Made by a program: the position numbers and the translations under genes. A stretch of DNA of 36,614 nucleotides. Source: a virus. This document shows positions 1 through 36,614 of the stretch, one piece after another. Below the pieces are notes generated by a model. It worked only from the letters and a program-made list of their open reading frames with translations. It did not search any database and was not told the DNA's origin. Within the stretch, counting starts at the first letter, position 1. Each line of letters begins with the position of its first letter. Location: positions 1 to 36,614 of IMG/VR virus record IMGVR_UViG_3300034018_000027; one strand, given 5' to 3'.

Positions 1-1
1 C

Positions 2-439
2 GACCCGATGGTGTATCAGTTGCAAAACGAACTGAACACCGTCCGTGGCGAGGTCATGGGGTGGAAGCAACAGCAGGAGATGGCTGAAAACCAGACCCTG
101 CTAAACGAAATCAACAGTTTCTCGATGACGGCTGAACACTTTGAGGAAGCGCGTCCGACGATGATTCAGTTGCTCCAATCTGGGGTGGCTGAAACGCTGG
201 ACGATGCTTACGAAAAGGCAATTAGGCTTGATTCGGATTTGTTTGACAAAGTGCAATCGGCCCGACAGGCAGAGGTTTCACAGCGTCAGGCAACAGAGAA
301 GAACCGTGCGGTGAAAATTGCACGGGCTGCTGCGGTCAGCGTCAGAGGTTCCACACCCGGAACTAACACGGCTCCCAAGGCGCATAGTCGCCGCGCAATG
401 TTGGAGGAAGCGTTTGAAGAATCCAACTCGCGGTTGTAA
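2..439 (+). CDS. Scaffolding protein, C-terminal part (cut by window edge)
   Basis: These are the last 145 codons of the scaffolding-like protein whose complete copy lies at 33776-34732. The reading frame enters at base 2 (Asp-Pro-Met-Val) with no start codon in the window, and the sequence matches the second copy. The visible part is helical and charged, ending in a basic stretch (KNRAVKIARAAA) and an acidic C-terminus. Scaffold C-termini commonly bind the coat protein, and the gene sits 23 bp before the capsid gene. The Met at base 8 is an internal codon, not a start. Confidence 0.8.
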   Translation, partial: DPMVYQLQNELNTVRGEVMGWKQQQEMAENQTLLNEINSFSMTAEHFEEARPTMIQLLQSGVAETLDDAYEKAIRLDSDLFDKVQSARQAEVSQRQATEKNRAVKIARAAAVSVRGSTPGTNTAPKAHSRRAMLEEAFEESNSRL

Positions 440-462
440 CCAACTGATATAGGAGCATTGAA

Positions 463-1725
463 ATGGCTTACGCCAATTCCAGTATCAGCGATATCATCGC
501 CACAAATATCCAATCCCGTAGCGGTGAACTCGCGGACAATGTCACGAACAACAATGCGTTGCTTCGTCGTTTGAAAGAGCGTGGGAATGTGAAAACATTC
601 TCGGGTGGTAATGTGATTTTGCAAGAAATCATGTACAACGATGCGACCACGAACAACACCAATTCGTACTCCGGGTACGAGGTGTTGAATGTCGGTCAAA
701 ACTCGCCCATCTCGGCGGCGCAGTTCAGCATCACGCAGTATGCGTCTGCTGTGTCCATCTCGGGTCTGGAGATGATTCAGAACTCGGGTAAGGAAGCCAT
801 CATCGACCTGCTTGACGGTCGTATGGAGGTTGCCGAGGCGCAACTGGCGAACCGCATCAGCGGTGACCTGTACGGTGACGGAACCGGCAACGCGGGTAAG
901 AACCTCACGGGTCTTGCTGCTGCTGTGCCGGATAGCCCGTCCACCGGCACTTATGGCGGCATCAACCGTCAGGTGTGGTCGTTCTGGCGTTCGGTGGCCT
1001 TCTCGGCTACGGGCGACGGCACGGGCGCTGTCACCAGCAGCAACATCCAAGGCTACATGGATTCGGTTGCGGTGCAGTTGATTCGTGGTACGGACAAGCC
1101 CGACCTCATCGTTGCGGACTCCAACTACTACAAGTTCTACCTCCAGAGCCTGCAAGCCATCCAGCGTATTACCGACAGCGGTAGTGGCACGGCTGGCGCT
1201 GGCTTCGCCTCGCTGAAGTATTTCGGCGCTGGCATGGCCTCGGATGTGGTGCTTGATGGTGGTATTGGTTCGTCGTCGTATAACGGCGGCGTGGGCAATG
1301 CCAACCACATGTGGTTCCTCAACACCAAGTACCTGATGTTCCGCCCCCACAAGGACAGAAACTTTGTCCCGATTGGCGGCGACCGTCAGGCTGTCAACCA
1401 AGACGCTAAACCTACGATTCACTAATGGCGTCTATAAACCCTCTCTGATTGACTTGGAAACCCGGAAGCGGGCAACAGGGGCCAAGCGAAAGCAGGCTGA
1501 ACGACTAAGTGAGAGGGGGCGAACGAAAAAGGTTCGCCATGCGATAGTCTGAACTGCGGTATAACCAAAGAAGCCGCAGAGGGTGACCCGAAGAGGTTGC
1601 CCCGCCATCCGAAAGGGTGGTCAGTAGCCGAAAGGCGAAGTAACAGAATGATTGTGAAACTGATTGGCTGGGCGGGTAACCTTACCTCGTCCGGTCCGCA
1701 GTTCTGCGGCGTGTTGATTAACTGA
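463..1725 (+). CDS. Major capsid protein, split by a group I intron (join 463..1407, 1651..1725)
   Basis: Exon 1 (463-1407) is 315 codons ending NQDA; exon 2 (1651-1725) adds 24 residues starting IVKLIGWAGNLT and a TGA stop, for 339 aa after splicing. The protein starts MAYANSSISDII and has the pattern of podophage-type major capsid proteins (LADNVTxNNALLRRL, SISGLEMIQNSG, PDLIVADSNYY, LNTKYLMFRPH). From memory such proteins continue NQDAMVKLIGWAGN, matching the spliced product. It would form the icosahedral shell. AGGAG lies 7 bases before ATG. Without splicing, translation would continue five codons (KPTIH) to TAA at 1423-1425 and lose the conserved C-terminus. It sits between scaffold and decoration genes. 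The splice is inferred from sequence and not shown by RNA data. Confidence 0.92.
1408..1650 (+). ncRNA. Group I self-splicing intron in the capsid gene
   Basis: P1: exon end AGACGCT (1401-1407) pairs with guide GGCGTCT (1427-1433), with U.G at the splice site. P10: AAT (1424-1426) pairs with exon ATT (1651-1653), directly stacked on P1. P3 is 1439-1445/1511-1517. P4 is CTTGG 1453-1457 with CCAAG 1482-1486. P5 is CCCG 1461-1464 with CGGG 1469-1472. P6 is a minimal GC-GAAA-GC at 1486-1493. P7 is GACTA 1503-1507 with TAGTC 1545-1549, within typical R and S motifs (GAACGACTAAG, GATAGTC). P8 is GGCGAAC 1518-1524 with GTTCGCC 1532-1538. P9 is 1554-1559/1574-1579, P9.1 is 1581-1588/1595-1602, P9.2 is 1605-1610/1615-1620, and P9.3 is 1627-1629/1634-1636; the last two have GAAA loops. 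The intron ends in G at 1650. It encodes no homing endonuclease. Confidence 0.93.
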
Positions 1726-1739
1726 TAGGGGATACGAAA

Positions 1740-2222
1740 ATGACTGTTATTGTTAACGGGTTTGCGTACCCTGCTCTCGGTAATACCGACTCGACCCCTG
1801 CCATTAATCCCGGCACGGTCGTGACGCTCGATGATGGTGGTTTGGCGGTGTATGTGCAGGCGGCTTCGGCTATCTCGCAGTACAACGCTGTTTGCATCCC
1901 TGCGACCAATGTCGTAACCAACGCGACGACGGCGCGTGTTGCTGATACCAAGCGTATCGGCTTCGCGCAGGTGTCGATTGCGTCCGGCTACTACGGCTGG
2001 GTGCAGTTGGGCGGCAAGGTGCGGGTGAATGTGTCGGCTTCCTGCCTCCCGGCGGTTGCCCTCTACACCACCAGCACCGAAGGCCGGTTGGATGATGCCA
2101 CCGTGTCGGGCGCTCTGGTCGCTGGCGTGGTCACGGAAGTGACCGCCTCGGCTACTTCGGCTATGACTGCGGTTGCAGCGTTCACCATGGTTATCCCGGT
2201 TCCGTCTAACGCGACCCCGTAA
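1740..2222 (+). CDS. Capsid decoration (cement) protein-like
   Basis: A 160-aa protein made almost wholly of small and beta-forming residues (Ala, Val, Thr, Gly), with IGFAQVSIASGYYGWVQLGGKV near residues 73-95. This pattern resembles DUF2190/gpD-like capsid decoration proteins (IGVA...GYYGWVQ). A family assignment from memory cannot be checked here. It lies 14 bp after the capsid gene, the usual place for a head-stabilising protein, with an AGGGGA ribosome site. It would bind the outside of the expanded capsid. A second complete copy is at 36033-36515. Confidence 0.7.
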   Translation: MTVIVNGFAYPALGNTDSTPAINPGTVVTLDDGGLAVYVQAASAISQYNAVCIPATNVVTNATTARVADTKRIGFAQVSIASGYYGWVQLGGKVRVNVSASCLPAVALYTTSTEGRLDDATVSGALVAGVVTEVTASATSAMTAVAAFTMVIPVPSNATP

Positions 2223-2224
2223 CC

Positions 2225-2998
2225 ATGCAAAAACTGGAACTCACGGTGCAGGCGGCTGGCAAACCGGAGGAACTTTGTTCCAACATTCGCTCGTCGCTTG
2301 CCCGTGGGTTGCCAGAGTTGGCCCCTGCTCTCTGCACCCACGATGGAACATTCGTGTGTGTAGCGAGTGGGTGGTCAATGCCTAGTTTCGTAGAGGACAT
2401 CCGGGCGCATCAGAAGGCTGGTCGTCCCATCGTCGCTGTAAAGGCCGCACACGACTTCCTGTGCGAGAACGGCATTGAGCCTGACCTGTGGGTCAACCTT
2501 GACCCCCGTGACCGCACAAGCGGTATTCAGCGCCATAACGCGCACACCACCTACCTCGTTGCCTCTCGCTGCCCCCCGGTCACCTTCGACACGCTGAAAG
2601 AGCGCAAGGTCGTCCTGTGGCACTCATGGGCTGAAGGGCCGGAGATGAAGGCGCTGGGCGCTGGCAAGTTAGCGGTCGGCGGCGGCACCACCTCGGGGAT
2701 GCGTGCCATCAACATCGGGTATCTGCTTGGCTTTCGCAACTTTGTGTTGTACGGGTACGACAGTTGCAATCGGGCTGACGGCATCAAGCGGTTTACCGGC
2801 GAGATGACCGGCCCGACGATGGATGTGTATGTGGGCGCAGAAAAGCGCAAGTTCACCTGCAATGCTGCGATGGCGCAGCAGGCAAACGAGTTCCAGATGA
2901 TTTACTCCGTGATGCCAGAAATCACGGTTGAGGCCAAGGGGCCGGGGTTGATTGCCGCCATCATCGAAGAGCGCCGCAAGATGGCGTTGGCTGCTTGA
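2225..2998 (+). CDS. DUF115 / MptE-like Rossmann-fold protein
   Basis: A 257-aa protein starting 2 bases after the decoration gene stop. It resembles the DUF115 (6-hydroxymethylpterin diphosphokinase MptE-like) family: VCVASGWSMPS near residue 40, then PIVAVKAAHDFLCENGIEPDLWVNLDPRD, a later GGGTTSGMRAINIGYLLGF, and GYDSC. The family includes archaeal pterin kinases and bacterial flagellin-glycosylation accessory proteins; its role in phages is not settled. The position among head genes suggests a virion or capsid-modification role, which is inference. A partial second copy starts at 36518. Confidence 0.6.
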   Translation: MQKLELTVQAAGKPEELCSNIRSSLARGLPELAPALCTHDGTFVCVASGWSMPSFVEDIRAHQKAGRPIVAVKAAHDFLCENGIEPDLWVNLDPRDRTSGIQRHNAHTTYLVASRCPPVTFDTLKERKVVLWHSWAEGPEMKALGAGKLAVGGGTTSGMRAINIGYLLGFRNFVLYGYDSCNRADGIKRFTGEMTGPTMDVYVGAEKRKFTCNAAMAQQANEFQMIYSVMPEITVEAKGPGLIAAIIEERRKMALAA

Positions 2999-2999
2999 G

Positions 3000-3827
3000 A
3001 TGGCGATACCCTCACGGGTGCTGGGCGCAGGCGTAGACAGTCTCAAGACCGTCTCCATCTGCGGCGACGGCATCAACACAGCGACCGCTGCCGGAACCTC
3101 GGCAGGCAACGCGCTGCAATTGACTTATGTTTACACCAATGTAGACAGCGCGGCGGTTGGCACGGGCGTAAGACTTCCACCGACGGAGATGGGCGAAACC
3201 GTCATCGTTAAGAACAGCACCGCCAACCCAATCACGGTGTACCCGTATGACTCGAACAGCACTATAAACAACGCTGGCTTTGGCACGATTAACCCCGACT
3301 GTTCGGGGATGTTCTTTGCCGTAAGTAACTCGCTGTGGGAAGAACTGCAAGGTTTTGGTCGCGCTGTCCCCCTTCTGCATTACGGGGCGTTTTCCGACAC
3401 CACCACGCAGGTTGCTGCGTCGATTGATGTTGCCTACGGCATGGTGTTTAACACCACCGACAGCAGCAACGGGGTGTCTGTCGGGTCGCCTACCTCGCGG
3501 CTCGTTGCAGACTTCCAAGGTGTCTACAATGTGCAATTCTCGGCGCAATTGGATAAAACCTCTGGCAGCGCGGCAAACATCTACATTTGGCTTCGTAAGA
3601 ACGGAACCAATGTGCCAAACACGACTACGGTTGTAACCTTGCAGGGCAGTTCTGCCAAAGCGGTTGCAGCGTGGAACTACATCGTTCAACTTGACGCTGC
3701 CCAGTATGTAGAATTGATGTGGGCAACAGACGATACGGATGTTAAAATTCTTGCGGCTACCGCCACAAGCGTTTGGCCTGCGACTCCATCAGTCATTGCA
3801 ACTGTCACACAGGTCAACAACCTGTGA
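3000..3827 (+). CDS. Virion protein with C1q/TNF-like C-terminal domain
   Basis: The start at 3000 follows the upstream stop (2996-2998) by one base; an earlier in-frame Met at 2952 would overlap the DUF115-like gene by 47 bases and is less likely. The product is 275 aa. The N-terminal half (IVKNSTANPITVYPYD, GFGTINPDCSGMFFAVSNSLWEE) looks like a short beta domain common in phage structural proteins. The C-terminal 140 residues (HYGAFSDTTTQ, AYGMVFNTTD, GVYNVQFSAQLDKT, WNYIVQLDAAQYVELMW) resemble a C1q/TNF jelly roll as used in trimeric fibre and head-spike proteins. It is probably surface exposed, either a head fibre or collar ornament. Assignment is by pattern only. Confidence 0.6.
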   Translation: MAIPSRVLGAGVDSLKTVSICGDGINTATAAGTSAGNALQLTYVYTNVDSAAVGTGVRLPPTEMGETVIVKNSTANPITVYPYDSNSTINNAGFGTINPDCSGMFFAVSNSLWEELQGFGRAVPLLHYGAFSDTTTQVAASIDVAYGMVFNTTDSSNGVSVGSPTSRLVADFQGVYNVQFSAQLDKTSGSAANIYIWLRKNGTNVPNTTTVVTLQGSSAKAVAAWNYIVQLDAAQYVELMWATDDTDVKILAATATSVWPATPSVIATVTQVNNL

Positions 3828-3862
3828 TTTCTTCCCTCACCTCCCCACAGGAGTAAACGACG

Positions 3863-4411
3863 ATGCCTCTAGATAGCGACATTTTCAACGCGGACGAGCA
3901 ACTCCAAGTCGAGTTCTACATCGCAAAGGATGTAGACCCGAAGTGGGATGGCAAGCCGTTTGTGCGTATCAACATTCCCGGCGATAAGACGACCATCATC
4001 GAGCAGCCGATGAATGAAGACCACAAGAAGCGGTTTCCGCGTCAGTATCTCTATTTCCAGATGAAGCAAAACGAGCAGGATGCCCCCGCAATCGGCACCT
4101 CGCTTGATGTCTGGTTTACCGATGGCAACGGCGACATTACCCGTGGACACATTGAGGAACTTCGTATCTTGAAGTTCCAGACCGTAGAGCAAATTGCTAA
4201 CGCATCCGATTCGCAGTTGCAGCGCATTGGCATGGGTGGCCCCGGTTTGCGTGAGAAGGCAAAGGCGTTTCTTGCAAAGCGGAATCGCTCGGAAACCGAA
4301 AACCAATTGGACGACACCAAAAAACAACTGGCAGAACTTCAGGCGCAGATGGCAGCGTTGATGACGCGCAAGGCTGGTCGCCCGAAGAAGGAAGCCGTTG
4401 CGGAGAGTTAA
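3863..4411 (+). CDS. Hypothetical virion-associated protein with coiled coil and AT-hook-like tail
   Basis: A 182-aa protein with an AGGAG ribosome site. The N-terminal 110 residues are a mixed alpha/beta domain (VEFYIAKDVDPKWDGKPFVRINIPGDKT). A helix-hairpin-helix-like stretch follows (EQIANASDSQLQRIGMGGPGLREKAKAFL, about residues 111-138), then a coiled coil (ENQLDDTKKQLAELQAQMAALMTRK) and a basic RKAGRPKKE tail like an AT hook. I do not recognise a named family. It lies between capsid-surface genes and the tail adaptor, so a head-completion or DNA-contacting role is possible but unproven. Confidence 0.6.
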   Translation: MPLDSDIFNADEQLQVEFYIAKDVDPKWDGKPFVRINIPGDKTTIIEQPMNEDHKKRFPRQYLYFQMKQNEQDAPAIGTSLDVWFTDGNGDITRGHIEELRILKFQTVEQIANASDSQLQRIGMGGPGLREKAKAFLAKRNRSETENQLDDTKKQLAELQAQMAALMTRKAGRPKKEAVAES

Positions 4412-4414
4412 CGA

Positions 4415-5329
4415 ATGAGCACCACAACCATGTTGGCGTTGGTTCAGCAGGTCACCGCTGAACTAGGTTTACCGATACCGTCTACGGTGGCGGGTAACCC
4501 CAATCAGGATGTGGTGCAGATTCTTGCCCTGATGAACGCCTCGGGGTACGAGTTGATGCGGCGTGCTGACTGGCGCGAACTGACCAAGCAGTACACCTTC
4601 TACACCGAGGCCATCAGCACCACGGGTACATGGACGACCTCGGCATATACCATTACCGGCATCCCCGATACCTCGCTTATCGACTCGACCTATCAGGTGC
4701 AGGGCGTTGGCATCCCCAATGCCACCTATGTAACGGGCGTGTTGTCTCCCTCGGCTGTCTCTATCAACTACGAGCCGACAGAGGCGCAGGTCGGTGGCGG
4801 TCTGGTGTTCCAAAAGGTCAAGTACGGCCTGCCCTCGGATTACTACAGCAGCGTCAACCGCACGCATTGGGACAAGAGCAAGCGTTGGGAGATGCTCGGC
4901 CCAGAGTCGCCGCAACAATGGGAATGGCTGCTCTCGGGCTACATCTCGACCGGCCCCCGCATCCGTTACCGCCTGCTCGGCAAATACTTCCAGATTTGGC
5001 CCGGAATGAACGCTGGCGAGTTGCTTGGCTTTGAGTACCGCAGCAACGCATGGGCAGAAAGCGTTGCGGGTGCCGCCAAGACTTCGATGACGGCAGACAA
5101 CGACACCTGCATCTATCCCGACCGTGTAATGGTGCTGTCTACCAAACTCAAGTATTTTGAGGCAAAGGGCTTTGATACGACCGCCATCTTCCGCGACTAC
5201 CTCGCTGAACTTGAGACGGCTGTCGCACAGGATACGGGCGCTGCCAACCTCTCGTTTGCCCCGCGTCCCGGTACGGTGCTTATCGGCTACGACAACATCC
5301 CTGACAGCGGCTACGGGTACGAGAACTAA
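4415..5329 (+). CDS. Head-to-tail adaptor (tail tubular A-like)
   Basis: A 304-aa protein placed between head genes and the large nozzle-type protein. It starts with a helical segment (TMLALVQQVTAELGLP, then QDVVQILALMNASGYELMRRADWRELTKQYTF), a pattern typical of podophage adaptor proteins. A beta-rich insert follows (TAYTITGIPDTS) and a second helical part near the end (LKYFEAKGFDTTAIFRDYLAELETAV). Such proteins form a dodecameric ring under the portal. It overlaps the next gene by TAATG at 5327-5331, so the two are probably translationally coupled. Function is assigned by gene order and general sequence pattern. Confidence 0.7.
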   Translation: MSTTTMLALVQQVTAELGLPIPSTVAGNPNQDVVQILALMNASGYELMRRADWRELTKQYTFYTEAISTTGTWTTSAYTITGIPDTSLIDSTYQVQGVGIPNATYVTGVLSPSAVSINYEPTEAQVGGGLVFQKVKYGLPSDYYSSVNRTHWDKSKRWEMLGPESPQQWEWLLSGYISTGPRIRYRLLGKYFQIWPGMNAGELLGFEYRSNAWAESVAGAAKTSMTADNDTCIYPDRVMVLSTKLKYFEAKGFDTTAIFRDYLAELETAVAQDTGAANLSFAPRPGTVLIGYDNIPDSGYGYEN

Positions 5330-6891
5330 TGGCTGTTTCTCGTCGCCTCGTCCAACGCTCTGCGGCAAATGTTGCAAGCCTGCCGTCGCCCGTGGGCGGT
5401 TGGAACGCTCGGGATTCTCTCGCCAACATGGCACCCACGGATGCCGTGCAGTTGGACAACTACTTCCCCGGCGTATCCAATGTTGTCCTGCGCGGCGGCT
5501 ATGTGAAGCACGCCACGGGGTTTCCCGACGATGTAGAAACCCTGATGACCTACAGCGGCGGCACCTCTGACCAGTTGTGGGCGGTGTCAGATGGCAAGTT
5601 CTACAACGCTACATCTGCGGGTGCTATTGGCGCGGCGGCGGTCAGCGGACTGACCAACTCCAAGTGGGAATACACCAATGTCACGACCGCAGGTGGCAAC
5701 TACCTGTATGCCGCTAACGGTGTCAACACGCCGTATCTTTACAACGGCTCGACTTGGACAAGCATCACGGGTTCATCCTCGCCTGCCATTACGGGCGTTA
5801 CGACCACTACGCTTAACTCTCCGACGCTCTTTAAGAATCGCGTATGGTTTATCGAGAAAAACACGCTGAAGGCATGGTACCTGCCGACCTCTAGCGTTGG
5901 CGGCGCGGCACAGGTTCTCGACCTGTCATCCATTGCGCGTCTGGGCGGCGTGTTGGTGTCGATGGCCTCGTGGACAATTGACGCTGGTTACGGCGTGGAT
6001 GACAACCTTGTATTTGTCACCGACAAGGGCGAGGTAATCGTCTACCGTGGCACCGACCCCTCATCTGCGTCCACATGGGCGCTGATTGGCGTGTGGATTG
6101 TGGGTGCGCCTATCGGCACCCGCTCCCTGATGAAGTACGGCGGCGACCTCTTGGTGCTGACGCTTGACGGGCTGATTCCGATGGCCTCGGCGCTTCAGTC
6201 CTCGCGGCTCGACCCCAACATCGCGCTATCGGACAAGATACAGGGTGCGTTTGCGGCGGCTGCTGCGGCGTATAGAGACAATTTCGGGTGGTGCATGTTG
6301 TACAACCCGAAGAACAACGCCCTAATCGTCAATGTCCCGGTGCGTGAAGGCGCACAAGAACAGTTTGTGATGAACAACATCACGAAGGCGTGGTGCAGGT
6401 TTACAAACTGGAATGCTTTTCACTTTGGGCTTCTTGACGACACTCCGTACTTTGGCGCTGCAACTTTCGTGGCAAAGGCTTGGACAACGGGTAGCACCGG
6501 CTACATTGATGACACAAGCAACATCAACGGCAAGATTCTTCAAGCCTTTAACTACTTTGAGACTCGTGGCGTACAGAAGATTTTCACACGCGCACGGCCT
6601 AGCATTTTCAGCAACGGCACCCCGTCTGTGCGGGTCGGCATCAATGTTGATTTCAACATTTCAGACAATGTTGCCCCGATATCGTTTTCTACTCCGCTGA
6701 CTGCCCTGTGGGACAGCGCGTTGTGGGATACGGCTGTGTGGGGTTCTGACCTTGAGATTCAGAATAATTGGCAGGGCGTTACCGGCGTTGGCTACTGCGG
6801 GTCAGTACAGTTTCAGAGCAGCAGCAACAAGTTAGCGATTCAATGGGCCTCAACTGATGTGGTGTATCAACTCGGATGGGCTGGCATATAA
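5329..6891 (+). CDS. Tail nozzle / hub protein (tail tubular B or P22 gp10-like)
   Basis: A 520-aa protein beginning with the pattern LPSPVGGWNARDSLANMAPTDAVQLDNYFPG, which I associate with podophage tail nozzle or hub proteins. The body is beta-rich with repeated blades (YLYAANGVNTPYLYNGSTW, LWAVSDGKFYNA), consistent with a propeller-like fold. It should follow the adaptor ring and form the end of the short tail. Its start overlaps the adaptor stop. No frameshift or truncation is seen. Confidence 0.75.
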   Translation: MAVSRRLVQRSAANVASLPSPVGGWNARDSLANMAPTDAVQLDNYFPGVSNVVLRGGYVKHATGFPDDVETLMTYSGGTSDQLWAVSDGKFYNATSAGAIGAAAVSGLTNSKWEYTNVTTAGGNYLYAANGVNTPYLYNGSTWTSITGSSSPAITGVTTTTLNSPTLFKNRVWFIEKNTLKAWYLPTSSVGGAAQVLDLSSIARLGGVLVSMASWTIDAGYGVDDNLVFVTDKGEVIVYRGTDPSSASTWALIGVWIVGAPIGTRSLMKYGGDLLVLTLDGLIPMASALQSSRLDPNIALSDKIQGAFAAAAAAYRDNFGWCMLYNPKNNALIVNVPVREGAQEQFVMNNITKAWCRFTNWNAFHFGLLDDTPYFGAATFVAKAWTTGSTGYIDDTSNINGKILQAFNYFETRGVQKIFTRARPSIFSNGTPSVRVGINVDFNISDNVAPISFSTPLTALWDSALWDTAVWGSDLEIQNNWQGVTGVGYCGSVQFQSSSNKLAIQWASTDVVYQLGWAGI

Positions 6892-7316
6892 CAAGCGGCC
6901 CCGAGGTGGGCGAATGGGTCTGTGGGCATACGGGCGGCGGGTATCACGCTGAACGCTCTAACGCCATCGGATTGCGTAAGGGAGAGAACATTGTCGGCGG
7001 CGTGGTTTACGAGAACTGGAACGGGCGCAGCGTGGTTTGCCACATAGCGTTGGAACACTTAACCCCGGCTTACCTTGCCGCCATGTTTGACTATCCTTTC
7101 AATGTTTGCGGGGTTGACAAAATCATCGCCCCCGTGGGCAGTAAAAACGCGAAAGCCATCAGGCTTGTGCGTAAAATGGGTTTCACCGAGGAAGCGCGTC
7201 TAAAGGATGCCGACACCGACGGTGATATTGTTTTCCTGACCATGACACGCGAGGCGTGTCGTTATTTAGGACACCGTTATGGGAAAAAAATCACCGGCAC
7301 CGCCGCCAGCGCCTGA
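6876..7316 (+). CDS. GNAT-family acetyltransferase
   Basis: A 146-aa protein resembling small phage GNAT acetyltransferases: a beta-strand start, FNVCGVDKIIAPVGSKNAKAIRLVRKMGFTEEARLKD near residues 75-115 (the GNAT pattern in which a neighbour gains a Asn/Lys-Ala-helix and then GF), and a final beta strand IVFLTMTRE. The ATG at 6876 overlaps the nozzle gene by 16 bases; GTG at 6906 is another possible start. These genes often sit among tail genes in podophages, but their acceptor substrate is unknown. It overlaps the next gene by 38 bases. Confidence 0.8.
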   Translation: MGWHITSGPEVGEWVCGHTGGGYHAERSNAIGLRKGENIVGGVVYENWNGRSVVCHIALEHLTPAYLAAMFDYPFNVCGVDKIIAPVGSKNAKAIRLVRKMGFTEEARLKDADTDGDIVFLTMTREACRYLGHRYGKKITGTAASA

Positions 7317-9618
7317 TTACGCAGGTGCAGCGCAACAACAGGGCATTGCCAACCTAGAGGCGGCACGCCTTACTGCGCGGCTTTCTAACCCCAATATCAT
7401 TACCCCCCTCGGTGGTCAGCGTGTGACCTACGGGCGACCGCAATTCAACCGCGCTGCGTATGACGCGGCGATGGCTAACTATCGTGCGCGTAACCCGCAG
7501 GCACCGGCTACCGGCGCACCGCAGAGCGCACCCTCAACTGTTGGCGTTGGTGGCGGCGCTGCCATGCCCACCACGGGCGGCGGTGGCGTGCAGATGGGCG
7601 GTGGCGGTATGTATGGCGGCGGCGTTGACCTCGGCGTTACGCCCGAACCTACGGCATCAAAGGCCGACGGTATGCCTGCTGCGCGGCGCGAGGCTCTGGG
7701 AATGGGCGATGACCGCGCATACACGCAGGGCGGTCGAGCCGACTTCACCACGCTCCCTACCGGAGCGCAGGTTCCTACTGCCATGCTTATCGGCGGCGGT
7801 CGCTTTGATGCGTCCGGCATGGGGCCGGGACAGACGCAACGGTTTAATCAAGGCTACGGCGGCGGGGAGTACATGGGCGATGTGATGCCCACCCGCGAGA
7901 TGTTCACCGAGATGGTGGACTTGGACACCCCGACGATTGAGCAGTACTTGACCCCCGAGGCACAGGCGACCCTAGAGGCGCAGCAGCGGGTGGAGCGTGC
8001 GTTGTCCGGCCTTGGCGAACAGGCCATCGGGCGCGTGCAAAATGTCTACGGCACGGATTTCACCCCGCAGGGGCTTCCGGCGCAACAATTCAACTTTGGC
8101 GGTTATGGCAACCTGCCGACCGTTCCCGAGTTGCAGGGTCGCGCACGCTCTGATGTGTCGGCGCTGCCGGTTAACTTCGGCCCCACGGCAGGTCAGTACG
8201 GAATGGCTGCGGGTGGGCCACAAGGGTTAAACCTCGAAGGGTTCGACGCTTCTGGGTTGGGCATGGCAGCAGGTGGGCCAAGCGGAGGCGCGTTTGGTGC
8301 GGCGCAGGGCGGCGTGGGCGCTCCGTCGCTTCGAGGCCAATATGACCTGACAGGCGTGGGCGATGTTGCCAGAGCGCCGGGGGCTGCTGCGATGGCGCAG
8401 GGCGGGCCTATGGCTCCGGGGCTGCAAGGGCAGTTAGATACCTCGCAACTTGCCGCAATGCCGGTAAACGCTGGCATGACGGCGCAACAGGCCATCATGT
8501 CGCGCCTCGACCCGCAATTGCAGCGCCAACGGGCGCAACTTGAGACACAGTTGGCGAATCAGGGCTTGGTGCGTGGCGGCGAGGCGTATGGCGCTGCCAT
8601 CACCGAGCAGCAACAACAGGAAAACGACCTGCGAACACAGGCCGCGCTACAGGGCATTAGCCTTGATATGGCGGCACGCCAGCAGGGGTTAGGTGAGGCA
8701 CAGACCCTTGGCGGCTTTGCCAACCAAGCGGCTCTGGCGGGGTTTGGCGCGGGTCAACAGGCTACCGCAGCGCAAAACGCAGCAGCGCAACAAAATTTCC
8801 AGAACGAATTGGCTAGGCAGGCTGCTGCAAACCAAGCGCAACAGCAAGCGTTTGGGCAACGGGCGCAGGCCGGTCAGTTTGGCAACGAGGCGCAATTGGC
8901 GGCGTTCCAAGCGGCGATGCAGAATCAGGCTGCGGGTAATCAGGCCATCGGGCAGAACTTCGGTCAGGCGCAAGCCGCGCAGGCAATGGCAAATCAAGCG
9001 CAGGCACAGAACTTCCAGCAGCGTATGGCGGCGGGTGAGTTTGGGCGGCAGGGTCAGTTGTCGTCGTTCCAGACGCAGCAGGCGGCGCAGGACGCGGCTA
9101 ACCGTGCCATCGCGCAGAACTTCCAACAGGGCTTGGGCGCGGCGGGTGCGTACAACGCTGCTGCCGGTCAGCAGTTTGGGCAGGAAATGGACATTGCTGG
9201 GCTGTATAACGCCTCGCTTGCCCAGAACCAACAGGCGGCATTGCAGCAGGCGCAGGCTCAAGCGGCGCTCCAAGCACAGGGCTTCAACCAAGCGCAGGCG
9301 GCGGCATCGTTCCAGAACGCCCAGCGTCAGGCGGCGTTGCAAGAGCAGTTGGCGCTTCGGGCGCTCCCGCTTAACGAGGTCGCAGCCATCATGGGCGGCG
9401 CACAGGTACAGATGCCGCAGTTCCAAGCCTATCAGGGCGCAGAGGTGGGAGCGGCTCCCATTTTCGGCGCTACGCAGGCGGCGGGTAACTTCGCGCAACA
9501 AAACTACCAGAATCAGATTGCACGCCAGAACGCGCAGATGGGGCTGTACGGTAGCGTGCTTGGCGGTCTAGGTGGCGGCATAGGTCAAGCGGGTAGTGTT
9601 TCCAAATTCTTCGGGTAA
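7279..9618 (+). CDS. Large Ala/Gln-rich internal virion (ejection-type) protein
   Basis: A 779-aa protein beginning MGKKSPAPPPAPDYAGAAQQQG, a pattern common at the N-terminus of podophage ejection-type proteins. Residues of about 80-120 are Gly/Pro-rich. A helical stretch DTPTIEQYLTPEAQATLEAQQRVERAL follows. About residues 410-700 are long Ala/Gln/Asn repeats (NQAQQQAFGQRA, NQAIGQNFGQAQAA, NRAIAQNFQQGL), predicted to be long helices. Such proteins are packed in the capsid and ejected with DNA. An AGGA site precedes ATG. Its extreme Gln content may relate to the phage tRNA-Gln. Function is by context and composition. Confidence 0.65.
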   Translation: MGKKSPAPPPAPDYAGAAQQQGIANLEAARLTARLSNPNIITPLGGQRVTYGRPQFNRAAYDAAMANYRARNPQAPATGAPQSAPSTVGVGGGAAMPTTGGGGVQMGGGGMYGGGVDLGVTPEPTASKADGMPAARREALGMGDDRAYTQGGRADFTTLPTGAQVPTAMLIGGGRFDASGMGPGQTQRFNQGYGGGEYMGDVMPTREMFTEMVDLDTPTIEQYLTPEAQATLEAQQRVERALSGLGEQAIGRVQNVYGTDFTPQGLPAQQFNFGGYGNLPTVPELQGRARSDVSALPVNFGPTAGQYGMAAGGPQGLNLEGFDASGLGMAAGGPSGGAFGAAQGGVGAPSLRGQYDLTGVGDVARAPGAAAMAQGGPMAPGLQGQLDTSQLAAMPVNAGMTAQQAIMSRLDPQLQRQRAQLETQLANQGLVRGGEAYGAAITEQQQQENDLRTQAALQGISLDMAARQQGLGEAQTLGGFANQAALAGFGAGQQATAAQNAAAQQNFQNELARQAAANQAQQQAFGQRAQAGQFGNEAQLAAFQAAMQNQAAGNQAIGQNFGQAQAAQAMANQAQAQNFQQRMAAGEFGRQGQLSSFQTQQAAQDAANRAIAQNFQQGLGAAGAYNAAAGQQFGQEMDIAGLYNASLAQNQQAALQQAQAQAALQAQGFNQAQAAASFQNAQRQAALQEQLALRALPLNEVAAIMGGAQVQMPQFQAYQGAEVGAAPIFGATQAAGNFAQQNYQNQIARQNAQMGLYGSVLGGLGGGIGQAGSVSKFFG

Positions 9619-9622
9619 AAAT

Positions 9623-9898
9623 ATGAGAACCCCTTACCAAACCTTTAACGCTCCCCCTATGATGAACGGCGGTCGCGGTCAGCGCATGGCGCGTATGCTC
9701 CAGATGCAGGGCCAGAGCCAGCAGGTGAGCAACAACGCAGGGGCGCAGAGTGATATGCAGTATTCGCCCCCGCAAAACGCTGCCGACATCAACCGTGCGC
9801 CGCGTCAGTTCCTGCGGCAGTACCCGAAAATGCCAAAGTCGCCGGGGATGACCAACCCGCAGGGTGGCCCTGACCGGGGAGGGTTTGAAAATGGCTGA
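9623..9898 (+). CDS. Small Met/Gln/Pro-rich virion-type protein
   Basis: A 91-aa protein starting MRTPYQTFNAPPMMNGGRGQRMARMLQMQGQSQ, rich in Gln, Met, Pro and Asn and probably largely disordered. The ATG at 9623 lies just after the previous stop (9616-9618); an upstream Met at 9596 would only add an overlapping tail. It overlaps the next start by 8 bases. No family recognised. Position between two ejection-type genes suggests a minor internal protein. Confidence 0.55.
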   Translation: MRTPYQTFNAPPMMNGGRGQRMARMLQMQGQSQQVSNNAGAQSDMQYSPPQNAADINRAPRQFLRQYPKMPKSPGMTNPQGGPDRGGFENG

Positions 9899-11417
9899 CG
9901 AACGCTACAAAACAGTCTCGATGTTTGCGCTTCCAGACGAATACCAGCGGCAAGCCTCCGAGGCACGCCGTCGTCGCCGTATGGCAGAGATGTTGGCGCA
10001 GCAGGCGTACCAGCCGGGGGACATCCAGAACGCCCCTATTCCTCGCGGAGCGCCCTTGGTGCAGGGTCTGCAAGCGTTCCTTGCCGCCCGTGGCGAACGC
10101 AAGGCAGAGGAAGCCGAAGAAAGCGCAATGAAGGCGCAAACCCGTGAGGCACGGGATTTCCTTCGTGCGTTAACCGAACCTGCCAAAACGATGACGATTG
10201 GCGAAGCCGCAATGCAAGACATTGCACAAGCGGGAACGCCGGAACTGGTAGACGGTCGGTTGGAATACCGCAAGACCGCTATGCCTGCCCCGACTCCAGA
10301 AATGGTTCCGCAAGCAGGCCCACAAGTGCGCTTGGGGCGCAGACCGGAAGATGACCAAGTGTATATGCCAACCGCAACGGGTCGAGAAACTGACCCGCAA
10401 CGCATGGCTGCAATGCTTGCCAATCCTCAATACAAGGCTGAATTTACGCCCGAACAAAAGCGTGCGCTTGCCCTTGAGGGCGTGTTGACCAGTCAGAACC
10501 CGCTTGTGCAGAAAATTGGGCAGATGCAATACGGGGCAATGCAGCCTTCGCAGATAGATGTTGGCGCGGTAAATCTTTCTGACCTTACGCCGGACAGCGC
10601 ACGAAAGTTTGCGCGTAGCCGCAACCCGAATGACATTGAATATCGTGCGTCGGAGGTAAAGCCTGAAGCCGTGTCAAGCCTTGGTCGAATGATTGCCGAA
10701 CGAAAAGCAATTTTTGATAAAGACCCGACCGACCCAAGGATTGCTGATTACGATAGAGCAATTAAGAAAGAAACCAACATACCGGGGCCATCCGTTGTTA
10801 CTTACGGTACGCCAATGCCTGCCGTAGACGCGCAAGGCAACCCTGTATTTATTCAACCGTCGCGGTCTGGCGGTGCTCCGTCTGTTTTGCCGGGATATAC
10901 GCCTCCTTCTGGTAAAGAAACTCCGCCCACAGTTTCTGAGGCAACCTCTGGGTGGAATGTTGGTCGCATTGTAAATGCAGCAAACGCTATTCAACGCGCT
11001 ATTGAAAAAGACCCTTCTGCAATAAAACCAAGCGTGCAAGAATTTGCGGCTGGAATGGTAAGCGACGAGGCTGCAAACGCTGCAAGAAGTCCGCAGCGTC
11101 AAATTGTTGTTGGCGAACAATCAGACTTGCTTGATGCGTATCTTACTCTTGCAACCGGCGCTGCTTATACCGACCCACAATTTATTAATGCAAAACGCGG
11201 ATTAACTCCGACGCTTACTGACGATGCCGCCGCAATTGAAAGAAAAAGTAAAAAATTGCTTGAACTTATCCCACAAGCAAAAGAAAGAACTGGCGCTGCA
11301 TGGACTCCAGAACTCGAAAAAGCCGTAAGAGACCTTGCTGCTTCTTTTAACAAATCTGCGCCACCTAGCACGGTTAATCCCGCTAAAGGTTGGGGCAAGG
11401 CGCAGCAGGTGCGATAA
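9891..11417 (+). CDS. Ejection-type internal virion protein, 508 aa
   Basis: The start at 9891 (MADERYKTVSMFALPDEYQRQASEARRRRRMAEML) has a GGGGAGGG ribosome site upstream; a Met nine codons earlier is less likely. The N-terminal 100 residues are strongly helical and charged, the middle is Pro-rich and probably extended, and the C-terminal 150 residues are helical again (WNVGRIVNAANAIQRAIEKD, then YLTLATGAAYTDPQFINAKRG and KAVRDLAASFNKSAPP). The C-terminal pattern resembles a helical domain often seen near lysozyme-like modules in phage virion proteins, though no catalytic motif is visible. It is coupled to the next gene by TAATG at 11415-11419. Confidence 0.6.
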   Translation: MADERYKTVSMFALPDEYQRQASEARRRRRMAEMLAQQAYQPGDIQNAPIPRGAPLVQGLQAFLAARGERKAEEAEESAMKAQTREARDFLRALTEPAKTMTIGEAAMQDIAQAGTPELVDGRLEYRKTAMPAPTPEMVPQAGPQVRLGRRPEDDQVYMPTATGRETDPQRMAAMLANPQYKAEFTPEQKRALALEGVLTSQNPLVQKIGQMQYGAMQPSQIDVGAVNLSDLTPDSARKFARSRNPNDIEYRASEVKPEAVSSLGRMIAERKAIFDKDPTDPRIADYDRAIKKETNIPGPSVVTYGTPMPAVDAQGNPVFIQPSRSGGAPSVLPGYTPPSGKETPPTVSEATSGWNVGRIVNAANAIQRAIEKDPSAIKPSVQEFAAGMVSDEAANAARSPQRQIVVGEQSDLLDAYLTLATGAAYTDPQFINAKRGLTPTLTDDAAAIERKSKKLLELIPQAKERTGAAWTPELEKAVRDLAASFNKSAPPSTVNPAKGWGKAQQVR

Positions 11418-13075
11418 TGCCAACTTACAAAATTGCCGCGCCAGACGGCAAATTTTACGAAATTGACGGCCCTTCGGGAGCAACGGACGAGCAGGTTCGT
11501 GCCGAGGTAATTCGACAAAATCCGCACCTTGCCGAGCAGCCTGCAAAGCGTGAGCGCACTTGGATGGAAACGGGTTGGGAAGCCTTTACTAACATCCCTA
11601 GCAGCGCAACAAACATGGCGATGGGGTTTGTAGATGTTCTTCGCAATCCCGGTACAACTTTGCGTGCTGTTGGCTCGTTGGCTGCAACGGGAAGCCCACA
11701 GCAACGACAAGCGTTTACTGCATTAGGCAAATATGCTCTTAACAGGTATGGCAGCGAAGATGCTTTGAAAGAAAGCATTGCAACTGACCCTGTTGGCGTT
11801 GTAGCAGACTTGTCTGGAGTTTTAACTGGTACTGGCAGCGCGGCTGCAAAACTTCCTCAAGTTGCTGGAAGAACTGCCGGAGCGGTCAGCAGAACCGGAG
11901 AGCGTGTCGCGCAAGTTGGGCGTGCTATTGACCCCATTCGCCCAATCGTAGCCGCCGCCAAAGCGGTTCCTGCCCTTCCCGGTAAGGCTTTGGCAAATGC
12001 TCTTGGTTTTACAACTGGAACGGGTGGCGCTGCGGTTGGAGAAGCAGCGCGTGCAGGCATGGTTGGAGGGCAACGCGCAGAAGCGTTTACTGGACAGATG
12101 CGGAACAAAGTTCCAGAAAATGCTGTTGTTGATGAAGCGCGTAAAGGTTTAGATGCGCTGCGGCAACAAAGAGCCGCTGATTATCGCGCAAATATGTCTG
12201 GGGTTACCGCTGACAAAACAGTTCTAAATTTTGCGGACATCGACAAAGCGGTAAACGCTGTCAAGAATAGAGGTTCATTCAAGGGCGTAAATTTTCGACC
12301 CGAAGCAGCAAAGGCTTGGGGAAAAATTGACGAACTTATTTCTACTTGGAAATTGCAAAACCCTGCCGATTTTCACACGCCGGAAGGCATGGACAAACTG
12401 AAGCAAGGCATTGGCGAAATCCGCGACTCTTTGGAATACGGTTCGCCTGCCCGTAACGCTGCGGATGAGATTTACGGAGCGGTGCGTGGCGAAGTTGCTC
12501 GGCAAGCACCTGATTACGCCAAGGCAATGGCTGAATATGAAGATGCCAGCAAACTTATTGGAGAACTACAGTATTCTCTGTCTCTGAAAAATACTGCTCA
12601 AGCAGATACCACACTTCGCAAATTGCAGTCCATTTTCCGCAACAACGCCAATACCAACTATGGGCAGCGGGTTGAACTTGGGCGACAATTGGAGTCAGCG
12701 GGGGCAACTGATTTGTTCCCGATGCTTGCAGGTCAAGCCATGTCGTCTGCGCTTCCCCGTGCATTGTCTGGTACGGGGTCTGGCGTTGCAGCACTTGGCG
12801 CGGGCTTTTTAACCCCCAAAGCCTTGCTTGCCGCCCCCTTAACCATGCCTCGCGTTGTTGGCGAAGCGGCATACGCTGCTGGTGCAGCAATCCGTCCCGG
12901 TTACAAATTGGCACAAGCATTGGATAGGTACGGTACGGAACTTGTGCGCCGCAATCCCAACCTTGGTTTTGCCGTGGATAGGGCAAAACGCGCAGCCGGT
13001 AAGGTTGACCCATACACCGCTAGAATGTTGGCAGCGCAGTTGTCGCAAATCCAACGCGAACAGGAACAGGAGTAA
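11417..13075 (+). CDS. Ejection-type internal virion protein, 552 aa
   Basis: The start at 11417 overlaps the upstream stop (TAATG). The product begins MPTYKIAAPDGKFYEIDGPS and then GATDEQVRAEVIRQNPHL, a short beta-helix module (GKxYxIxxPxGATDEQV) very common at the N-terminus of large phage virion proteins. Long Ala-rich and amphipathic helices follow, including hydrophobic stretches at about residues 35-75 and 440-510 (SGVAALGAGFLTPKALLAAPL) that could contact membranes. Together with its two neighbours it forms the set of ejected proteins that would cross the periplasm with the DNA. No peptidoglycan hydrolase motif was found in it. Confidence 0.65.
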   Translation: MPTYKIAAPDGKFYEIDGPSGATDEQVRAEVIRQNPHLAEQPAKRERTWMETGWEAFTNIPSSATNMAMGFVDVLRNPGTTLRAVGSLAATGSPQQRQAFTALGKYALNRYGSEDALKESIATDPVGVVADLSGVLTGTGSAAAKLPQVAGRTAGAVSRTGERVAQVGRAIDPIRPIVAAAKAVPALPGKALANALGFTTGTGGAAVGEAARAGMVGGQRAEAFTGQMRNKVPENAVVDEARKGLDALRQQRAADYRANMSGVTADKTVLNFADIDKAVNAVKNRGSFKGVNFRPEAAKAWGKIDELISTWKLQNPADFHTPEGMDKLKQGIGEIRDSLEYGSPARNAADEIYGAVRGEVARQAPDYAKAMAEYEDASKLIGELQYSLSLKNTAQADTTLRKLQSIFRNNANTNYGQRVELGRQLESAGATDLFPMLAGQAMSSALPRALSGTGSGVAALGAGFLTPKALLAAPLTMPRVVGEAAYAAGAAIRPGYKLAQALDRYGTELVRRNPNLGFAVDRAKRAAGKVDPYTARMLAAQLSQIQREQEQE

Positions 13076-13080
13076 TTAAC

Positions 13081-15294
13081 ATGGCTTTCAATGGTTCCGG
13101 GACGTTCTTGATTAACACGGCAGGTCAGCCTGTCGTCTCTGGCACCGTCATCTCGTCCACGGCGTTTAACGCCCTGACGGCTGACCTTGCCACCGGCCTC
13201 TCGACCGTCATCACGAAGGACGGTCAGACGACGGTTACGGCTAACATCCCGATGTCCACCTACAAGTTCACGGGGCTTGGGGTTGGCTCTGCCGCCACGG
13301 ACTCTGCGAACTTGTCGCAGGTACAGTCTACGGTCACCAAACTGCTTACGAGCGTCTCTGGGACGGACACCATCACGGCTGTGGGTGCGCCTGTGGTTGC
13401 CGCCTACGCTGCCGGACAGATGTTCTACTTTGTTGCCACGGGCGATAACACGGGCGCGGTGACGCTCAACATTGATTCGCTTGGCGCAAAGGCTGTGACC
13501 CGTGACGGGTCTGTGGCGCTTGCTGCGGGTGACATCAAGAGCGGCGAGGTAGTGGTAGTCGTCTATGACGGCACGCGCTTCCAAGTCGTCTCGCAGTTGA
13601 ACAGCGCCGGTAACGCGACCTTTGCCAATGTGTCCATCACTTCGGCGCTCAATGTCGGCGGCGTGGCTACCTTTACGGCAAACCCTGTTCTCTCCGGCGG
13701 CACCGCCAACGGCGTGTTGTACTTGAACGGCAGCAAGGTGGCGACGAGTGGGACGGCGCTGACGTTTGATGGGACGAAGTTGGTGGCGTCTGGCGGAAAC
13801 GAAGCCATCCGAATTGCGAGTGGTGCGCCGTATTACAGTTTTTACAACGCAGCCCAGTCAACGCAACTTGGTTACATTCAGCACACAGGAACAGACCTTG
13901 CCTTGGTCAATGTTCAAAACGGAACAATGCCGTTTTATGTGAATAACGCCGAAGGCATGCGCCTCACCTCGACGGGCCTCGGCATCGGGACGAGTTCGCC
14001 TACAGAAAAACTCCATGTTGCAGGCGCATTGCGTGTTACAGGCGCACAGACAACAGCAGGAACTGGTGTTTACCTTGACCAAACTTCTGGTACGGGCGGC
14101 GTATCTGTCTACGGCCCTGATAACTCAACGCAAGGCACATTTCGTATCTATACGGCTACAGCCAACGGGGGTACTGGTAGCACAAAACTAACCCTCGACT
14201 CCTCCGGCAACCTCGGTCTGGGCGTAACGCCGAGTGCGTGGTTTAGTTCGTTCAAGGCGTACCAAGTCGGTAATCAGTCACTCTGGTCTGCGGCGGGTGG
14301 CAATGGGTATTTGAGCAACAACGCATTCTTTAACACTTCGAGCCAGTACACCTACCGTGTTGATGGGTACGCGACTGAATACATTCAATCTGTTGTAAAC
14401 GGCTCTCACTCTTGGTTCACCGCCCCCTCCGGCACCGCAGGCAACACCATCTCGTTCACACAGGTGATGACGCTAGATGCGAGTGGGAATTTGGGGGTGG
14501 GGACGACTTCTCCGACCGGACGTTTCTCTTGCGCTGTCGCAGCAAGCGGTTCTTTTCAAAATGTTTTTACTGGCACAAATGCGACTGACAGCGACTTTCT
14601 TTTAAGGATTAAAACTGGCGTCACCGATTTACAAAATTCTGCCGGTGTATTGTCGTTTACAACCGGCTCCACCGAACGCGCCCGCATCACGAGCGAAGGG
14701 TATTTCAAGGCGAGTAATGATGGGGCGTATATTGGAAGCACAGGTGCGTACCACGAATTAAGGTCAACCGCTGCATCAACAGAGACTTTAATTGTTACTT
14801 CAAATAACGCAAGTTTTACTTCTATCGTTGGGTTTTTTCGCGCAAACAGAAATACTACAAACGGAACTTTTAGCGCCTTGGCGTATTACAACGACGCAGC
14901 CGGTGCATATAGGTTTTTTGTTTCAGATTCTGGCAATGTCACCAACACCAACGGTTCATACGGCACAATCTCTGATGCCAAAATGAAAACCGACATTGTG
15001 GACGCGGGTTCACAATGGGCAGACATAAAGGCTGTGCGGTTCCGCAAGTTCAAGATGAAGGATGACCCGCAGCAAATCACGCAGTTGGGTGTTGTGGCGC
15101 AGGAACTGGAGCAGACTTCTCCGGGACTTGTTAATGAATTTCGTGACCGTGACGCAGAGGGCAACGACCTTGGCACCACTACCAAGTCGGTTAAATCGTC
15201 CATCTTGCTAATGAAAGCCGCCGTCGCCCTGCAAGAAGCAATGACCCGTATCGAACAACTTGAGGCGAAAGTCGCCGCATTGGAGAGCAAATAA
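13081..15294 (+). CDS. Tail fibre with C-terminal S74 intramolecular chaperone
   Basis: A 737-aa protein with an AGGAG ribosome site. Residues 1-190 are an attachment region (FNGSGTFLINTAGQPV, VTADLxxGLST, LTLNID-type beta repeats). Residues 200-620 contain beta-helical repeats such as RLTSTGLGIGTSSPTEKLHVAG and LTLDSSGNLGLGVTPS, typical of trimeric fibres. The last 107 residues are a peptidase S74 chaperone (SDAKMKTDI, KFKMKD, QLGVVAQELEQTSPGLV) ending in a coiled coil (LQEAMTRIEQLEAKVAALESK). Ser631 and Lys636 fit the Ser/Lys dyad that self-cleaves the domain after trimer folding. It is the probable receptor-binding protein. Confidence 0.88.
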   Translation: MAFNGSGTFLINTAGQPVVSGTVISSTAFNALTADLATGLSTVITKDGQTTVTANIPMSTYKFTGLGVGSAATDSANLSQVQSTVTKLLTSVSGTDTITAVGAPVVAAYAAGQMFYFVATGDNTGAVTLNIDSLGAKAVTRDGSVALAAGDIKSGEVVVVVYDGTRFQVVSQLNSAGNATFANVSITSALNVGGVATFTANPVLSGGTANGVLYLNGSKVATSGTALTFDGTKLVASGGNEAIRIASGAPYYSFYNAAQSTQLGYIQHTGTDLALVNVQNGTMPFYVNNAEGMRLTSTGLGIGTSSPTEKLHVAGALRVTGAQTTAGTGVYLDQTSGTGGVSVYGPDNSTQGTFRIYTATANGGTGSTKLTLDSSGNLGLGVTPSAWFSSFKAYQVGNQSLWSAAGGNGYLSNNAFFNTSSQYTYRVDGYATEYIQSVVNGSHSWFTAPSGTAGNTISFTQVMTLDASGNLGVGTTSPTGRFSCAVAASGSFQNVFTGTNATDSDFLLRIKTGVTDLQNSAGVLSFTTGSTERARITSEGYFKASNDGAYIGSTGAYHELRSTAASTETLIVTSNNASFTSIVGFFRANRNTTNGTFSALAYYNDAAGAYRFFVSDSGNVTNTNGSYGTISDAKMKTDIVDAGSQWADIKAVRFRKFKMKDDPQQITQLGVVAQELEQTSPGLVNEFRDRDAEGNDLGTTTKSVKSSILLMKAAVALQEAMTRIEQLEAKVAALESK

Positions 15295-15612
15295 ATGACC
15301 ACTATCACTTGGAACATCTCGCAACTGGACTGCCTCCCGCAGTCTGCTGAAGGCGCTGACTATGTAGTCACGGCTCATTGGCAATGCACGGGCGTGGATG
15401 GCGCTTACACGGGTCAGGTCTACTCGACCACCTCGTTTGCCGTCGTCGATGGTGCGTTTACCCCCTACGCTGATTTGACGCTCGACCAAGTGCTTGGCTG
15501 GGTCTGGGCCAACGGCGTGGACAAGGACGCTACAGAGGCTGCGGTGGAGGGCCAGATTGAGGCCCAGAAGAACCCGCCCGTCGTCTCGCCGCCGCTGCCG
15601 TGGAGCGTCTAA
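15295..15612 (+). CDS. Conserved small phage protein (DUF7936-like)
   Basis: A 105-aa protein starting TTITWNISQLDCLPQ and continuing VVTAHWQCTGVDGAYTGQVYSTTSF, then PYADLTLDQVLGWVWANGVDKDATEAAVEGQIEAQKNPP. I recognise this pattern as a small protein found directly after fibre genes in many phages (DUF7936 from memory). It is beta-rich at the start with a helical end. Function is not known to me; a fibre-associated or structural role is plausible from position. It starts immediately after the fibre stop. Confidence 0.7.
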   Translation: MTTITWNISQLDCLPQSAEGADYVVTAHWQCTGVDGAYTGQVYSTTSFAVVDGAFTPYADLTLDQVLGWVWANGVDKDATEAAVEGQIEAQKNPPVVSPPLPWSV

Positions 15613-15761
15613 TGGAAACCAAACTTGAAGTGACTTTGGAAGAAGCCGTCGCCATCGTGAACCTGCTGGGTTCGCTCCCGACGAGTCAAGGCGGGTATCC
15701 GCTCTGGCAGAAACTGAAGGCGCAGGTGGAGGCGCAGGTGCCGAAGGACGGGGAGCCGTGA
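15612..15761 (+). CDS. Small hypothetical protein, 49 aa
   Basis: A 49-codon gene (METKLEVTLEEAVAIVNLLG..., ending VEAQVPKDGEP). Its ATG overlaps the previous stop (TAATG, 15610-15614) and its TGA overlaps the next GTG start (GTGA, 15758-15761), so it fits exactly between neighbours in a coupled string. One amphipathic helix followed by a short basic helix is visible. No family recognised. It lies between the fibre accessory gene and the lysis genes. Confidence 0.65.
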   Translation: METKLEVTLEEAVAIVNLLGSLPTSQGGYPLWQKLKAQVEAQVPKDGEP

Positions 15762-15949
15762 CCACGGTACAAGACCTTGAGGTCACCGTGACCTCTCACA
15801 TTGATGTCTGCGCGGTGCGCTACGAAGCCATCCATGCGCGGCTGAAGCGTCTGGAGAACCTTCTGATGCGGGTTGGCGGGACAATCATCCTTATCCTGCT
15901 GACTGCGTTTGGCACGGTGACGATGATGTTTCTGGAGTCCATCAAATGA
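15758..15949 (+). CDS. Small single-span membrane protein of the lysis cassette
   Basis: A 63-aa protein with a GTG start overlapping the upstream stop. Residues 1-35 form a charged amphipathic helix (VRYEAIHARLKRLENLLMRV); residues about 38-60 are a single hydrophobic span (GGTIILILLTAFGTVTMMFLE) with a short C-terminal end. Small coiled-coil plus one-span proteins are common beside phage holins, sometimes as antiholins or small holins. I cannot decide between these. It overlaps the next gene by ATGA. Confidence 0.6.
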   Translation: MTTVQDLEVTVTSHIDVCAVRYEAIHARLKRLENLLMRVGGTIILILLTAFGTVTMMFLESIK

Positions 15950-16353
15950 GTGAAGATATTGACTTGCTGAAGGTTCAAATCGAAGCCGAGATGAGACGGC
16001 TGGAGGCTAACAGCACCGCAAAGGATGTGGCAGGCAAGGCCATCGGCAAGGATGGCCTCAAGTACATCACGGTCATTGTCATCATCGGCGTACTGTCCAG
16101 CCTTGCGCTGGAGGCCGACAAGATTGCTGCGGTGATGGGCCTGTTGGGTGCCTCGCTGACCGCGCTCATCTCCATGCTCAACGGCATCGCCGGTGCTACG
16201 GTGAAGGAAGAGAAGCCGGAGTTTGCGGTCATCAAGGAACTCATCGGCAAGTTGGACAAACTCGACCGTAAGGAACAGCCCATGCGGGTTGATGTCGAGG
16301 GCGACCATGTGACCGTGACCAAGGGTGAAGATGTTGTGAGGGCTTCCAAATGA
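15946..16353 (+). CDS. Two-span membrane protein, candidate holin
   Basis: A 135-aa protein with a charged N-terminal helix (LLKVQIEAEMRRLEANST), then two hydrophobic segments (YITVIVIIGVLSSLAL and AAVMGLLGASLTALISMLNGIAGA, about residues 40-88) and a charged C-terminal tail (IKELIGKLDKLDRKEQ). The topology fits a class II holin. It lies between two other small membrane-protein genes and upstream of the endopeptidase, with ATGA overlaps on both sides. Which of the three makes the lethal hole cannot be told from sequence. Confidence 0.6.
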   Translation: MSEDIDLLKVQIEAEMRRLEANSTAKDVAGKAIGKDGLKYITVIVIIGVLSSLALEADKIAAVMGLLGASLTALISMLNGIAGATVKEEKPEFAVIKELIGKLDKLDRKEQPMRVDVEGDHVTVTKGEDVVRASK

Positions 16354-16892
16354 TACCTGCCGCGCTACAAGCCATTATTACGCCGTTGCTTGGCAACGGG
16401 CTTAACCTCGTTGCTAACGCTGTGCTAGCAAAGGGCAAGAAAGTCGTCGAGGAAAAGTTGGGCGTGGAACTTAAGCCCGATATGTCGCCGGAGGACTTGG
16501 CGAAGATTCAGATTGCCCAGATGGAGCATGAGGAAGAACTGCTCAAGTTGCGTCTGGAAGAAGACAAACTTGACCTTGCTGAACTTGAGATGCGCCTGAA
16601 GGACACCAACGATGCGCGGGTGCGCGAGACGCAGATTGTCACCTCCGACAAGGCACCGCTGCTAAACAAACTCATCACGCCGATTCTGGCGCTTGGTTTG
16701 CTTGGCATCACCTTCACGCTCTTTGGCATCGTGCTGTTCCAAGCAAGTCCGATTGACCCTAGCCGCAAGGACATCCTCATCTACATCTTGGGCGTGCTGT
16801 CTGCGGTCGCTACGCAGGTTGTCTCGTACTACTTTGGTTCCAGCCAGTCGAGCAAGGACAAGACCGACGCACTTAAGGAGGCCATCAAGTGA
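16350..16892 (+). CDS. Holin of the 3TM (GTA-holin-like) type
   Basis: A 180-aa protein. It has an N-terminal hydrophobic helix (LQAIITPLLGNGLNLVANAVLA), a charged coiled region (QMEHEEELLKLRLEEDKLDLAELEMRLKD), then TSDKAPLLNKLITPILALGLLGITFTLFGIVLF and a second span DILIYILGVLSAVATQVVSYYFGSS, ending SSKDKTDALKEAIK. This layout and the YYFGSS-SxxK end match what I know of GTA_holin_3TM family proteins. It would permeabilise the inner membrane so the endopeptidase can reach peptidoglycan. It is joined to neighbours by ATGA and GTGA overlaps. Confidence 0.75.
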   Translation: MIPAALQAIITPLLGNGLNLVANAVLAKGKKVVEEKLGVELKPDMSPEDLAKIQIAQMEHEEELLKLRLEEDKLDLAELEMRLKDTNDARVRETQIVTSDKAPLLNKLITPILALGLLGITFTLFGIVLFQASPIDPSRKDILIYILGVLSAVATQVVSYYFGSSQSSKDKTDALKEAIK

Positions 16893-17227
16893 GTCTCGTA
16901 GCAGAACAGGCGGCGTTCCTGCTGGATGTCGCCAAACTCGTTAACAAAGCGACTGAACTGGGCTTTGTCGTCACGGGTGGTGAACTTGCCCGTACCCCGG
17001 AACAGCAGGCCATCTATGTAAAGACTGGTCGCTCCAAGACGATGAACAGCATCCACCTCAAGCGGTGCGCCATTGACTTGAATTTCTTCCGCGATGGCAA
17101 GTTGACCTACGACATCCCGGCTCTTACGCCGGTTGGCGAATACTGGCAGAGCCTTAACCCCAAGAACCAATGGGGCGGGTTCTGGAAGTCATTTAAGGAT
17201 GTGCCGCACTTCGAGCGCAGGGTGTGA
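16889..17227 (+). CDS. M15-family L,D-endopeptidase (endolysin)
   Basis: A 112-aa protein with a GTG start overlapping the holin stop. It has the M15 metallopeptidase signature: S54-I-H56 ... A61-I-D63 (SxHxxxxAxD, with Cys60 in place of the usual Gly region) and W99 ... P106-H107-F108-E109, so zinc ligands would be His56, Asp63 and His107. Length and motif fit L-alanyl-D-glutamate endopeptidases or D,D-carboxypeptidase-type endolysins. There is no signal peptide, so release depends on a holin. The stop codon abuts the tRNA on the other strand. Confidence 0.85.
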   Translation: MSLVAEQAAFLLDVAKLVNKATELGFVVTGGELARTPEQQAIYVKTGRSKTMNSIHLKRCAIDLNFFRDGKLTYDIPALTPVGEYWQSLNPKNQWGGFWKSFKDVPHFERRV

Positions 17228-17297
17228 TGGCGAGGAAGGAATCGAACCTTCATTCACGGAGTCAAAGTCCGTTGTCCGACCGTTAGACGACTCGCCA
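17227..17297 (-). tRNA. tRNA-Gln(UUG)
   Basis: On the minus strand the acceptor arms are TGGCGAG (17297-17291) and CTCGCCA (17234-17228), seven pairs. The D arm is short (GTCT...GGAC). The anticodon arm is ACGGA-CTTTGAC-TCCGT with anticodon TTG. The variable loop is GAAT, and the T arm GAAGG-TTCGATT-CCTTC. A U1-A72 pair is usual for bacterial tRNA-Gln. No CCA is encoded (TCA follows). It lies at the end of the minus-strand operon and its 3' end touches the endopeptidase stop codon. It probably supplements host decoding of CAA/CAG. Confidence 0.9.
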
Positions 17298-17382
17298 GCC
17301 GTTTACCAAGTGTCTCGCCAGCCTCGGCTGCACGCCCAATTAGGCTTTGGCACGCGGCTCCATTCGTGGTGTCTGCGTGCCT
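17298..17382. other. Short non-coding gap with an inverted repeat
   Basis: This gap separates the tRNA from the last gene of the minus-strand operon. It holds GGCACGC (17349-17355) and GCGTGCC (17375-17381), a perfect 7-bp inverted repeat with a 19-base loop ending next to the stop of the upstream gene. There is no U-run, so a terminator is only possible; it could also be a processing hairpin before the tRNA. Confidence 0.4.
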
Positions 17383-17964
17383 TTAGGTTGCGGAACCAGT
17401 TGACGAACCATCTGACCATAGTGCCTCCACGCTGTAGGACTGTGACGGTGATTTCCAATCTCGCGGCGGGTCGCCCGACAGGTGGCTCGGGTCAACCCAA
17501 TGCAGTTTGTTATTTGGGTAAGCGATAAACGGCCCTGACTCCAATTTGATGATGTGATGGTCTTTGGATTGGTCGCTGACCTCCGACCATCCCCCGTTGT
17601 GCCAGAAGATGCTGAACAGGTAGACCCCCGGCCTCCACACTCCGTCCCTGCCACGGGCGCGGACACGGTGACCCCGCAGAAACTCCATTTCACGCACCTC
17701 GGCATGGCGGCTAAACGAGTCCCACCAGCAGGCGAGTTCTAAAGCCATTGGAGGGCATGGCTTCGACACAAGGGCATGGATAGGCACCCTCGCCCATTGC
17801 GCCCCGCAGGCTGCCATAACGCTAAACATGGGTACCCGCGCAGGTTCAGCCCGGAACCCGAAGATGGTGCAGGGGGTAAACTCCCCGCTGCCCGTCTGGT
17901 GGTCATATAGGAATTCGTTGCGGATGTAAGCCGGGGTGTACGGCGTGTCTACCATAAAGGTCAC
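17383..17964 (-). CDS. Hypothetical protein of the early operon, 193 aa
   Basis: The GTG start at 17964 overlaps the YbcO stop (GTGA); an ATG three codons in is an alternative. The sequence is rich in Trp, Pro and Tyr (TPYTPAYIRNEFLYDHQTGSGEFTPC, GAQWARVPIHALVSKPCPPMALELACWWDSFS, RVRARGRDGVWRPGVYLFSIFWHNGG, FIAYPNNKLHWVDPS). I have an impression of a conserved phage family but no name or function. It reads as one intact soluble domain. It is the last protein gene before the tRNA. Confidence 0.65.
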   Translation of the reverse strand: MTFMVDTPYTPAYIRNEFLYDHQTGSGEFTPCTIFGFRAEPARVPMFSVMAACGAQWARVPIHALVSKPCPPMALELACWWDSFSRHAEVREMEFLRGHRVRARGRDGVWRPGVYLFSIFWHNGGWSEVSDQSKDHHIIKLESGPFIAYPNNKLHWVDPSHLSGDPPRDWKSPSQSYSVEALWSDGSSTGSAT

Positions 17965-18245
17965 AGTAGTCCCTCTCGGTTGAGTTGTGCGAGGGTTCGC
18001 GCCATGCCTTCGAGGTGCAACAGGCGCACATAGTCGCGGTCAAGGTCGGTATGCGCTCGACGGTCGATAGCATCGTGGCACGCGCTACAGGCCCATGCTC
18101 CAAGGATGTCGGGCGACTTCATGCCTATGCCAGATACCCCGGCAAGCCTGTAGTGCGCCAGCACGGTTGTCTCGCTGTTGTGGTTGCACACCTCGGGGAT
18201 ACGCACCATGCAGCCGCGTCCTCGGGCTTCTTTACGCAGGTTCAT
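17961..18245 (-). CDS. ybcO: YbcO-like HNH endonuclease
   Basis: A 94-aa protein starting MNLRKEARGRGCMVRIPEVC, then NHNSETTVLAHYR, KSPDILGAWACSACHDAIDRR. This is the YbcO (DUF1364) pattern: a Cys pair, the His of the beta-beta-alpha metal motif in LAH, and CSACHDAIDRR. Family members are small HNH-type nucleases beside lambda-type recombination genes. It shares ATGA with the upstream gene and GTGA with the downstream one. It probably processes branched DNA with NinB and the annealing system, which is inferred from context. Confidence 0.85.
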   Translation of the reverse strand: MNLRKEARGRGCMVRIPEVCNHNSETTVLAHYRLAGVSGIGMKSPDILGAWACSACHDAIDRRAHTDLDRDYVRLLHLEGMARTLAQLNREGLL

Positions 18246-18583
18246 GCGTAGTGGCTCGGGGTCAATTCAGGTTTGTAGGTCGGCATCTCTTGTTCAGATG
18301 TTTGTTGCCGTGTACGGAAAAACCCGTCATGTTCGGGATAAGCCCGCATAAATCGACGCGAATAAAAAGCCCGATAGTTGTTGTTCAATTTAAACGAAGT
18401 AATGCCGTCGCCGCCAACGCTATCTTTTTCCCATCGGATGCGTTCAAAAATTGCGTTGACGGAATAATTTTTATATCCGCGCTTAATCATTTCAAATGTA
18501 AACTGGACAAACATATCCCACACCTCGGGGTGTTTCTTGTGGAACTCCGTCACCTGAAAGCGCATTTCGTCTGTCCTATTCAT
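18242..18583 (-). CDS. Conserved hypothetical protein of the recombination operon, 113 aa
   Basis: A 113-aa protein starting MNRTDEMRFQVTEFHKKHPEVWDMFVQFTFEMIKRGYKNYSVNAIFERIRWE. The charged amphipathic helices and the WEKDSVGGDGITSFKLNNNYRAFYSRRFMRAYPEHDGFFRTR segment match a small protein I have seen beside NinB-type genes in several phages, without an assigned function. The second half may bind nucleic acid (several Arg/Asn/Tyr). It overlaps NinB by 8 bases and YbcO by ATGA. Confidence 0.7.
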   Translation of the reverse strand: MNRTDEMRFQVTEFHKKHPEVWDMFVQFTFEMIKRGYKNYSVNAIFERIRWEKDSVGGDGITSFKLNNNYRAFYSRRFMRAYPEHDGFFRTRQQTSEQEMPTYKPELTPSHYA

Positions 18584-18980
18584 ACGACGGCTCCGGTATC
18601 ACGATGCCCATATCAAGGCACTTTGTTTCAAGAAACAGCAAGTAATCGCTGAATTCTTGTTTGTCGAGCGCAGAGGAACGCTTGAGCGGTCGCAGGCGCT
18701 TTCTGCCAAACCCCTCCAGCGTCTCCCACCCAAAACACTCACCTAGAAAGTAATCGTGCAGGTCATCGCGTGTCCATCCGCGCAACGCCTCGCCACCGCC
18801 CTCTAAAATGCAGGGATAACAAACACCCCACAGGAACTTGTTTTGTTGGTTGGTGCGCGGCTTCTTCCACTCCGTAACCTCAACCGCCCATGTCTTGAGC
18901 GGGTCAAGGTTGGACACCATACGCGCCACGACAGATGCCATAGCGTCCGGTCTAGTGCCTCGAGGGAAGATGCGTTTCAT
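18576..18980 (-). CDS. ninB: NinB / Orf-family recombination mediator
   Basis: I place the start at ATG 18980, overlapping the glycosyltransferase stop (ATGA); an upstream Met at 19019 would run 39 bases further into that gene. The 134-aa product has the NinB pattern KPRTNQQNKFLWGVCYPCILEGGGEAL, then GWTRDDLHDYFLGECFGWE and SSALDKQEFSDYLLFLETKCLDMGIVIP. Lambda Orf/NinB binds single-stranded DNA and SSB and helps load annealing proteins. Its partners here are the annealing protein, exonuclease and SSB-like protein encoded upstream in the same operon. Confidence 0.85.
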   Translation of the reverse strand: MKRIFPRGTRPDAMASVVARMVSNLDPLKTWAVEVTEWKKPRTNQQNKFLWGVCYPCILEGGGEALRGWTRDDLHDYFLGECFGWETLEGFGRKRLRPLKRSSALDKQEFSDYLLFLETKCLDMGIVIPEPSYE

Positions 18981-19654
18981 CGCTCGGATGCCCTCACCCG
19001 TCCAGCCCATTGCTTCCATTCGTAAGCGTATTCGACATTCTGGTACTCATCGAACCACGGGCCACCCTCGGTGAAATGCACGCAGGTCGGGTCAGGAACC
19101 TGCGCCCGTGTGTGCCAGCCCTCCAAGTAGTTGAAGGTCGGCGGCAACGCACCAATGTGCCGGTCGTTTACCCACATAAATCTGTGCAGATACATCCCGG
19201 TTTCGCTGTTCACGATTTCGGGTGTCAGCCCACCCATTGACGGATGGCTGCAATTGAACCACATAAACGACGACCAGTTTTTGCGCGGGTATTGGCGCTG
19301 TACCTGCCCGTCCATCTTTGTCAGGGATGTGGGCTTGTAGTCGTGTTGGACACACCACACGGCAACATCAGGATTGTTGAAGTCGAGCAACGGCTTCAGA
19401 CTGTGCCGCACTAGAAAGTCACAGTCCATGAACAAAGCATTGCCTCTGAAGTTGCAGAGCGCAGGCACAAGGAACCGGCTAAAACTGAACTCCGTGGATG
19501 AGAACGGGTCTGGTTCGCGCCAGTACATCCCCATTTCCCGCAGGTCATCTAGTCGCAGCGCAACAACCTCTGCCTCCATGTGTTCCAGAATGGACGCACG
19601 GGCCACCTCGTAGGCGATGTCCTCGCGGCTATCGTATCCGATGAAGATTTTCAA
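18977..19654 (-). CDS. Glycosyltransferase (GT-A/GT8-like)
   Basis: The start is TTG at 19654, sharing TTGA with the SSB-like stop. The 225-aa product begins MKIFIGYDSREDIAYEVARASILEHM and contains RFLVPALCNFRGNALFMDCDFLVRHSLKPLL, where DCD is the metal-binding DxD motif of GT-A enzymes (about residue 78). Later WNGSFMWFNCSHP-like and LPPTFNYLEGWH segments match small phage and bacterial glycosyltransferases. The acceptor is unknown. Its place inside a DNA recombination operon makes DNA or a DNA-bound protein a possible acceptor, but no base-hydroxylating enzyme is present. Cell-surface or virion glycosylation is equally possible. Confidence 0.75.
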   Translation of the reverse strand: MKIFIGYDSREDIAYEVARASILEHMEAEVVALRLDDLREMGMYWREPDPFSSTEFSFSRFLVPALCNFRGNALFMDCDFLVRHSLKPLLDFNNPDVAVWCVQHDYKPTSLTKMDGQVQRQYPRKNWSSFMWFNCSHPSMGGLTPEIVNSETGMYLHRFMWVNDRHIGALPPTFNYLEGWHTRAQVPDPTCVHFTEGGPWFDEYQNVEYAYEWKQWAGRVRASER

Positions 19655-19911
19655 AACGGCAAATCCTCATCGTCGGCAAACTTCTCGGGATTCTGCTCTG
19701 CCATTGTCTTAGGACGCGCAGCCTGCTTCGGCTCAAACTTGAGCGACATAAAAGCATCGCCGGTCTTGCTGCTGCGCTTAATCCACGCGCTGATGTTTAG
19801 GTCAATGTTGTCGATGACGGCAGAGCCACGGTAGTCGGGGGCTTTTTCGTTGCCGCGCTTATCGTTCTTAAACAAAACGCCACGGTTGTTGTTGTCATAC
19901 TGCTTGTTCAC
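19651..19911 (-). CDS. SSB-like single-stranded DNA-binding protein
   Basis: An 86-aa protein with a GTG start overlapping the exonuclease stop. It has GVLFKNDKRGNEKAPDYRGSAVIDNIDLNISAWIKRSSKTGDAFMSLKFE, the pattern of small OB-like proteins often called DUF736 or SSB-like in phages. It ends DDEDLPF, nearly identical to the acidic tip of bacterial SSB (DDDIPF) that recruits partners. It would coat single strands made by the YqaJ exonuclease and present them to the annealing protein and NinB. Confidence 0.75.
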   Translation of the reverse strand: MNKQYDNNNRGVLFKNDKRGNEKAPDYRGSAVIDNIDLNISAWIKRSSKTGDAFMSLKFEPKQAARPKTMAEQNPEKFADDEDLPF

Positions 19912-20516
19912 AGGGTCACCTTTTCCAGTTTGTTGAGTTTGTCGTCCAACTCTTGCAGGAAAGTATTTACCTCCTGCTCAAGCATCTTGATGTAGTCGTC
20001 ATCACGCAGAACGCGCACGACTAACAGTTGCAGCCGCTCGGGCAAACGCGGGTCGTAGGACACGAAATCGCACCACGGCTTACCGGCACACGCCATCTGC
20101 CACTGCATCTGCGTCACATACTTCTGCGGCGGCTTGCCGTCGAAGATGTATTCCAGATGGGTCGCGGTGTTCGGGCATTTGATTTCCACCAAACCCCCCT
20201 CGGCAAACCCGTCAGGGCTGGCACCAGACATTGCAACAGTCGGATGGTCTATAAAGCCGACATCCTCAACCAGTATCCCGGTCTTTGCGGCGTAGGCTGC
20301 TTTGGCGTTCGGCTCCTGCTCCGTCCCCCATTCCATCGCTGCATTGGTGAACGAAGATGCCTTCTGACCCGTCAGGCGCTCGACCACAAGGTCAGCCATA
20401 TAGTTAGCGCGGCCTGCGCCATAGCCGGTCTTGGTCTTGGCGATAACATCAGCCACACGCGAGGCTGTGACCTTGCCAAGCCTTGCCGCAAACCAATCGT
20501 CAGTTCTCTGTTCCAT
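19908..20516 (-). CDS. YqaJ-family exonuclease
   Basis: A 202-aa protein starting MEQRTDDWFAARLGKVTASR, the lambda-exonuclease/YqaJ opening. It continues with AAMEWGTEQEPNAKAAYAAKTG, SGASPDGF and GGLVEIKCPN, giving the PD-(D/E)XK residues Asp (in SPDG), Glu and Lys (in EIK). The terminal part MQWQMACAGKPWCDFVSYDPR is also typical. It should degrade one strand of duplex ends to give single strands for annealing. It is preceded by the annealing protein (TAATG overlap) and followed by the SSB-like gene, forming a Red-like pair. Confidence 0.92.
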   Translation of the reverse strand: MEQRTDDWFAARLGKVTASRVADVIAKTKTGYGAGRANYMADLVVERLTGQKASSFTNAAMEWGTEQEPNAKAAYAAKTGILVEDVGFIDHPTVAMSGASPDGFAEGGLVEIKCPNTATHLEYIFDGKPPQKYVTQMQWQMACAGKPWCDFVSYDPRLPERLQLLVVRVLRDDDYIKMLEQEVNTFLQELDDKLNKLEKVTL

Positions 20517-21034
20517 TAGGCTAGTTCCTTCTTGCGTGCGCTGAACGCATCCATGTGCGCTGCGCGGATGGCGGGGTCAAGCGACTTGAAAAGGGCAACG
20601 AGCGCAGCCGCGTCAGTTACAGACGCAATCTGCGCCAACACCTCAGTGTTTGGCTCGGCTTTTTCGCCCTCGGGCAAATCTTCACCGGCAAAAATGTAGA
20701 GAGCCAAACCGTGCATCGCAATCGCTTTTGTAAGGCAACGCATGGTGGCGGTGTTCACGGCAAAGGCATCAGGGTCAACGATGGCGCGGTTCCTGTTATC
20801 CATGACAGGGAGGATGCAGGTTTTGTCGTTGCCCTTAATTTCAACGCTGACCTTAACCATCGCCGTGCCGTTCCGCAGGTACATGACGGGACTGTTATCC
20901 CACTCGTGCGCTGTCCATCGCGCAGATGGGTCAATCTTCAGCACTTCAGCCCATGCCCACGCCCAACTCAAATAGGTGAGGTTGCCTTTGCGTTCGGTGT
21001 GGTCGTTGACATTGATTTTTAAAAGGTCTGACAT
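20516..21034 (-). CDS. DUF1071/Sak-type single-strand annealing protein
   Basis: A 172-aa protein starting MSDLLKINVNDHTERKGNLTYLSWAWAWAEVLKIDPSARW, then VMYLRNGTAMVKVSVEIKGND, ILPVMDNRNRAIVDPDAFAVNTATMRCLTKAIAMHGLALYIFAGEDLPEGE. I recognise the LTYLSWAWAWAE and MRCLTKAIAMHGLGLYI signatures of DUF1071 proteins, which act as single-strand annealing proteins. It would anneal complementary strands during recombination-dependent replication or repair. The start overlaps the 51-aa gene by 16 bases in another frame. Confidence 0.88.
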   Translation of the reverse strand: MSDLLKINVNDHTERKGNLTYLSWAWAWAEVLKIDPSARWTAHEWDNSPVMYLRNGTAMVKVSVEIKGNDKTCILPVMDNRNRAIVDPDAFAVNTATMRCLTKAIAMHGLALYIFAGEDLPEGEKAEPNTEVLAQIASVTDAAALVALFKSLDPAIRAAHMDAFSARKKELA

Positions 21035-21174
21035 TTGCTTTCCTCAATCATTTGTTTAAGTTCGCGCCGCAGTTCGTTGTGGCGGTCAATATCGGCTTGC
21101 GTCCAAGTGAGGATGACCGGCTCGGTGTAGTACCGGCGTTCCTCGCACTCGCGTTGCTGTTGCCAGTCGTCCAT
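21019..21174 (-). CDS. Small charged hypothetical protein, 51 aa
   Basis: A 51-aa gene with ATG at 21174 overlapping the upstream TGA (TGATG) and a stop inside the annealing-protein gene. It starts MDDWQQQRECEERRYYTEP, then VILTWTQADIDRHNELRRELKQMIEESK. It is highly charged with one long helix. No family recognised. Placement exactly between coupled genes supports it being real. Confidence 0.6.
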   Translation of the reverse strand: MDDWQQQRECEERRYYTEPVILTWTQADIDRHNELRRELKQMIEESKCQTF

Positions 21175-21251
21175 CAGAAAGTCCTCACAGCAAGCCACGC
21201 GAGGGCGGCAAACATGGCAAACGAGAACAGGTACAGGCCAATGGTTTTCAT
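21174..21251 (-). CDS. 25-aa membrane peptide
   Basis: The product is 25 residues: MKTIGLYLFSFAMFAALAW then LAVRTF. It is almost entirely one hydrophobic span with Lys2 at the front and Arg23 near the end. The start shares ATGA with the upstream gene and the stop shares TGATG with the downstream gene, so it is bracketed by coupling signals. The function is unknown; a small inner-membrane peptide that modifies a host complex is one possibility. Confidence 0.6.
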   Translation of the reverse strand: MKTIGLYLFSFAMFAALAWLAVRTF

Positions 21252-21442
21252 ATTGAATTCCTCGCCATGTGCAGGGCTTGGAACATCAGCCGTTGGTTGG
21301 TTCTAGCGCAGGTAACAAACGCTGCACGGATGTCTGCGTGCGTTCTGGCGTGCTTCATCGCAAGGTCGCGTGCTGCTCGAGATTCACCTGCTGCGATTGC
21401 CCAGCGGATTGCGGGGGGCAGGTGTTGGGGGATGGGTCGCAT
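21248..21442 (-). CDS. First gene of the minus-strand early operon, hypothetical, 64 aa
   Basis: I choose ATG at 21442 (MRPIPQHLPPAIRWAIAAGES) because GGAG lies 8 bases upstream. An earlier Met at 21484 has no ribosome site and lies inside the -10 of the apparent promoter. The product has three short helices rich in Ala, Arg and His (RAARDLAMKHARTHADIRAAFVTCARTNQRLMFQALHMARNSI), so it is basic and may bind nucleic acid. No family recognised. It shares ATGA with the membrane peptide gene. Confidence 0.6.
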   Translation of the reverse strand: MRPIPQHLPPAIRWAIAAGESRAARDLAMKHARTHADIRAAFVTCARTNQRLMFQALHMARNSI

Positions 21443-21482
21443 ATCTGTTGCTCCGGTTGCCGGTCGTTTGTGACCTCGAGCC

Positions 21483-21511
21483 ATAATGCGCTTGCTGTTA
21501 ACCGATGTCAA
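21483..21511 (-). promoter_or_regulatory. Promoter of the minus-strand early operon
   Basis: On the minus strand a perfect -35 TTGACA (21511-21506) is followed after 17 bases by CATTAT (21488-21483), four of six matches to TATAAT. It overlaps the palindromic operator at 21494-21515 and would start transcription just upstream of the gene at 21442. Confidence 0.7.
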
Positions 21512-21515
21512 CAGC
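21494..21515. promoter_or_regulatory. Palindromic operator between divergent early genes
   Basis: Arms GCTGTTAAC (21494-21502) and GTCAACAGC (21507-21515) are complementary at 8 of 9 positions, separated by CGAT. It covers the -35 of the leftward promoter and lies 40 bases before the Cro-like gene. A second GTTAAC core lies at 21539-21544. It is the natural binding site for the Cro-like protein. Confidence 0.65.
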
Positions 21516-21554
21516 CTCTTGCATTTATTTTTACCATCGTTAACTTACCGCTTC

Positions 21555-21746
21555 ATGGACATTCAAGCCGCCCTAGCCGTTGCCGGTAGCAAAGCCGCCC
21601 TTGCCCGTAAACTGGGAGTTAGCCGTCCGGCTGTCTCGAGGTGGGTCAAGGCAGGGAAACTGCCTGCTATGCGGGTATGGCAATGGAAGGCGCTAGAAGC
21701 CGTCACCCCGCCGATTACAGCCGATTCTACGCCTACCCCCGGCTGA
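21555..21746 (+). CDS. Cro-like helix-turn-helix regulator
   Basis: A 63-aa protein starting MDIQAALAVAGSKAALARKLGVSRPAVSRWVKAGKLPAMRVWQW. The HTH is clear: SKAALARKLGVSRPAVSRWVKAG with recognition helix SRPAVSRWV, as in Cro/YdaS-like repressors. I choose ATG 21555 over an upstream Met at 21486 because that Met would extend through the operator. There is no obvious ribosome site, so the message may be leaderless or weakly translated. It lies divergent from the recombination operon and probably regulates it and itself. Confidence 0.8.
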   Translation: MDIQAALAVAGSKAALARKLGVSRPAVSRWVKAGKLPAMRVWQWKALEAVTPPITADSTPTPG

Positions 21747-21751
21747 CCCCT

Positions 21752-21931
21752 ATGGTCAGCCCAGAAGCCGCCAAAATTGCTTACGACAAGGCGTGGGCTG
21801 TATTCAAGGCATGGCCTGCGACTGACTGGAGCGAAGCCCGGATAAAGGCTTTCAAAGCGGCTACTGGCGCTTGGCGCGTTTACCTCAAAGCCGTTAACCG
21901 CATTAGACCCCAGAAACGACAAACCCCCTGA
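21752..21931 (+). CDS. Small hypothetical protein, 59 aa
   Basis: The start at 21752 follows the Cro-like stop (21744-21746) by 5 bases; an upstream Met at 21641 would overlap that gene by 106 bases. The product (MVSPEAAKIAYDKAWAVFKAW... ending NRIRPQKRQTP) is two helices rich in Ala, Lys and Trp with a basic tail. No family recognised. The stop codon lies within the hairpin that follows. Confidence 0.5.
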   Translation: MVSPEAAKIAYDKAWAVFKAWPATDWSEARIKAFKAATGAWRVYLKAVNRIRPQKRQTP

Positions 21932-21938
21932 ACGGGGG
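21924..21938 (+). terminator. Hairpin after the Cro-like transcription unit
   Basis: CCCCC (21924-21928) and GGGGG (21934-21938) with loop TGAAC that includes the preceding stop codon; flanking CAAA and CTTG could add two pairs. There is no U-run, so it is a weak or factor-assisted terminator at best. Confidence 0.5.
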
Positions 21939-22348
21939 CTTGACGCGGGCGGGGGGATGCCCTTACGCTTGAGATGCTGTTCTCGCGTGATGGTTAATTT
22001 ACATGGCTGTTCTAGTCGTGTCAAACACCCCACCACGCGACCCCTTGATACGGGCATCTGTCACCGGCGGGGTGGGTGCAATCCCCACATGATGTTCAAT
22101 CATCGACCAGACACCGGAAACCACGGTCTGGCGGGTCTAACAACCGCGTCCATACGGGCATAGGTTGGACTCTCTTGGCTCCCAATGTTCTTGGGGGTTA
22201 GGGGGGTCCTTTCCCGGTCCTCCGAGCATGGTTCTTAAGAAACAATCCTACAGAGTTAAATCTTAAATCCTAGAAACCCTAACTAAAGTTGTTGCATTAA
22301 CCTCCGTGAACAGTTACGCTTGTCCTGTCTAACCACAGAGAGGTTTTT
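21932..22348. other. 417-bp non-coding region with clustered hairpins and an AT-rich patch
   Basis: No convincing gene is present on either strand. On the plus strand there is a stem of 22026-22034 with 22066-22074 (8 of 9 pairs), and a competing hairpin GTGGG 22072-22076 with CCCAC 22084-22088. Three more hairpins follow: ATGAT 22089-22093 with ATCAT 22099-22103, CCAGAC 22107-22112 with GTCTGG 22126-22131, and CCCAA 22181-22185 with TTGGG 22191-22195. ATACGGGCAT occurs twice (22049-22058 and 22153-22162). TTCTTAAGAA is a perfect palindrome (22232-22241), followed by an AT-rich stretch with AATCCTA twice (22244-22250, 22266-22272). A weak promoter (TTGCAT 22292, TACGCT 22315) may precede the gene at 22349. 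It could be an origin, an untranslated leader or a small RNA. Confidence 0.6.
22332..22344 (+). promoter_or_regulatory. Leader/ribosome-site element ACCACAGAGAGGT, copy 1
   Basis: These 13 bases precede the ATG at 22349 and include the ribosome site AGAGAGG. The same 13 bases occur at 25232-25244 before another early gene. CCACAGGAG variants precede genes at 3863 and 33776. Confidence 0.6.
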
Positions 22349-22876
22349 ATGCACGAACTAGACGAAGCGGCTTGGGAACAATGGGTGGCTTACCGCAAAG
22401 CCATTCGCAAAACCATCAAACCCGCATCCGAACACGCGATGAAACTCAAATTGTCGCGTTTCGGTGCTGACCAGCAGGCGGTCGTTGACCAGTCAATTGC
22501 AGGTCAGTATCAGGGTCTGTTTGAACTGCATAAAAAAGCCGCACCTCGACTTGGCGAGAAGGTCGAGAAAACCGACAAGCAACGCGCTGCAGATGTCGCC
22601 CGTCACGCTGAACAAGATGCGTGGAATGCAAGGGGTTGGGACAAGTTGGAGCCGACTCCGCTGAACCGTCTCAAACTCTGTGAGGCATATCTTGCTCGAT
22701 TAACCATCAGCCCTGATGCGGATGCGTTGGAGCGTCTGCGGGACTCGACCGCCGCCGCGTTGCGGTCAGCCGATGCAGCCGAGGTGCTGGGTCACCCGCA
22801 CCTGATGTCGATGGTTCGCCAACTCTTTGGTGAACGCGGTCTGAACAAACTCAAAAAGCGAGAGGTGCAATCGTGA
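22349..22876 (+). CDS. Helical replication-associated protein (replisome-organiser C-terminal-like)
   Basis: A 175-aa protein starting MHELDEAAWEQWVAYRKAIRKTIKPASEHAMKLKLSRFGADQQAVVDQSIAGQYQGLFELHK. This pattern (WxxWxxYRKxxxKxxxPAS...KLxxxG...VVxQSIxxxYxGLF) is one I associate with the C-terminal domain of phage replication initiation proteins. Here it is a free-standing gene followed by a second helical half (LNRLKLCEAYLARL, MSMVRQLFGERGLNKLKKR). It is the first gene of the rightward early operon, with ribosome site AGAGAGG. A replication role is inference. Confidence 0.55.
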   Translation: MHELDEAAWEQWVAYRKAIRKTIKPASEHAMKLKLSRFGADQQAVVDQSIAGQYQGLFELHKKAAPRLGEKVEKTDKQRAADVARHAEQDAWNARGWDKLEPTPLNRLKLCEAYLARLTISPDADALERLRDSTAAALRSADAAEVLGHPHLMSMVRQLFGERGLNKLKKREVQS

Positions 22877-23208
22877 AGTTAACAACGAACGATATGTGGG
22901 ATGCGTTGAAGGCGTATCAGACGCAGGCAAACGCCGACGGTCACGGCAAATCGTGGCAAATAGCGTGCCAAACAAAAACCGTAGCCGACATGGACGCTGC
23001 AATCGAGGATTCGAGTGAACGGATGCAGGAAGCCGACCCCGATTACGAGTTGTTTGGTGGTCGCCCGAACGACGATTACGAGCGGATGTATACCGCAGGC
23101 GAGGCGATGATTAACGCGGTAGATGTGATGCAGTCGGATGTTTCGCAGCAGGAAAACATCACGATGGCGATTCGACTCATCGAAAAGGCGCAGGAAATAG
23201 GAACATGA
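22873..23208 (+). CDS. Hypothetical early protein, 111 aa
   Basis: The GTG start at 22873 overlaps the upstream stop (GTGA). It starts MKLTTNDMWDALKAYQTQANADGHGKSWQIACQTKTVADMDAAIEDSSERMQ and continues to an acidic, mostly helical end (DVSQQENITMAIRLIEKAQEIGT). No family recognised. The net charge is negative, unlike its neighbours. It overlaps a 14-codon reading frame at its stop (ATGA). Confidence 0.6.
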   Translation: MKLTTNDMWDALKAYQTQANADGHGKSWQIACQTKTVADMDAAIEDSSERMQEADPDYELFGGRPNDDYERMYTAGEAMINAVDVMQSDVSQQENITMAIRLIEKAQEIGT

Positions 23209-23249
23209 GCATTAACGCCATGCTGTGGGCGCGGGAGGTGAAGCCGTGA
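23205..23249 (+). CDS. 14-codon reading frame, possible leader peptide or remnant
   Basis: The frame MSINAMLWAREVKP starts with ATG overlapping the upstream stop (ATGA) and ends with TGA overlapping the GTG start of the next gene. The residues resemble the first residues of phage replisome organisers (MSxxAMxWAxE). It may be a coupling leader or the trace of a deleted replication gene. It is too short to be certain that it is translated. Confidence 0.35.
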   Translation: MSINAMLWAREVKP

Positions 23250-23539
23250 CCGACAACATCACCCTGCCCCGCGCTGTGGCTTTTGAGATGCTAGAGGCGT
23301 CGATTTGCGGCGAACACATCGGCAATTTCTACGCCGCCCTCTACGCCGCGCTCGCGGCTCCGGAGCCGGAGCCAACCGTCAAGGAATCCTTGACTGTTGA
23401 CGCCAAGCGGGAGCCTGCGACGAGGGAGCAAATTGCGGAGGCGTACATAAAACCTGACATCGACGGACGATGGCGGGACTTTGAGTTAGGCTTCCGCGCC
23501 GCCGAGAAGTTCTACGGAATTACGAAGGAGGACACATGA
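23246..23539 (+). CDS. Hypothetical early protein, 97 aa
   Basis: I choose GTG at 23246, which has GGGAGG seven bases upstream and overlaps the preceding TGA. The product is MTDNITLPRAVAFEMLEASICGEHIGNFYAALYAALAAPEPEP, then REPATREQIAEAYIKPDIDGRWRDFELGFRAAEKFYGI. A Pro/Glu linker joins two helical parts. The second part resembles short helical phage proteins without assigned function. It overlaps the next gene by ATGA. Confidence 0.6.
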   Translation: MTDNITLPRAVAFEMLEASICGEHIGNFYAALYAALAAPEPEPTVKESLTVDAKREPATREQIAEAYIKPDIDGRWRDFELGFRAAEKFYGITKEDT

Positions 23540-23805
23540 CACGCGAGGACATCATCCGCATGGCGCGGGAGGCGGGATTCCCTGACTACGCTATGGGGCT
23601 AGCAAGCGAAGACGCTTGGCAGAAAACTGAACTCTTCGCCGCCCTTGTCGCAGCAGCCGAGCGAGAGGCGTGTGCCGAGGTTTGTGAAAAACAAATGAAG
23701 TCATACATGAGCAAGCAATACACAGTTGACCCGTTAGGCGGGTTTAGAGAAAGGTTTGCTGCCGAACAATGCGCCGCCGCCATCCGTGCGAGGGGGAGCA
23801 AGTGA
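23536..23805 (+). CDS. Conserved small phage protein, 89 aa
   Basis: An 89-aa protein starting MTREDIIRMAREAGFPDYAMGLASEDAWQKTELFAALVAAAEREACAEVCEKQMKS and ending FAAEQCAAAIRARGSK. I recognise the pattern MTREDIIRMAREAG...L.RFAALVAAAEREACA.VCE...AIRARG from many phages, where it is unassigned. Two short helices and conserved Cys/Glu residues are visible. It overlaps neighbours at both ends. Confidence 0.7.
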   Translation: MTREDIIRMAREAGFPDYAMGLASEDAWQKTELFAALVAAAEREACAEVCEKQMKSYMSKQYTVDPLGGFRERFAAEQCAAAIRARGSK

Positions 23806-23978
23806 CACGCACTTGTAAGCAATGCGGTCAGAAGTTCTTCGGCGCGTCGAGCATTCTCCAGCATCGCAGCGGTGCTTGCGGTGGCGAGGAATTACTGAAG
23901 TCTCGCGGCTGGGTTAAGACCAAGGCAGGATGGGTATCACCACAACGCGCAGCGCACGACAAACGCCGTGGAGTTTGA
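23802..23978 (+). CDS. Small zinc-finger-like protein, 58 aa
   Basis: The GTG start at 23802 overlaps the upstream stop (GTGA). It starts MTRTCKQCGQKFFGASSILQHRSGACGG, where Cys5, Cys8, His21 and Cys26 could form a C2HC zinc site like a shortened C2H2 finger. The rest is basic (GWVKTKAGWVSPQRAAHDKRRGV). It could bind DNA or RNA. No family name is known to me. Confidence 0.6.
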   Translation: MTRTCKQCGQKFFGASSILQHRSGACGGEELLKSRGWVKTKAGWVSPQRAAHDKRRGV

Positions 23979-24348
23979 GCGGCTGATGAAAAACCGGGAT
24001 GCGCCGCATATTGATTACGGCGCATTCCTCGGGTTGCTGCCGAACAACCCTAAAGCCTGCCCGTGCAATATCGACGGCATCATCGAGCGCAAGGGAAAGT
24101 TCCTCGTACTAGAATGGAAGCGCGAGGGTGAGGGGATGTCCGAAGGGCTGCGCCGCACCTTGCAGGCACTCGCTGCCACGCCAAACTTCCAAGTGTGGGT
24201 GGTGCGCGGGGATACGGACGAAGGGCTACGGATAGCGCGGTTTTTCTTCGTGCCGCCGCAGGGCAAAGCAATGCTGCTTGGGGAAGGCGTGGAGGAATTT
24301 GTACGCGCCTACAAACTCTGGTACGAATGGGCTGACGGGTCTTTCTGA
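23968..24348 (+). CDS. PD-(D/E)XK-type nuclease, first of a pair
   Basis: A 126-aa protein with GTG at 23968 (MEFERLMKNRD...); an ATG at 23989 is an alternative. Its core is CNIDGIIERKGKFLVLEWKREGEGMSEGLRRTLQAL, with Asp in NIDG followed by Glu and Lys in EWK, the PD-(D/E)XK arrangement. A conserved small phage protein of this pattern is common but its substrate is unknown. It overlaps the next gene by TGATG. A role in replication or packaging is inferred from position. Confidence 0.6.
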   Translation: MEFERLMKNRDAPHIDYGAFLGLLPNNPKACPCNIDGIIERKGKFLVLEWKREGEGMSEGLRRTLQALAATPNFQVWVVRGDTDEGLRIARFFFVPPQGKAMLLGEGVEEFVRAYKLWYEWADGSF

Positions 24349-24644
24349 TGCGCTACGCCGCACGCCGAGATGCTAACGATGCCGCCATCACCGCAGCCGT
24401 AAGAGCGGCGGGGTTTACGGTGTACGATTTGGGGCAGGCAGGGCAGGGAGTCCCCGATAAACTGGTCACCGCCCCCGGTTTTGCTGCCTTCCTTGAAATC
24501 AAGACCCCGACGGGCAAACTGCGAAGGGGTCAGGAACGCTTCCAGATGGCGTTTGAGCCGCTTGGGATGTGGTACCTAGCCCGTGACCCTGCCGAGACTG
24601 TTGCGTGGCTTCAGGCGCGGCTGACGACGACCCAGAAGCCTTGA
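24348..24644 (+). CDS. VRR-NUC-like PD-(D/E)XK nuclease
   Basis: A 98-aa protein starting MRYAARRDANDAAITAAVRAAGFTVYDLGQAGQGVPDKLVTAPGFAAFLEIKTPTGKLRRGQERFQMAF. The motif order is helix with Asp9-Asn10, GVPDKLV (Asp), FLEIKTP (Glu-x-Lys) and a following basic helix with Gln (RRGQERF), as in VRR-NUC or Holliday-junction-resolvase-like nucleases. It would cleave branched or junction DNA during replication. Its last bases overlap the convergent methyltransferase gene by 34 bases. Confidence 0.75.
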   Translation: MRYAARRDANDAAITAAVRAAGFTVYDLGQAGQGVPDKLVTAPGFAAFLEIKTPTGKLRRGQERFQMAFEPLGMWYLARDPAETVAWLQARLTTTQKP

Positions 24645-25135
24645 CCCATGAGTTGATGGTGCTGGAGGTGGTGGATGTGGAACCGCTCACAGAGCCGGGG
24701 AAGCCACCAACGGGCAGGCTCTTGGATGAGGTGGGCGTTGCGCCCGTCCGATAACACCTTGACCGCCGCCCCCGTGTGGACGCTGAAGAAGCCCAGCCGG
24801 GGCATGATACGGGCAAGGTCATCCAACACCGCGTCGAGCCGGTCAGGTTCAATGTGTTCCAGCACATCAATGCAGCAGACCATATCAGCCTCTACGGGAG
24901 GCCCGTACTCTGGGAAGGCTGGGTCATAGGGGTGGTAATCAAACTCCAGCCCTGCGCCCTGTAGGGCGGTTTGGAGGTGCTTCTTCCCGGCCCCATAGTC
25001 GGAAATTGACCGGATAGAGTTATCCACAGCCAATTTAGCGACAAGGGGCGCGAAGGCTAGTGAGGCCACCCCGTAATTAGGATTTGTGTGCAGTTCGACC
25101 TGTTGGGCGCGGTAGGCTTCGGAGATGGTGTCCAT
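24611..25135 (-). CDS. SAM-dependent methyltransferase (class I)
   Basis: A 174-aa protein starting MDTISEAYRAQQVELHTNPNYGVASLAF. The SAM-binding motif is IRSISDYGAGKKHLQTAL (motif I, about residues 40-57), with acidic MVCCIDVLEHIEPDRLDAVLDDLARIM further on (motifs III-IV region). It is shorter than most class I enzymes and lacks a recognisable target-recognition domain or NPPY-type motif, so I cannot say whether it modifies DNA, protein or a small molecule. It is a lone minus-strand gene convergent with the nuclease pair. Confidence 0.8.
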   Translation of the reverse strand: MDTISEAYRAQQVELHTNPNYGVASLAFAPLVAKLAVDNSIRSISDYGAGKKHLQTALQGAGLEFDYHPYDPAFPEYGPPVEADMVCCIDVLEHIEPDRLDAVLDDLARIMPRLGFFSVHTGAAVKVLSDGRNAHLIQEPARWWLPRLCERFHIHHLQHHQLMGQGFWVVVSRA

Positions 25136-25142
25136 ACCCCAG

Positions 25143-25156
25143 TTTACCCCGGTAAA
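25143..25156. promoter_or_regulatory. Palindrome TTTACC-CC-GGTAAA between divergent genes
   Basis: Arms TTTACC (25143-25148) and GGTAAA (25151-25156) are perfectly complementary with a CC spacer. The site is 8 bases upstream of the methyltransferase start and could be its operator. An A-run follows on the plus strand. Confidence 0.5.
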
Positions 25157-25175
25157 AAAAAGTTTGCTAAAGGTG

Positions 25176-25204
25176 TTGACAGGTAGGGCGGTATGCCCTA
25201 ATCT
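25176..25204 (+). promoter_or_regulatory. Promoter with an operator in its spacer
   Basis: A perfect -35 TTGACA (25176-25181) is followed after 17 bases by TAATCT (25199-25204), a partial -10. A perfect inverted repeat TAGGGC (25184-25189) / GCCCTA (25195-25200) with spacer GGTAT sits between the two boxes. A repressor bound there would block RNA polymerase. It drives the genes at 25252 onward. Confidence 0.65.
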
Positions 25205-25213
25205 ACTCCCATA

Positions 25214-25228
25214 CCAGCACGGTGCTGG
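25214..25228. promoter_or_regulatory. Inverted repeat CCAGCAC-G-GTGCTGG
   Basis: Seven perfectly complementary bases on each side of a single G. It begins near the expected transcription start of the promoter at 25176, so it may be a second operator or a 5' hairpin in the message (CCAGC...GCTGG closing a 5-base loop). Confidence 0.55.
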
Positions 25229-25231
25229 CTT

Positions 25232-25244
25232 ACCACAGAGAGGT
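25232..25244 (+). promoter_or_regulatory. Leader/ribosome-site element ACCACAGAGAGGT, copy 2
   Basis: Identical to 22332-22344 and likewise just before a start codon (ATG at 25252). It contains the ribosome site AGAGAGG. Confidence 0.6.
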
Positions 25245-25251
25245 AACTGAC

Positions 25252-25437
25252 ATGGACACGACCACCAACACCATCACCCTGACCATCCCCGCCGACGCTG
25301 CCCGTCTCGTTCGTTACGCGCTGCTGCGTCAGTACGGCTACATCTTCGAGAATCTTGGCAAGGAAGACGCATCGAAGAACAAGTCGCTTGAAGCACTCGA
25401 CGCGCTTATCGACCAGATTGAAGAACTCGCCCGTTAA
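25252..25437 (+). CDS. Small hypothetical early protein, 61 aa
   Basis: ATG at 25252 follows the AGAGAGGT leader; a Met at 25222 lies upstream of that ribosome site and is rejected. The product is MDTTTNTITLTIPADAARLVRYALLRQYGYIFENLGKEDASKN and ends LEALDALIDQIEELAR. A short beta strand precedes two helices. No family recognised. Confidence 0.6.
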   Translation: MDTTTNTITLTIPADAARLVRYALLRQYGYIFENLGKEDASKNKSLEALDALIDQIEELAR

Positions 25438-25467
25438 TCATCTTCACCACAAACAGGAGAAACAACC

Positions 25468-25620
25468 ATGTTTTACGCCATCTTCAACATGAACGACTTT
25501 AGCCGCGCTAGTGGCAAGTACCGCGACAAGTCAAACGCGCAGGCCGATTGTGAGCGAATGAATCTCTACGGCCGCATTTACCAAGTCGTCGAGGTAGACG
25601 CAACCGGGCATCCGTTCTAA
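25468..25620 (+). CDS. Small hypothetical early protein, 50 aa
   Basis: A 50-aa gene (MFYAIFNMNDFSRASGKYRDK, then ERMNLYGRIYQVVEVDATGHPF) with AGGAG six to ten bases upstream. It looks like a compact alpha/beta protein with a beta start and end. No family recognised. It lies in the early cluster after the promoter at 25176. Confidence 0.6.
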   Translation: MFYAIFNMNDFSRASGKYRDKSNAQADCERMNLYGRIYQVVEVDATGHPF

Positions 25621-25643
25621 CCACCCCGTCTCTTTCCACAGAA

Positions 25644-25811
25644 ATGATTGTCGCCGACTTTCGCGCTGCCCTCGCCCGTGCTGGACTTACACAGCGCGGT
25701 GCGGCTAGGGCGCTTGAAATTAACGAGCGTACTGTGCGCCGATACTGCGCCGGATACCCTGTGCCGCGTGTCGTTTGGTTAGCATTGGAGAGGCTTGCGC
25801 TCAAGCCGTGA
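25644..25811 (+). CDS. Small helix-turn-helix protein, 55 aa
   Basis: A 55-aa gene starting MIVADFRAALARAGLTQRGAARALEINERTVRRYCAGYPVPRVVW. AGLTQRGAARALEINERTVRRYCAG matches the XRE-type HTH (GLTQxxAARxLxxxxxTVRRxxxG). No strong ribosome site is visible; a CCACAGA sequence similar to the early leader precedes it. It is a second regulator candidate, possibly for the palindromes at 25143-25228. Confidence 0.7.
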   Translation: MIVADFRAALARAGLTQRGAARALEINERTVRRYCAGYPVPRVVWLALERLALKP

Positions 25812-25847
25812 GCGGTCTAGAGTCATGGTATCCTTCTGGGGGACGCT

Positions 25848-26216
25848 ATGGCTTCTCACGAAAAAACCGCTGCGCTTTTTGTCGGAACCATGTTCCACAG
25901 CGCGACCATCACGCACCTTCAGCACCTTGCAACAAAGTCCTACGCTCAACATAAGGCTTTGCAAAAATACTATGAGGCAATTCCCGGCTTTGTAGACGCT
26001 TATGCAGAGGCGTTTCAAGGGCGCTACGGCATCATCACGGGTTACGATGTCGAGTTCCACAAGAACAGCAATCCGAAGGCGTATGTGAAGTCGCTGCTGA
26101 CCTTCCTCGACGAAATTAAAGGCTCACTCCCGAAGGACAGCGACCTTGTTAACCTGTTTGACGCGGTTGTGGATGCCGTGACGAGCCTTAAGTACAAACT
26201 CGAAAACCTCGAATAA
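25848..26216 (+). CDS. DUF5856-like helical protein
   Basis: A 122-aa protein starting MASHEKTAALFVGTMFHSATITHLQHLATKSYAQHKALQKYYEAIPGFVDAYAEAFQGRYG. I recognise this as similar to small phage proteins (DUF5856 from memory) with a ferritin-like look: helices with TATITHLQHLATKSYAQHKALQKYY and a second long helix pair. Biochemistry is not known to me; some annotations call similar proteins DNA-starvation-like. It precedes the ADP-ribosyltransferase-like gene with a TAATG overlap. Confidence 0.65.
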   Translation: MASHEKTAALFVGTMFHSATITHLQHLATKSYAQHKALQKYYEAIPGFVDAYAEAFQGRYGIITGYDVEFHKNSNPKAYVKSLLTFLDEIKGSLPKDSDLVNLFDAVVDAVTSLKYKLENLE

Positions 26217-27472
26217 TGGCGAAGAAAGCGGAACCGTCACGGGTTGCTGCCGCGCTGCAATACCTCCAGCAGATGCGCGACCGTGCCGCTGACTTCGGTG
26301 GCGGGGTGGTGGAGAACCTCGCAGACCGCGCCAGAAGCGTCGGAGGACTCGCATACGAGGCTCTGGCGACCGACCCCAACATGGGGCGCATGACGACGGC
26401 AGAGTACGCCCAAGCCGCCGACCGCCCAACCCCTCGCTTAGACCAAGCCGCCCAAGACCTCGGTACCATCGGCAAGGCAATCGTTACGCAGCCGGTTCAG
26501 ACGGGCAAGGCTTTCGTGCAGGGCGAGGTTGAACGCGCACGGCAGGCAATGACCAGCCCCCGCGCTGCTGGTGAATACGCAGGGTCGATGGTTGACCCTA
26601 TGCGGATAGCAGCCGCGCTACGCAAAACCGCCCCTATCGCTGAACTAGATGTTTACCACGGCACCCCGCATCGGTTCCCCGCGACGGAGGCTAACCCGCT
26701 AGGGGAGTTTGACGCTAGCAAGATTGGCACGGGCGAGGGGGCGCAGGCTTTCGGGCATGGAATTTACCTTGCCGAAAAACCAAATGTTGCTCAAGACTAT
26801 CAATTTATGTTGAGCAAAATTGACCCAGAAACCGTTACTTATCAAGGCAAGCCTGTCCAAAAATGGTATGACATGGCGCAAGCCGAGCAAGACAGAGCGC
26901 ATAGGTTAGGCGACCGTACTGCGATTGACCGCGCTAACGCAAAATTGGCGTATTGGGAAAATGTCATGACTCGCCGCCATCCAGAAGATGTAAAGCGCGT
27001 GGCAAACGACCCGGATGACGGGTGGCCTACCTTTGCAAACTATGCAAACTCTTTGGAAATGGAAAAATTTGGCGGGTTGAAAGAAGCAGGCTCCCTTTAC
27101 AAAGCCGACCTCCCCGACGAGATGATAGACCGTATGCTCGATTGGGATAAGCCGTTGAGTGAGCAGCCGGAAAGTGTCCAGACAATTTTGAAAAATTTAG
27201 CCAAAAAAGACGCAGAAAAATACGGGGAAGGCGGTGGTCTTGATTACTACATGGGCGACCCAGATAGTTACGATGGTGAGAGCGTTTACCGTTATCTTGC
27301 TGAACAGCAAGACAGTCAAGTTAACACATCTGAATACTTTAAAAATCTAGGCATCCCCGGCATCAAGTATTTAGACGCAGGCAGTCGCGGCGGTGACTCT
27401 GCAACCGGAACGCGCAACTTCGTTGTGTTCCCCGGTGAGGAAAAGAAGGTACGCATATTGGAGCGTAAGTAA
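26216..27472 (+). CDS. ADP-ribosyltransferase-like (ART-PolyVal type) protein
   Basis: A 418-aa protein. Residues 1-135 are helical and Ala/Arg-rich, resembling phage virion linkers. A domain starts at 145 with VYHGTPHRFP (His148), then FDASKIGTGEGAQAFGHGIYLAEKPNVAQDY (Tyr184). It ends GIPGIKYLDAGSRGG and TRNFVVFPGEE in the last 60 residues, with a helical insert between. HG and GxGxYLAE are the motifs of ART-PolyVal domains in phage polyvalent proteins (H-Y-type mono-ADP-ribosyltransferases). It may modify host targets early or be carried in the particle. The catalytic third residue could not be assigned. Confidence 0.7.
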   Translation: MAKKAEPSRVAAALQYLQQMRDRAADFGGGVVENLADRARSVGGLAYEALATDPNMGRMTTAEYAQAADRPTPRLDQAAQDLGTIGKAIVTQPVQTGKAFVQGEVERARQAMTSPRAAGEYAGSMVDPMRIAAALRKTAPIAELDVYHGTPHRFPATEANPLGEFDASKIGTGEGAQAFGHGIYLAEKPNVAQDYQFMLSKIDPETVTYQGKPVQKWYDMAQAEQDRAHRLGDRTAIDRANAKLAYWENVMTRRHPEDVKRVANDPDDGWPTFANYANSLEMEKFGGLKEAGSLYKADLPDEMIDRMLDWDKPLSEQPESVQTILKNLAKKDAEKYGEGGGLDYYMGDPDSYDGESVYRYLAEQQDSQVNTSEYFKNLGIPGIKYLDAGSRGGDSATGTRNFVVFPGEEKKVRILERK

Positions 27473-27525
27473 GTTAACCAAAGGCAACAGCGGCAAAGAT
27501 AGTTTCATTAGATAAACAATCACGA

Positions 27526-27531
27526 TATATT
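27526..27531 (+). promoter_or_regulatory. Possible -10 box before the terminase genes
   Basis: TATATT (27526-27531) matches TATAAT at five of six positions; a poor TTTCAT -35 lies 17 bases upstream. The ATG at 27541 follows by only nine bases and no ribosome site is present, so a leaderless late transcript is possible. Confidence 0.4.
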
Positions 27532-27540
27532 AACCACGGT

Positions 27541-27801
27541 ATGCCAGCAGGTCGCCCCAAAGGAAGCCCTAACAAGTCAACCCAAGCAGCGAGGGAGGCC
27601 ATCTCTCGTTTCGTAGACGGCAACGCAGACCGCTTGCAGGGCTGGCTCGACGAGATACACCAAGAGAAGGGCGCAGAGGCGGCGTTCAAGTGCTTCAGCG
27701 ACTTGCTCGAATACCATGTGCCTAAACTCGCACGCCACGAACACAGCGGCCCTGACGGCAGCAAGATTGAGATTGAGGCGACTTGGGGCAAGCCCGAGTG
27801 A
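27541..27801 (+). CDS. Putative small terminase subunit
   Basis: An 86-aa protein immediately upstream of TerL. It begins MPAGRPKGSPNKSTQAAREAISRFVDGNADRLQGWLDEIHQEKG, with an AT-hook-like AGRPKGSPNK followed by helices. Small phage proteins of this pattern are common before TerL. It would bind the packaging site and pass DNA to TerL. It is shorter than typical TerS, so a separate DNA-binding adaptor is also possible. Its stop shares GTGA with TerL. Confidence 0.6.
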   Translation: MPAGRPKGSPNKSTQAAREAISRFVDGNADRLQGWLDEIHQEKGAEAAFKCFSDLLEYHVPKLARHEHSGPDGSKIEIEATWGKPE

Positions 27802-29132
27802 AGCAGCGGGTAGAACTCCCGTATCGCCCTAGACGGGCTTTCATGCCGTTCCACGACCGCACAAAGCGGTGGGCCTGCCTCGTCGCGCATCGGCGTGCTG
27901 GCAAGACTGTCGCAGCGGTTAACGACATCATCCGCGCAGCCTTCATGTACCGGGGGCCAAACGGCCTCTTTGGGTATGTCGCCCCCTACCAGAACCAAGC
28001 ACGCCGCATTGCGTGGGACTACTTCAAGCACTACGCCCAGCCGCTCATCAGCGACACCAACGAGCAGATGATGACCATCACGCTCGTTAACAACACGAAG
28101 GTCAGCCTATTCGGCGCAGACAACGCAGACGCAATGCGCGGCCTCGGGTTCAGCGGCGTGTACATGGACGAATACGGCGACTTCAAGCCAAGCGTGTTTG
28201 GCAATGTCATCCGGCCTGCGCTCTCCGACAAACAAGGCTGGGCTGTGTTTGCCGGTACGCCGAAGGGCAAGAACCAATTCTGGGACATCTACGAGACAGC
28301 ACGGCGCATCCCAGACGAGTGGTTTGTCCTGCGCCTGCCTGCTAGCGAATCAGGCCTGCTGCCCCAGAGTGAACTCAACGCAGCAAAGGCGCAGTTGTCG
28401 GAAGACCAGTACCTCCAAGAGTACGAGTGCAGTTTCGAGGCGGCTATCCTCGGCGCGTTCTTCGGCACAGAGATGCGACAGGCAGAGCCGCGTATTAACG
28501 AGCGTGTAGTCTTCGAGCCGGGGTATCCGGTACACACAGCATGGGACTTGGGCTACCGCGACGACACCGCGATATGGTGGTATCAGGTCGTGGGCGGCGA
28601 GGTGCGCGTTATCGACTTTTTCGCCGTCTCCGGTGCAGACATCCGCGCCATTGCAGAAGTGGTTGTAAACAAGGGTTATCAGTACGGCAAGCATCACCTG
28701 CCGCATGACGCACGCGCCAAGAGCCTACAGACGGGGCGCAGCATCGTAGAGCAGTTGGCTGACCACCTCGGCATCAACCATTTGTCCGTGGTGCCGAACA
28801 TCGGCTTGCAGGACGGAATCCAAGCAATTCGCCAGATGTTGCCCCGAACTTGGTTCAATTCCGTAAAATGTGGCGACGGAATAGAGGCTTTACGCCAGTA
28901 TCAACGAGAGTATGATGAGGACAAGAAAGCGTTCAGGGTATCACCCCGACACGATTGGACATCACACCCTGCCGACGCTTTCCGTATGTTAGCCGTTGCG
29001 TGGAGGGCTGAACCGTCCGCGCAGAGGCCGTTAGAGAGCAAGACCTTGATTGTTGGGCCACAGAATGAGGTCACGCTAAACGATATGTGGCAGGTTCACG
29101 AGCGTAGCGTCTCAAGGAGGGCGCGAATATGA
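27798..29132 (+). CDS. terL: Large terminase subunit
   Basis: I choose GTG at 27798, overlapping the upstream stop (GTGA), giving 444 aa; a TTG at 27783 lies in the upstream gene. Walker A is AHRRAGKT (residues 30-37), Walker B GVYMDE (120-125), coupling motif FAGTPKGKN, and the nuclease domain has HTAWDLGYRDDTAIWWY and HDARAKSLQTGRSI with conserved Asp residues. It is the ATPase motor and nuclease that packages the genome. The AWDLG nuclease motif and gene order fit a P22/HK97-like headful or similar packager, which cannot be proved from sequence alone. Confidence 0.95.
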   Translation: MKQRVELPYRPRRAFMPFHDRTKRWACLVAHRRAGKTVAAVNDIIRAAFMYRGPNGLFGYVAPYQNQARRIAWDYFKHYAQPLISDTNEQMMTITLVNNTKVSLFGADNADAMRGLGFSGVYMDEYGDFKPSVFGNVIRPALSDKQGWAVFAGTPKGKNQFWDIYETARRIPDEWFVLRLPASESGLLPQSELNAAKAQLSEDQYLQEYECSFEAAILGAFFGTEMRQAEPRINERVVFEPGYPVHTAWDLGYRDDTAIWWYQVVGGEVRVIDFFAVSGADIRAIAEVVVNKGYQYGKHHLPHDARAKSLQTGRSIVEQLADHLGINHLSVVPNIGLQDGIQAIRQMLPRTWFNSVKCGDGIEALRQYQREYDEDKKAFRVSPRHDWTSHPADAFRMLAVAWRAEPSAQRPLESKTLIVGPQNEVTLNDMWQVHERSVSRRARI

Positions 29133-29434
29133 GTGGCGTAAATCTTCCGTATCAATACCCCTACGAGACGGTTGCCGTTTCGCAGACCGAGCAGGTGCTT
29201 GGCACTAACGGCGCGGCAAACGATTACCTGCATCGCATCGTGGTGACGGTATCAACGGCGCTGACTTCAACCGTCAGCATCATCGACGGCAGCACGACCA
29301 TCCTTTCCATCCCAGCGAGTACGGCTGTTGGCGTGTATGTCGTGGAACTTGGCCTCAACGCGGCTACCGGCCCGTGGAAGGTCACGACGGGTGCAGGCGC
29401 TGCTGTGCTGGCGGTTGGACTGTTTAGCAAATGA
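29129..29434 (+). CDS. Small beta-rich virion-type protein, 101 aa
   Basis: A 101-aa protein starting MSGVNLPYQYPYETVAVSQTEQVLGTNGAANDYLHRIVVTVSTALTSTVSIIDGSTTILSIPAS. It is rich in Val, Thr and Ser and contains no long helix, so it looks like a beta-sandwich of the kind used for decoration or neck proteins. I recall similar proteins near terminase and portal in podophages. It overlaps TerL by ATGA and the next gene by ATGA. Confidence 0.6.
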   Translation: MSGVNLPYQYPYETVAVSQTEQVLGTNGAANDYLHRIVVTVSTALTSTVSIIDGSTTILSIPASTAVGVYVVELGLNAATGPWKVTTGAGAAVLAVGLFSK

Positions 29435-29595
29435 ACCGTAAGCCCGGACTCTACGCCAACATTCTAGCGAAGCAGGAGCGTATCAAGGCTGGCTCCGGCG
29501 AGAGGATGCGTAAGCCCGGAGAGGCTGGTGCGCCGACCGCTAAGGCGTTCCGTGAGTCTGCCAAGACCGCTAAACCAGAGAAAAAGGGTTACTGA
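29431..29595 (+). CDS. Small basic protein, 54 aa
   Basis: A 54-aa gene (MNRKPGLYANILAKQERIKAG, then SGERMRKPGEAGAPTAKAFRESAKTAKP) with ATGA overlap at the start and TGATG at the end. It is strongly basic with KPG repeats. A closely similar short protein is, from memory, common in marine and freshwater phages beside the next gene. Function unknown; basic character suggests DNA or virion association. Confidence 0.7.
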   Translation: MNRKPGLYANILAKQERIKAGSGERMRKPGEAGAPTAKAFRESAKTAKPEKKGY

Positions 29596-29888
29596 TGAGC
29601 GCAGCGTGGCAGCGTAGTGAAGGCAAGAACCCGAAGGGCGGTTTGAACGCCAAGGGCCGCGCTTCCTACAAAGCCGAGACGGGCGGCACGCTCAAGCCCC
29701 CGGTGAAGGGCGGCGACAATCCTCGCCGCGCATCGTTTCTCGCACGCATGGGGAACATGGCTGGGCCGATGGAAAAGAACGGCAAGCCGACACGCCTTGC
29801 GCTTGCGCTGCGTGCTTGGGGTGCGTCGAGCAAGGAAGATGCGAAGGCAAAGGCCAGAGCCATCTCTGCGCGAAACAAGAAGGACTAA
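29595..29888 (+). CDS. DUF6321-like basic protein, 97 aa
   Basis: A 97-aa protein starting MSAAWQRSEGKNPKGGLNAKGRASYKAETGGTLKPPVKGGDNPRRASFLARMGNM. The EGKNPKGGLNAKGRASY...TGG pattern is a recognisable small phage family (DUF6321 from memory) of unknown function. It is very basic and Gly/Lys-rich, ending in KEDAKAKARAISARNKKD. It lies between the 54-aa gene and portal. Confidence 0.75.
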   Translation: MSAAWQRSEGKNPKGGLNAKGRASYKAETGGTLKPPVKGGDNPRRASFLARMGNMAGPMEKNGKPTRLALALRAWGASSKEDAKAKARAISARNKKD

Positions 29889-29891
29889 CAG

Positions 29892-32144
29892 ATGGACGAG
29901 ACCGTTAGCCGAGAACTTGAGAAGTACCTGCGGGTCATCGGCACCTACGAGAACGAGTTTGCCAAGTGGCAGGCTCGGGTGAAGAAACTCGTCAAGCGTT
30001 ACCGCGACGACACCAGAGGCTCGGGCGGCAACGAAACCGCACGGTTCAACATCCTTTGGAGCAATGTTCAGACGCTCATCCCTGCCGTCTACGCCAAACT
30101 GCCGAAGGCTGATGTACAGCGCCGTTTCGGTGACAACGACCCCGTTGGGCGTGTCGCTGCACGGTTGGTCGAACGCGCCATCGACTTTGAGATTGAGCAT
30201 TACCCCGACTTCCGCTCGACCATGAAATACGATGTCGAGGACAGGTTCCTCGGCGGTCGCGGCACGGCATGGGTGCGGTACGAGCCTCATGTTGCCCCCA
30301 TTGGCGTAGAGGACGATGGTGTATCCATCACTTCTGCCATCGAACAGGGGGAGGGCGCACCGCCGCCGCTTGAAGAGATTGAATACGAACGCGCCCCGGT
30401 CGATTATGTCCATTGGAAGGACTTTGGACACTCACAGGGCCGCACTTGGGAAGAGGTGGGGCAGGTATGGCGCTGGGTCTACATGACCCGTGAGGCGCTT
30501 GTAGAGCGTTTCGGCGAGGAAATGGCGCGTCAGATACCGACCGACCAAGGCCCGGAGACGCTCAACGCCTACCGCGACAGCAAGCGTCAGTACAACCTCG
30601 CCAAAATCTGCGAACTCTGGGACAAGGAGACGCTGAAGGTCTACTGGTTGTCAAAGGGTATGTCGCACTTCATTGATGTGCGTGACGACCCGCTCAACTT
30701 CGAGGGGTTTTTCCCCTGCCCGAAGCCGCTCTACGCCACGACGACCTCGGACAACCTTGTGCCTGTCCCCGACTTCGTGCTGTACCAAGACCAAGCGATG
30801 GAGTTGGACATCCTCTCCGACCGCATTGATGGTTTGGTCAAGGCGCTGCGTGTGCGCGGCGTGTACGATGCCAGCCAACCGGCGTTGCAGCGTCTGATGA
30901 CCGAGGGCGACAACAATGCCCTCATCCCGGTGGACAAATGGGCGGCGTTTAGCGAGAAGGGCGGCTTGAAGGGCAGCGTTGACCTGCTGCCGCTCGACAC
31001 CATCGCGCAGGCGCTCATCCAATGCTATCAGGCACGCGCTGACATCAAGGGTCAGATATACGAAATCACGGGTATCAGCGACATCATCCGTGGTCAATCT
31101 GCGGCTTCAGAAACGGCAACGGCGCAGCAAATCAAGGGTCAATACGCTGGCCTGCGCCTGCGGTCGATGCAGGAAGATGTGGCACTCTTTGCAACCGAGG
31201 TCATCAGGCTCAAGGCGCAGGTGATGTGTATGCGGTACCAGCCGCAGACCATCCTCGCTTACTCTGCCGCAGAGCAGATGTCGGACGCTGACAAGGCGCT
31301 CATCCCGCAGGCGTTGCAACTCATCCGCGACAAGCCGCTGCGTAACTTCCGCATCGACATCGCCGCTGACAGCCTTGTGCAGATTGATGAGGTGCAAGAG
31401 AAGCAGGACAGGCTCCAGTTCCTGCAAGCCTTCGGCGGTTTCTTGCAGCAGGCGCTGCCGGTCGGCCAAGCCTCGCCGGAACTTGTCCCGGTGATGATGG
31501 ACTTGCTCAAGTACGGCGTGCAGGCGTTCAAGGCGGCGCGTCCGCTTGAGGGTACGATTGACGCTGCAACGGAGCAGTTGAAGCAGATGGCAGCGCAGCC
31601 CCGTGAGAACCCCGCCGCGCAACAGGCGCAGATGGAGGCGCAGGCTGAACAGGCCAAGTCGCAGATGCTCATGCAGATTGAGCAAGCCAAGTTGCAGCAA
31701 TCGGCGCAGGTCGAGGCGCTCAAGGCGCAGAATGACCAGCAACTGGAGCAGATGAAGCAGCAGTTTGAGGCGCAACTTGCACAGCAGAAAATCGCCGCAG
31801 AGCAGCAGATGGCGAAGTACAAAGCCGACTTGGACGCTGCCACAAAGGTCATGGTCGCCCGTATCTCGGCTAACCCCGGCCTCGACATCCCCGCTCTGGA
31901 GCAGCAGCAAACCGTCACCGAGCGCGTCATGCAGGATATGGGCGGCGAGGTGAGGCAGGCGATGCAGAACCTCGTGGCGCTCTACGGTCAGATGGCATCG
32001 TCCAACGACGAGAACATGAAGGGCGTGCGTACTGCCCTTGCCACGCTGACGGCTCCCAAGCGCATCGTGCGTGGGCCTGATGGTCGTGCGGTGGGCGTGG
32101 AGGCGGTACAGCAAGCCCTTGAACTGGAGCCGCGACTGCAATGA
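29892..32144 (+). CDS. Portal protein
   Basis: A 750-aa protein with AAGGA before ATG. It starts MDETVSRELEKYLRVIGTYENEFAKWQARVKKLVKRYRDD and includes NETARFNILWSNVQTLIPAVYAKLPKADVQRRF, RGTAWVRYEPH, and ITGISDIIRGQSAASETATAQQIKGQYAGLRL, all typical of podophage portal proteins. Residues of about 560-660 form a Gln-rich coiled coil (AQQAQMEAQAEQAKSQMLMQIEQAKLQQ), likely the barrel extension into the capsid. It forms the dodecameric channel for packaging. Ends ATGA with the next gene. Confidence 0.93.
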   Translation: MDETVSRELEKYLRVIGTYENEFAKWQARVKKLVKRYRDDTRGSGGNETARFNILWSNVQTLIPAVYAKLPKADVQRRFGDNDPVGRVAARLVERAIDFEIEHYPDFRSTMKYDVEDRFLGGRGTAWVRYEPHVAPIGVEDDGVSITSAIEQGEGAPPPLEEIEYERAPVDYVHWKDFGHSQGRTWEEVGQVWRWVYMTREALVERFGEEMARQIPTDQGPETLNAYRDSKRQYNLAKICELWDKETLKVYWLSKGMSHFIDVRDDPLNFEGFFPCPKPLYATTTSDNLVPVPDFVLYQDQAMELDILSDRIDGLVKALRVRGVYDASQPALQRLMTEGDNNALIPVDKWAAFSEKGGLKGSVDLLPLDTIAQALIQCYQARADIKGQIYEITGISDIIRGQSAASETATAQQIKGQYAGLRLRSMQEDVALFATEVIRLKAQVMCMRYQPQTILAYSAAEQMSDADKALIPQALQLIRDKPLRNFRIDIAADSLVQIDEVQEKQDRLQFLQAFGGFLQQALPVGQASPELVPVMMDLLKYGVQAFKAARPLEGTIDAATEQLKQMAAQPRENPAAQQAQMEAQAEQAKSQMLMQIEQAKLQQSAQVEALKAQNDQQLEQMKQQFEAQLAQQKIAAEQQMAKYKADLDAATKVMVARISANPGLDIPALEQQQTVTERVMQDMGGEVRQAMQNLVALYGQMASSNDENMKGVRTALATLTAPKRIVRGPDGRAVGVEAVQQALELEPRLQ

Positions 32145-32326
32145 TTACGACGACCAAGGGGATGATGGACGAAGCCCTGCTGGATAAGCGCGAGGGCGAG
32201 GTCGATAACGACCACGAACATACCCGTTGGGTGGAATATTGGCATGAGGGCGAGTTGGTGCATCGGTCTGTCCATGTTCACCTGAAGGAAGCCCCGCCCC
32301 TCTTTGGCGAACTGGAGAAATTCTGA
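32141..32326 (+). CDS. Small conserved phage protein, 61 aa
   Basis: A 61-aa protein starting MITTTKGMMDEALLDKREGEVDNDHEHTRWVEYWHEGELVHRSVHVHLKE. The pattern KGxMDExLLxxxEGxVDNDxExTxWVEYxxxGELVHRSVHVxLK is familiar from phage genomes, without known function. It is His/Glu-rich with a likely beta hairpin in its second half. Overlaps portal (ATGA) and next gene (TGATG). Confidence 0.7.
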   Translation: MITTTKGMMDEALLDKREGEVDNDHEHTRWVEYWHEGELVHRSVHVHLKEAPPLFGELEKF

Positions 32327-32781
32327 TGGCTAACACGCAGGCAATGTGTACCTCGTTTAAAGTGGAAATCCTCGGCGGCGTACACGCCATTGGCACCCCG
32401 CCCACCCGTGGCTCAACCGCGAAGGACACCTTCAAGGCTGCGCTCTACGAGGCCACGGCTACCGTCAACGCTGCCACGACCGCCTATAACGCCTCTGGAG
32501 AGGTGTCGGGCGCGGGATATAGCGCAGGCGGCATCACCGTCTCCAACGCCACAGCGCCTACCTCAACGGGAACCACGGCGTATTGGACACCCTCTGCCTC
32601 GCTGACCTATACCGGGGTGACCCTGACCACGGCGTTTGACGCTGTGTTGATGTACAACAGCACGCAGGCCGACAAAGCGGTAGCGGTCTACACCTTCGGG
32701 TCGCAGACGGTAACGGCGGGTAACTTCATCCTCACGATGCCGACCAACGATGCGTCAACCGCGCTTCTGCGGATTGCGTGA
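32326..32781 (+). CDS. Beta-rich virion-type protein, 151 aa
   Basis: A 151-aa protein starting MANTQAMCTSFKVEILGGVHAIGTPPTRGSTAKDTFKAALYEATATVN, then WTPSASLTYTGVTLTTAFDAVLMYNSTQADKAVAVYTFGSQTVTAGNFILTMP. The Thr/Ala-rich, strand-rich composition is that of capsid-associated proteins found between portal and capsid in many podophages. A role in head closure or decoration is inference. It is coupled to both neighbours by overlaps. Confidence 0.65.
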   Translation: MANTQAMCTSFKVEILGGVHAIGTPPTRGSTAKDTFKAALYEATATVNAATTAYNASGEVSGAGYSAGGITVSNATAPTSTGTTAYWTPSASLTYTGVTLTTAFDAVLMYNSTQADKAVAVYTFGSQTVTAGNFILTMPTNDASTALLRIA

Positions 32782-32787
32782 TGAGTC

Positions 32788-33432
32788 GTGGCAAAAGGGC
32801 CGTGGAATACAGGTACATGGGATGACGCGCAATGGGACAGCCTCCCGGTTACCAGCGTCACCGGAACAGGCGGCGTCGGTAGCCTCGGCACCCAGCAAAG
32901 CGTCACGCTCACGGGCAACGCTGCAACGGGCGAGACGGGAAGCGTCGGAGCAAGCCTTGAGACGGGCCTTACGGGTGTCAGCGCCGTTGGAGTCGTTGGA
33001 GATGAAACCGATTCGGTCGAGGTTGCCCTTTCCGGTGTGGGAGCATCTGGTCAAACAGGTGTTGTTAACCTTCAAGGAGAGGCTGCACTTGCCGGTGTGG
33101 AAGCGACCGGAGCAACCGGCACCCTCACCGCCTCCATCCAGCCCATCATCGTCATCAGCGATTCCCACGAAGGCGATAAAAAGCGCAAGAAGCGGTGGGA
33201 AGAAGAGCAAGAAAAACGCGAGAGGCGCAAGCAAGAGTTAATCTCGGTTTACGAACAACTGCTTGAGGCACGCCCAGAGATTGCCGAAACGATTGTAGAG
33301 CCGCATATAACTGTTAACATTGCACAACCAACAATTAACTGGGACTCCCTGTTAACTGACATTGATAGGGTTGAGCGATTGATGCGAGAGCATCAGGAAA
33401 TGGACGACGAAGAAGTATTGTTGCTGCTATGA
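32788..33432 (+). CDS. Repeat-containing virion protein with charged C-terminus
   Basis: GTG at 32788 (MAKGPWNTGTWDDAQWDSLPV) follows the previous stop by 6 bases; an ATG at 32781 opens only a 14-codon frame. Residues 25-115 are tandem beta units of the type GVxAxGxTGxVxx (ATGETGSVGASL, TGLTGVSAVGVVG, SGVGASGQTGVVNL, AGVEATGATGTLTA). The rest is a highly charged helix (DKKRKKRWEEEQEKRERRKQELISVYEQ) and an acidic end. The repeat type is common in phage head and tail accessory proteins. It ends ATGA with the next gene. Confidence 0.6.
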   Translation: MAKGPWNTGTWDDAQWDSLPVTSVTGTGGVGSLGTQQSVTLTGNAATGETGSVGASLETGLTGVSAVGVVGDETDSVEVALSGVGASGQTGVVNLQGEAALAGVEATGATGTLTASIQPIIVISDSHEGDKKRKKRWEEEQEKRERRKQELISVYEQLLEARPEIAETIVEPHITVNIAQPTINWDSLLTDIDRVERLMREHQEMDDEEVLLLL

Positions 33433-33776
33433 AACGAACTTATGTAATGGTTGACGGTGAGTTTGTCGAGCGCAAGCGTGACGCAAGCGGTCGGCATCAC
33501 TACATCATGCCGGACATTGCGCCGTACAAGTCGATGATTGACGGGCGCATGATTACCTCCCGTTCGCAGCATCGTCTGCACCTCAAGGCTCACGGCTGCG
33601 TCGAGGTTGGTAACGAAGACCCGACAAAGTTCGTCAGCAAGCAAAAACCCAAGAACAGTCGAGTGGATGTGCTGCGTCACCAGTTGTCGAGCATGACCCA
33701 CTCGGATGCCAACAAGTTGTTGTCGCGGTTGCGCGATGAAATCCGATTTACCCACGACCCCCACAGGAGACGGTAA
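33429..33776 (+). CDS. Conserved small phage protein upstream of scaffold, 115 aa
   Basis: A 115-aa protein starting MKRTYVMVDGEFVERKRDASGRHHYIMPDIAPYKSMIDGRMITSRSQHRLHLKAHGCVEVGNE. I recognise the PDIxPYxSxIDGxxIxSRxxHRxHLKxHGCVEVGNE pattern from phage genomes, always near the scaffold and capsid; function unknown. His/Cys content is high. It is coupled to scaffold by TAATG. Confidence 0.7.
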   Translation: MKRTYVMVDGEFVERKRDASGRHHYIMPDIAPYKSMIDGRMITSRSQHRLHLKAHGCVEVGNEDPTKFVSKQKPKNSRVDVLRHQLSSMTHSDANKLLSRLRDEIRFTHDPHRRR

Positions 33777-34732
33777 TGGAACAGGCCCCACAGGCAGAGA
33801 CGCTCGACCGCAAGGAGTTGCTTGAACAGCAGTTTGAGCAGAGCGAGGAAACCCCTTCACAGGGGCGGGACGAGCAAGGCCGCTTTGCGGAGGTTCAAGA
33901 GCAACCCGCAGAAGCCGCCGAAGAACCCCTGTGGCGCAAGCCGCCTGCTTCGTGGAAGAAGGAATATCACGAACATTGGGCAAAGGCTGACCCCAAGATT
34001 CAAGAATACGCTTGGCAACGCGAAGAACAGATGAAGCGCGGCGTAGAGCCGTTGCTCTCCAAGGCGCAGTTTGCCGATGCGATGAATCAGGCGCTGGAGC
34101 CGTACCTGCCGACCATTCAGGGGCTGGGCTTGAAGCCAGAGCAGGCGGTTGCCGCTCTCGCGCAGGCCGATTACACGCTGCGTAATAGCCCCCCGGCGCA
34201 GAAGATGCAGTACCTAACGCAATTGGCTGCGTCATACGGCATCAACCTTAACCAAGTCATGCAGGGTGGTCAGCAGACCGCCCAACCCTCCGTTGACCCG
34301 ATGGTGTATCAGTTGCAAAACGAACTGAACACCGTCCGTGGCGAGGTCATGGGGTGGAAGCAACAGCAGGAGATGGCTGAAAACCAGACCCTGCTAAACG
34401 AAATCAACAGTTTCTCGATGACGGCTGAACACTTTGAGGAAGCGCGTCCGACGATGATTCAGTTGCTCCAATCTGGGGTGGCTGAAACGCTGGACGATGC
34501 TTACGAAAAGGCAATTAGGCTTGATTCGGATTTGTTTGACAAAGTGCAATCGGCCCGACAGGCAGAGGTTTCACAGCGTCAGGCAACAGAGAAGAACCGT
34601 GCGGTGAAAATTGCACGGGCTGCTGCGGTCAGCGTCAGAGGTTCCACACCCGGAACTAACACGGCTCCCAAGGCGCATAGTCGCCGCGCAATGTTGGAGG
34701 AAGCGTTTGAAGAATCCAACTCGCGGTTGTAA
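33776..34732 (+). CDS. Scaffolding protein, complete
   Basis: A 318-aa protein with CCACAGGAG before its start. The N-terminal 45 residues are acidic and Gln-rich, followed by WRKPPASWKKEYHEHWAKADPKIQEYAWQREEQMKRG (about residues 51-87), which is typical of phage scaffold-like proteins. Long charged helices follow, then a basic C-terminus. Just before the capsid gene, it would guide procapsid assembly and leave or be removed on maturation. The last 145 residues repeat at the window start (2-439). Confidence 0.8.
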   Translation: MEQAPQAETLDRKELLEQQFEQSEETPSQGRDEQGRFAEVQEQPAEAAEEPLWRKPPASWKKEYHEHWAKADPKIQEYAWQREEQMKRGVEPLLSKAQFADAMNQALEPYLPTIQGLGLKPEQAVAALAQADYTLRNSPPAQKMQYLTQLAASYGINLNQVMQGGQQTAQPSVDPMVYQLQNELNTVRGEVMGWKQQQEMAENQTLLNEINSFSMTAEHFEEARPTMIQLLQSGVAETLDDAYEKAIRLDSDLFDKVQSARQAEVSQRQATEKNRAVKIARAAAVSVRGSTPGTNTAPKAHSRRAMLEEAFEESNSRL

Positions 34733-34755
34733 CCAACTGATATAGGAGCATTGAA

Positions 34756-36018
34756 ATGGCTTACGCCAATTCCAGTATCAGCGATATCATCGCCACAAAT
34801 ATCCAATCCCGTAGCGGTGAACTCGCGGACAATGTCACGAACAACAATGCGTTGCTTCGTCGTTTGAAAGAGCGTGGGAATGTGAAAACATTCTCGGGTG
34901 GTAATGTGATTTTGCAAGAAATCATGTACAACGATGCGACCACGAACAACACCAATTCGTACTCCGGGTACGAGGTGTTGAATGTCGGTCAAAACTCGCC
35001 CATCTCGGCGGCGCAGTTCAGCATCACGCAGTATGCGTCTGCTGTGTCCATCTCGGGTCTGGAGATGATTCAGAACTCGGGTAAGGAAGCCATCATCGAC
35101 CTGCTTGACGGTCGTATGGAGGTTGCCGAGGCGCAACTGGCGAACCGCATCAGCGGTGACCTGTACGGTGACGGAACCGGCAACGCGGGTAAGAACCTCA
35201 CGGGTCTTGCTGCTGCTGTGCCGGATAGCCCGTCCACCGGCACTTATGGCGGCATCAACCGTCAGGTGTGGTCGTTCTGGCGTTCGGTGGCCTTCTCGGC
35301 TACGGGCGACGGCACGGGCGCTGTCACCAGCAGCAACATCCAAGGCTACATGGATTCGGTTGCGGTGCAGTTGATTCGTGGTACGGACAAGCCCGACCTC
35401 ATCGTTGCGGACTCCAACTACTACAAGTTCTACCTCCAGAGCCTGCAAGCCATCCAGCGTATTACCGACAGCGGTAGTGGCACGGCTGGCGCTGGCTTCG
35501 CCTCGCTGAAGTATTTCGGCGCTGGCATGGCCTCGGATGTGGTGCTTGATGGTGGTATTGGTTCGTCGTCGTATAACGGCGGCGTGGGCAATGCCAACCA
35601 CATGTGGTTCCTCAACACCAAGTACCTGATGTTCCGCCCCCACAAGGACAGAAACTTTGTCCCGATTGGCGGCGACCGTCAGGCTGTCAACCAAGACGCT
35701 AAACCTACGATTCACTAATGGCGTCTATAAACCCTCTCTGATTGACTTGGAAACCCGGAAGCGGGCAACAGGGGCCAAGCGAAAGCAGGCTGAACGACTA
35801 AGTGAGAGGGGGCGAACGAAAAAGGTTCGCCATGCGATAGTCTGAACTGCGGTATAACCAAAGAAGCCGCAGAGGGTGACCCGAAGAGGTTGCCCCGCCA
35901 TCCGAAAGGGTGGTCAGTAGCCGAAAGGCGAAGTAACAGAATGATTGTGAAACTGATTGGCTGGGCGGGTAACCTTACCTCGTCCGGTCCGCAGTTCTGC
36001 GGCGTGTTGATTAACTGA
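34756..36018 (+). CDS. Major capsid protein, second copy (join 34756..35700, 35944..36018)
   Basis: The same gene as at 463-1725 with the intron in place; no base difference was found. It is not an extra capsid gene but the other side of the circular overlap. In the circle it directly follows scaffold at 34732 with AGGAG before ATG. Confidence 0.92.
35701..35943 (+). ncRNA. Group I intron, second copy
   Basis: Identical to 1408-1650. The guide sequence lies at 35720-35726, P7 at 35796-35800 and 35838-35842, and the final G at 35943. Confidence 0.92.
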
Positions 36019-36032
36019 TAGGGGATACGAAA

Positions 36033-36515
36033 ATGACTGTTATTGTTAACGGGTTTGCGTACCCTGCTCTCGGTAATACCGACTCGACCCCTGCCATTAA
36101 TCCCGGCACGGTCGTGACGCTCGATGATGGTGGTTTGGCGGTGTATGTGCAGGCGGCTTCGGCTATCTCGCAGTACAACGCTGTTTGCATCCCTGCGACC
36201 AATGTCGTAACCAACGCGACGACGGCGCGTGTTGCTGATACCAAGCGTATCGGCTTCGCGCAGGTGTCGATTGCGTCCGGCTACTACGGCTGGGTGCAGT
36301 TGGGCGGCAAGGTGCGGGTGAATGTGTCGGCTTCCTGCCTCCCGGCGGTTGCCCTCTACACCACCAGCACCGAAGGCCGGTTGGATGATGCCACCGTGTC
36401 GGGCGCTCTGGTCGCTGGCGTGGTCACGGAAGTGACCGCCTCGGCTACTTCGGCTATGACTGCGGTTGCAGCGTTCACCATGGTTATCCCGGTTCCGTCT
36501 AACGCGACCCCGTAA
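36033..36515 (+). CDS. Capsid decoration protein-like, second copy
   Basis: The same gene as at 1740-2222, present twice only because of the circular overlap. Confidence 0.7.
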   Translation: MTVIVNGFAYPALGNTDSTPAINPGTVVTLDDGGLAVYVQAASAISQYNAVCIPATNVVTNATTARVADTKRIGFAQVSIASGYYGWVQLGGKVRVNVSASCLPAVALYTTSTEGRLDDATVSGALVAGVVTEVTASATSAMTAVAAFTMVIPVPSNATP

Positions 36516-36517
36516 CC

Positions 36518-36614
36518 ATGCAAAAACTGGAACTCACGGTGCAGGCGGCTGGCAAACCGGAGGAACTCTGTTCCAACATTCGCTCGTCGCTTGCCCGTGG
36601 GTTGCCAGAGTTGG
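36518..36614 (+). CDS. DUF115-like protein, N-terminal part (cut by window edge)
   Basis: The first 32 codons of the gene at 2225-2998. It carries the one base that differs between the repeat copies (36568, Leu17 codon CTC instead of CTT). Confidence 0.6.
   Translation, partial: MQKLELTVQAAGKPEELCSNIRSSLARGLPEL

Follow-up and report, generated by a model that had tools for sequence, protein, structure and literature searches.

Organisation of the locus

The stretch of DNA analysed here, referred to below as the window, is a viral contig of 36,614 nucleotides (IMG/VR record IMGVR_UViG_3300034018_000027). Its two ends, 2-2321 and 34295-36614, carry a repeated sequence of 2,320 bases (99.96% identity), which gives the record the appearance of a genome of about 34.3 kb assembled with terminal redundancy. 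The phage carries a tRNA-Gln (TTG) gene at 17226-17297 on the minus strand, and a comparison of positions 23500-26500 with named phages found no DNA similarity at E 1e-5. Our subject is the intergenic region between a methyltransferase-like gene and a divergent set of small genes, with the following features:

24611-25135, minus strand: methyltransferase-like gene, divergent, one boundary of the module (family searches, relatives)
25143-25156, no strand assigned: P1, TTTACC-CC-GGTAAA, a palindrome that is not conserved, its left half being kept better (leader alignment)
25176-25181, plus strand: -35 element, TTGACA (direct reading; TTGAC invariant in nine of nine aligned leaders)
25184-25200, plus strand: P2, predicted operator TAGGGC-GGTAT-GCCCTA, filling the promoter spacer (direct reading and leader alignment)
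25199-25204, plus strand: -10 element, TAATCT, overlapping the end of P2 (direct reading; TAATCT is also found in the DMS3 acr promoter)
25211-25213, plus strand: predicted transcription start, placed from the -10 element
25214-25228, plus strand: P3, CCAGCACGGTGCTGG (CCAGCAC-G-GTGCTGG), predicted mRNA hairpin near the 5' end (pairing in leaders)
25230-25246, plus strand: second predicted leader hairpin, UUACC-ACAGAGA-GGUAA, containing the Shine-Dalgarno sequence (predicted fold, recurrence in the group)
25252-25437, plus strand: first gene of the operon, 61 aa, candidate anti-defence gene (no known family in family searches)
25468-25620, plus strand: second gene, 50 aa, candidate anti-defence gene (no known family in family searches)
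25644-25811, plus strand: 55-aa helix-turn-helix (HTH) protein, candidate KorC/Aca1-like autorepressor (profile, structure, pairwise comparison)
25848-26216, plus strand: DUF5856 / phrog_858 gene, the other boundary of the module (family searches, relatives)

The three perfect palindromes that a sequence-only reading of this DNA had described are all present at the positions it gave. Counting inverted repeats with arms of at least 6 and a gap of 0-8 in the 116 bases from 25136 to 25251, we observed three, against a mean of 0.28 in 3,000 dinucleotide shuffles (P(3 or more) = 0.0033), and along the whole contig 7 of 1,259 segments of this length hold at least three. Searched through the whole window, P2 had no near copy with up to two mismatches besides itself (0.99 expected), P3 had one other, with three mismatches (two in all, 2.9 expected), and P1 had two others, with two mismatches (three in all, 0.74 expected). 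The palindromes are not equivalent, as their conservation differs among nine aligned leaders.

The promoter and its predicted operator

The elements TTGACA and TAATCT are separated by a spacer of 17 bases, and P2 is placed in this spacer, with its right arm reaching into the -10 element; the middle palindrome thus lies between -35 and -10, as had been proposed. A sigma-70 promoter scan of 24400-26400 listed no promoter, which we ascribe to TAATCT fitting just three of the six consensus bases. The arms of P2 are exact in all nine aligned leaders and enclose three different centres, and such constant arms with variable centres fit an operator that is read as two half-sites. Together with the comparisons below, these sequence features indicate that the 55-aa HTH protein encoded at 25644-25811 very probably has its operator in P2.

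The 55-aa protein resembles Aca1 and KorC

A profile of the HTH protein searched against solved structures gave Aca1 as the best match (E 5e-8), as did a search with the single sequence (E 0.003). In pairwise alignments the protein shows 41% identity with DMS3 Aca1 over 56 aa, and over 53 aa its identity with the KorC of an IncP plasmid is 42%; the motif Arg-Thr-x-Arg-Arg is invariant in a 14-row alignment. The predicted model has a mean pLDDT of 89. Foldseek placed Aca1 chains at ranks 1-6 (TM 0.86-0.89, E 5e-3 to 8e-3) with no match at E 0.001 or below, and structural re-alignment gave Aca10, Aca1 and Aca2 at Z 8.2-9.2. The fold alone is not decisive, because 2ox6 and NE0471 reach equally high scores without being known to regulate anti-CRISPRs.

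Among family models, phrog_3865, that of DMS3 Aca1, matched the protein at E 0.0012, with phrog_664 and phrog_2328 scoring better, and NCBIfam gave nothing above its cut-off. As tblastn of the HTH protein against phage and plasmid collections returned nothing at E 0.01, profile, structure and pairwise comparisons are what connect it to Aca1 and KorC. KorC itself has as its best PDB match the repressor part of AcrIF24 (E 9e-4). Similarity to Aca1 is thus seen in both sequence and fold, and the candidacy of the 55-aa protein as regulator, suggested by the sequence-only reading, has been strengthened: it is the best candidate we have, sharing its occurrence with P2 and resembling both Aca1 and KorC.

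Comparison with known regulatory systems

The same P2-type switch is present in plasmids and in other phages. In the IncP-1 KorC regulon, the klcA and kleA promoters resemble that of the window in having TAGGGC-N5-GCCCTA reaching into the -10 element, a GC-rich leader dyad and a similar HTH protein, so that both marks of the KorC family, sequence similarity and this promoter dyad, are found at our locus. Our literature search did not find the letters of the KorC operator, and they were taken instead from the DNA of plasmid pBS228, where the kleA promoter, beside korC, has TAGGGCATAATGCCCTA reaching into the -10 element; the arms of the P2 dyad thus recur in the kleA promoter of an IncP plasmid. 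The korC gene of pBS228 is placed upstream of kleA, whereas the HTH gene of the window is the last of its own operon. KorC is described as a global regulator in the accessible part of PMC7314908; several operators per element, a KorC trait, were not seen here, the window and each of three module-bearing sister contigs (possibly fragments) having one site.

The acrIE3-aca1 locus of phage DMS3 is alike in other respects. It shares with the window a TTGNNN-17-TAATCT promoter whose spacer holds a TAGGNN-N5-NNCCTA dyad and, after it, a small gene (acr in DMS3) and then an Aca1-type HTH gene. In DMS3 DNA we read the dyad of the acr promoter as TAGGCA-CAATG-TGCCTA, reaching into TAATCT; letters of an Aca1-binding probe are quoted in the excerpted text of PMC9410881. 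P2 does not match the Aca1 operator TAGGCA-N5-TGCCTA, having the same frame with the half-site TAGGGC in place of TAGGCA, and the window has one dyad whereas DMS3 has two. The leaders of DMS3 and of the sister contig L166 both have CATGCCAGC, while that of the window has CATACCAGC. The alignment of the window's 55-aa HTH protein with DMS3 Aca1, of 73 aa, begins at residue 15 of the latter, and the window's own small genes, unlike the acr gene of DMS3, are not recognised Acrs.

The acrIF23-acrIF24 operon likewise has a 17-bp dyad in the promoter spacer, reported as TAGCTCGATTCGAGCTA between TTGCAT and TATAGT in the portion of PMC9638941 available. Its half-site letters differ from ours, and in AcrIF24 the repressor (the body domain) is fused to the anti-CRISPR, unlike in the window. 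A 6-5-6 frame of 17 bp, TAGnnn-N5-nnnCTA, is common to P2 and to the kleA, DMS3 acr (Aca1) and AcrIF24 operators. Aca2 and Aca10 belong to the same fold class as the window's HTH protein, at 22-24% identity in structural alignment. Aca2 binds RNA as well, although our literature search listed no paper on this. Aca2 and Aca10 bind inverted repeats in acr promoters, with operator sequences that differ from P2 (PMC9410881, in part). In the available text of PMC9410906, each core promoter in ten Aca promoter sets contains an inverted repeat, and the Acas tested repress. P2 too is an inverted repeat inside a core promoter, and the HTH gene lies downstream of small genes in the same operon, two features of acr-aca operons. 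Taken as a whole, this sequence evidence suggests that a small phage operon, of the type that holds anti-immunity genes, is most likely switched off at P2.

The operator beyond the phage group

Outside the phage group we scanned for the -35 element plus the operator, TTGAC-N3-TAGGGC-N5-GCCCTA. The pattern was found in 111 viral stretches, and a control palindrome with the same base composition in 19. In genomes it was found in 33 stretches, with about 30 expected on a naive estimate of our own that takes equal base frequencies, so the genome count is no evidence in itself and only the placement of HTH genes counts there. T occupies the last -10 position at 75 of 134 sites in viral DNA and at 28 of 35 in genomes.

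Our examination took in all of these loci, 111 viral and 33 from genomes, which reduce to 148 distinct sites. Within 4 kb of each site, a KorC/Aca1-type HTH gene was called at E 1e-4 or better, with a profile built from the window group, two distant relatives, KorC and an Aca1 segment. Such a gene lies downstream on the same strand at all 10 window-group sites, at 44 of the 103 other viral ones and at 14 of the 35 in genomes. In the same order, the counts for a gene upstream on that strand are 0, 5 and 4, and those for the other strand are 0, 1 and 0 downstream and 0, 3 and 1 upstream. No gene of this type lies within 4 kb in any orientation at 51 of the 103 other viral and 16 of the 35 genome sites, and no window-group site is of this kind. 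Counted by locus, 41 of 81 other viral loci have the HTH gene downstream on the same strand, against five upstream on that strand (one and three, respectively, on the other strand), and 33 of 81 have no family HTH within 4 kb in any orientation. The 19 control loci gave no HTH match, or one weak match with an iterated profile. When 15 records lacking a nearby HTH gene were searched whole, eight had a match somewhere (one of them weak) and seven had none.

Several viral contigs (L208/L213, L217/L255, L233 and L270) carry five to seven P2-type promoters each, and these possibly represent regulons rather than single operons.

Genes between the operator and the HTH gene

Family searches with the 61-aa and 50-aa proteins gave no informative match and hence no recognised acr gene among the small genes of the window's operon, and PADLOC reported nothing for five window proteins. 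In two sister contigs (L166 and L167) the ORF just before the HTH gene encodes a 131-aa homologue of AcrIE3. Its first 51 residues match the PHROG of a type I-E anti-CRISPR (E 7.7e-6) and, in the PDB, AcrIE3 itself (E 1.6e-5); the ORF is 40% identical to DMS3 AcrIE3 over 52 aa, with an alignment score of 94 against a maximum of 53 in 2,000 shuffles. The first 60 residues gave weak matches to 39 records of the phage collection, all Pseudomonas phages; among the best 20 of these 39, at E 0.01-0.03, five are annotated as type I-E anti-CRISPRs. The homologue was found in these two contigs only, both with the same promoter and ORF. Since it stands before the HTH gene as acrIE3 stands before the Aca1 gene in DMS3, the order, acr then aca, is the same, with like promoters. 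Beyond its AcrIE3-like N-terminal part the 131-aa ORF has a C-terminal extension of about 80 residues of unknown nature, and it is perhaps a two-domain protein.

At 63 sites elsewhere, 101 ORFs were picked by script from the slot between operator and HTH gene. The recurring named families among them are antirestriction proteins (5/101, all five from the genome-contig set), RadC (2/101) and, in NCBIfam, TrbA-like regulators (3/101); single matches include ribosome modulation factor, and most of the other PHROG matches carry no function.

These genes bear on what the switch controls. The HTH protein could repress P2 as in IncP plasmids, in a KorC-like maintenance switch whose small genes would act in establishment, in copy-number control or in taking over the host, and not against defence systems. 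The likeness of the HTH protein to KorC and the identity of the P2 arms with those of the kleA promoter dyad suit such a function, as does the fact that few slot ORFs elsewhere fit a named family, the window's own genes having none. Against it, the families that do recur in the slot are the antirestriction, RadC and TrbA-like ones, AcrIE3 occupies the slot within the window group, and the KorC target klcA is, in RP4, an antirestriction gene (PMC7314908, in the part available). We regard a maintenance switch as a serious but doubtful contender. An anti-defence role for the 61-aa and 50-aa genes of the window itself is guessed from where they lie, and we put its odds near even.

P1, P3 and the mRNA leader

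P1 is exact in only three of the nine aligned leaders, two more pairing only with a base inserted in the right arm, and we rejected it as an operator for the former reason. Its better-conserved left half may belong to the start region of the methyltransferase gene.

P3 retains at least six of its seven pairs in all nine leaders; 59 of 62 alignment cells are paired, two of the seven pairs show changes on both sides, and the centre base is missing in the sister L166. The covariation score was reached by 12 of 500 shuffles and the number of pairs with double changes by 42 of 500; for further pair types, all 500 shuffles reached the observed value. Folding of four single leaders gave z of -0.65 to -1.82, without significance, and in the lowest-energy fold of L166 only part of the P3 stem is paired. 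P3 is probably an mRNA hairpin rather than a DNA operator, with modest support, as the sequences are nine related ones and 12 of 500 shuffles reach the score.

Alternatively, P3 might be a further operator at the DNA level, bound by the HTH protein or by another. This view draws on P3 being a perfect 15-bp dyad close to the start site, on the weakness of that covariation, on the second inverted repeat of several acr promoters (PMC9410906, in part), and on the leader dyads of other P2-type promoters, which often repeat GGGC/GCCC. Yet the half-sites of P3 are unlike those of P2, whereas the second acr repeat is said to resemble the first in the available text of the same source, and the loss of the centre base in L166 also speaks against an operator. 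We consider this alternative unlikely. Far less probable still are three regulators on three separate DNA operators: three distinct palindromes are more than chance would give, but P1 is exact in only three of nine leaders, and P3 varies in loop length and in its pairs more in the manner of an RNA stem. The sequence-only reading had allowed for up to three regulators, which does not hold, as only P2 behaves as a conserved operator; its other option, one regulator plus an RNA hairpin, comes near to what the evidence favours, with the regulator's part falling to P2 and the HTH protein and the hairpin's, at modest support, to P3.

Downstream of P3, the Shine-Dalgarno sequence AGAGAGG (25237-25243) precedes the ATG at 25252 and, in the predicted leader fold, lies within the second stem, whose loop is ACAGAGA. 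The sequence CCACAGANAGG was found in 41 distinct contexts among the loci fetched for the phage group, all with an ATG at most 20 bases downstream. It occurs in the window at 22333-22343 and 25233-25243, stands ahead of the start codons of many genes of the group and is often inside a short stem whose flanking bases covary; this stem is possibly a translation-control hairpin. Rfam gave no match to the leader, its single sub-threshold hit being a microRNA on the minus strand at 25650-25727.

Leader hairpins occur at 9 of 10 sites in the window group (0.6 in shuffles) and at 27 of 102 other viral sites, several from one contig (5.8 in shuffles, sd 2.3); in the genome set, 5 of 35 sites were not above chance (2.2 in shuffles, sd 1.4). 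In other phages, P2-type promoters have a recurring leader dyad of the type GGGCAATNNTGCCC about 17 bases past the operator and echoing its half-sites.

The module in related phages

Relatives were drawn from the best 80 of 550 loci of the methyltransferase search and the best 80 of 248 loci of the DUF5856 search, and 137 loci with both boundary genes (several per contig) gave 61 distinct pairs. P2 and the HTH gene are both present in 8 of these 61 pairs and both absent from 53, with no discordant pair, although the 8 and the 53 are not phylogenetically independent. The interval between the boundary genes is 563-1184 nt with the module and 53-58 or 398 nt without it. In many relatives the boundary genes are nearly adjacent, and others hold between them a unit that starts at P2 and ends at the HTH gene.

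A scan for the promoter-operator pattern found 17 contigs with one match each, three of them (L171-L173) of other phage types. Two of these, L172 and L173, are of a different phage type and have the same operator before ORFs of 67 and 75 aa; the family HTH was not found in the stretch available. A scan for the HTH gene found 18 loci, 16 of them at 83% tblastn identity or higher. Fifteen of the 16 have P2 315-857 bases upstream, and in the remaining case the contig is too short upstream to show whether P2 is there; L188 and L189, more distant relatives, have no P2 in the 2 kb upstream. On contig 3300031951_010679 (L187, L297), P2, P3 and the HTH gene are retained next to a different upstream gene. 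In the phage group, the promoter and the HTH gene are constant while the genes between P2 and the HTH gene vary.

When 12 related contigs, which may be fragments, were searched whole, P2 and the HTH gene were found in three and neither in nine. The Cro-like gene (21555-21746, so called by the sequence-only reading and by us) is in 10 of the 12, including eight of the nine that show neither P2 nor HTH, and it does not travel with P2, as those eight contigs attest. Binding of P2 by the Cro-like protein, which is another small HTH-type protein of the window, is disfavoured by this distribution and seems to us highly improbable. The same counts uphold the earlier suggestion that this is a second switch, independent of the Cro-like one.

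Discussion

We conclude from sequence comparisons that the region is, with a probability of about 0.8, the promoter-operator of an autorepressed operon of the acr-aca type, with the HTH protein binding P2. The estimate is tempered by the weak Foldseek E-values and by the lack of a nearby HTH gene at half of the sites outside the group. The sequence-only reading lacked the acr-aca layout, which we now read from the gene order, the operator and the likeness to Aca1. The layout itself is already known, and the window's operon adds to it.

A rough course of events can be proposed, in which the binding at P2, the dimer, the repression, the timing, what the hairpins do and what part the window's two small genes play are all inferred. 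The strong promoter TTGACA-17-TAATCT would fire when phage DNA enters a repressor-free cell, and would drive the 61-aa and 50-aa genes and then the 55-aa HTH protein. This KorC/Aca1-type repressor, presumably a dimer, would bind the 17-bp dyad P2 in the spacer, exclude RNA polymerase and so shut the operon off. In the mRNA leader, P3 and the next stem would fold into hairpins, of which P3 most likely shields the 5' end. The two small genes are best guessed to encode anti-defence proteins (anti-CRISPR or similar).

A broader proposal is more tentative, and we rate it somewhat short of even. KorC, Aca1, the repressor domain of AcrIF24 and many unnamed HTH proteins of phages and prophages may form one repressor family that reads TAGnnn-N5-nnnCTA in the promoter spacer. 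The operator, which can be looked for in raw DNA, would then mark anti-defence operons in mobile elements that lack annotation. The 61-aa and 50-aa proteins would represent anti-defence families that are new, with the recurring leader hairpin adding post-transcriptional control. Our literature search, with most subscription journals outside it, did not find a link between the KorC and Aca1 operators in print, nor a paper with both KorC and anti-CRISPR; anti-CRISPR, KlcA and Aca1 do appear together in one paper on the clustering of anti-defence genes (PMC7648647).

If these readings are true, the operon in the window is of the anti-CRISPR type and encodes two new candidate anti-defence proteins, neither of them recognised by the family searches that we ran. 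The 17-bp operator with its -35 element would serve as a DNA bait: it drew 111 viral loci, in about half of which a KorC/Aca1-like gene follows downstream, and the operons recovered consist mostly of unnamed small ORFs. It would also tie the KorC regulation of plasmids to the regulation of anti-CRISPRs in phages.
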